Assembly (NCBI RefSeq): GCF_002837275.1
Contig: NZ_NXIF01000037.1
Span: 1-34,631 of the forward strand
Reading direction: 5' to 3'
Origin: Malaciobacter halophilus
Lineage (GTDB): Bacteria > Campylobacterota > Campylobacteria > Campylobacterales > Arcobacteraceae
DNA length: 34,631 nucleotides
Below the pieces are notes generated by a model. That model saw only the letters and a program-made list of their open reading frames with translations. It was not told the DNA's origin and did no database searches. Below are positions 1 through 34,631 of the stretch, one piece after another. Numbering within the stretch: position 1 is the first letter of the stretch; every line of letters starts with the position of its first letter. Both the position numbers and the translations under genes were made by a program.

Positions 1-2
1 TA

Positions 3-920
3 AACAAAAAAGATATTGAAAATAAAAATAATGCAGGAATAACTTTTCTTTTTACTGAAACTCTAATTGCTGTGGGAATAAGTTTTTTTATAATACTATT
101 TTTTATTAGAAGAGTATTAAAAAATATTGATAAAGTTACAAAAACTGCTATATTAGTGAATGAAGGTAAGAAAAATATAAGATGTAATGTAAAAGGAAAT
201 GATGATATTGGAATTCTAGGTCAAGCATTTGATGCTATGCTAGACTTTTTTGAAAATAGTATAAAAACATTAGATGAGAAAGTTAAACAAAAAACTAAAA
301 AAATATCAGACTCTTTAGAAGAGAAAAATATATTATTAAAAGAGATACACCATAGAGTAAAAAATAATCTTGCACTAACAATAGGATTGATTGAGTTACA
401 ACAAGAAGAAGTAAAAGATGAAAAAACAAAAAAAGTTCTAATTGATATTCAAGAAAGGGTTTTTACTATGGAGCTTTTGCATAGGAAATTATATGAATCC
501 TCTAATATTGATAAAATTTTTCTTGATGAGTATATTTATGATTTAGTTCAAATAATCTCAAACTCTTATGATATAAATAAAAAAGTAGAATCTATTTTAA
601 AAATAGAGAAAATAGAGTTAAATATAACAAAAGCAATGCCTTGTGGACTAATAATAAATGAGTTAGTAACAAACTCATATAAATATGCTTTTAAAACTTT
701 AAAACAGCCCAAGTTAGAAGTGAATATTTATAGAAAAAATAGTGAATTAATTATAATAATTAAGGATAATGGCAAAGGATTAAAAAAAGATTTTTATGAT
801 ATTTACAATGATACTTTAGGATTAAAACTTGTTTCTTCAATTGTAAAGTATCAACTATTTGGAACAATAGATTATAAGTATGAAAATGGAGCAAAGTTTA
901 TAATAAAAACAAAAATTTAA
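3..920 (+). CDS. Sensor histidine kinase, HisKA_2 type (5' partial)
   Basis: The reading frame is open to the left edge, so the start and any sensor domain lie outside the window; the first internal start (GTG at 72) falls inside a membrane segment and is not real. Visible in order: a membrane helix (about bases 40-110), a HAMP-like linker ending in a GNDDIGILGQAF-type motif, a coiled coil, a HisKA_2 dimerisation/phosphoacceptor box (EIHHRVKNNL, His codons at 348-353) and a HATPase_c domain with N-box (NELVTNSYKYAF) and G-box (DNGKGL). This kinase class autophosphorylates on the His of the HHR motif and signals to response regulators. No regulator lies beside it downstream; the next gene is convergent. 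The ligand and partner cannot be told from what is visible. Confidence 0.88.
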   Translation, partial: NKKDIENKNNAGITFLFTETLIAVGISFFIILFFIRRVLKNIDKVTKTAILVNEGKKNIRCNVKGNDDIGILGQAFDAMLDFFENSIKTLDEKVKQKTKKISDSLEEKNILLKEIHHRVKNNLALTIGLIELQQEEVKDEKTKKVLIDIQERVFTMELLHRKLYESSNIDKIFLDEYIYDLVQIISNSYDINKKVESILKIEKIELNITKAMPCGLIINELVTNSYKYAFKTLKQPKLEVNIYRKNSELIIIIKDNGKGLKKDFYDIYNDTLGLKLVSSIVKYQLFGTIDYKYENGAKFIIKTKI

Positions 921-936
921 TCTTTAATCTTCTTTG

Positions 937-995
937 ACAATGTAGAGTAAAAATCAATACTCTACATTGTAAAGCGAATATGATTTCTCATATTC
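937..995. terminator. Two tandem hairpins between convergent genes
   Basis: Bases 937-949 pair perfectly with 958-970 (13-bp arms, 8-nt loop), followed by a second perfect hairpin, 976-983 with 988-995 (8-bp arms, 4-nt loop). They lie between the kinase stop (920) and the stop of the acyltransferase on the other strand (1047). Neither has a clear T-tract on either side, so they are not classical intrinsic terminators, but their position suggests bidirectional termination or protection of mRNA 3' ends. Confidence 0.5.
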
Positions 996-1046
996 CACAC
1001 ATAAGGATTGTAATTATACTTGCAAAAAATAACAATAAAATGATAT

Positions 1047-2759
1047 TTAGCTATTTATGTATCTTTTTCTTTGAGAATCTTTTAATTTATCAATTTGTAC
1101 AACTATGAAACCATCTACACAATCTGAAAAATCTGGGTCAACATTAAAAGCAAAGAATTTTACTCCACCTTCTTCACAAACTTCGCTATACTGTTTAAAT
1201 AGTGTAGGTACAGCAACTCCCATATTCCCTAAAGAGGATTTTAAAATTTTAAAATCTTTTTTTCTATCATTTAATAAAAAAATCTCTTTAATATCTTGAA
1301 TATTTGTACAGTATTGATAAGGAAGTCTTGCTTCAACAATATTTTTATCTACTCCAAAATAGTGTGAATAATAAAAAATCAACATATCTTTTGCAACTTG
1401 AGGAAAGCTTCCTGAAATTGAAACAGGTCCAAACATATATTTTATATTTGGATTTTGTTTTAAATAAGCTCCTATACCATACCATAAGTAGTCTAATGCT
1501 CTAGTTCCCCAATATTTTGGTTGAACAAAACTTCTTCCAAGTTCAATTGAATTTTTTAAATATAGTGAAAATTCATTATGATATTTAAAAAGTGAGTTTG
1601 AATAAAACCCTTTTACTCCAAGATTTTTATTTATAAAATCTCCATCTGCAATTCGATATGAACCAACAATCTCTAAATCATTTTCATCCCATAAAATAAT
1701 ATGTCTATAATAAATATCATACTTATCCGTATCGCGTTTTTTATTTATTCCTTCGCCTACTTTTCTAAAGCTAAGTTCTCTTAATCTTCCTAGCTCTTTT
1801 AAAACTGTTGAATCATCATTATAATCATACAAATAGATTTTTTTGCCATCTTTTGTTTGACCTATTAGTTTTGCACTTTTAAGCTCTTCAATAATATCCT
1901 CTTTTTTTTGAGGATGAGCAATAGCTTTTTGTGTAATAAAAAAAGACTTCTTTTTTCTCTTTTTTAAAGAATAAAGATGTTTTTTATAAATATTTACTAA
2001 AAATTTTTTATTTATTCCTTTTGGTTTTATATGTTCATTTGGAATAATTTCACCAATTTTTATATTTATATTTTTTGATTTACTTTTAAACATCTCATGT
2101 GAAAGCAAAAGAGTTGAAAATGTTTTGTTAACAACTGACATAGTATAAAAAACTTTTGAGTTTTTACCATCTATAAAAATGGGTAGAATTGCTGCATTTG
2201 CATTTTGTGCAAAATTTAAAAAACCTTTACTCCAAGTTGGGTCACTAATACCTTTTGCACTTGCTCGACTTACTTCTCCTGCTGGAAAAATTATAATGGC
2301 TTCTTCTTTATTTAAAGCTTCATAAACTGCTTTAATATCACTTTTTGATTGTCTTTTTTTATAATTATCAATTGGAATCATAAGAGGCTTTAATGCCTCT
2401 ATTCCTGCAAGGAAATCGTTTGCTACAATTTTTACATCATGTCTTATGTTTCCAATAAGTTTTAATAAACAAAGAGCATCTAAGCCACCTAAAGGATGAT
2501 TTGCAATAATTACAACTTTTCCAGAGGGTGGAATATTTTGTAAGTCATTACTTGAAACTGAATAATCAAAGTCAAAATAGTCTAAAACTGCATCTACAAA
2601 CTCAAAACCAATTAAGTGAGAGTTTTTAGATAAAAACTCATTTATATGTTCTTCATGAACAATTTTTTTTGCAACTTTCAAAATAGAGTTACTTAAAAAG
2701 TTACCTTTTTGTTTAATTTTTGGGAATTTTTTTACAATTTCTTCTTCTACATTAACCAT
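1047..2759 (-). CDS. Bifunctional acyltransferase, OlsF-like (PlsC-type + OlsB-type domains)
   Basis: This 570-aa protein has two acyltransferase modules. The N-terminal half is PlsC-like: an acyl-acceptor motif NHPLGGLD (His88, Asp94; an HX5D variant of HX4D) and FPAGEVSR (158-165), matching the FPEGTRS motif. The C-terminal half (about 310-530) resembles the GNAT-type 'hemolysin'/OlsB ornithine N-acyltransferase domain (Acetyltransf_5), with an ELGRSFV motif. This architecture is that of OlsF, which makes ornithine lipids by N-acylating ornithine and then O-acylating the product. It would act at the inner membrane face on acyl-ACP or acyl-CoA. The ATG at 2759 has AAAGGA just upstream. It is transcribed alone, divergent from the DUF445 gene. 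Ornithine lipid synthesis is inferred from domain order; another N-acyl amino acid lipid is possible. Confidence 0.78.
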   Translation of the reverse strand: MVNVEEEIVKKFPKIKQKGNFLSNSILKVAKKIVHEEHINEFLSKNSHLIGFEFVDAVLDYFDFDYSVSSNDLQNIPPSGKVVIIANHPLGGLDALCLLKLIGNIRHDVKIVANDFLAGIEALKPLMIPIDNYKKRQSKSDIKAVYEALNKEEAIIIFPAGEVSRASAKGISDPTWSKGFLNFAQNANAAILPIFIDGKNSKVFYTMSVVNKTFSTLLLSHEMFKSKSKNINIKIGEIIPNEHIKPKGINKKFLVNIYKKHLYSLKKRKKKSFFITQKAIAHPQKKEDIIEELKSAKLIGQTKDGKKIYLYDYNDDSTVLKELGRLRELSFRKVGEGINKKRDTDKYDIYYRHIILWDENDLEIVGSYRIADGDFINKNLGVKGFYSNSLFKYHNEFSLYLKNSIELGRSFVQPKYWGTRALDYLWYGIGAYLKQNPNIKYMFGPVSISGSFPQVAKDMLIFYYSHYFGVDKNIVEARLPYQYCTNIQDIKEIFLLNDRKKDFKILKSSLGNMGVAVPTLFKQYSEVCEEGGVKFFAFNVDPDFSDCVDGFIVVQIDKLKDSQRKRYINS

Positions 2760-2840
2760 TATAATCCTTTGTAAAAGTTTATAAAACCACAGTTACAACT
2801 AAGTTACAAAAGGTTACTTTCTTTTTTTTGATTAAAATTA

Positions 2841-2849
2841 TGTTAAAAT
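2841..2849 (+). promoter_or_regulatory. Candidate extended -10 promoter for the DUF445-mfd genes
   Basis: TGTTAAAAT fits an extended -10 (TGn plus TAAAAT). It sits downstream of a T-rich stretch (2821-2829), as is usual for sigma-70 promoters in Campylobacterota, where -35 boxes are poorly defined. Predicted transcription start is near 2856, before the AAGGAAGG ribosome site at 2863-2870. Confidence 0.45.
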
Positions 2850-2874
2850 CGCGAAAAAATAGAAGGAAGGATTA

Positions 2875-3585
2875 ATGAGTAAATCTTTTATTTCAAATTT
2901 TTTAGCACTTTTGTTAGTTGTAGTTGGTTATTTAACAAACAATGAATTACTTTTAATGGTAGGATTGTTTGCTTTTAGTGGTGCAATTACAAATGCAATT
3001 GCTGTTCATATGTTATTTGAAAAAGTGCCTTTTTTATATGGAAGTGGTGTGGTTGAAAATAGATTTGAAGAGTTTAAATCTGGAATTCACTCACTTATGA
3101 TGAATGAGTTTTTTACAAAAGAGAATTTAAATAGATTTTTTGAAGATGAGGTTTCAAGTAAAAAGTCAAACTTTGACCTTTCAGGGATTTTGCAAAAAAC
3201 TGATTTTACTCCTGCTTTTGAATCTCTAAAAGAAGCAGTAATGAACTCTTCTTTTGGTGGAATGCTAGGTATGTTCGGAGGAGAACAAGCTTTAGAGCCT
3301 TTAAAAGAGCCTTTTGTACAAAAATTACAAAGTTCAATTATTAGCATTTCTGAAAATGAGAGTTTTCAAGAGGCTTTACATGCAAGTTTAAGCAGTAAAG
3401 ATGTAAGTGATGATATACACAAAAAAGTAAGTGATATCGTAAATAAAAGATTAGATGAATTAACACCAAAAATGGTTAAACAAATAGTTCAAAAGATGAT
3501 TAAAGAACATCTTGGATGGCTAGTTGTTTGGGGTGCAGTTTTTGGTGGATTAATTGGATTTCTAACAACTATTTTAGTAGGATAG
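2875..3585 (+). CDS. DUF445 family membrane protein
   Basis: The 236-aa protein has N-terminal hydrophobic segments (about 5-50), a long soluble middle part, and a C-terminal membrane helix (about 212-235). The N-terminal stretch GAITNAIAVHMLFEKVPF followed by YGSGVVENRFEEFK is typical of the DUF445 family, whose members are inner-membrane proteins of unknown function. The middle region is largely alpha-helical with repeated Ser/Lys-rich segments. The ATG is preceded by a strong AAGGAAGG. It is first in a tight run with a small unknown gene (4-bp gap) and mfd, so all three may be co-transcribed. No biochemical role can be assigned. Confidence 0.82.
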   Translation: MSKSFISNFLALLLVVVGYLTNNELLLMVGLFAFSGAITNAIAVHMLFEKVPFLYGSGVVENRFEEFKSGIHSLMMNEFFTKENLNRFFEDEVSSKKSNFDLSGILQKTDFTPAFESLKEAVMNSSFGGMLGMFGGEQALEPLKEPFVQKLQSSIISISENESFQEALHASLSSKDVSDDIHKKVSDIVNKRLDELTPKMVKQIVQKMIKEHLGWLVVWGAVFGGLIGFLTTILVG

Positions 3586-3589
3586 AATT

Positions 3590-3895
3590 ATGGAACAAAA
3601 AGAAGAATTAGAAGTATTAGTAGTACTAGAATTAAAAGGTTTACAAGACCAAGAAGTATTTGAAAAACATGTGACCAAAGAGGGCTTTAAAATTGTTGAA
3701 GGTGAAAAATATGCATACTCAGGAAGAAGTTCATCTACAACTTTTTCTACAAAAGCTTATATCTTAGAAATTTTTAGAAAAGGCCTTTTAAAAGCTGGTT
3801 TTGAAAGTTGTGGAATGATTTTCCAAATTGGTGAAATGCCATGGCAAGCTTATAAATTTGATAAAACTACAAATGATTTTGAAGCAGTAAAGTAA
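3590..3895 (+). CDS. Small conserved-looking protein of unknown function
   Basis: This 101-aa soluble protein has no signal peptide or membrane helix. The N-terminus is acidic and strand-rich (LEVLVVLELKG), followed by a mixed alpha/beta region with a Ser/Thr-rich turn (SGRSSSTTFSTKA) and a Trp-containing C-terminal part (GEMPWQAYKF). The pattern of beta-alpha-beta strands could be a small ferredoxin-like fold, but I do not recognise a family. It sits 4 bp after DUF445 and 4 bp before mfd, so it is probably translated as part of one transcript. Codon use matches the neighbours, which supports it being a real gene. Confidence 0.7.
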   Translation: MEQKEELEVLVVLELKGLQDQEVFEKHVTKEGFKIVEGEKYAYSGRSSSTTFSTKAYILEIFRKGLLKAGFESCGMIFQIGEMPWQAYKFDKTTNDFEAVK

Positions 3896-3899
3896 ATAT

Positions 3900-6869
3900 A
3901 TGAAAAATATATTTGACTTTTTTTCAAAAAAAAATGATTGTCAATTATTAGTTGTTAATGACGATAAACAAGCACAAATAGCTTCAGATATAGTCTCTTA
4001 CTTTGGTTATGAACCTTTTGTATTAGCTGACTTTAGAGCAAATTTTAAAGATGATTTATTATCTTTTAGCGATGAGTTACAAGATATTACAAAAGCTTTA
4101 AATGGTTTTTATAATTATAAAAAACAAAATAAGGTATTAATCTCACCTATTAGAACTATATCATTTCCAATGCCAAAAGATAAATGCTTTGATAACTTTA
4201 CTATAAGTTTTGCAGATACATTAAATCTTGAAGAATTTAAGTCAAAGCTATATAATTGGGGATACTATTTTGTTGATATTGTTACAAGTCAATCTGAGGT
4301 TTCAATTAGAGGTGATATTGTAGATATTTGTCCTCTTGGAAGTGAAGTTGGGTATAGAATCTCTTTATTTGATGATGAAATTGAAAGTATTAGAAAATTT
4401 GATATTGAAGATCAAAAATCTTTTAAAGAAGAGATTGAAAGTTTTTCTATTTCTCCTGCTTTTTTAGCCTTAGATGAGCAAACTTTTGAAGAATTAAATG
4501 ATGAAGTTCAAAAAGTAGAATCTGATGCTTTTATAAAAGATATTCACTCTTTAGGTTTTTGGTATTTAAACGATTTAGGAGAGTATCTTCCTTTAAGTAT
4601 GAATACATATATAACTTATGAAGCTTTAGATGAGTTAGAAGAAGTTTATGTATTTGAAGAGAAAAGAGTTGCAAAAGAGAAATTTTTACAAACTCCTCAA
4701 ATTCCTCAATCTAAAACATGTAAAGAGATTGATGTAGCTAATATAAAAGAGTTTATTGGTTTTCATGAGGGGAAAAAAGTAAATATCATCTCTTCAAGTG
4801 AAGCAAAGATTAAAAGTTTTGATTTAGATTTAAGTGATAGCTCTATTAATTATATCATTAAACCATATATTATAAATGTAGTAAATGATGAACAAATAGT
4901 AATATCTTTAAATAAAGAGATAAAAAAAAGAAGAAAAAAAAGAGTAAGGCTTGTACTTGATGAACTTCAAGAAGGAGATTTTGTAGTTCATGAAAAACAT
5001 GGTATTGGTAAATATCAAGGAATTGAACCTGTTACTGTAATGGGAGCTAAAAGAGATTTTGTTATTGTAATGTACGCAGGTGATGATAAATTACTTTTAC
5101 CTGTTGAAAACCTTGATTTAATTGATAGATATGTTGCTAATGGAAACTCTTATGCTGTTGTTGACAAACTTGGACGTGGTAGTTTTGCAAAGTTAAAACA
5201 AAAAGTAAAAGATAAACTTTTTGCAATTGCAAATGATATTATAAAAGTTGCAGCAAGTAGAGAGTTAATAAATGGAATAAAAATAGATACTAATAAACAG
5301 ATATTACAAGAGTTTCAACAAAGTGCAGGTTTTGATTATACTAAAGACCAAAAAAGAAGTATAAAAGAGATTTTTGAAGATTTAAGTAGTGGAAAAGTAA
5401 TGGATAGATTACTTTCAGGAGATGTTGGATTTGGAAAAACAGAAGTAGCAATGAATGCTATTTTAGCAACAGTTTTAGATGGTTATCAAGCTATTTTTGT
5501 ATGTCCTACAACACTTTTAGCAACACAACACTATCATAGTATTTCAAAAAGATTTGAAAGTTTTGGAATTACTATGGCAAAACTTGATGGAAAGAGTACA
5601 ACAAAAGAAAAAAATCATATAAAAAAAGGTTTAGTAAGTGGTGAAATAGATTTTGTAATTGGTACTCACTCTTTACTTAGTGTTCAAACAAAAGATTTAG
5701 CCTTAGTAGTTATTGATGAAGAGCATAAATTTGGAGTAAAACAAAAAGAGAAATTAAAAGCATTAAGACAAGATGTACATATTTTTTCTATGAGTGCAAC
5801 ACCAATTCCTAGAACCTTAAATTTAGCACTTAGTAAATTAAAAGGAATGAGTAGTTTATTAACTCCTCCAAATGAAAGACTAGGTGTTAGAACATATGTA
5901 AAAGAGTATAGTCATAAGTTAATTAAAGAGATTATATTAAGAGAAAAAAGAAGAGGTGGACAACTTTTTTATGTACATAATAATATTGCTTCAATAGAGG
6001 CAAAAAAAGCAGATATACAAGAGATAGTTCCAAATATAAAAGTTGAAATAATTCACTCAAAAATTAAACCTGCAGAAGCTGAAAAAATTATTGATGCTTT
6101 TGAAAATAAAGAGTTTGATGTATTATTAGCAACTTCAATTGTAGAGTCAGGACTTCATCTTCCAAATGCTAACTCTATTATAATTGATGGAGCAGATAGA
6201 TTTGGTATTGCAGATTTACATCAATTAAGAGGAAGAGTTGGACGAAGTGATAAAGAAGGTTTTTGTTATTACGTTGTAGAAGATAAAAAACAAATAACTT
6301 CAGATGCAATAAAAAGACTTGTTGCTTTAGAATCAAACTCTTATTTGGGAAGTGGAACAGCTCTTGCCCATCAAGATTTAGAGATTAGAGGCGGTGGAAA
6401 TATAATTGGTGAAGCACAAAGTGGTCACATTAAACAAATTGGATATGGTTTATATTTAAAAATGCTTGAAGAAGCATTAGCTACTTTAAGTGGTGAAGTA
6501 AAAGAAGAGAATAAAACTGTTGATATTAAGCTTGCAATTAGTGCATTTATCTCAAATGATTATATTAGTGAAGATAGAGTAAGACTAGAGTTATATAGAA
6601 GATTAAGTAAAGCTACAAGTAAAGAAGAGGTTTATTCAATAGAAGAAGAGATGGAAGATAGATTTGGAAGACCTGATACGGTTACAAAACAGTTTTTAGA
6701 ATTGATTTTAATTAAAATATATGCTTTATCAAAAGGTATTAAACAGATTAGTTCATATGAAATGAATATTACCTTTGTAAAAAATGATGATACTAAACAA
6801 AGTATTAAATCATCAAGTAAAGATGATGATGACATAATTGCTGCTACTTTACAATATTTAAGAAAATAG
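3900..6869 (+). CDS. mfd: Transcription-repair coupling factor Mfd
   Basis: Mfd removes RNA polymerase stalled at DNA lesions and recruits UvrA to start nucleotide excision repair. In order: a reduced UvrB-like N-terminal part (UvrA-contact region), a CarD-like RNA polymerase interaction domain from about residue 356 (EGDFVVHEKHGIGKYQG), and a RecG-like superfamily 2 translocase with Walker A GDVGFGKTE (about 507), Walker B DEEH (about 606), a SATPIPRT motif and motif VI QLRGRVGRSD. A TRCF C-terminal domain follows. At 989 aa it is shorter than the E. coli protein (1148 aa), mainly in the N-terminal half, as is usual in Campylobacterota. The ATG at 3900 has only a weak ribosome site and lies 4 bp after the preceding stop, suggesting translational coupling. 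Confidence 0.97.
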   Translation: MKNIFDFFSKKNDCQLLVVNDDKQAQIASDIVSYFGYEPFVLADFRANFKDDLLSFSDELQDITKALNGFYNYKKQNKVLISPIRTISFPMPKDKCFDNFTISFADTLNLEEFKSKLYNWGYYFVDIVTSQSEVSIRGDIVDICPLGSEVGYRISLFDDEIESIRKFDIEDQKSFKEEIESFSISPAFLALDEQTFEELNDEVQKVESDAFIKDIHSLGFWYLNDLGEYLPLSMNTYITYEALDELEEVYVFEEKRVAKEKFLQTPQIPQSKTCKEIDVANIKEFIGFHEGKKVNIISSSEAKIKSFDLDLSDSSINYIIKPYIINVVNDEQIVISLNKEIKKRRKKRVRLVLDELQEGDFVVHEKHGIGKYQGIEPVTVMGAKRDFVIVMYAGDDKLLLPVENLDLIDRYVANGNSYAVVDKLGRGSFAKLKQKVKDKLFAIANDIIKVAASRELINGIKIDTNKQILQEFQQSAGFDYTKDQKRSIKEIFEDLSSGKVMDRLLSGDVGFGKTEVAMNAILATVLDGYQAIFVCPTTLLATQHYHSISKRFESFGITMAKLDGKSTTKEKNHIKKGLVSGEIDFVIGTHSLLSVQTKDLALVVIDEEHKFGVKQKEKLKALRQDVHIFSMSATPIPRTLNLALSKLKGMSSLLTPPNERLGVRTYVKEYSHKLIKEIILREKRRGGQLFYVHNNIASIEAKKADIQEIVPNIKVEIIHSKIKPAEAEKIIDAFENKEFDVLLATSIVESGLHLPNANSIIIDGADRFGIADLHQLRGRVGRSDKEGFCYYVVEDKKQITSDAIKRLVALESNSYLGSGTALAHQDLEIRGGGNIIGEAQSGHIKQIGYGLYLKMLEEALATLSGEVKEENKTVDIKLAISAFISNDYISEDRVRLELYRRLSKATSKEEVYSIEEEMEDRFGRPDTVTKQFLELILIKIYALSKGIKQISSYEMNITFVKNDDTKQSIKSSSKDDDDIIAATLQYLRK

Positions 6870-6882
6870 AAATAATAGTAAT

Positions 6883-6918
6883 AAAAAAAAAGGCCCTTTA
6901 CTTTTGTAAAGGACCTTT
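6883..6918 (-). terminator. Intrinsic terminator for the lyase/reductase operon
   Basis: Bases 6889-6900 pair with 6907-6918 (12-bp arms, 6-nt loop). Read on the minus strand, the one imperfect pair is a G-U wobble and the stem is followed by a run of eight T (complement of A 6883-6890), a textbook Rho-independent terminator. On the plus strand the same position is a C-A mismatch and there is no T-tract, so it is weaker for mfd. It lies about 80 bases past the lyase stop codon. Confidence 0.88.
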
Positions 6919-6995
6919 GTAAATCAAGGAGTGTAAACTTAAAAAATTCGTTGTCATAGTTAGGATTCTATGATGAAAAAACTTGCTTCGTTAAC

Positions 6996-8636
6996 TTATT
7001 TGTACTCTTTTAAGAATTTAGCTGCATTTCTAAAGTCATCAGTTAAAGGTCTGTCATACTCTAAGAAATCTACAACTTTTCTAAACTCTTTATACATTTT
7101 TTCTGTTGCTGGCGATAGTTTTAAATTAGGATTTTTTTGTAATCTTAAATCAATCGCTTGAGAAGCAATTAATAACTCCATACCATAAATATGATATAAG
7201 TTGTCAATTTGTTTTCTAACTCTTTTTAATACTTCAGGAGCATTAGTTGCAATATCTTCAATATCTCCTGCTACTGGTAAGTAGTTAAGTGAAATAGGGT
7301 TAGCTAAAGCTTGGTTCTTAGCTGCTAAAGATACAAATGGTTTTTGCATTGCACCAAATGCATGTACAGTGTTTTTTGTACCTAAGAATCTTGATAATTT
7401 TGTAAATTTAGGTTTTAATAGTTTATTTGATCTTTGTGCTGATGCTAAAGAGTTATGTGCTAGTACAATAGCATTTGCTTCAAATTCAACTACCCATGGC
7501 ATTGGTTCAAAGTTTGCAGTTGGAACAACAGCTCCTTTATACTCATCACCATTTACATAAACTTTTTTCTCTTGGTATCTATTTGATTCAGATTTAACAC
7601 CAATTGCAACACCTGGATTATCATCAGATGAGTTCCATTGGATTTTCATTAGGTTATCTAATTTATTAATTGAAGTATCTAAAGTACCTAAGATATAAGC
7701 TCCATCTCTATAACTTAATGGATCTTGTAATGCTCTAGTAGAGTCTTTTTCCCAAAGGTAACTACCTTCTAAGATTTTAGTAATTTTTTTAGCTGCACCT
7801 ACATAACCTGGGAAAGGTCTTAATTTTTGAGTTTCTGTATGCATTGGAGCAATATTTCCATTTAATGCTTCTAAACTTAAAGCATAAACATATTTAGAAA
7901 CTTTAGTTAATTGTTTCATCTCTTCAAGTGCTAATCCAGCTAAAGCTCCTGAATAAGCATTTGAACTAATAATTGATAATGCATCTTTACCAAATAAAGA
8001 GATCTTTTTAACACCAGCTTTAGCAAATGCCTCTTTTGTAGGCATTTTTTTACCTTTATAGTAAACATGGCCTTCACCTATCATAGCAAGACCAATGTGT
8101 CCTAAGATTGTAATATCAGCTTCTCCCATCGAACCTTGCGATGGCATAGCTGGGATAATGTCTTTGTTTAAAAACGTTTTGTACATATTCACAACTTTTG
8201 TTTGTACACCTGTTCCACCAACTAAAATGTTGTTTAATCTAGTAACTAAGATTGCTCTTGCTTCTTTAACAGGAATATCTTCTCCAACACCACCACAGTG
8301 CGCATGAATTAATCCTTTATTAAACTTTGTTGATGCGTTGATAACTGCTTGGCTTAATTCACCTTCAGCATTTACCATTTTTTTATCTTTATTTAGACCA
8401 ACACCTACTGTTAGTCCATAGATTTTATGTCCATTCTCCGCTGCTTCAATTAATACATTATGAGAAGTTTGTACTCTTTTCATCGCCTCACTAGTAATCT
8501 TGATATCTTCACCTTTAGCAACTTCTAAAATTTTGTCACTTGTCATGTGTTTCCCATCAAGAACAACTGGTGCTGCAAATGCATTTATCATACCAAACGC
8601 AATTAAACTTGTTTTTATTAACATTGATTTAGACAT
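6996..8636 (-). CDS. Exported MIO-less HAL-family lyase, ergothionase-like
   Basis: The 546-aa protein belongs to the histidine/phenylalanine ammonia-lyase superfamily. A Sec signal peptide precedes AFA|AP (cleavage after about Ala21), so it should be periplasmic. Family landmarks are kept: the active-site Tyr loop (Tyr73 in IYGLTVGVG), QDPLSYR (Arg310), NSSDDNP (335-341) and the GDIEDIA segment (Glu460). The Ala-Ser-Gly triad that cyclises into the MIO electrophile is absent: where ammonia-lyases have GSVGASGD, this protein has GSMGEAD (168-174), one residue shorter, with the frame intact. Loss of MIO is the known hallmark of ergothionase, which eliminates trimethylamine from ergothioneine to give thiourocanate. 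Substrate is therefore inferred to be a histidine-type betaine, not histidine; no hutU-like gene is near. It is last in the reductase operon, 49 bp after the NapC-like gene. HAL-family membership is nearly certain; substrate is moderate. Confidence 0.8.
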   Translation of the reverse strand: MSKSMLIKTSLIAFGMINAFAAPVVLDGKHMTSDKILEVAKGEDIKITSEAMKRVQTSHNVLIEAAENGHKIYGLTVGVGLNKDKKMVNAEGELSQAVINASTKFNKGLIHAHCGGVGEDIPVKEARAILVTRLNNILVGGTGVQTKVVNMYKTFLNKDIIPAMPSQGSMGEADITILGHIGLAMIGEGHVYYKGKKMPTKEAFAKAGVKKISLFGKDALSIISSNAYSGALAGLALEEMKQLTKVSKYVYALSLEALNGNIAPMHTETQKLRPFPGYVGAAKKITKILEGSYLWEKDSTRALQDPLSYRDGAYILGTLDTSINKLDNLMKIQWNSSDDNPGVAIGVKSESNRYQEKKVYVNGDEYKGAVVPTANFEPMPWVVEFEANAIVLAHNSLASAQRSNKLLKPKFTKLSRFLGTKNTVHAFGAMQKPFVSLAAKNQALANPISLNYLPVAGDIEDIATNAPEVLKRVRKQIDNLYHIYGMELLIASQAIDLRLQKNPNLKLSPATEKMYKEFRKVVDFLEYDRPLTDDFRNAAKFLKEYK

Positions 8637-8677
8637 TATATATCCTTTTGTTTTTGTTAGATTTTTTCTAATCTATT

Positions 8678-8683
8678 ATTATA
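8678..8683 (-). promoter_or_regulatory. Candidate internal -10 box before the lyase gene
   Basis: TATAAT on the minus strand, in the 49-bp gap between the NapC-like gene and the lyase. Predicted start near 8671 gives a leader of about 35 nt containing AAAAGGA. It could give the lyase expression independent of the upstream genes. AT-rich background makes chance matches likely. Confidence 0.35.
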
Positions 8684-8685
8684 AT

Positions 8686-9279
8686 CTATTTTATATCATC
8701 TTCCCATTCACCAACAGGTTCGTGAGTTCTATCATATAAAATTTTACTTAGCTTTTTATGTCCCACATTTTTGTGGCAACTAGCACATCTTAAAGGGTCT
8801 TTGTCAGCATCTTTATATTTTGTATACAGATTGTGCATTCTACTAGCTGCTGCACTTTGACTCTCTGTTTCTTCGATATTACTGTGACAACTCATACAAC
8901 CACTGTCAAAAACATATGATTCTCTTTTTTCTCTATGAGCTTGCCAATCCATCTCTTTTGGATCATTTACTATTACTGATGTTACTTCTACTATTCCATT
9001 AACTCCTTTTTTAAATAGGTAATTTGCCAAACTATCGTGTGGTAGATGGCAAGATACACATTTAGTTTTAATTCCATGAGGATTATTTCCACCATGTGTA
9101 TCATGAGAATATGATTCAACCATTGGATCCATCCAGCTATGACAAGATACACAGAACTTATCATCACTTGTAGCTTTAATAGCAGCATGTCCTCCAAAAG
9201 TGAATATTAGACCAAGTACAATACTGGCACCTGCTACTGTTAATAAAACTTTTTTGCTTTTTAAGAAATCAAAATTCAT
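8686..9279 (-). CDS. NapC/NrfH-type tetraheme cytochrome c, quinol dehydrogenase
   Basis: The 197-aa protein has a short cytoplasmic N-terminus, one membrane anchor (about residues 9-29) and four CxxCH haem sites (43-47, 74-78, 128-132, 165-169). The first haem motif is followed by SWMDPM, fitting the Met ligand found near haem 1 in NrfH/NapC proteins. This family oxidises menaquinol at the membrane and passes electrons to periplasmic reductases. I start it at ATG 9279 because AAGGAG lies 8 nt upstream; a GTG nine bases earlier overlaps the ribosome site. It follows the small cytochrome gene by 12 bp, so its likely partner is that cytochrome and, through it, the Tat flavoprotein. The set resembles the Wolinella FccABC arrangement. 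Confidence 0.92.
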   Translation of the reverse strand: MNFDFLKSKKVLLTVAGASIVLGLIFTFGGHAAIKATSDDKFCVSCHSWMDPMVESYSHDTHGGNNPHGIKTKCVSCHLPHDSLANYLFKKGVNGIVEVTSVIVNDPKEMDWQAHREKRESYVFDSGCMSCHSNIEETESQSAAASRMHNLYTKYKDADKDPLRCASCHKNVGHKKLSKILYDRTHEPVGEWEDDIK

Positions 9280-9291
9280 TTCACACACTCC

Positions 9292-9717
9292 TTATGGCAC
9301 TAATAATTTTTTCATAGAATCTTGAGAGTGGCACATTACACAATAGTTTTGTGACTCTTTATGTGATGAGTGACATAAGTTACAATCCATATTTGGATAG
9401 TGTGGTGATGCATGAATATTATCATCATAACCTAAGTACTCAGTTCTCTCTGCCAATGTTTTATAATCTTTATGGCATTCTAAACAATCTTTTGTTGTTA
9501 ACTCTGTGTATGACTCTTTTGGCCCATCGCCATGACAGTCTGCACAGTCAAATCTTAATTTTCCATGGTGAGCTTTAATTGGATAATTCTTTTTAGAATA
9601 CTCACCATTGTCAATTTGTGTTTTTACTGCAATATTAGAATCAGTGCTGTTTGCAGAAACAATAACACCTAAAAAAGCGAATACTGCAATAGTTGCAATT
9701 ACTAAAATTTTTTTCAT
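9292..9717 (-). CDS. Periplasmic tetraheme cytochrome c (electron carrier to the flavoprotein)
   Basis: The 141-aa protein has a signal peptide (about 1-23, ending VSANS) and four haem motifs: CADCH (58-62), CLECH (78-82), CNLCH (112-116) and CVMCH (126-130). Extra His residues (HH at 50-51; His102, His106, His119) could serve as distal ligands. Size and spacing fit the small cytochrome c3-like haem domain that is fused to the flavin domain in Shewanella fumarate and urocanate reductases. Here it is a separate subunit, while the neighbouring flavoprotein has no haem domain. It lies between the flavoprotein (9-bp gap) and the NapC-like gene (12-bp gap), so it most likely bridges the two. Specific partners are inferred from gene order. 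Confidence 0.9.
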   Translation of the reverse strand: MKKILVIATIAVFAFLGVIVSANSTDSNIAVKTQIDNGEYSKKNYPIKAHHGKLRFDCADCHGDGPKESYTELTTKDCLECHKDYKTLAERTEYLGYDDNIHASPHYPNMDCNLCHSSHKESQNYCVMCHSQDSMKKLLVP

Positions 9718-9726
9718 TATCTTCTC

Positions 9727-11289
9727 CTAAACTCTTTGTTTCAATAACTTAACAGCACTTTTTGCAGCGATTCGTCCAAATACTAGACAATCAGGAACTG
9801 CACAACTTCCTAGTCTACTTGCACCGTGTGGTCCACCAACTGCTTCTCCAGCAGCAAATAAACCTTCAATTGCTTTGTCATCTTTTCCATATACTCTAGC
9901 TTCAGTATCAATAACAACTCCACCCATTGTGTGGTGAACTTTTGGAATTGCTCTAAATGCATAATATGGAGGCTTAGAAATATTTGGAGTTTTACCTCTT
10001 AATTTAAAGAAAGGTTTATTCATCTCCTCATCTTTTCCATTTTCAACATATTTATTATAATCATCAACAGTTTTCTTTAATCCATCATATGGAATTTTAT
10101 AAAAGTCTGCTAACTCTTTTAGTGTGTCAAATTTTCTAATAACTTTTTTATGAATACCTCTGTAAACATTCTCTTTTCTTGTACCAGTTGCTCCAACGCT
10201 ATCACAGAAAACAACAGGGTGAGTTAATGAACCATCTGGATTTTCATGGATTTTTAAAATAGCGTCAGCTCTAATTTTTCTATCTGCTAACTCATTTACA
10301 AATCTTTTACCAGTTCGTGCATCAACCATAACTCCGTAAGCAAACGCAGGGATAGCAAACACAGGAGAAATACCAAATCCTTTTTCATCAGGTGACCCCC
10401 AAGGTCCAAGTTGTACCCAACCTAAGTCTCTTGTTTTTATATTGTTTTTCATCATCATTCTAAGGGCATAACCAGTTGCACCATAATGATTAGTACAGTC
10501 TAAATCAGGAGTAAGTTTAGGATCAACTTTTTGTCTAAAGTTTACATCATATGCAAACCCACCAGTAGCCATAATAACACCACCTTTAATTTTGTAGTAT
10601 TTTGTAGTACCAGTCTTATTATCTTCTTCATTAGACATTGGATCATAACTAAATTTATAGTTTTCTCTTACTTTGATACCAATAACTTTTTTACCACTTT
10701 TATCAAAGATTAAATCATCTAAGATAACTCTAGTTCTAATAGTTCCACCATTCTTTTTTGCATAAGCTTGTAAAGGTAGTGTAATCTTTCCACCTGAGTT
10801 AATTGCTGGCCAAATAGTTCTTGGAACTGAGTGTCCACCAAAGTGTCCTAAGTTATTTCTATAAAATACACCTCTTTCAGTAGTGAACTTATAAGCTTCA
10901 AAACCGTTTTTAGCGATAACTTCAACAAGCTCTCTTTGGTTTAATCCAAGTCCAGCCTTAAAGATATCTTTTACATATAATTCATAAGAGTCTTCAATTC
11001 CTCTCTCTTTTTGTTGAGGTGACCCAACAATTGAAAAAGCTCCACCATTAATTGCTGAATTTCCTCCAAGAACTGGCATCTTATCAATCATTAATGTTTT
11101 TGCACCTAAATCTATCGCTTGGCATAAAGCAGCTGAACCAGCAAAACCAGAACCGGCAACAACTACGTCCCATTCTTCATCCCACTGAATGTCTTCTTCA
11201 TTAGCGAATAAATTTGTTTTCATTCCCATCATCGCAGCACCACCAACTATAGTACCACTTTTGACAAAATCTCTTCTACTAATTTTCAA
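9727..11289 (-). CDS. Tat-exported FAD reductase of the fumarate/urocanate reductase family
   Basis: FAD-binding protein of the flavocytochrome c fumarate reductase family, 520 aa from the TTG at 11289. That start has AAAGGAG 6 nt upstream and gives a Tat signal directly (KISRRDFVKSG); an in-frame TTG at 11316 lies upstream of this ribosome site. Seen: FAD motif AGSGFAG (about 45-51), GGNSAINGG, an RFVNE..DR segment whose Arg337 matches the catalytic acid, HHTMGG (452-457) and HGASRLG (Arg492), which in fumarate reductase bind substrate carboxylates. The HPT motif that contacts fumarate's second carboxylate is replaced by GPW (295-297), arguing against fumarate as substrate. There is no haem or FMN-binding domain. 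First gene of the operon; probably reduces an enoate made by the downstream lyase. Substrate inferred. Confidence 0.88.
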   Translation of the reverse strand: MKISRRDFVKSGTIVGGAAMMGMKTNLFANEEDIQWDEEWDVVVAGSGFAGSAALCQAIDLGAKTLMIDKMPVLGGNSAINGGAFSIVGSPQQKERGIEDSYELYVKDIFKAGLGLNQRELVEVIAKNGFEAYKFTTERGVFYRNNLGHFGGHSVPRTIWPAINSGGKITLPLQAYAKKNGGTIRTRVILDDLIFDKSGKKVIGIKVRENYKFSYDPMSNEEDNKTGTTKYYKIKGGVIMATGGFAYDVNFRQKVDPKLTPDLDCTNHYGATGYALRMMMKNNIKTRDLGWVQLGPWGSPDEKGFGISPVFAIPAFAYGVMVDARTGKRFVNELADRKIRADAILKIHENPDGSLTHPVVFCDSVGATGTRKENVYRGIHKKVIRKFDTLKELADFYKIPYDGLKKTVDDYNKYVENGKDEEMNKPFFKLRGKTPNISKPPYYAFRAIPKVHHTMGGVVIDTEARVYGKDDKAIEGLFAAGEAVGGPHGASRLGSCAVPDCLVFGRIAAKSAVKLLKQRV

Positions 11290-11321
11290 AATGAACTCCT
11301 TTGTAAGTTTTGTCAAGTGTA

Positions 11322-11327
11322 ATTATA
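11322..11327 (-). promoter_or_regulatory. Candidate -10 box of the reductase/lyase operon
   Basis: A perfect TATAAT on the minus strand. The predicted start is near 11315, which overlaps the upstream in-frame TTG at 11316 and so supports the TTG at 11289 as the true translation start, with a leader of about 26 nt. It shares the 135-bp divergent region with the kinase gene, a likely place for regulator binding. Confidence 0.6.
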
Positions 11328-11388
11328 ATAGATGGTATAGGTCTAAAAAGTAACTAAAATATTCAGGTTAATATAAAAACAAAAGATA

Positions 11389-11394
11389 TATAAT
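11389..11394 (+). promoter_or_regulatory. Candidate -10 box for the dCache kinase gene
   Basis: TATAAT within GATATATAATT, followed by a T-run. Predicted start is near 11401, leaving a short A-rich leader before ATG 11425. It faces away from the reductase operon promoter about 60 bp to the left. Confidence 0.45.
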
Positions 11395-11424
11395 TTTTTT
11401 AATTTAAAATATAAAGAATATATA

Positions 11425-13446
11425 ATGAAAAAACCTTTTTTTAAAAATATAAAACTTTTTTTAGTATTTAGTCTGATTTTTTTTGGACTCATATTAAGTA
11501 ATTACATGGTGAATTTAGAGATTTTGCAAGGTATGATTAGAGATCAACAAACAAATACTATTAAAAGTGCTTCTAAAAGAATAAGTAAGTGGTTAGACCA
11601 AAAAATTGATAGTATGAATGTAATTAAAACATTTATAAAAGGCCTTGACCACGAAGAACATCCTGAATATATAGAGAATTTACTTTTACAAAGTAAAGAA
11701 GTTGCAAACTTTGCAAATGTTTATGTAGGATATGAAGATGATGTTATTTTATCAGGACTAAAATGGAATAGACCAACAAATTATGACACAATTAGAAGAC
11801 CTTGGTATATAAAAACTACAAATAGAAATAGAACTACAATTACAGATCCATATTATGATGTGGGATTTAAAAAAGTTGTTGTTGCAATTTGTACTCCTTT
11901 TTTAGAAAAAAAGAAAAGACAAGGAGTAGTATGTGGAATTTTGCCATTAAATCATATTAGAAATGAGATTTTAGATATATCTTTACCTTATGATGGAATT
12001 GCTTATTTAATAGATGGATATGGAAAGATATTACTTCATCCAAGAGAACATATGCAATTAAAAAACTCTCCTTATGGTTTGTTAGCTAAAAGAAAGAGTA
12101 CTACTGTAAATAACGAGTTAGATGATTATATCTTTTCCCATGACCATATTGACCAATCAAATTGGTTTATTATTGCACAACTTGACAAAAGTAGCGTTTA
12201 TAAAAAAGTAAACTTACAACTAATAATTAATCTTACTATTTATGGATTAAGCCTTGTTTTATTTATAGTCTTAAATATTTTATATACAAAAAAACAGAAT
12301 TTAAGTGATGAAAAATTAAAAAAAACAGAAACTTTACTAAATCACTTTATTGAATACGGGGATAGAGGAGTTTTAATAGCAGATTCAAAAAGTAAAATTC
12401 TATTTTTCAACTCAATTTTTACAAAATTTTTAGAACTAAGTAAGAGTGATATAGAAGATACTTATTTAGAAGCTTCAAATAATATATTTAAAACTTTTAA
12501 TTTTAATGTATATACAAAAATTTATAAAAAAATCGCCCATGCTAAACACTTTAAAGAGAGTCAAGAGTGCAGTTTTGAACATAGATGTGAAGAAGGAGAG
12601 ATTTGTTATTTTCAAATTACGGTTTTACCAGTATTTAGTAGTGATAAAGTTTATCAAGGATTAATGATATTTTTACAAGATGTAACAGCAAAAGAGAAAG
12701 AGAAAATATATAAAAAAGAGCAAGAAGATATACTCTTTCAGCAAGCAAAAATGGCAGACTTAGGAGAGATGATTGCTGCAGTTTCTCATCAATGGAGACA
12801 ACCTTTAAATTCACTTTCAATTATGGTTGGTAATTTATTACAGTTTAAGCAGATGAACCAATTAACAGATGATATGTTTGAAGAGAATCTTAATCACTGT
12901 ATTACAAATATTCACTATTTAGCTGATACAATTGAAACTTTTAGAAACTTTTATAAACCAAGTAAAAAATGGCAAGAGTTTGAAGTTGATAAAGCAATTG
13001 ATGAAGTTTTTTATATAATTTCACCACATTTTAAAACACTTGGAATAAAATTAGATATTATTAAAGATATGAAAGATAATATGACTTGCTTGAATTATAA
13101 AAATGAGTTTCAACAAATAGTTGCAAATCTTATACATAATGCTAAAGATGCAATTATTGAAGATAAAAAGTACTCTAAAGTAATTGAAGTTGATATAGAG
13201 TTATTAGATAATAAATTCTATATAAAGTTTAGAGATTATGGTTGTGGAATAAATAAAAAAATAGAGAAAAAACTATTTCAATCTTTTGCTACAACAAAAG
13301 ATGAAAAAGGTACAGGAAAAGGTTTATATCTTTCAAAATTAATTGCAAAAAACAAGTTAAGAGGTGATTTATTAGTTACAAACTACAAAGAACCTACGGA
13401 GTTTTTAATAATTTTACCAACACAAAAGGGAAATGAAAATGCTTGA
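11425..13446 (+). CDS. dCache-PAS sensor histidine kinase
   Basis: The 673-aa membrane kinase has a first membrane helix (about 9-28), a periplasmic double-Cache domain (about 30-260), a second helix (about 263-287), a PAS domain (about 300-415), a HisKA box with phosphoacceptor His455 (VSHQWRQPLNS), and a complete HATPase domain (NLIHNAKDAI, DYGCGI, GTGKGLYLS). The Cache domain has RPWY (125-128) and DPYYD (141-145). These resemble the carboxylate-binding part of amino-acid dCache sensors, but the Asp after RxWY and the later Asp expected for amino-group binding are not apparent. The gene overlaps the next regulator by 8 bp and is divergent from the lyase/reductase operon, so it probably senses a periplasmic substrate of that pathway. 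The ligand is inferred. Confidence 0.9.
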   Translation: MKKPFFKNIKLFLVFSLIFFGLILSNYMVNLEILQGMIRDQQTNTIKSASKRISKWLDQKIDSMNVIKTFIKGLDHEEHPEYIENLLLQSKEVANFANVYVGYEDDVILSGLKWNRPTNYDTIRRPWYIKTTNRNRTTITDPYYDVGFKKVVVAICTPFLEKKKRQGVVCGILPLNHIRNEILDISLPYDGIAYLIDGYGKILLHPREHMQLKNSPYGLLAKRKSTTVNNELDDYIFSHDHIDQSNWFIIAQLDKSSVYKKVNLQLIINLTIYGLSLVLFIVLNILYTKKQNLSDEKLKKTETLLNHFIEYGDRGVLIADSKSKILFFNSIFTKFLELSKSDIEDTYLEASNNIFKTFNFNVYTKIYKKIAHAKHFKESQECSFEHRCEEGEICYFQITVLPVFSSDKVYQGLMIFLQDVTAKEKEKIYKKEQEDILFQQAKMADLGEMIAAVSHQWRQPLNSLSIMVGNLLQFKQMNQLTDDMFEENLNHCITNIHYLADTIETFRNFYKPSKKWQEFEVDKAIDEVFYIISPHFKTLGIKLDIIKDMKDNMTCLNYKNEFQQIVANLIHNAKDAIIEDKKYSKVIEVDIELLDNKFYIKFRDYGCGINKKIEKKLFQSFATTKDEKGTGKGLYLSKLIAKNKLRGDLLVTNYKEPTEFLIILPTQKGNENA

Positions 13447-14134
13447 TACAAAAGTATTAAAAAAATTAGCAAATATTCATGTTTTAATTGTTGAAGATGA
13501 TGAAATGACAGCTCATGTTATACATCAATCTTTAAATTTTCATTGTAAAAAAGTTGATGTGGCAAATAATGGAATGGAAGGCTTTGAAATGTATGAAAAA
13601 AATAGGCCTGATGTTGTAATTGCAGATATAAATATGCCTGAGATGAGTGGCCTTGATATGGTAAAGGCTTTGCATGAAGTTTGTCCACATCTACCTGTGA
13701 TTATTATGACTTCATATGATAGTTCAGAAAATATGTTAGAAAGTATTAATCAAGGTGTATATAGTTATTTAAGAAAACCTATTAGAATTGAAGAGCTTCA
13801 AACAGCTTTATTAATGGCAACAAAAAATATTTATAATTCAAATATTAAATTAGAAGATGAGTTTCATTATGATTGCAATTCAAAAACTTTATATAATGGT
13901 TATAAACAAATAAAACTTACAAAAACTGAAAAAGAGTTGGTACATTTACTTATGTCAAATATAAATAAAGTAGTTGATTTTACAACTATTGAGAGTTATG
14001 TTTGGCAAGAAAAAAGTATGAGTATAGAAGCTTTAAGAATGTGTGTAAAGAAAATAAGAGCAAAGAGTTATTTAAAATTAATACAAAGTGTTCCAGGATG
14101 TGGATATATAATTAATTCAGAAAGTAATGATTAA
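13439..14134 (+). CDS. OmpR-type response regulator, partner of the dCache kinase
   Basis: The 231-aa protein has a receiver domain with acidic pocket EDD (near 19-21), phosphoacceptor Asp63 (IADINMPEMSG) and Lys113 (LRKP), then a winged-helix DNA-binding domain (about 140-230) with the helix EKSMSIEALRMCVKKIRAKSY. I prefer ATG 13439 (MLDTKVLKKLANI) to ATG 13433: the AAGGG ribosome site is 8 nt upstream, and the paralogue at 14932 begins MLSLKILKKLSNI. It overlaps the kinase gene by 8 bp. Likely target promoter: the divergent region 11290-11424 controlling the reductase/lyase operon. The end of the gene lies inside a perfect palindrome shared with the rhodanese gene. Confidence 0.9.
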   Translation: MLDTKVLKKLANIHVLIVEDDEMTAHVIHQSLNFHCKKVDVANNGMEGFEMYEKNRPDVVIADINMPEMSGLDMVKALHEVCPHLPVIIMTSYDSSENMLESINQGVYSYLRKPIRIEELQTALLMATKNIYNSNIKLEDEFHYDCNSKTLYNGYKQIKLTKTEKELVHLLMSNINKVVDFTTIESYVWQEKSMSIEALRMCVKKIRAKSYLKLIQSVPGCGYIINSESND

Positions 14135-14144
14135 TCATTACTTT
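14121..14144. terminator. Perfect 24-bp palindrome containing two stop codons
   Basis: Twelve-base arms with no mismatch, centred at 14132/14133, where the TAA of the regulator (14132-14134) overlaps the TAA of the rhodanese gene on the other strand (14131-14133). Because of the symmetry both proteins end in Ser-Asn-Asp. On the plus strand a few T follow. Likely a bidirectional terminator for overlapping convergent genes. Confidence 0.65.
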
Positions 14145-14814
14145 TTGGTTTATATATAGTAAAAGACATAGAGTTCCAACTATGTATTCCTCCTCTATAC
14201 CATAAAATCTTATTTTCTGGATAACCAATTTTTATTAAATTATCAATAGCTTTAAAAGATTGTTTACACCAAGCACCATTACAAAATACTATTATTTTCT
14301 TTGCATTAGTAAAATCATAAGAGTTTTTTGTTTTTTTTACATTTAATTTTTTCATACTATTTTTAAATAAATCCATAAAAAGTTCATCTTTTTCCAATTC
14401 ATCAAATGGAATATTTATTGCAGTTGGAATAGTTCCTAATTTGAACCATGACTCTCTTCTTACATCAACTAATGCATATTTTTTTGGGTTTTTTAATAAT
14501 TTATTTTTTATAAAATCTAAAACTTCAAGCTCTGCAATAGTTTTTATATTATCATTGTATTTTATGGGTAAAACAACTCCTTTTGTAGTAATAAAGCTCT
14601 TTTTACACTCTTTAGGAACTTTTTTACTTGCAAAATCTTTACTCCAAAAAAGTTCTGGAACCATTCCAAACTCTACACATTTACTTGGAACTTCTCGTTC
14701 AATAACAACTATTTTATTATCAATTTTAGTTTTTACTCCACTTAATTGAAGCATTTGTAAATTTGAACTAAATAAACTTAGATTAAATATAACTATTAGT
14801 GCAAAAAATTTCAT
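14131..14814 (-). CDS. Exported rhodanese-like sulfurtransferase
   Basis: The 227-aa protein has an N-terminal hydrophobic signal (about 1-17) and so is probably periplasmic. The C-terminal half (about 95-220) is a rhodanese domain: VDVRRESWFKLGTIPTAINIP matches the CH2A region, and the active-site loop is CNGAWC (Cys178 being the expected persulfide-carrying Cys, with Cys183 next to it). The N-terminal part (about 25-90) has two further Cys (46, 70) and no recognised domain. Rhodaneses move sulfane sulfur from donors such as thiosulfate or persulfide to acceptors. The gene overlaps tail-to-tail with the upstream regulator and is divergent from a second regulator. With the FCSD-like flavoprotein nearby this hints at periplasmic sulfur handling; the real substrate is unknown. 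Confidence 0.85.
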   Translation of the reverse strand: MKFFALIVIFNLSLFSSNLQMLQLSGVKTKIDNKIVVIEREVPSKCVEFGMVPELFWSKDFASKKVPKECKKSFITTKGVVLPIKYNDNIKTIAELEVLDFIKNKLLKNPKKYALVDVRRESWFKLGTIPTAINIPFDELEKDELFMDLFKNSMKKLNVKKTKNSYDFTNAKKIIVFCNGAWCKQSFKAIDNLIKIGYPENKILWYRGGIHSWNSMSFTIYKPKSND

Positions 14815-14836
14815 CTTTTCTCCTTTTAATTATTAT

Positions 14837-14842
14837 ATTATA
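14837..14842 (-). promoter_or_regulatory. Candidate -10 box for the rhodanese gene
   Basis: TATAAT on the minus strand; predicted start near 14830 leaves a very short leader that still contains AAAGGAG before the ATG at 14814. A second TATAAT five bases closer would leave almost no leader. Confidence 0.4.
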
Positions 14843-14894
14843 TGAGTAAATATTTATTGTTTGCTTATAAAAAGTAATAAAAATTAATTTTAAT

Positions 14895-14900
14895 TATAGT
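14895..14900 (+). promoter_or_regulatory. Candidate -10 box for the orphan regulator
   Basis: TATAGT preceded by T-rich sequence (TTTTAATTATAGT). Predicted start near 14907, about 25 nt before ATG 14932. Confidence 0.35.
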
Positions 14901-14931
14901 AGAATTTATTAAATTATATAAAGAGATTATT

Positions 14932-15621
14932 ATGCTTAGTTTAAAAATACTAAAAAAGTTATCAAATATTAAAGTCTTGATTGTAGAAGACGATAAGCAT
15001 GCTTTAGATGAACTTTATACTTCATTTTCTTATTTTTGTAAAAATGTAGAAGTTGCAAATAATGGTTTAGAAGGATTTGATAAATTTGAAAAAAATAAAC
15101 CTGATATAATAATTACAGATATTTCAATGCCAAAATTAACAGGTTTTGAATTGATAAAACTAGTTAAAATCCATGCTCCTCATATACCAATAATAATTAT
15201 AACAGCACATGATACAGATGAAAATTTACTAAATAGTTTAGATAAACAGATATATTTTTTTGTAAGAAAACCAATAAACTTAAAAGAGTTACAAACAGCT
15301 GTACTTATGGCAACTAAAGATTTAATTCATAATAGAGTAGTTTTTAAAAATGGTTATAATTATAATAAAGAAACAAAGTCTTTATATAAAGAAAATAAAA
15401 TTATAAAGTTTACAAAGACTGAAAAAAAGTTATTTGATTTTTTTATTTCAAATCAAAATAGAATTTTAAGCTATGAAACAATTGAAAATTTTGTTTGGGA
15501 AGAGAAAAGTATGAGTATAGAAGCTTTAAGAATGTGCATAAAAAAGATTAGAACAAAAAGTTATAAAGATATTATACAGACTTGTTCTGGACAAGGCTAT
15601 ATAATGAAAATTGAAGAATAA
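14932..15621 (+). CDS. OmpR-type response regulator, orphan paralogue
   Basis: The 229-aa protein matches the regulator at 13439 along its full length: same N-terminal pattern (MLSLKILKKLSNI), phosphoacceptor Asp63, Lys113, and a nearly identical recognition region (KSMSIEALRMCIKKIRTKSY). The two look like the products of a local duplication. No kinase is adjacent to this copy, so it may be phosphorylated by the dCache kinase at 11425 or by a kinase elsewhere. It lies between the rhodanese gene (divergent) and the FCSD-like flavoprotein (convergent, 3 bp away), so those are its most likely local targets. Function is inferred from domain content and position. Confidence 0.88.
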   Translation: MLSLKILKKLSNIKVLIVEDDKHALDELYTSFSYFCKNVEVANNGLEGFDKFEKNKPDIIITDISMPKLTGFELIKLVKIHAPHIPIIIITAHDTDENLLNSLDKQIYFFVRKPINLKELQTAVLMATKDLIHNRVVFKNGYNYNKETKSLYKENKIIKFTKTEKKLFDFFISNQNRILSYETIENFVWEEKSMSIEALRMCIKKIRTKSYKDIIQTCSGQGYIMKIEE

Positions 15622-15636
15622 ATTCTATTTTAAAAT
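15615..15636. terminator. Short hairpins at a convergent junction
   Basis: AGAAT pairs with ATTCT (15615-15626) across the regulator stop (15619-15621) and the flavoprotein stop (15625-15627), followed by a 10-bp AT palindrome (15627-15636). Weak compared with the other two stop-spanning palindromes in the window. Confidence 0.3.
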
Positions 15637-16923
15637 ATCTTGGGTTAAACCAAAATACCAAGCTCTAGCACTTTGTGCTGTTTGTTTGTTTATATCTGAA
15701 ACTTCTGCTTTAACTTTTAATTTATCTTTTTTATAACTATATTCATGAGTTATTGAAACAGCTTTTGTTTTTGTAATCATTGAATAACAAACATTTCCTG
15801 GTAAGTTAGTCTTATAATTAAACTTTTTATTATCTATTCTTGATATTAAATCTTCTGCTAAAATATAAGCACATGAGTTTGCCATTTGGGCTGATTTTGG
15901 GAAAGGATATTGTCCTTGTGCATCTCCTATTACATAAATAGTATCTGAACTAATTGATTGATAAGTAGGCTCTTTTAGTTTAGCAAAGCCATGAAGTGTT
16001 TCTAATTTTGCAATTTCAATTAGTTCATTTGCTTTATTTGGTGGGATAATATTTGCTTGTTCAAATTGTAGTTTTTTTATTTTATAATCAAGAATAGATT
16101 TATCAAATATCTCAAAAGTTATTTGCTTTTGTTCAAAATCAATATCTTTAAAGTTTGAGTGGGGTAAATATTCAATATAATTTTTATAATATTTATTAAA
16201 AGCTTTTAAAAACTTATGGGGTTTTGCCGCAGGTTTTTCTCTAGGGTCTAAAACAATAACTTTTCCTTTTATATTATTTGTTTTAAAATAAGTAGCTATC
16301 ATGCAAGCTCTTTCATAAGGAGCGGGAGGACATTTATAAGAGCCATTTGGAATAGAAATTATAAAATTCCCACCCTTGAAAGTTTGAACCATATTTTTTA
16401 AAGTAATATGCTCTTTACCTGCTTTTAGACCTGCTGGTGCTTTTAGTTTACACTCTTCTATTTTATTTATATCTTTAATGATTTTTTTATAATCGTAATC
16501 AATTCCAGCAGCAATTATTAAATAATCATAGCTAATTTGTTGATTTGAAGTAAAAATTATTTTTTTATCTTTGTTTATATCAATAACTTTTGCATTTATA
16601 AAATTGTATTTATATTTATTTATACTATTATTGTAACTAAAATTTAAATCTTCAAATTTTATATTTGCTACATTTGCTAACCATTGATTGGTAAAAGGGC
16701 ATGAAGAAAAACTTGAGTTTTGTTCTATTACAGTTACATCTAAATTAGGTTTTAGTTCTTTTAATCTTTTTACACAACTAAGTCCAGCAAATCCTGCACC
16801 ACAAATTGCAACAGTAGTTTTGATATTTTTATTAGTTCTTACTTGTATAGATGAGTATAAATTAGTTGAACCTAATACAGCAGCACTAATCATAGAATAT
16901 TTTATAAAATCTCTTCTAATCAT
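15625..16923 (-). CDS. FCSD/SoxF-like Tat-exported flavoprotein
   Basis: The 432-aa protein starts with a Tat signal (MIRRDFIKYS) and a hydrophobic stretch, then a pyridine nucleotide-disulfide-type FAD domain (GAGFAG, 42-47; GD motif at VIGDAQGQ about 333) and a C-terminal FCSD-type flavin-binding segment (about 365-430). Flavocytochrome c sulfide dehydrogenases oxidise sulfide in the periplasm. One conserved Cys of this family is present in YKCPPAPYERA (Cys198). The second redox Cys, expected in a GWCPV-like motif, appears as GFAKL (Ala314), so the usual disulfide is probably not formed; Cys75 and Cys351 are other candidates. No partner cytochrome gene is adjacent. The ATG is preceded by GGAGA. 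Sulfide or polysulfide oxidation is plausible but not certain. Confidence 0.8.
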   Translation of the reverse strand: MIRRDFIKYSMISAAVLGSTNLYSSIQVRTNKNIKTTVAICGAGFAGLSCVKRLKELKPNLDVTVIEQNSSFSSCPFTNQWLANVANIKFEDLNFSYNNSINKYKYNFINAKVIDINKDKKIIFTSNQQISYDYLIIAAGIDYDYKKIIKDINKIEECKLKAPAGLKAGKEHITLKNMVQTFKGGNFIISIPNGSYKCPPAPYERACMIATYFKTNNIKGKVIVLDPREKPAAKPHKFLKAFNKYYKNYIEYLPHSNFKDIDFEQKQITFEIFDKSILDYKIKKLQFEQANIIPPNKANELIEIAKLETLHGFAKLKEPTYQSISSDTIYVIGDAQGQYPFPKSAQMANSCAYILAEDLISRIDNKKFNYKTNLPGNVCYSMITKTKAVSITHEYSYKKDKLKVKAEVSDINKQTAQSARAWYFGLTQDILK

Positions 16924-16967
16924 ATCTTCTCCAATAATAATAATTAAACAATTTTAACAAAAAAAAG

Positions 16968-16973
16968 AGTATA
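16968..16973 (-). promoter_or_regulatory. Candidate -10 box for the FCSD-like gene
   Basis: TATACT on the minus strand followed by a T-run, predicted start near 16961, leader about 38 nt with GGAGA before the ATG. It shares a 202-bp divergent region with the Spy-like gene. Confidence 0.35.
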
Positions 16974-17027
16974 AATTAATTATGTATTATATTAATAATA
17001 AGAAAATTTTATAAAAAATAGTTCTTT

Positions 17028-17079
17028 GTTAAATTGTAACTATTAATAATTTGTTAAGCTATAGTTTAAAAGTGGTTAA
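17028..17079 (+). promoter_or_regulatory. Three GTTAA repeats upstream of the Spy-like gene
   Basis: GTTAA occurs at 17028-17032, 17053-17057 and 17075-17079, that is 25 and 22 bases apart (about two helical turns), just upstream of the TATAAT at 17091. OmpR-family regulators often bind direct repeats on one face of DNA, so this may be the operator for the regulator encoded at 17627. In AT-rich DNA this could be chance. Confidence 0.25.
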
Positions 17080-17090
17080 AAACACTATCT

Positions 17091-17096
17091 TATAAT
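17091..17096 (+). promoter_or_regulatory. Promoter -10 box of the Spy-like/two-component operon
   Basis: Perfect TATAAT, predicted start near 17103, followed by AAAAGGAG before ATG 17126. It likely drives the three tightly packed genes to 19557 and the flavoprotein that overlaps them. Confidence 0.55.
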
Positions 17097-17125
17097 TTCA
17101 ATATACAATTTAAAAGGAGTATAGA

Positions 17126-17623
17126 ATGAAAGTTCTAACAAGTATAATAGCAAGTTCGGTTTTAGCAACAGGTCTTTTTGCATATGGTAATGGAATGCAA
17201 AACAATTGCAATATGCAAAATTTCAAAGGTCAAAACTTTAATTGTGCACAAAATTATAAGGGTGGAAACTATAATTGTGTGAATAATTATAAAAATAATA
17301 AGATGATGAAAAGAGGTTATGGAAACTCAATGGGAATGGGTGTTTTAAGAGTAGTAAGACAATTAGATTTAACAATTGAGCAAAGAAATGATATTAGAAA
17401 TATTATGTTAAAAGCAAGGGCTCAAAGACAAACTATAAATGAAGCTTTTACAAAATCAAGTTTTGATAAAGATAAATATATTAAAATAGTTACTTCTAAA
17501 AGAGAGAATATGATAAAATTAAAAGCTCAAATGATAGAAGATATTTATAAGGTTTTAACAGACAAGCAAAAAGAGCAATTTAAAGTATTATTGGATTTGA
17601 GAACTAATAGATACAAAGGATAA
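17126..17623 (+). CDS. Spy/CpxP-like periplasmic protein with Asn/Cys-rich repeats
   Basis: The 165-aa protein has a signal peptide (cleavage near LFA|YG, residue 19). Then come three imperfect 11-12 residue repeats rich in Asn with one Cys each (Cys28, Cys40, Cys51, within patterns like QNFNC and GNYNC followed by NYKG). The rest is helical, with two LTxxQ-type motifs (LTIEQ at 82-86 and LTDKQKEQF near 147) typical of the Spy/CpxP/CnrX family of periplasmic chaperones and metal sensors. It stands directly before a regulator and kinase, as in cpxP-cpxRA-like systems, so it may be both target and modulator of that system. The Cys repeats could bind metal or form disulfides; that is inference. 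Confidence 0.85.
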   Translation: MKVLTSIIASSVLATGLFAYGNGMQNNCNMQNFKGQNFNCAQNYKGGNYNCVNNYKNNKMMKRGYGNSMGMGVLRVVRQLDLTIEQRNDIRNIMLKARAQRQTINEAFTKSSFDKDKYIKIVTSKRENMIKLKAQMIEDIYKVLTDKQKEQFKVLLDLRTNRYKG

Positions 17624-17626
17624 ATT

Positions 17627-18307
17627 TTGATTAAAATTGCAATGGTGGAAGACGATATACAATTAGCAGATCTTCTAACACAATATTTAAAGCAGTTTAA
17701 TATAGAAGTTACAAATTTTGAAGAGCCATTTTTGGCTCTTTCAAGTTTAAGAATACATAAATACGATTTACTGATTTTGGACTTGACACTTCCTGGAATG
17801 GATGGTCTTGATGTTTGTAAAGAAGTAGTAGATAAATATAATATTCCAATAATCATTTCAAGTGCAAGAAGTGATATTACAGATAAAGTTACAGCTTTAC
17901 AATTAGGAGCTGATGACTACTTACCTAAACCATATGACCCAAGAGAATTAGAAGTTAGAATAAAAACAATCCTTAGAAGATATAATCAACACAATGAAGA
18001 TGTAAAAGAGGATAAGAAAAAACTTTTTAAATTAGATATTGAGAAAAGAGAAATAACTAAAAAGGGTCAATATATTAAATTAACAGCAGCAGAGTATGAA
18101 GTCTTGTCTTTACTCTTAAAAAGGGAAGGTTTTGTTGTTACAAGAGAGGAGATTTTTGATAATTCAGATTTATTAAATCATGATTATGAAAACTCTGGTT
18201 CTTTAGCTGTTATTATTAATAGAATTAGACAAAAGATTGAAGATAATCCAAAAGAGCCAACACATTTACAAACTATAAGAGGAATGGGGTACAAGTTTTT
18301 ACAATGA
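17627..18307 (+). CDS. OmpR/ArsR-type response regulator
   Basis: The 226-aa protein has a receiver domain (EDD at 8-10, phosphoacceptor Asp52 in LILDLTLPGMDG, Lys102 in PKPYDP) and a winged-helix domain (about 128-225). The start is TTG at 17627, with AAAGGA 6 nt upstream; the next Met (17642) would cut into the first beta strand. It begins 3 bp after the Spy-like gene and overlaps the kinase by 4 bp (ATGA), so the three are co-translated. Organisation suggests an envelope-stress or metal-responsive system of the CpxRA/ArsRS type found in Campylobacterota. Confidence 0.93.
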   Translation: MIKIAMVEDDIQLADLLTQYLKQFNIEVTNFEEPFLALSSLRIHKYDLLILDLTLPGMDGLDVCKEVVDKYNIPIIISSARSDITDKVTALQLGADDYLPKPYDPRELEVRIKTILRRYNQHNEDVKEDKKKLFKLDIEKREITKKGQYIKLTAAEYEVLSLLLKREGFVVTREEIFDNSDLLNHDYENSGSLAVIINRIRQKIEDNPKEPTHLQTIRGMGYKFLQ

Positions 18308-19557
18308 AAAGAGAATCGATATTTTTTACAATTACAGTAAGTTTTATAATTTCAGTTATTTTAGTAATTGCAAGTTTTACTATTTTAATGACTCATAATT
18401 ATCAAAATAAAGAGTCACAGTTACTTGAAAAATATATACCAATTATAAAAATGGTAGTAAGACAACATCATAGAGGTGGAGTTGACCCTAGTTTTTTAAA
18501 GACCTTAGAAGAGATAAACTATACCATGTTTACTAAAAGAAATGAGATTAATAAGATTACTTATAATCCTAAAACAGAAGTTGTTGTAGAAAAGAAGAAT
18601 CTTAGAAATAGAACAATTTTTAGAGTACTTAGACTACAAGATATAAATTATATTTATATGAAAAAAAGAGGTCAAAGTTTACTTATTCGAGATAATGTAC
18701 CCCATCCAAATTTAACACAACTTTATATAGTTTTAGTTTTTGGTATTGTTATAATAACTATTGTATTGATGTACTTGATTACTTTAAGAAAATTAATGCC
18801 ACTTAAAATTTTAAAAGATAAGGTTAAAAATTTAGGTGAAGAGAATTTTGACTTTGAATGTTGTGATACAAGTAGAAAAGATGAGGTTTCTCTTCTTGCT
18901 TTAGAGTTTAAAAATAGTGCTACTAAATTAAAAAGTATAAAAGAGGCAAGAAATGTATTTATTAGAAATATAATGCATGAATTAAAAACACCAATTACTA
19001 AAGGAAAGTTTTTAATAGAGATTGAAAATAGTGAACAAACAGCAGATAAGCTAAGAGAAGTTTTTAATAGACTTGAAGCTTTAATAAATGAGTTTGCATC
19101 AATAGAAGAGCTTATATCTTCAAGTAAAAATATTGAAAAAAATCACTATTATATTGATGATATTGTTGATAATGCAATAGATATTTTGATGATTGAAGAT
19201 GAAAATGTAGAACAAAAGTATGAGAATAAAAAACTTTTTGTAAACTATAAATTATTTTCAGTAGCAGTTAAAAATTTGATTGATAATGCAATTAAATACT
19301 CAGATAATAAAAAAGTAATAATTAAATCTTCTGGTGAAGATATTATTTTTGAAAATAGAGGTAAAAAATTAAAATATGAATTAAAATCATACTATGAACC
19401 TTTTTTTGGTTCTGTTGAAAATAATAGTAACTCATTTGGATTAGGTTTATATATTGTATTTAATATATTAAAAGCAAATGGATATAGATTAGAGTATGAG
19501 TATAATGATGGTGTTAATATATTTAGATGTAAAAAGGAAGAACCATCTACGAAATAG
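18304..19557 (+). CDS. ArsS/CpxA-like sensor histidine kinase
   Basis: The 417-aa protein has two membrane helices (about 9-29 and 139-160) that flank a small periplasmic domain of about 110 residues rich in basic residues, with RQHHRGG near the start as a possible metal or pH-sensitive site. A HAMP-like linker is followed by HisKA with phosphoacceptor His225 (MHELKTPITKGKF) and an HATPase domain (NLIDNAIKYS; SFGLGLYIV). The G1 region reads FENRGKK rather than DxGxG, as seen in ArsS-type kinases. It overlaps its regulator by 4 bp and the next flavoprotein gene by about 13 bp. The signal is unknown; the Spy-like gene upstream points to envelope or metal stress. Confidence 0.9.
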   Translation: MKRESIFFTITVSFIISVILVIASFTILMTHNYQNKESQLLEKYIPIIKMVVRQHHRGGVDPSFLKTLEEINYTMFTKRNEINKITYNPKTEVVVEKKNLRNRTIFRVLRLQDINYIYMKKRGQSLLIRDNVPHPNLTQLYIVLVFGIVIITIVLMYLITLRKLMPLKILKDKVKNLGEENFDFECCDTSRKDEVSLLALEFKNSATKLKSIKEARNVFIRNIMHELKTPITKGKFLIEIENSEQTADKLREVFNRLEALINEFASIEELISSSKNIEKNHYYIDDIVDNAIDILMIEDENVEQKYENKKLFVNYKLFSVAVKNLIDNAIKYSDNKKVIIKSSGEDIIFENRGKKLKYELKSYYEPFFGSVENNSNSFGLGLYIVFNILKANGYRLEYEYNDGVNIFRCKKEEPSTK

Positions 19558-20678
19558 CTATAATTGGTGCTGGAGCTAGTGGTTTAATGCTAGCATCACA
19601 CATAAAAAATAAAAAAGTTTGTATTATTGAAGCAAACAATAAAATTGCTCAGAAAATAAAAATAAGTGGTGGCGCTAAATGTAATATTACAAATAATTTA
19701 GTTAGTTGTGATAACTATTTAGCTAATAAAGAGTTTGTAAAAGAGATTTTAAAAAACTATACAAATCATCAGTTACTTGATTTTTTAAACTCAAATGGTG
19801 TTTTCCCAAAAGTAAATCCAAAACTTGTAAAAGGAACATATTTTTGTAAAAGCTCTCAAGATGTTATTGATATGTTTACGAAACTTACAACACATGTCAA
19901 AAAATACTTAAATACAAAAGTGATTGACCTTTTTTATGAAGATGATATTTTTATCATACAAACTTCAAATAGCAAAATTAAAGCAAAAAAAGTAGTAGTT
20001 GCAAGTGGAGGTTTATCTTATGCTTCTTTAAATGCAAGCTCTATTGCTTATGATATTGCAAAGAAATTTGGACACAATATAACAAAACTTGACCCTGCTT
20101 TAGTTGGATTTACTGTGCAAAAAGAACAGTTTTGGTTTAAAAAATTAAGTGGTTTATCAATTATGGTAAAAGCAAAAGTTGAGAATAAAAGTTTTTATGG
20201 TTCTTTACTTTTTGCACATAAAGGTTGTTCTGGGCCTGTTATTTTAAATAGTTCTTTGTATTGGAAAAAGGGTAAGATAGTTTTTGATTTTTTACCAAAA
20301 CAAAACTATAAAAATCTTTTAAAATCTAATGCCTTAATAAGCTCAAGATTACCCCTGCCAAAAAGATTTGTACAAGAGTTTTTAAACTCAATAAATATAA
20401 TTGATAAACCTTGTAGCAGTTTAACTAAGCAAGAGTTACAAGCTTTAAGTGTAATTCATAATTATGAATTCTCACCTGCTGGGAACTTTGGATATACAAA
20501 AGCAGAAGTTACAAAAGGTGGAGTTTGTACTGATGAAATTGATGTAAATTCAATGGAAAGTTTAAAACAAAAAAATCTTTATTTTTTAGGAGAATGCTTG
20601 GATGTAACAGGAGAACTTGGAGGTTATAACTTTCAATTTGCTTTCTCTTCTGCCATGAAGTGCTTAAATAATTTATAA
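19545..20678 (+). CDS. HI0933/YhiN-family flavoprotein with apparent ATC start
   Basis: NAD(P)/FAD-dependent oxidoreductase of the HI0933/YhiN (BaiN-like) family, function poorly known. The FAD motif IAIIGAGASGLM is essential to the fold, yet the first ATG (19587) falls inside it. Upstream, the frame is open from 19533 and contains no ATG, GTG or TTG. The codon where an initiating Met would be expected is ATC at 19545, giving (M)YEIAIIGAGASG, with AAGGAAG at 19534-19540. So either a rare ATC start is used, helped by coupling to the overlapping kinase gene, or one base has changed. Other family motifs are intact: SGGAKCN, a CSGPV segment near the middle and a C-terminal GELGGYNFQFAF motif. Length with this start is 377 aa. 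Confidence 0.85.
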   Translation: MYEIAIIGAGASGLMLASHIKNKKVCIIEANNKIAQKIKISGGAKCNITNNLVSCDNYLANKEFVKEILKNYTNHQLLDFLNSNGVFPKVNPKLVKGTYFCKSSQDVIDMFTKLTTHVKKYLNTKVIDLFYEDDIFIIQTSNSKIKAKKVVVASGGLSYASLNASSIAYDIAKKFGHNITKLDPALVGFTVQKEQFWFKKLSGLSIMVKAKVENKSFYGSLLFAHKGCSGPVILNSSLYWKKGKIVFDFLPKQNYKNLLKSNALISSRLPLPKRFVQEFLNSINIIDKPCSSLTKQELQALSVIHNYEFSPAGNFGYTKAEVTKGGVCTDEIDVNSMESLKQKNLYFLGECLDVTGELGGYNFQFAFSSAMKCLNNL

Positions 20679-20715
20679 CAAAAAATTATAAAAAAATTAC
20701 TTTTTACATAAATGA

Positions 20716-20733
20716 GAATTATTTTTATAATTC
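20716..20733. promoter_or_regulatory. AT-rich palindrome before the CZB chemoreceptor operon
   Basis: GAATTAT (20716-20722) pairs with ATAATTC (20727-20733) around TTTT, flanked by AATGA and CATTT. It lies in the 112-bp gap between the HI0933-family gene and the chemoreceptor. It could be an operator or a terminator; resemblance to a Fur box is too weak to claim. Confidence 0.3.
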
Positions 20734-20790
20734 ATTTACCCATTTTTGGATAATATTTTATATTATAAGTAAACAGGAAGGTTATAAATA

Positions 20791-22191
20791 ATGTTTTTTT
20801 CTAAAAAAAGGCTTCAAGAAGAGATAGACTCTTTACACTCCCAAGTTAAAAATCTAAAAACAAAGTTAAATGCAAAAGACTCTTTAATAGAAGAGTTAAA
20901 TAGCAAACTACAAGAAAGTGAAATTCAAAAACAAGATTGTAAAAGGTATGAGTATGAAATAGAGTTATTTCATCAAATAGCAGCAACTTCTCAAGAAGAA
21001 GGGCTTGTAGTTTTTGATAAAAATAGAGATTTATATTTTGCAAATGATTTAGCAAAAGTAAATATAAAAGATTTTAGTTTAGTTTTAAATGCTGTTGAAA
21101 ATGGTAGCGAAACATTAATCATGGATGATTGTGAAGCTAAAATAGTAAGAAAGAATTTTGATGGATTTATTATTGTTTCTTTAAAAAGAACATCAATTCA
21201 TGATAATAAAGATGGTGGCTTACTTCAAAGACATAATAAAAATATGACTAACTCTTTAAATGATACACAAACAACTTATTTATCACTACTTGAAGAGTTA
21301 CAATCTATGATGAAAGAGTCAAAAGAGACTGCAAATGGTTCTACTGAAGGACTAAATCTTACACAAGAGATTGTCGAAGATACTGATAATTTAAAACACC
21401 AAATTGAAATTGAAAATGAAGTTGTTACTACATTAGTTGATAAAAGTAAAGATATATCTCAAGTTATTACACTTATTCAAGAAATAGCATTTCAAACAAA
21501 TATTTTAAGTTTAAATGCAGCAGTAGAAGCAGCAACAGCAGGAGAAGCTGGAAAAGGTTTTGCAGTAGTTGCTCAAGAAGTTAGAAATCTAGCAACAAGA
21601 AGTGCTGATGCAGCAACACAAATTAAAGATGTTGTTGATTCTATTCAGCTTGAAACGGAAAAAATCAAAGATAGTTCAGAAGTTGTGTCAAGTGTAGTTG
21701 TTCAAACAAAAAATAGAGTAGATGTCTTAAAAAAACTTATGACAACTTTCCAAAAAAATTCAAATAGGTCAGTTTATGAAGTAGAGAGTATCTCTAATAA
21801 GATATTTATCAATCTTGCAAAACTAGACCATGTTATTTATAAAAATAATTTGTATCAATTAATTTTTGGAAGTGACCACAACTTTAAAGCAGTAGACCAT
21901 CACAATTGTAGATTAGGTAAATGGTATGATAATGGATTAGGAAGACAAGAGTTTAGTTTTGTTCCATCTTATCGATATTTAGAAAAACATCACCATATTG
22001 TACACCATGAAGCAAATCTTTTAGCAAAAGAGTGTTCAGGAAATGCAATTGCTTGTTCAAAGCAGTTAATAGAAGATAAAATTGCTTTAGTTGAAGAAGC
22101 TAGTGAACAAGTATTTTATTATTTAGATAATATTTTAGAAGAAAAAAATGAGGCTGTAATGAAAGAGGCAGCAAAAGAGTTATTTAATTAA
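20791..22191 (+). CDS. Soluble chemoreceptor with C-terminal CZB zinc-binding domain
   Basis: The 466-aa protein has no membrane helix. An N-terminal coiled coil (about 1-50) leads to a small PAS-like region (about 50-135). Then comes the MCP signalling hairpin, with the conserved tip [25 protein letters not shown] split by heptads and [10 protein letters not shown] after it. The C-terminal CZB domain has the expected ligands: His347 (LDHVIYK), Cys373 in HNCRLGKWY, and His residues in [12 protein letters not shown] receptors (for example Helicobacter TlpD) bind zinc and report redox or oxidant changes from the cytoplasm. It is first in a tight four-gene unit with a receiver protein 11 bp downstream and two kinases, so it may feed a private pathway as well as chemotaxis. 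AGGAAGG precedes the ATG. Confidence 0.92.
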
Positions 22192-22202
22192 AGGAATTAA
22201 TT

Positions 22203-22577
22203 ATGAAAGAAAGTTATAAAATTGCAATAATAGATGATGAAACAGAGATTTTAAATATGTTAAGTAGATTTTTAAATAGAAGTGGAAAATATAGTGTATC
22301 TACTTTTTCAAATCCTGTAATAGCTTTAGATTCTATAAAAAATGAATCATATGATTTGATTTTATTGGATATTATGATGCCTCAAATGAATGGACTTGAT
22401 GCTTTAGAAAAAATAATGAATATAAATGAAGAACAAAAAGTTGTAATGATGACTGCTTATTCAACTCTTGATAAAGTTTTAAAATCACATAAACAAGGTG
22501 CTACAAATTATGTGATGAAACCTTTTGATTCTTTACAAGCTTTAGATAATAAAATTATTGAAGTATTAAAGTCATAA
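22203..22577 (+). CDS. Single-domain response regulator (CheY-like receiver)
   Basis: The 124-aa protein consists of a receiver domain only: acidic pocket DDE (11-13), phosphoacceptor Asp56 in LLDIMMPQMNG, Thr/Ala in the MTAYS switch region and Lys106 in MKPFD. There is no output domain, so it acts by protein contact or as a phosphate relay. It lies 11 bp after the CZB receptor and 1 bp before a kinase-like gene. The arrangement suggests that it receives phosphate from the kinase at 24756, possibly via the degenerate kinase at 22579. A direct motor role as in CheY is possible but nothing here shows it. Confidence 0.9.
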   Translation: MKESYKIAIIDDETEILNMLSRFLNRSGKYSVSTFSNPVIALDSIKNESYDLILLDIMMPQMNGLDALEKIMNINEEQKVVMMTAYSTLDKVLKSHKQGATNYVMKPFDSLQALDNKIIEVLKS

Positions 22578-22578
22578 A

Positions 22579-24753
22579 ATGATAGATAAAAGCCTGTTTG
22601 TAAAGTATATTTTAACTCTTTTTATACTTGTTCTTATAACAGGCTCTTTTATAAATAGTTTGAAAAAAAAGCAGATTGATTCTATTGTAAAAAGTGATAT
22701 AAACAGGGTAAAACAGTATTATAAAAGTGCATATAATCAAAGTAAAAATATCTCTGATTTAATATTTTTTAATAATCTTTTATATGATAAAAAGCTTATA
22801 AAGATTTTTAAAAACTCTTTAGATAATAGCTTTAAAGCAAAACAAGAACTTTTTGCTTATTTAGAAAATAAGTTTTACTATTTTAAATCTTTTGGAGTAA
22901 ATCAAATAAACTTCTATCTTCCCAATAATAAAACTTTTTTAAGATTAGGAAATAAAATTAAAGATTTAGATGAAAACTATACAAAAAATAGTTTAATTTA
23001 TGTAAATTCAACACTTAAAGAGATAGATGGAATACAAATAAATGCACAAAATCCTTCTTTGAGGTTTCTAAAGCCTTTACTTGATGAGAATTTAAATCAT
23101 TTAGCAACCATAGAGCTTGGGATAAGTTTTGATTTTATTAGCACTTCTATTCAAAGAAGTCTTGATTATAAGGTATTTTTTCTATATAAAAAAGAGTTAG
23201 TTAAAAAAGATATTTTTAAAAGTGAACAAAAAAAATTTGAAGATTTTATACTTAATGATGAGTATCAAATACAAAATAATATTTTTAAACTTTTTAAATA
23301 TAGACAAGATTTATTTAATGCCTTATCAAAAAAGAATTTAGAAATTAAAAAACAAATGAGAAAAAATGAAGAGTTTGGGTTTGTTTTTACTTATAAAAAT
23401 AAAACAGTTCCTTTTGTTTTTATACCTTTAAGAAATAGTTTAACAAAACAAGTAACTAGTTATATTGTTGCTTATAATAGTGTTGAAAAAAGTGTAGAAG
23501 AAGCTATTGCTTTATTTGATAAAATTTTTATTTTAATGGCTATTTTTTATTTAATTTTTGCTGTGACTTTATATGCCTATTTATATACTAAGCATAAAAA
23601 AAGTATTGTAAATAAAAGATACGATGATTTGATTAATGCAATTGATAAGTATGTAATAATGGCTGAAACAAATAGAAATGGCTTTATTACTTATGTAACA
23701 AAAGCATTTTGTGATATTTCTGGATATAAAAAAAGTGAGCTTGTTGGCAAAAATATAAATATATTAAGGCATCCAGATATCTCTAAGAAATTTTTTCAAG
23801 ATATGTGGGATAATTTAAAAAGAGATGGTAAATGGGAAGGTGAAATAAAAAATATTGATAAAAATGGAAATTCATATTGGGTAAAAGGAACAATATTCCC
23901 AAGGTACAATTTAAATAAAAAAATAATTGGATATAGCTCAATTAGAGTAAATATAACAGATGCAAAACAGTTAGAGAAGATAAATACTATTTTAAAAGAG
24001 GATTTATCAAATAAATTAACTGAATTAAAGTATAAAGATGAAAACTTTGAAGATAAAACAAAAGTTTTATTAATGGGAAAAGTTTTAGATATAGTTTCTC
24101 ATCAATGGAAACAGCCTATTTCAAAGATTACAATTCAACTTGCACTTTTAAATGCACGATTAAATGAAAAGAGTATAAATAAGCAAATACTTAAAGCAGT
24201 TCATGATAAAATTGAGTATGAATTAAAAAGTTTATCTATAACATTAAATGAGTTTAAAAGTCTATTTAATAAAAATACTAAATCAGATAAATATAATGTT
24301 TATGAAGCTATAAAAGAGTCAATATCTTCAGTTAAAAATGAATCATTAAGTAATGTAAAAATATATTCGCAAACTAAAAAAGATATTTTTTGTTTTGGTA
24401 ACTTCAATGAAATAAAGCAAATAGTTTCAAATATCTTAAAAAGTATCATAGAAAAGAATAGTATTGAACAAAGCTGTACTTACAATATAAAATTATCAAT
24501 TTTAGAAGAAAATAGTGAAGTTATTATTAAAATCACCCATGATTTAAAAGGTGCAAAAGTTAAAGATATTCAAGAATTAATAAATAGTGATATTATTAAA
24601 AGTGATATGGAAAATGAAGATATGAGTCTTTATGTTGCAAAACTTTTAATTGAAAAAAGTGGTGCAAAGATATGGTTTGATGTAAATGAATATGAAACAA
24701 ACTTTTTTATAAAATTAGTTTCAATAGATAGAAGAAAAAGCAAAAGAGTCTAG
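22579..24753 (+). CDS. PAS histidine kinase with degenerate ATP-binding domain
   Basis: The 724-aa membrane protein has a helix near 10-27, a periplasmic sensor region (about 30-310), a helix near 313-335, an Aer-like PAS domain (about 345-455, with LRHPDISKKFF), then a HisKA-like box that keeps the phosphoacceptor (His508, VSHQWKQPISK). The ATPase part has lost its signature residues: the N-box reads SNILKSIIE instead of NLxxNAxxA, the G1 box reads THDLKGA instead of DNGxG, and the G2 glycine motif is replaced by EDMSLYVAK. It probably cannot bind ATP, but could accept phosphate on His508 from the intact kinase 2 bp downstream or act as a scaffold. It starts 1 bp after the receiver gene. Confidence 0.85.
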   Translation: MIDKSLFVKYILTLFILVLITGSFINSLKKKQIDSIVKSDINRVKQYYKSAYNQSKNISDLIFFNNLLYDKKLIKIFKNSLDNSFKAKQELFAYLENKFYYFKSFGVNQINFYLPNNKTFLRLGNKIKDLDENYTKNSLIYVNSTLKEIDGIQINAQNPSLRFLKPLLDENLNHLATIELGISFDFISTSIQRSLDYKVFFLYKKELVKKDIFKSEQKKFEDFILNDEYQIQNNIFKLFKYRQDLFNALSKKNLEIKKQMRKNEEFGFVFTYKNKTVPFVFIPLRNSLTKQVTSYIVAYNSVEKSVEEAIALFDKIFILMAIFYLIFAVTLYAYLYTKHKKSIVNKRYDDLINAIDKYVIMAETNRNGFITYVTKAFCDISGYKKSELVGKNINILRHPDISKKFFQDMWDNLKRDGKWEGEIKNIDKNGNSYWVKGTIFPRYNLNKKIIGYSSIRVNITDAKQLEKINTILKEDLSNKLTELKYKDENFEDKTKVLLMGKVLDIVSHQWKQPISKITIQLALLNARLNEKSINKQILKAVHDKIEYELKSLSITLNEFKSLFNKNTKSDKYNVYEAIKESISSVKNESLSNVKIYSQTKKDIFCFGNFNEIKQIVSNILKSIIEKNSIEQSCTYNIKLSILEENSEVIIKITHDLKGAKVKDIQELINSDIIKSDMENEDMSLYVAKLLIEKSGAKIWFDVNEYETNFFIKLVSIDRRKSKRV

Positions 24754-24755
24754 TT

Positions 24756-27308
24756 ATGAAAATACCTTTTTATATGAAAATATTTTTAGCTTTTGTACTT
24801 TTTTCTTCTATTCTTTTTGCACTATTTATCTTCTTATTTAAAGATTTTTACGAAAAAGAATTGATTTTAAAACAAAGAGATAGTATTGAAAAGATATTAT
24901 CGTATAAAAGTAATTTAATTGATGAATACACAAATGAAATAAATGAAAAATTAAAGGCTTTACATAAGATTATTAAAAGTAAGAATCTAAAAAACAATAA
25001 TGAAATCACTAGGCTTTTTTCACTTATAATGGAATCAAATAAAGATATTTTAAGTATGAAATATCTATCTTTAACTGGAAAAGAGATAGCAAGGGTTGAT
25101 TTTAAAAATGAAAAATTAAAAATTATTGAGTCTAAAAGCCTTCAAGACAGTACAAGTAGAAGTTATTTTAAAGATATTAGGATACTAAAAAACAATCAAA
25201 TTTGGTACTCAAGCTTTGATATATATAAACAAAAAGGTGAGATAGTTAAACCTTTGAAGTATGTACTAAGAGTCGTATTAAGAGTAGATAATGGTTTTTT
25301 AATGGTACTTTTAGATGCAAAATCTTTACTTTTCAAAATACAAAACTCTTATGAAGATTCGCTTTTTGTAATTGATAAAGATGGATATTATTTAATAAAA
25401 GAAGAAAAAAAACTTAGTTGGTCAAAATATTTTGATTCAAATATGACTATACAAAAAGATTATGAAACTTATTTTCAAGATATTTTAGAAAAAAACTCAG
25501 TTAGTTCTAATAGTTTTGTATCTAAAAGAGTATATTTATCAAGTAAAGAGTATATAATTTTACTTTTTAATATAAATGAACTTGAAAAAAAGAACTCTTT
25601 AAACTCTTTTGAGAACTATGTTTATACTATATTTATTGTTGGAATAGGAATTACTCTTTTACTCTCTTTACTTTTTGCAGAGCCCATTGCAAAACTCAAT
25701 AGAAAAACTGAACAAAAAAATAGAGCTTTAGATATGAGCATAAAAAAGAGTTCACAAGAACTTCAAGAGAGTTTAAACATAATTAATAAACATGTAATTT
25801 TTTTAAAACTTGATAAAGATGGAATTATTTTAGATGTAAGTAAAGCATTTTGTGAAGTTTCAGGTTTTATAAAAGAAGAACTCTTAGGGCATCATCACAA
25901 AATTTTAATGCATCCAGATATGAGTGATAAGAAGTATGAAGAAGTTTGGAGTTATTTAAAGCAAGGTAAGAGCTATATTGCAGAGTTTAAAAGTATGAAA
26001 AAAGATGGTGGCTTTTATTGGGTTGAGTCTTATATTGAACCTGTATATGATTCTAATTCTAATCTTGTAGGTTATACTTCTATTAGAAATAATATAACAG
26101 ATAAAAAACTTATTGAGTATTTGTATGATGATTTGAACAATCAAGTTTTACAATATAATGCCATTTTTGAAAATGCAAATAGTGGTATAGGTCTTATTGA
26201 TTTAAAAGGCAATTTTCAAAAAGTTAATTCAATGTTTACAAAACTTTTAGGATATTCAAATGAAGAACTTTTAAAAAGTAGTTGTTTTGATATTATAAAA
26301 AAAGAGTCTAAACAGCTCCTTGCTAAAATATTTAAAGAGGCAAATGAAATTGGTTTTATCTCTAATATTGAAAAAATATTTATACATAAAAATGGACACT
26401 TTATTCATCTTGAATTATCATTAAATTTACTTCCAAATAAAAAGAGTTTTGTTGTCGTTGTAAGTTCACTTGAAGATAAAAGAAAACTACAAGAGCTAAA
26501 TCAAAATCTTGAGCAAAAAATCAAGCAAGAGGTTCAAAAAAGTAGGTATAAAGATAAGATACATCAAGAAGAGCAAATTAAAAATATTAAACTTACTTCA
26601 ATTGGTTCTTTAGCTGCTGGTATTACTCATGAAATTAATACTCCACTTACTTATATTAAAGGTAATTTTGAGATGATGGGGTATGATATACAAGATTTAC
26701 CCAATAGTGAGATAAAAAATAGAATGTTAGAAGATAGTCAAAAAATAAATGAAGGCTTAAATAGAATTGCAAATATTGTAGAGTCAATGAGAGAGATTTC
26801 TCAAAGCTCATCAGAGATAAAAGAAGTAACTAATATCTATTCAACACTAATTACTGCACTTACTATGGCATATAATCGTTCTAAACAAGTATCAAGAATA
26901 TATTTAAATAATAAAGAGTTTAATATTGATTCTATAAATAAAAAAGAGTTTGAATTCTTTTCAAAAGTTCAAAAACAAAGAGTAGAGCAAGTTTGGATAG
27001 TTATTATAAATAATGCCTTAGATGAATTAGCAAAAATTGATGATTATGAAAAAAGAGCATTAAATATAGATATTTATGAAAAAAATAGTCATATTTATGT
27101 AGAGTTTAAAGATAATGCAGGTGGTATTGATGAATCAATTATTGATACAATATTTGAGCCTTTTGTTTCTTCAAAAGAGCATAGTGGAATAGGTGTTGGA
27201 TTAAATATTTCTAAAAGAATTATTGAGCAACAAAATGGACAGATAAAAGCTTACAATAAAGGTTCTAATGCAGTTTTTGAAGTATGTTTAAAAGCTGTAC
27301 TTAGTTAG
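24756..27308 (+). CDS. Multi-domain sensor histidine kinase (sensor-PAS-PAS)
   Basis: The 850-aa membrane kinase has helix 1 (about 8-28), a Cache-like periplasmic domain (about 30-285), helix 2 (about 290-310), a first PAS domain (about 335-450, HPDMSDKKYEEVW, Aer-like), a second PAS (about 460-575), a coiled coil, HisKA with phosphoacceptor His625 (AAGITHEINTPLTYI) and a full HATPase domain (IVIINNALDEL, DNAGGI, GIGVGLNISKR). It is last in the four-gene unit with the CZB receptor, receiver and degenerate kinase, with 1-2 bp gaps between the last three. It is the only clearly active kinase there and the likely phosphate source. Its stop codon lies in a perfect palindrome shared with the BCCT gene. 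Confidence 0.9.
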   Translation: MKIPFYMKIFLAFVLFSSILFALFIFLFKDFYEKELILKQRDSIEKILSYKSNLIDEYTNEINEKLKALHKIIKSKNLKNNNEITRLFSLIMESNKDILSMKYLSLTGKEIARVDFKNEKLKIIESKSLQDSTSRSYFKDIRILKNNQIWYSSFDIYKQKGEIVKPLKYVLRVVLRVDNGFLMVLLDAKSLLFKIQNSYEDSLFVIDKDGYYLIKEEKKLSWSKYFDSNMTIQKDYETYFQDILEKNSVSSNSFVSKRVYLSSKEYIILLFNINELEKKNSLNSFENYVYTIFIVGIGITLLLSLLFAEPIAKLNRKTEQKNRALDMSIKKSSQELQESLNIINKHVIFLKLDKDGIILDVSKAFCEVSGFIKEELLGHHHKILMHPDMSDKKYEEVWSYLKQGKSYIAEFKSMKKDGGFYWVESYIEPVYDSNSNLVGYTSIRNNITDKKLIEYLYDDLNNQVLQYNAIFENANSGIGLIDLKGNFQKVNSMFTKLLGYSNEELLKSSCFDIIKKESKQLLAKIFKEANEIGFISNIEKIFIHKNGHFIHLELSLNLLPNKKSFVVVVSSLEDKRKLQELNQNLEQKIKQEVQKSRYKDKIHQEEQIKNIKLTSIGSLAAGITHEINTPLTYIKGNFEMMGYDIQDLPNSEIKNRMLEDSQKINEGLNRIANIVESMREISQSSSEIKEVTNIYSTLITALTMAYNRSKQVSRIYLNNKEFNIDSINKKEFEFFSKVQKQRVEQVWIVIINNALDELAKIDDYEKRALNIDIYEKNSHIYVEFKDNAGGIDESIIDTIFEPFVSSKEHSGIGVGLNISKRIIEQQNGQIKAYNKGSNAVFEVCLKAVLS

Positions 27309-27331
27309 TAACTTAAGTTACTAACTAAGTA
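27298..27331. terminator. Perfect 34-bp palindrome across two convergent stop codons
   Basis: Seventeen-base arms with no mismatch, centred at 27314/27315. It holds the TAG of the kinase (27306-27308) and the TAG of the BCCT gene on the other strand (27321-27323); both proteins end in Leu-Ser because of the symmetry. There is no T-tract on either side. Likely a bidirectional terminator or mRNA-end stabiliser. Confidence 0.65.
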
Positions 27332-29300
27332 GATGAATAAAGTGCATATGTTTTTGATAGTGGTCAACTATATCATTTCTAATACCATCTTTTGACCATC
27401 CCATAATATCATAATCTTGTCCACCTTCAATTAAGTGAATAACAGCACAATAATATAACTCCTCTTCACTTCTTTCTGACTCATCTTTTTCATCTTGTGC
27501 AAAACTAGGTTTTACTCTTGCTACGGTTTTAATTTCATAAATAAAATTTTTATTCTCTCCAAAGTTTCCTTCTTCTCCAAGTGTAACAATTAAAGATACT
27601 TTTCCTTTCTCTTCATTCTCAACTACTTCAACATCTAATTCATGTTTTTTAAGCTCTTGTGCCACATCAATAAGTGCTGGCTTAGCAACTTTTTGAATAA
27701 ATCTTTTAACATTATTTTTAGAAGGGTAGTTTATAATATTACTTAATCTAGCATCCCAGTTGTTACTTGAAGTTGTTGCTGTAAAAGGAGCTGGATTGTA
27801 TTGTAAACTCTCTTTTTTTGCTATATCAACTCTTAAAGCTTTTATTAAACCATAAGATGCAACTAATAGTACGATAGAAAAAGGTAAAGCACTGGCAATT
27901 GTCATTGTTTGAAGTGCAGCTAAACCTCCAGCTAAAATAAGAATTGAAGCAATTATTCCTTCTCCAACAGCCCAATAAACTCTTTGCCAAATTGGAGTAT
28001 TGTTATTACCATTTGAACATAACATATCAATAACCATTGAACCTGAGTCAGATGAAGTAACAAAGAAAACAATTACCATAATCGTAGCAACAAATGAAGT
28101 TATACCACTTAAACTAAAGTGTTCCAAGAAAGCAAATAATGCAATTGTAACATCATTTGATACTGTTTCTCCAAGAGCTATAAATCCTTCGTTAAGAATA
28201 AGATTAATAGCTGAGTTACCAAAGAATGTCATCCACATAAGTGTAAAACCTGTTGGAACTAATAAAACCCCAAGAGTAAACTCTCTGATTGTTCTACCTC
28301 TACTAATTCTTGCAATAAAAAGACCTACAAATGGTGACCATGAAATCCACCAAGCCCAATAAAGAATTGTCCAACCACCAAGCCAATCAGTTTTTTCATA
28401 AGCAAATAGATTAAAAGTACTATTTAATAAATTTGAAGCGTAAGCTCCAATATTTTGTACATATGCTTGAAGTAAGAAAATAGTTGGACCAACAACTAAG
28501 ATAAAACCAAGAAGTGCAAAAGCTAAAATAATATTTAATTCAGATAATTTCTTAATTCCTTTATCTAAACCTGTTGTAACAGAAATAGTTGCAAGTACAG
28601 TAACTCCTATAATTAAAAACACTTGTGAAGTTGTACTTACAGGAACACCCCATAAATAGTTTAGACCTGTATTTACTTGTAAAACTCCATATCCTAAAGA
28701 AGTAGCAACACCAAAAAGTGTACCAATAACTGCAAAAATATCAACAGCATGTCCAATTGGACCATATATTTTATCTCCAATAATAGGATATAAAGCAGAC
28801 CTTAATGTTAAAGGCAAATTATGTCTATAACTAAAAAATGCCAAAATAATTGCAACAATTGCATAAATTGCCCAAGCATGTAAACCCCAGTGAAAAAATG
28901 TGATTTTTAAAGCTTCTCTTGCAGCTTCAACTGTACTTCCTTCACCTACTGGTGGCTTTAAAAAGTGCATTACAGGTTCTGCAACACCAAAGAACATTAA
29001 CCCAATACCCATACCAGCTGAGAAAAGCATAGCAAACCAAGATATATAAGAGTAGTCTGCTGTTGAGTGGTCAGGACCTAGTTTTATATCTCCATATTTA
29101 GAAAATGCAAGATAAAAAACAGTAATTAAAATAATAGCAACTGTTAAAACATAAAACCAACTACCATTTTCTACAATTACTGATTGCATGCTTTTAAAAA
29201 ATCCATCTGCAACTTTTGGAAAAACTGAAGCAAAAAATGCTAAAGCTGCAATAAGTCCAGAAGAAATAAAAAAAACATGTTTATTTAACTTTGACTTCAT
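27321..29300 (-). CDS. BCCT-family betaine/choline/carnitine transporter
   Basis: The 659-aa protein has about twelve membrane helices in its first 510 residues and a long cytoplasmic C-terminal tail. BCCT signatures are clear: GMGIGLMFFGVAEPV in the TM3/TM4 region and the tryptophan-rich WTILYWAWWISWSPFVG, which forms the quaternary-ammonium cage. Members import trimethylammonium compounds with Na+ or H+, often as osmoprotectants. The long charged tail (about 515-659) resembles the regulatory C-terminus of BetT-type transporters. I use ATG 29300, which has AAGGA 5 nt upstream, not the preceding TTG. It is monocistronic. A role in uptake of betaine from seawater is the default reading; a link to the betaine-type substrate of the lyase operon is only speculation. 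Confidence 0.95.
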   Translation of the reverse strand: MKSKLNKHVFFISSGLIAALAFFASVFPKVADGFFKSMQSVIVENGSWFYVLTVAIILITVFYLAFSKYGDIKLGPDHSTADYSYISWFAMLFSAGMGIGLMFFGVAEPVMHFLKPPVGEGSTVEAAREALKITFFHWGLHAWAIYAIVAIILAFFSYRHNLPLTLRSALYPIIGDKIYGPIGHAVDIFAVIGTLFGVATSLGYGVLQVNTGLNYLWGVPVSTTSQVFLIIGVTVLATISVTTGLDKGIKKLSELNIILAFALLGFILVVGPTIFLLQAYVQNIGAYASNLLNSTFNLFAYEKTDWLGGWTILYWAWWISWSPFVGLFIARISRGRTIREFTLGVLLVPTGFTLMWMTFFGNSAINLILNEGFIALGETVSNDVTIALFAFLEHFSLSGITSFVATIMVIVFFVTSSDSGSMVIDMLCSNGNNNTPIWQRVYWAVGEGIIASILILAGGLAALQTMTIASALPFSIVLLVASYGLIKALRVDIAKKESLQYNPAPFTATTSSNNWDARLSNIINYPSKNNVKRFIQKVAKPALIDVAQELKKHELDVEVVENEEKGKVSLIVTLGEEGNFGENKNFIYEIKTVARVKPSFAQDEKDESERSEEELYYCAVIHLIEGGQDYDIMGWSKDGIRNDIVDHYQKHMHFIHLLS

Positions 29301-29329
29301 CAAAATCCTTTAATAAATAATTGCATTAA

Positions 29330-29346
29330 TTTATACTTTGTATAAA
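29330..29346 (-). promoter_or_regulatory. Palindrome in the BCCT promoter region
   Basis: TTTATAC and GTATAAA flank TTT, giving 7-bp arms about 30 bp upstream of the BCCT start. It holds possible -10 sequences and could be an operator. A second palindrome, TATTAG-GG-CTAATA, lies at 29411-29424 in the same 181-bp divergent region. Both are AT-rich and unproven. Confidence 0.3.
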
Positions 29347-29481
29347 CTGCCTTTATATAAATTTTACACTTTATTTCTTAATTTAATGTTTAAGTTTTCA
29401 TAGTGCTGTATATTAGGGCTAATACAATATAAATGTTAATTACAATACAATTTTAAAAAATATAAAAGAGAAGAATTTTTT

Positions 29482-30294
29482 ATGAGAATAGCTTTTATTG
29501 GTGATATTGTAGGAAGACCTGGTAGAAAAATAATCAAAGAGCATTTAAAAAAAATAAATGAAGAGTTTAAAGTTGATTATGTAATAGCAAATGCGGAGAA
29601 TGCTTCTCATGGGTTTGGGCTTACTACAAAAAATTGTGATGAATTATTAAAAAGTGGGATTAATATTATTACAGGAGGTAATCACTCTTTTGATAAGAAA
29701 AAAGATATGTTAGCTCTTCTTGAAACAGATTTTGTTTTAAGACCTGATAATTATCCTGAGGGTTTAGTAGGAACTGGAGTAAAAGTTGTTGAGGTTAATA
29801 GTGAAAAACTTGCTATTATAAACTTAATGGGACAGTTTGCAATGCCTACTGTTGAGAATCCTTTTAATTGGGCAAAAAGAGTTGTTACTTCTTTAAAAAA
29901 TCAAAATATTAAAAATATTTTTGTTGATTTTCATGCAGAAGCCACAAGTGAAAAAAGAGTTATTTTTACAATGTTAAAAGGACAAGTAAGTGCTGTTTGT
30001 GGAACTCATACTCATGTAAGTACAGATGACTTGCAAATAGAAGAGGGGACAGCTTATATAACTGATATTGGATTAACAGGTTGTAGAGATAATGTAATAG
30101 GTATGGATAGTAAAGTACCTATTCAAAAAGCAACAACAGGAATTGGTGGACACTTTCAAGTACCTACGTCTTGCAAATCAATTTTACAAATGCTTGTAAT
30201 TGATATAGAAGAAGGAAAAGCAATTAATGCTTTTAAAATTAAAAAATTTTGTAATAAAAAAGAGTTAATAATAACTGATGCAATCATTGAGTAA
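29482..30294 (+). CDS. YmdB-family metallophosphoesterase
   Basis: The 270-aa cytoplasmic protein shows the family's metal-binding motifs in order: GDIVGRPGR (Asp8), NAENASHGFG (near 37-46), GGNHSFDKK (near 65-73), DFHAEATSEK (near 153) and GTHTHVSTDD (near 174). YmdB-type enzymes are dimetal phosphodiesterases that hydrolyse 2',3'-cyclic nucleotides. Length matches the family (about 265). The ATG is preceded by a GAGAAG-type site. The end overlaps the next gene by 17 bp in another frame, implying translational coupling to the DNA glycosylase. Cellular role in this group is unknown. Confidence 0.93.
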   Translation: MRIAFIGDIVGRPGRKIIKEHLKKINEEFKVDYVIANAENASHGFGLTTKNCDELLKSGINIITGGNHSFDKKKDMLALLETDFVLRPDNYPEGLVGTGVKVVEVNSEKLAIINLMGQFAMPTVENPFNWAKRVVTSLKNQNIKNIFVDFHAEATSEKRVIFTMLKGQVSAVCGTHTHVSTDDLQIEEGTAYITDIGLTGCRDNVIGMDSKVPIQKATTGIGGHFQVPTSCKSILQMLVIDIEEGKAINAFKIKKFCNKKELIITDAIIE

Positions 30295-30919
30295 TTCTTA
30301 TGAACTTTTAGAGTTCTTAAAAGCTTTAAATTTAATAGCAAAAGAACCAAAATATTGGTGGCCAAGTAGTGATGAATTTGAAATAGTTGTTGGTTCGATT
30401 TTAACACAAAATACAAAATGGACTAATGTAGAAAAATCTTTAAAAAATTTAAAATCTTTAGACTATTTAAGTTTAGAAAATTTAGCAAATAGTGATATTG
30501 TTTTATTGACAAATGCAATTGCACCAAGTGGTTTTAAAAATCAAAAATCAAAAAGATTAAAACAATTGTGTTTAAATATAATTGACGAATATGGTACTTT
30601 TGAAGAGTTTAAACAAAAAGTCAACTCCTCTTGGCTTCTTTCTCAAAAAGGAATTGGACAAGAAACAAAAGATGCAATTTTATGTTATGCTTGTAAACAA
30701 GAGTATATGGTAGTTGATAAATATACAGCAAGACTACTTGGTCGTTTTGGTTATGAATTTGATTCATATGATGATATACAGACATGGTTAGTATATGGAA
30801 TTAATGAAAATTACGATAAAATAGTCAAGCTTTATGGCTATGAAATCTCTTTAAATGAAATATATTGTAGGTTTCATGGCAAAATTGTCGAATTTATGAA
30901 ACGCAATCCAAAGGATTAA
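30278..30919 (+). CDS. 3-methyladenine DNA glycosylase, MagIII-like
   Basis: The 213-aa HhH-GPD superfamily protein would excise alkylated bases such as 3-methyladenine. Seen: WWP near 27-29, ILTQNTKW (41-48), the helix-hairpin-helix LLSQKGIGQETKD (120-132) and the catalytic Asp147 in MVVDKYTARLL. There are no four-Cys iron-sulfur cluster residues at the C-terminus, which separates it from endonuclease III and fits Helicobacter MagIII. Lys202 in the C-terminal FHGKIVEF segment could match the modified lysine reported in MagIII. It overlaps the YmdB gene by 17 bp and ends 3 bp before the ParA-like gene. Confidence 0.88.
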   Translation: MQSLSNSYELLEFLKALNLIAKEPKYWWPSSDEFEIVVGSILTQNTKWTNVEKSLKNLKSLDYLSLENLANSDIVLLTNAIAPSGFKNQKSKRLKQLCLNIIDEYGTFEEFKQKVNSSWLLSQKGIGQETKDAILCYACKQEYMVVDKYTARLLGRFGYEFDSYDDIQTWLVYGINENYDKIVKLYGYEISLNEIYCRFHGKIVEFMKRNPKD

Positions 30920-30922
30920 TTG

Positions 30923-31714
30923 ATGATTATAATTCCACAAACAAAAGGTGGAGTAGGAAAATCTACTGTTGCTATGCAAGTTATTGCTCCATACCTTTAT
31001 AAAAAACATGGTAAAAAAATCAGATATATAGAAATAGATGACGAAAATAATGATAGTAGGTCTTTTACAAGAACAGAGATAGTTGAAAAACAGATGTTAA
31101 GAACAAATAAGTTATCAGACTTAGATGAGCTTATTTTAATGGATGACAATCATGAGATTATAGTTGATGTGGGTGGAAACAAAACATCATCTTTAGTATT
31201 AGAAGAGATTAAAAAAGTTGGTTCTTTTGGTAATGTTAAGTGGATTATCCCTTTAGGAGATGGAGAGCTTGACGGTAAAAATGCAATTGCAACTATGAAA
31301 AAGATTAAAAAAATAGAGAGTAATCCAGAGCAAAATATGATATTTGCTTTAAACAGAGCAATATCTATGGAGCCAGATTATATAGAAGAGCAATTTATTA
31401 ACTTTTTTGGACATAAATATTTAGAAAGTAACTCAGCGCTATATGATTTTGTTAAAAATCCAAAATATTTCCCTGTAAAAAATGATAAAATTATCACAAT
31501 GAGTAGATATTTAGGAAGTACAGTTTGGGAAATGGCTTACAACAATACAGATTTTGCTGCAAAAGCAATAAAAGCAAAAGAGTTAGGTGATGTTGAAGGG
31601 GCTAGAAAATATCTATTTTTTAGAAGAATTCAAACGGAAGCTAAAGATTATGTGCTTGGTGTATTAAATAGAATCTTTCATGATTTAGATAGATGGATAG
31701 AAATTAAAAAATGA
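30923..31714 (+). CDS. ParA/MinD-superfamily P-loop ATPase
   Basis: The 263-aa protein has a deviant Walker A motif, KGGVGKST (8-15), at its very N-terminus and a DVGG segment near 89-92 where ParA-type ATPases have their switch/Walker B residues, so it is a dimerising cargo-positioning type ATPase. I start at ATG 30923, with AAGGA 7 nt upstream, instead of the preceding TTG. No ParB partner or parS site is visible; instead it overlaps by 4 bp (ATGA) a small coiled-coil membrane protein. The pair resembles StbB/StbC or TraL-type ATPase modules of plasmids more than chromosomal ParAB, yet it stands among housekeeping genes with matching codon use. Cargo unknown. Confidence 0.85.
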   Translation: MIIIPQTKGGVGKSTVAMQVIAPYLYKKHGKKIRYIEIDDENNDSRSFTRTEIVEKQMLRTNKLSDLDELILMDDNHEIIVDVGGNKTSSLVLEEIKKVGSFGNVKWIIPLGDGELDGKNAIATMKKIKKIESNPEQNMIFALNRAISMEPDYIEEQFINFFGHKYLESNSALYDFVKNPKYFPVKNDKIITMSRYLGSTVWEMAYNNTDFAAKAIKAKELGDVEGARKYLFFRRIQTEAKDYVLGVLNRIFHDLDRWIEIKK

Positions 31715-31980
31715 GTGAAATGAGCTTTAAACAAGCCAAAGAGATAGTAGAAAGGCTTGAGTTTTCTGAATTAGCACTTAGAAAATCATTTAAAGATATA
31801 AATACATCTACAAAGACTTTAAAAGAGTCATCAACTGCTTTAGAAAAGTCTTTAGAAAAACAAAAACAAGTATTAACACAAATACCAAAAATGAATACAA
31901 AAATCAATATTTTAAGATCACTAATAATGATAAATATTGGTTTTATTTTGGGAATATTTGTAGGAAAATTTTTATTATAA
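31711..31980 (+). CDS. Small coiled-coil membrane protein, partner of the ParA-like ATPase
   Basis: The 89-aa protein is charged and helical from about 5 to 60, with heptad-like spacing and repeated Ser/Thr/Lys (a likely coiled coil), and ends in one membrane helix (about 66-86, containing GFILGIFVGKFLL). Tail-anchored topology would place the coiled coil in the cytoplasm. The start overlaps the ATPase stop (ATGA), so the two are translationally coupled and probably act together, for instance as a membrane anchor for the ATPase. I do not recognise a named family. It is followed 13 bp later by ubiE. Confidence 0.75.
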   Translation: MSEMSFKQAKEIVERLEFSELALRKSFKDINTSTKTLKESSTALEKSLEKQKQVLTQIPKMNTKINILRSLIMINIGFILGIFVGKFLL

Positions 31981-31993
31981 TTTAGGAAAATAT

Positions 31994-32704
31994 ATGGGTA
32001 AACAAGAAAAAATTGTATCAATGTTCAATGACATTTCAGGTAAATATGATATTGCAAATAGAGTTCTTAGTATGGGAATTGATAAAAGTTGGAGAAATAA
32101 AGCTTGTAAATTAGCATTTGATTTTTATGGTAAAAATAGAATTGAAAAAATTGCTGATGTTGCATGCGGAACTGGAGATATGATTGATTTTTGGTTAAAA
32201 ATTGCCAAACAAAATAGAATTGAAGTTGAGAATATAGTAGGAATTGACCCTAGTGTTGGAATGATGGACGTAGCAAAAAAGAAGCTTCCTGAAGTTGAAT
32301 TTATAGAAGCAGGAGCTGCTAATATGCCACTTGAAAGTGAATCTACGGATATTATTTCTATCTCTTATGGTATTAGAAATGTAGTACAAAGACAAGAGGC
32401 TTTTTATGAATTTGCAAGGGTTTTAAAAACAAATGGACTTGTAGTAATTAGTGAATTTACAAAAAATGAAAAAAATTCACCTATTGATTACTTGACAGAT
32501 TTTTATATGAATAAAATTTTACCTACTCTTGGTGGAATGATTACTAAAAATAAAGAGGCTTATACATACTTACCAAACTCAATTGATGAGTTTTTAACAA
32601 CAGATAATCTTTGTAAAGAGTTAAAAGAGGCTGGATTAGAGCCAATTTATACAAAAGCTTTTTCAATGAATATCTCAACACTAATAATAGCTAGAAAAGT
32701 TTAA
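31994..32704 (+). CDS. ubiE: Demethylmenaquinone methyltransferase UbiE/MenG
   Basis: The 236-aa SAM-dependent class I methyltransferase shows SAM motif I DVACGTGDM (about 54-62), a following GIDPS acidic loop, and family-specific stretches: MFNDISGKYDIANRVLS at the N-terminus, ISYGIRNVV and LPTLGGMITKNKEAYTYLPNSI. It methylates the demethylmenaquinone ring in the last step of menaquinone synthesis; Campylobacterota respire with menaquinones, so this is a core gene. Length is typical (about 240-250). It follows the small membrane protein gene by 13 bp and is followed by xseA after 34 bp. Confidence 0.95.
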   Translation: MGKQEKIVSMFNDISGKYDIANRVLSMGIDKSWRNKACKLAFDFYGKNRIEKIADVACGTGDMIDFWLKIAKQNRIEVENIVGIDPSVGMMDVAKKKLPEVEFIEAGAANMPLESESTDIISISYGIRNVVQRQEAFYEFARVLKTNGLVVISEFTKNEKNSPIDYLTDFYMNKILPTLGGMITKNKEAYTYLPNSIDEFLTTDNLCKELKEAGLEPIYTKAFSMNISTLIIARKV

Positions 32705-32726
32705 AAAGGGGCGTTAAGCCCTTTTG
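32704..32726 (+). terminator. Weak hairpin between ubiE and xseA
   Basis: AAAAGGGGC and GCCCTTTTG form a stem of about 8 pairs with one bulged G around GTTAA, ending in TTTT. It could be a weak or attenuating terminator, since xseA starts only 13 bases later with its own AAAGAGGA. Confidence 0.4.
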
Positions 32727-32738
32727 TAAAGAGGAATA

Positions 32739-33926
32739 ATGAACGCACCACTAACAGTTACATCACTAAATACACAAATAAAATCCCTTTTAGAAACTAC
32801 TTTTTTAGAAGTTTATGTAGAAGGTGAAATTTCAAATCTAACTTATCATAGTTCAGGTCATATATATTTTTCAATAAAAGATGACAAATCAATAATCTCT
32901 TGTGTAATGTTTAGAGGAAATAGTAAATATTTAAAGTTTAAACTTGAAGTTGGACAAAAAATAAATATAAGAGGAAATCTTACTGTTTATACACCAAGGG
33001 GAAGTTATCAATTGATTTGTTCTAGAATTGAGCCATCAGGTCAAGGAGCTTTAGCTTTAGCTTATGAACAATTAAAAAAGAAGCTTCAAGAAAAAGGTTA
33101 CTTTGATTCAAGAATAAAAAAAACTTTACCAAAATATCCTAAAAAGATTGCTCTTGTAACTTCACCCACAGGTGCCGCAATTGAGGATATGAAAAAAGTA
33201 GCAACAAATAGATGGCCATTAGTTGAATTTATTTTAGTTCCTACTTTAGTTCAAGGAGAAACAGCAAAAACTGATATAGTTAATTCAATACACTATGCAG
33301 ATAGTTTAGCTTGTGATATTATGATTGTAGGAAGAGGTGGAGGAAGCATTGAAGATTTATGGGCTTTTAATGAAGAGATAGTTGCAAATGCAATTTTTAA
33401 AGCAACTACTCCTATAATCTCAGCTGTTGGGCATGAAGTAGATTTTTTAATATCAGATTTTGTTGCTGATGTAAGGGCGGCAACTCCATCAAATGCAATA
33501 GAAATTGCTCTTCCTGATATAAATGAGCATAGAATATATATGGATAACTTACAACAAGAGTTTGAGAATAGATTTAAAAATATTATTTTTACTAAACATC
33601 AAAATTTACTACACTTAAAAAGAATGTACGAACAAAACTCTATTGAATCAAAATTTAATTTAATAAGTGCCGAAATCAAGATGTTAAAACAGAGTTTTGA
33701 TAATAGTTTTGCAAATATTTTAAACTCATTTGAAAATAATTTAAAGATGTTAAAAAACTCTTTTGAACTAAGTAATCCAAAAAATAAAGATAAAAAAGGG
33801 TTTGTTCAATTAAGTAAAGATGAAAAAATTGTTGATTTAGAAACTTTAAAGGTTCAAGACATAGTCTCTTTACAAACACCAAAATATATTGCAACAGCCA
33901 AAATAGAGGCTATTAAAAAACAATAA
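32739..33926 (+). CDS. xseA: Exodeoxyribonuclease VII large subunit
   Basis: The 395-aa protein has an N-terminal OB-fold (about 1-105, with YVEGEISNLTYHSSGHIYFSIKD split across strands), the catalytic core with ALVTSPTGAAIEDM, the GRGGGSIEDLWAFNEE motif (near 191-206) and the SAVGHEVDF motif, then a coiled coil (about 265-345) and a short C-terminal beta region. ExoVII degrades single-stranded DNA as XseA with several XseB subunits; no xseB is visible in the window. It is shorter than E. coli XseA (456 aa), as usual in Campylobacterota. AAAGAGGA precedes the ATG. Confidence 0.96.
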   Translation: MNAPLTVTSLNTQIKSLLETTFLEVYVEGEISNLTYHSSGHIYFSIKDDKSIISCVMFRGNSKYLKFKLEVGQKINIRGNLTVYTPRGSYQLICSRIEPSGQGALALAYEQLKKKLQEKGYFDSRIKKTLPKYPKKIALVTSPTGAAIEDMKKVATNRWPLVEFILVPTLVQGETAKTDIVNSIHYADSLACDIMIVGRGGGSIEDLWAFNEEIVANAIFKATTPIISAVGHEVDFLISDFVADVRAATPSNAIEIALPDINEHRIYMDNLQQEFENRFKNIIFTKHQNLLHLKRMYEQNSIESKFNLISAEIKMLKQSFDNSFANILNSFENNLKMLKNSFELSNPKNKDKKGFVQLSKDEKIVDLETLKVQDIVSLQTPKYIATAKIEAIKKQ

Positions 33927-33936
33927 AGTTTAAGTT

Positions 33937-33942
33937 TATAAT
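33937..33942 (+). promoter_or_regulatory. Candidate -10 box for the last chemoreceptor gene
   Basis: TATAAT just after the xseA stop, preceded by T-rich sequence. Predicted start near 33949 leaves about 30 nt with AAAGG before ATG 33980. Confidence 0.45.
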
Positions 33943-33979
33943 AGATAGAATATTAAAAACTTTAATTAAAGGTGCATTA

Positions 33980-34631
33980 ATGTTTGGTTCTGTATCAAAA
34001 AAAGAGTTAAAAATAATAGATAATTATTTTGAGCAATTTGTTAATTTTGTTAAATATGAGCAGAACGACTTTAAGTATATAGAATCTACTGGAAATAGAG
34101 ATATTGATGCCATGTTTAATAGATGGAATAAACTTATAAAATCTACAGATAAGCAGATTAAAGATGATATTAAAGTAATTGGAGAGATTGTATTAACTAC
34201 TGATAAAGTAGAGCAAGGAATCTTTAAATGCAGGATTAAAAGTGAAACTAGTAATCCAATGGTTGCAACTTTGAAAAAAACTGTAAATAAAATGCTTGAC
34301 TCTTTAGATGAGTGTATGCATAGTATCCAAGAGACTTTAGAATCATATTCAAGTAATGACTACACAAAACAAATAGATATATCACCAACACTAAAAGCAA
34401 GAATGTTATCAGTAATGAAAGGAGTAAATGCTTTAGGAGAAGCATTAGCAACAGCAGCAAAAACAAACTTGTCAAATGGACAGATGCTAGAAAGGAACTC
34501 AAATACAATGAAAAGTTCAATGAATAACCTAGCAGCAAAAGCAAATGAACAAGCAGCAAGCCTAGAACAAACAGCAGCAGCAGTAGAAGAGATAACATCA
34601 ATAACAAGAAATAATGCAGATAATGCAAATA
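33980..34631 (+). CDS. Methyl-accepting chemotaxis protein (3' partial)
   Basis: The frame is open from ATG 33980 (MFGSVSKKELKII, AAAGG upstream) to the window edge, at least 217 residues. There is no membrane helix in the visible part, so it is probably a soluble receptor. A helical region with a HAMP-like repeat (about 95-150) leads into the start of the MCP signalling domain with the methylation-helix motif ASLEQTAAAVEEITS (near 194-208). Codon use changes sharply inside the gene: bases 34021-34080 have 26 T of 60, but 34501-34560 only 8, with A-ending codons dominating. That fits a signalling domain shared among receptor paralogues and exchanged by recombination. The signal sensed cannot be told. 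Confidence 0.85.
   Translation, partial: MFGSVSKKELKIIDNYFEQFVNFVKYEQNDFKYIESTGNRDIDAMFNRWNKLIKSTDKQIKDDIKVIGEIVLTTDKVEQGIFKCRIKSETSNPMVATLKKTVNKMLDSLDECMHSIQETLESYSSNDYTKQIDISPTLKARMLSVMKGVNALGEALATAAKTNLSNGQMLERNSNTMKSSMNNLAAKANEQAASLEQTAAAVEEITSITRNNADNAN

Follow-up and report, generated by a model that had tools for sequence, protein, structure and literature searches.

The window, by which is meant the whole 34,631-nucleotide stretch of Malaciobacter halophilus DNA that was analysed, contains four open reading frames of one operon between positions 6996 and 11289. All four lie on the minus strand in the list of reading frames and translations. An earlier note on this DNA had described a four-gene operon encoding a Tat flavoprotein, a tetraheme cytochrome, a NapC/NrfH-type cytochrome and an exported lyase, and this description holds. 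The features at the locus are as follows.

9727..11289, minus strand: predicted Tat-exported FAD enoate reductase (TIGR01813) with a GPWGSPDEKGFG motif; 520 aa, TTG start
9292..9717, minus strand: periplasmic tetraheme cytochrome c; four CxxCH, Cytochrom_c3_2
8686..9279, minus strand: membrane-anchored NapC/NrfH-type tetraheme cytochrome, a probable menaquinol oxidase judging by its family
6996..8636, minus strand: Sec-exported MIO-less HAL-fold lyase, a probable ergothioneine (imidazole betaine) trimethylamine-lyase
8115..8123, minus strand: Glu172-Ala173-Asp174 of the lyase; Glu-Ala replace the MIO-forming Ala-Ser-Gly of HAL
6889..6918, minus strand: terminator-like hairpin of 13 pairs and T run, 3' of the lyase
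11425..13446, plus strand: dCache/PAS histidine kinase, divergent from the operon; 13 of the 15 relatives read have it linked
13433..14134, plus strand: response regulator adjoining the kinase; likewise linked in 13 of the 15 relatives read

The flavoprotein starts with a TTG at 11289, preceded by AGGAG, and carries the Tat motif SRRDFVKSG. For the NapC/NrfH-type cytochrome, ATG 9279 is favoured over GTG 9288 as the start for its ribosome site. The signal peptide of the lyase ends in AFA-AP. As for the strong terminator claimed earlier, the 13-pair hairpin and T run are present, but a scan for such structures finds three sites in the region, where shuffled sequence would be expected to give 2.3. 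The scan is weak by itself, and it is the position after the lyase that recommends this one.

The lyase matches the Pfam family Lyase_aromatic (PF00221) with 404 bits, against a cut-off of 27. Its best relative in the PDB is the ergothionase of Treponema denticola (313 bits, E 3e-92; 38% identity), and the next entry is a probable HAL (175 bits, E 2e-50). A true histidine ammonia-lyase (HutH) was considered and rejected, the NCBIfam hutH score being 272 bits versus a cut-off of 539 and the MIO triad being missing. Where HAL has the Ala-Ser-Gly of the triad, the window lyase has Glu-Ala and is one residue shorter (GSMGEA-DIT versus GSVGASGDL), so the earlier description of a HAL-family lyase lacking MIO was correct. 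One of the alignments behind this comparison is without ten minus-strand loci (L021, L023-L031). In a tree, the window lyase falls with the MIO-less lyases, although the tree does not fix where it sits among the deepest of their branches. The four HAL-outgroup rows separate at 100, on long branches, and one of them (L088_17737) has no readable triad. This tree omits 33 of 104 rows that are at least 88% identical to a retained row, as well as two lyase fragments of less than 400 aa from locus L118. The phylogeny that the earlier note had proposed as a check thus supports placing the window protein, on sequence grounds, with the MIO-less ergothionase-type lyases and not with the HALs.

The likeness to the T. 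denticola enzyme (PDB 6s7j/6s7q) extends to the active site. Both proteins have the HAL fold, Glu-X-Asp at the MIO triad, Cys after a conserved His, a Gln-Lys pair and the retained Arg and Glu. Both also have Leu at the position of Tyr280 in HAL numbering. The window lyase differs in having a signal peptide and a linked reductase and cytochromes. Gln431 occurs in HALs too, and therefore weight is placed only on Cys114, Lys432 and Glu172. Cys114 is present in all 19 Campylobacterota operon lyases, in the T. denticola ergothionase and in five other rows, and in none of the 77 remaining non-HAL rows (one of the 77 is unreadable at that position). Glu172 and Lys432 are common to the window lyase and the T. 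denticola ergothionase. Lys432 is found in 35/35 readable lyases of S-Me-THD-linked loci (36 rows, one a fragment). It is also found in two of four hutU-linked lyases (L071 and L115), which makes it no more than suggestive as a marker of a thione substrate. The L071 and L115 loci have an ordinary-type HutU, and the L088 locus also has HutU.

The periplasmic tetraheme cytochrome matches Cytochrom_c3_2 with 62 bits and has four CxxCH motifs in its translation. The NapC/NrfH-type protein also has four, and matches Cytochrom_NNT (PF03264) with 104 bits; it falls below the NrfH equivalog cut-off (70 versus 134). In two relatives (L045 and L046) the NrfH-type gene has three CxxCH with the start used. 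FccABC-type sets likewise combine a flavoprotein with tetraheme c and a membrane cytochrome of the NapC/NrfH type.

The flavoprotein matches FAD_binding_2 (216 bits) and exceeds the curated cut-off of TIGR01813, the flavocytochrome c subfamily (426 versus 285 bits), with the catalytic Arg/His/Arg kept. It is 37% identical to the urocanate reductase UrdA of Shewanella oneidensis (PDB 6t85), shares its FAD and clamp domains and has equivalents of Arg411, His520 and Arg560. Nevertheless, it is not a UrdA: it has Gly at the position of Tyr373, none of Asp, Asn or Gln at 388 and Ala at Glu177, and it has no FMN_bind match, its electron input being heme-based. Neither is it an Fcc3 fumarate reductase. 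Like flavocytochrome c3 it pairs a flavoprotein with tetraheme c, but the heme protein is encoded by a separate gene, the fumarate-specific His (the Tyr373 position) is Gly and there is a lyase partner. Therefore, the earlier assignment to the fumarate/urocanate reductase family stands as far as the flavocytochrome c family goes, but both sets of specificity residues are missing. The roles of the pocket residues in urocanate reductase are those described in PMC7921117. Since Tyr373 and Asp388 are absent, reduction of a urocanate-like acid is suggested by the partner gene and not by the pocket. The residue comparison covers flavoproteins above a length limit, which excludes L053 (a 100 N assembly gap) and L054 (Campylobacter gastrosuis, a single in-frame stop in the flavoprotein frame); a later comparison is also without L035, L038 and L041, and has 13 rows in the Campylobacteria paralog group.

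The lyase and flavoprotein travel together. Among 397 Campylobacteria genomes, lyases of 58-100% identity occur in the same 16 as flavoproteins of 67-100% identity, and the next matches below these tiers are at 39% and 49%, respectively. The two orthologs co-occur in 16/16 and in none of the 381 remaining genomes, and in each of the 16 they are linked, in varying gene order. In the 15 relatives read, both cytochromes are linked to them as well, again in differing orders. The co-occurrence that the earlier note had suggested looking for is thus found, and the identical distribution, with linkage kept despite rearrangement, rules out a chance neighbourhood. Flavoproteins of 37-49% identity are found in 46 further Campylobacteria genomes in which the lyase ortholog is absent. 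Urocanase is above cut-off in none of the 16 operon genomes (5/397 overall). No EgtD family member is above cut-off in the window's own genome, which suggests that the betaine is external. The kinase and response regulator (11425-14134), which the earlier note did not mention, co-travel with the operon.

Pairing of such a lyase with a reductase recurs outside Campylobacterota. The earlier note knew of no described one-operon version in Campylobacterota; the pairing is not limited to that phylum, and lyase relatives adjoin other reductases in Sutterellaceae, Hafnia, Escherichia and Brevinema, where the modules for electron input differ too. Among them are a tetraheme and a heptaheme-cytochrome b561 in Hafnia and, for Sutterella and Brevinema, UrdA types that carry FMN, compared with NapC/NrfH and tetraheme in Campylobacterota. 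Further relatives, in Burkholderia, Serratia and Pseudomonas, lie in clusters with an MFS transporter, a urocanase-like protein and S-Me-THD, usually with an amidohydrolase and M20. This is the gene set expected for sulfur-bearing thiourocanate. Their lyases are exported MIO-less members of the family, about 49-57% identical, but have Glu-Lys for Gln-Lys and lack Cys114, and there the cell would take up the product and hydrate it instead of reducing it in the periplasm. Judged by a simple rule on hydrophobicity, 34/35 S-pathway-linked relatives and 22/35 others look exported (no start giving a signal peptide was found for the L045 lyase). Hence export of the lyase with the flavoprotein, as claimed earlier, is borne out but is not special.

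Taken together, this Arcobacter-type bacterium and several Campylobacter relatives have a linked exported set that probably splits an external histidine betaine such as ergothioneine and respires a fragment of it instead of oxygen. The specific version that we favour, with reasonable though far from full confidence, is that a periplasmic ergothioneine trimethylamine-lyase feeds a dedicated, menaquinol-driven thiourocanate reductase in a self-supplied anaerobic respiration. We infer the substrate, electron flow, energy gain and regulation as follows. The starting compound would be an imidazole betaine from outside, with ergothioneine the likeliest; it would pass the outer membrane, and the lyase would release trimethylamine from it in the periplasm, leaving thiourocanate. 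The double bond of thiourocanate would then be reduced by the Tat flavoprotein to give a propionate, which would not be catabolized further. Menaquinol would donate the electrons, which would reach FAD by way of first the NapC/NrfH-type and then the tetraheme cytochrome, and the adjoining dCache two-component system probably senses the substrate or product.

What if the betaine is hercynine, the histidine betaine that has no sulfur? In this main rival scenario, the lyase would release trimethylamine and urocanate, and the flavoprotein would reduce urocanate to imidazole propionate. Urocanate would fit as the product in E. coli, where a related exported lyase is last in a hutU-permease-hutD-hutI-hutG cluster in both records examined out of 142 genomes with a partial match; not every member of the MIO-less family, then, has to be an ergothionase. 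Two other lyases adjoin UrdA-type reductases. However, the E. coli lyase has lost both Glu172 (Ala) and Lys432 (Ile) and a Sutterella lyase adjoining a fully UrdA-like reductase has Asp for Lys432, whereas the window lyase keeps both residues and its flavoprotein lacks Tyr373 and Asp388. The two hutU-linked lyases with Lys432 and the Brevinema lyase, which keeps it beside a UrdA-type reductase, pull the other way. On balance hercynine respiration is unlikely, if still worth serious consideration.

Two other scenarios are much less probable. The substrate might be a modified ergothioneine (sulfonate, S-methyl) or a different aromatic betaine, again handled first by the lyase and then by the reductase. 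For Agrobacterium radiobacter a pathway for ergothioneine sulfonate is reported in print, and lyases of Agrobacterium and other Rhizobiales fall in the clade that is sister to that of the window lyase. Unlike the window lyase, four Rhizobiales-type lyases (L088, L090, L091 and L094) have Gln172 and Glu-Ala at Gln431-Lys432, and this option seems improbable. Slightly more improbable still is that the two enzymes are unrelated in substrate, with an ordinary fumarate/methacrylate reductase beside a lyase that serves as nitrogen scavenger or detoxifier. Membership of the flavocytochrome c family and the paralogs in 46 lyase-free genomes would suit this, but the 16/16 versus 0/381 distribution, the linkage that survives rearranged order and the Gly at the fumarate-specific His do not. 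Nor does Sutterella seckii, in which each of two lyases adjoins its own reductase.

A related process is reported from the gut. In Zhou 2025, gut bacteria cross-feed on ergothioneine, and the thiourocanate that ergothionase releases sustains energy metabolism without oxygen; there the steps are split between two species, whereas the window encodes both, exported, in one operon. No title or abstract among the literature matches listed describes a lyase-reductase operon, and the ammonia-lyase passage found in a paper on Campylobacter concisus energy metabolism (PMC7059363) concerns aspartate ammonia-lyase. If the favoured reading is true, single bacteria including Campylobacter, Sutterella, Parasutterella and Hafnia would use a dietary antioxidant as a periplasmic electron acceptor and release trimethylamine. 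Genes could then be named for ergothioneine loss in hosts, and a marker set would be at hand for metagenomes. It would also bear on the claim in PMC13405746 of a rarity of ergothionase in the gut, because such a lyase is annotated as a HAL/PAL/TAL ammonia-lyase in the E. coli records. Perhaps lyase-coupled betaine respiration is a general and recurrent trick, in which MIO-less lyases turn external ergothioneine or hercynine into an electron acceptor locally and pair with each lineage's own reductase and electron input; the chances of this appear evenly balanced. An outer-membrane porin gene, likewise absent from the earlier note, is present in many relatives.

It is clear that the four genes proposed as an operon in the earlier note are one: all lie on the minus strand with short spacers between them, and a hairpin stands 3' of the lyase gene.

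9727-11289, minus strand, flavoprotein (TTG start, Tat signal)
9292-9717, minus strand, tetraheme cytochrome
8686-9279, minus strand, NapC/NrfH-type tetraheme cytochrome
6996-8636, minus strand, exported HAL-fold lyase
6918-6889, minus strand, hairpin and T run

The window makes up contig 56 of its 2.75-Mb genome. The nearest named record among the best 80 of 182 relatives is a Halarcobacter MAG, which has the same operon plus a porin gene and a lyase 79% identical. The operon is real and conserved. No description of a lyase-reductase operon appeared among the matches listed by an open-access literature search with few subscription journals.

The operon is also functionally coupled, judged by its distribution. 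A lyase match occurs in 48/397 Campylobacteria genomes. In 16 of them the top hit reaches 58-100% identity, in two 35-39% and in the rest 24-29%, and the MIO triad is intact in the three members of this last group (G261, G391, G105) aligned in the correct frame. For the flavoprotein, a match at E 1e-40 occurs in 62/397 genomes, 67-100% identical in 16, the next best being 49%. The co-occurrence anticipated earlier is found, in that both top tiers comprise one and the same set of 16 genomes (chance 7e-29 assuming independent genomes, which they are not). Of five genomes sampled from the window's genus, three have neither gene, indicating that the two are gained or lost together.

Gene neighbourhoods were read in 15 relatives. 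All 15 cluster the lyase, flavoprotein and both cytochromes, and 13 have a kinase-regulator pair alongside. The order is flavoprotein-cytochrome-NrfH-lyase in the window's family and lyase-flavoprotein-cytochrome-NrfH in family f3, where kinase and regulator follow in 12/14. A gap of ~1.2 kb separates lyase and flavoprotein in 9/14 family f3 relatives, and a porin-like gene fills it in all seven read out (the one scanned is of the OprD family, 27 bits vs cut-off 25). The Campylobacter gastrosuis row sits within the f3 rows of the lyase tree. Its flavoprotein frame (L054:3943-5469) has one in-frame stop beside an intact lyase, reflecting either gene decay or a sequencing error. At another locus (L053) a run of 100 N interrupts the flavoprotein.

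What does the lyase do? Its best solved relative is the T. denticola ergothionase (313 bits, E 3e-92), followed by a probable histidine ammonia-lyase (175 bits). A true HAL was rejected, the NCBIfam hutH cut-off being far off (272 vs 539 bits). The HAL MIO triad Ala-Ser-Gly is replaced by Glu-Ala, with one residue deleted. As in ergothionase, Leu and Ser occupy the HAL Tyr280 and Asn195 positions (numbering presumed). Across 106 aligned lyase rows, 19/19 Campylobacterota operon lyases carry Cys114, and so do the T. denticola ergothionase and five further rows (three Clostridium, Thermohalobacter, Lentisphaerota). It is absent from the remaining 77 non-HAL rows, although one of these is unreadable at that position. 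The window lyase has Glu172 and Lys432, the latter presumably in the active site, in common with the T. denticola ergothionase and numerous relatives. Gln431 matches that ergothionase too, but occurs in HALs as well.

Export was predicted from a hydrophobic stretch followed by a cleavage-like site. The window lyase and 17/18 Campylobacterota relatives (the L045 start was not found) have a predicted signal peptide, as do 34/35 lyases in loci with S-Me-THD genes (the set expected for thiourocanate), two other sets of reductase-linked lyases (5/5 and 2/2) and 22/35 other lyases. By this simple rule, 0/4 HAL-type lyases and neither the Clostridium nor the Thermohalobacter rows have one.

The chemistry proposed earlier, in which the exported lyase would split an ergothioneine-like betaine and the flavoprotein reduce the enoate product, is the most likely reading of these sequences, with ergothioneine favoured over hercynine. 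A less likely alternative is that the lyase splits hercynine to make urocanate, which the flavoprotein would then reduce. A relevant case comes from E. coli, where 142/5426 complete genomes have a partial match to an Escherichia sp. lyase gene (14-17% of the 3.7-kb query at ~67% identity, among the 20 matches listed). In both records opened (WB61, L140:6839-8509; FDAARGOS_497, L141:6779-8449) a hut cluster, hutU-permease-hutD-hutI-hutG-lyase, ends with the lyase, and the 15 kb shown include no other annotated hutH. Therefore, urocanate is the likely product of this lyase and hercynine a plausible substrate. However, in this lyase Ala replaces Glu172 and His-Ile replaces Gln-Lys, whereas the window lyase keeps the ergothionase letters, and for this reason ergothioneine is favoured. 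Nevertheless, the residue argument is not decisive because 2/4 hutU-linked lyases also keep Lys432. An E. coli ergothionase was reportedly described in 1962, to go by a title in a reference list, and the hut-linked lyase might bear on that report.

In the flavoprotein, equivalents of UrdA Arg411, His520 and Arg560 are retained, Gly stands at the position of UrdA Tyr373 (His in fumarate reductase) and position 388 is neither Asp, Asn nor Gln (residue roles after PMC7921117). A clade with support 100 groups the window flavoprotein with the 13 further lyase-linked rows entered from Campylobacterota, five Sutterellaceae/Enterobacterales rows and 13 Campylobacterota paralogs without lyase. GPWxxxDExGFG is common to most rows of this clade but missing from three of the paralogs. 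UrdA, Fcc3 and two UrdA-type lyase-linked rows fall outside. Additional Tat flavoproteins with 37-49% identity to that of the window occur in 46/397 genomes without a lyase ortholog and in some with one (L131-L139).

The pairing is not confined to Campylobacterota. A scan of lyase loci (79 used, from the best 80 of 182 relatives) found reductase neighbours at three Campylobacterota loci and in Turicimonas, Parasutterella, Sutterella, Hafnia, an Escherichia sp. and a Brevinema MAG. On a lyase tree of 71 of 104 rows, built by a quick method and with long outgroup branches, the reductase label requires three changes and occupies two separate places, Campylobacterota with Brevinema and Sutterellaceae with Enterobacterales. 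Electron input differs among these loci: Hafnia has a tetraheme plus a heptaheme cytochrome b561 protein, and FMN_bind domains occur in Brevinema and the second Sutterella pair. Sutterella seckii has two lyase-reductase pairs in one locus (L114:782-4557 and 7740-11668), in effect a natural specificity experiment. The lyase with Gln-Lys adjoins a reductase of the window's GPW-type subgroup, and the lyase with Glu-Asp adjoins one keeping 11/11 compared UrdA residues. This suggests that the two pairs act on different acids, with the window pair falling on the non-urocanate side. Brevinema does not fit this pattern, having a Glu-Lys lyase beside a UrdA-type reductase.

As to the fate of the product, urocanase is above cut-off in 0/16 operon genomes (5/397 Campylobacteria genomes overall) and present in both genomes with 35-39% lyases (G166, G107). 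There the exported lyase adjoins a urocanase-like gene, an S-Me-THD protein and an MFS transporter (L047:2106-10422, L048:7555-13127), a set that also adjoins lyases in Burkholderia, Serratia, Pseudomonas, Pseudochrobactrum and others. Thus, the lyase family includes a catabolic form. Beliaeva in 2021 (cited in PMC9732360) reportedly described a five-step ergothioneine catabolism, which the set fits. The Campylobacterota form has a reductase in place of the catabolic genes. The EgtD family is below cut-off in the window's own genome (20 bits vs 23). A BCCT betaine/carnitine/choline transporter lies at 27321-29303 in the window, 16 kb off the operon and with no sign of linkage to it.

The kinase beside the operon has a dCache domain in which RPWY is kept in the window and 13/13 relatives. 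Such domains bind amino acids and amines, so the betaine or the product made from it may be what the kinase detects. Elsewhere in the window, a distant relative of type III sulfide:quinone reductase (15625-16923; 95 bits vs curated cut-off 525) is accompanied by a rhodanese gene (14131-14814).
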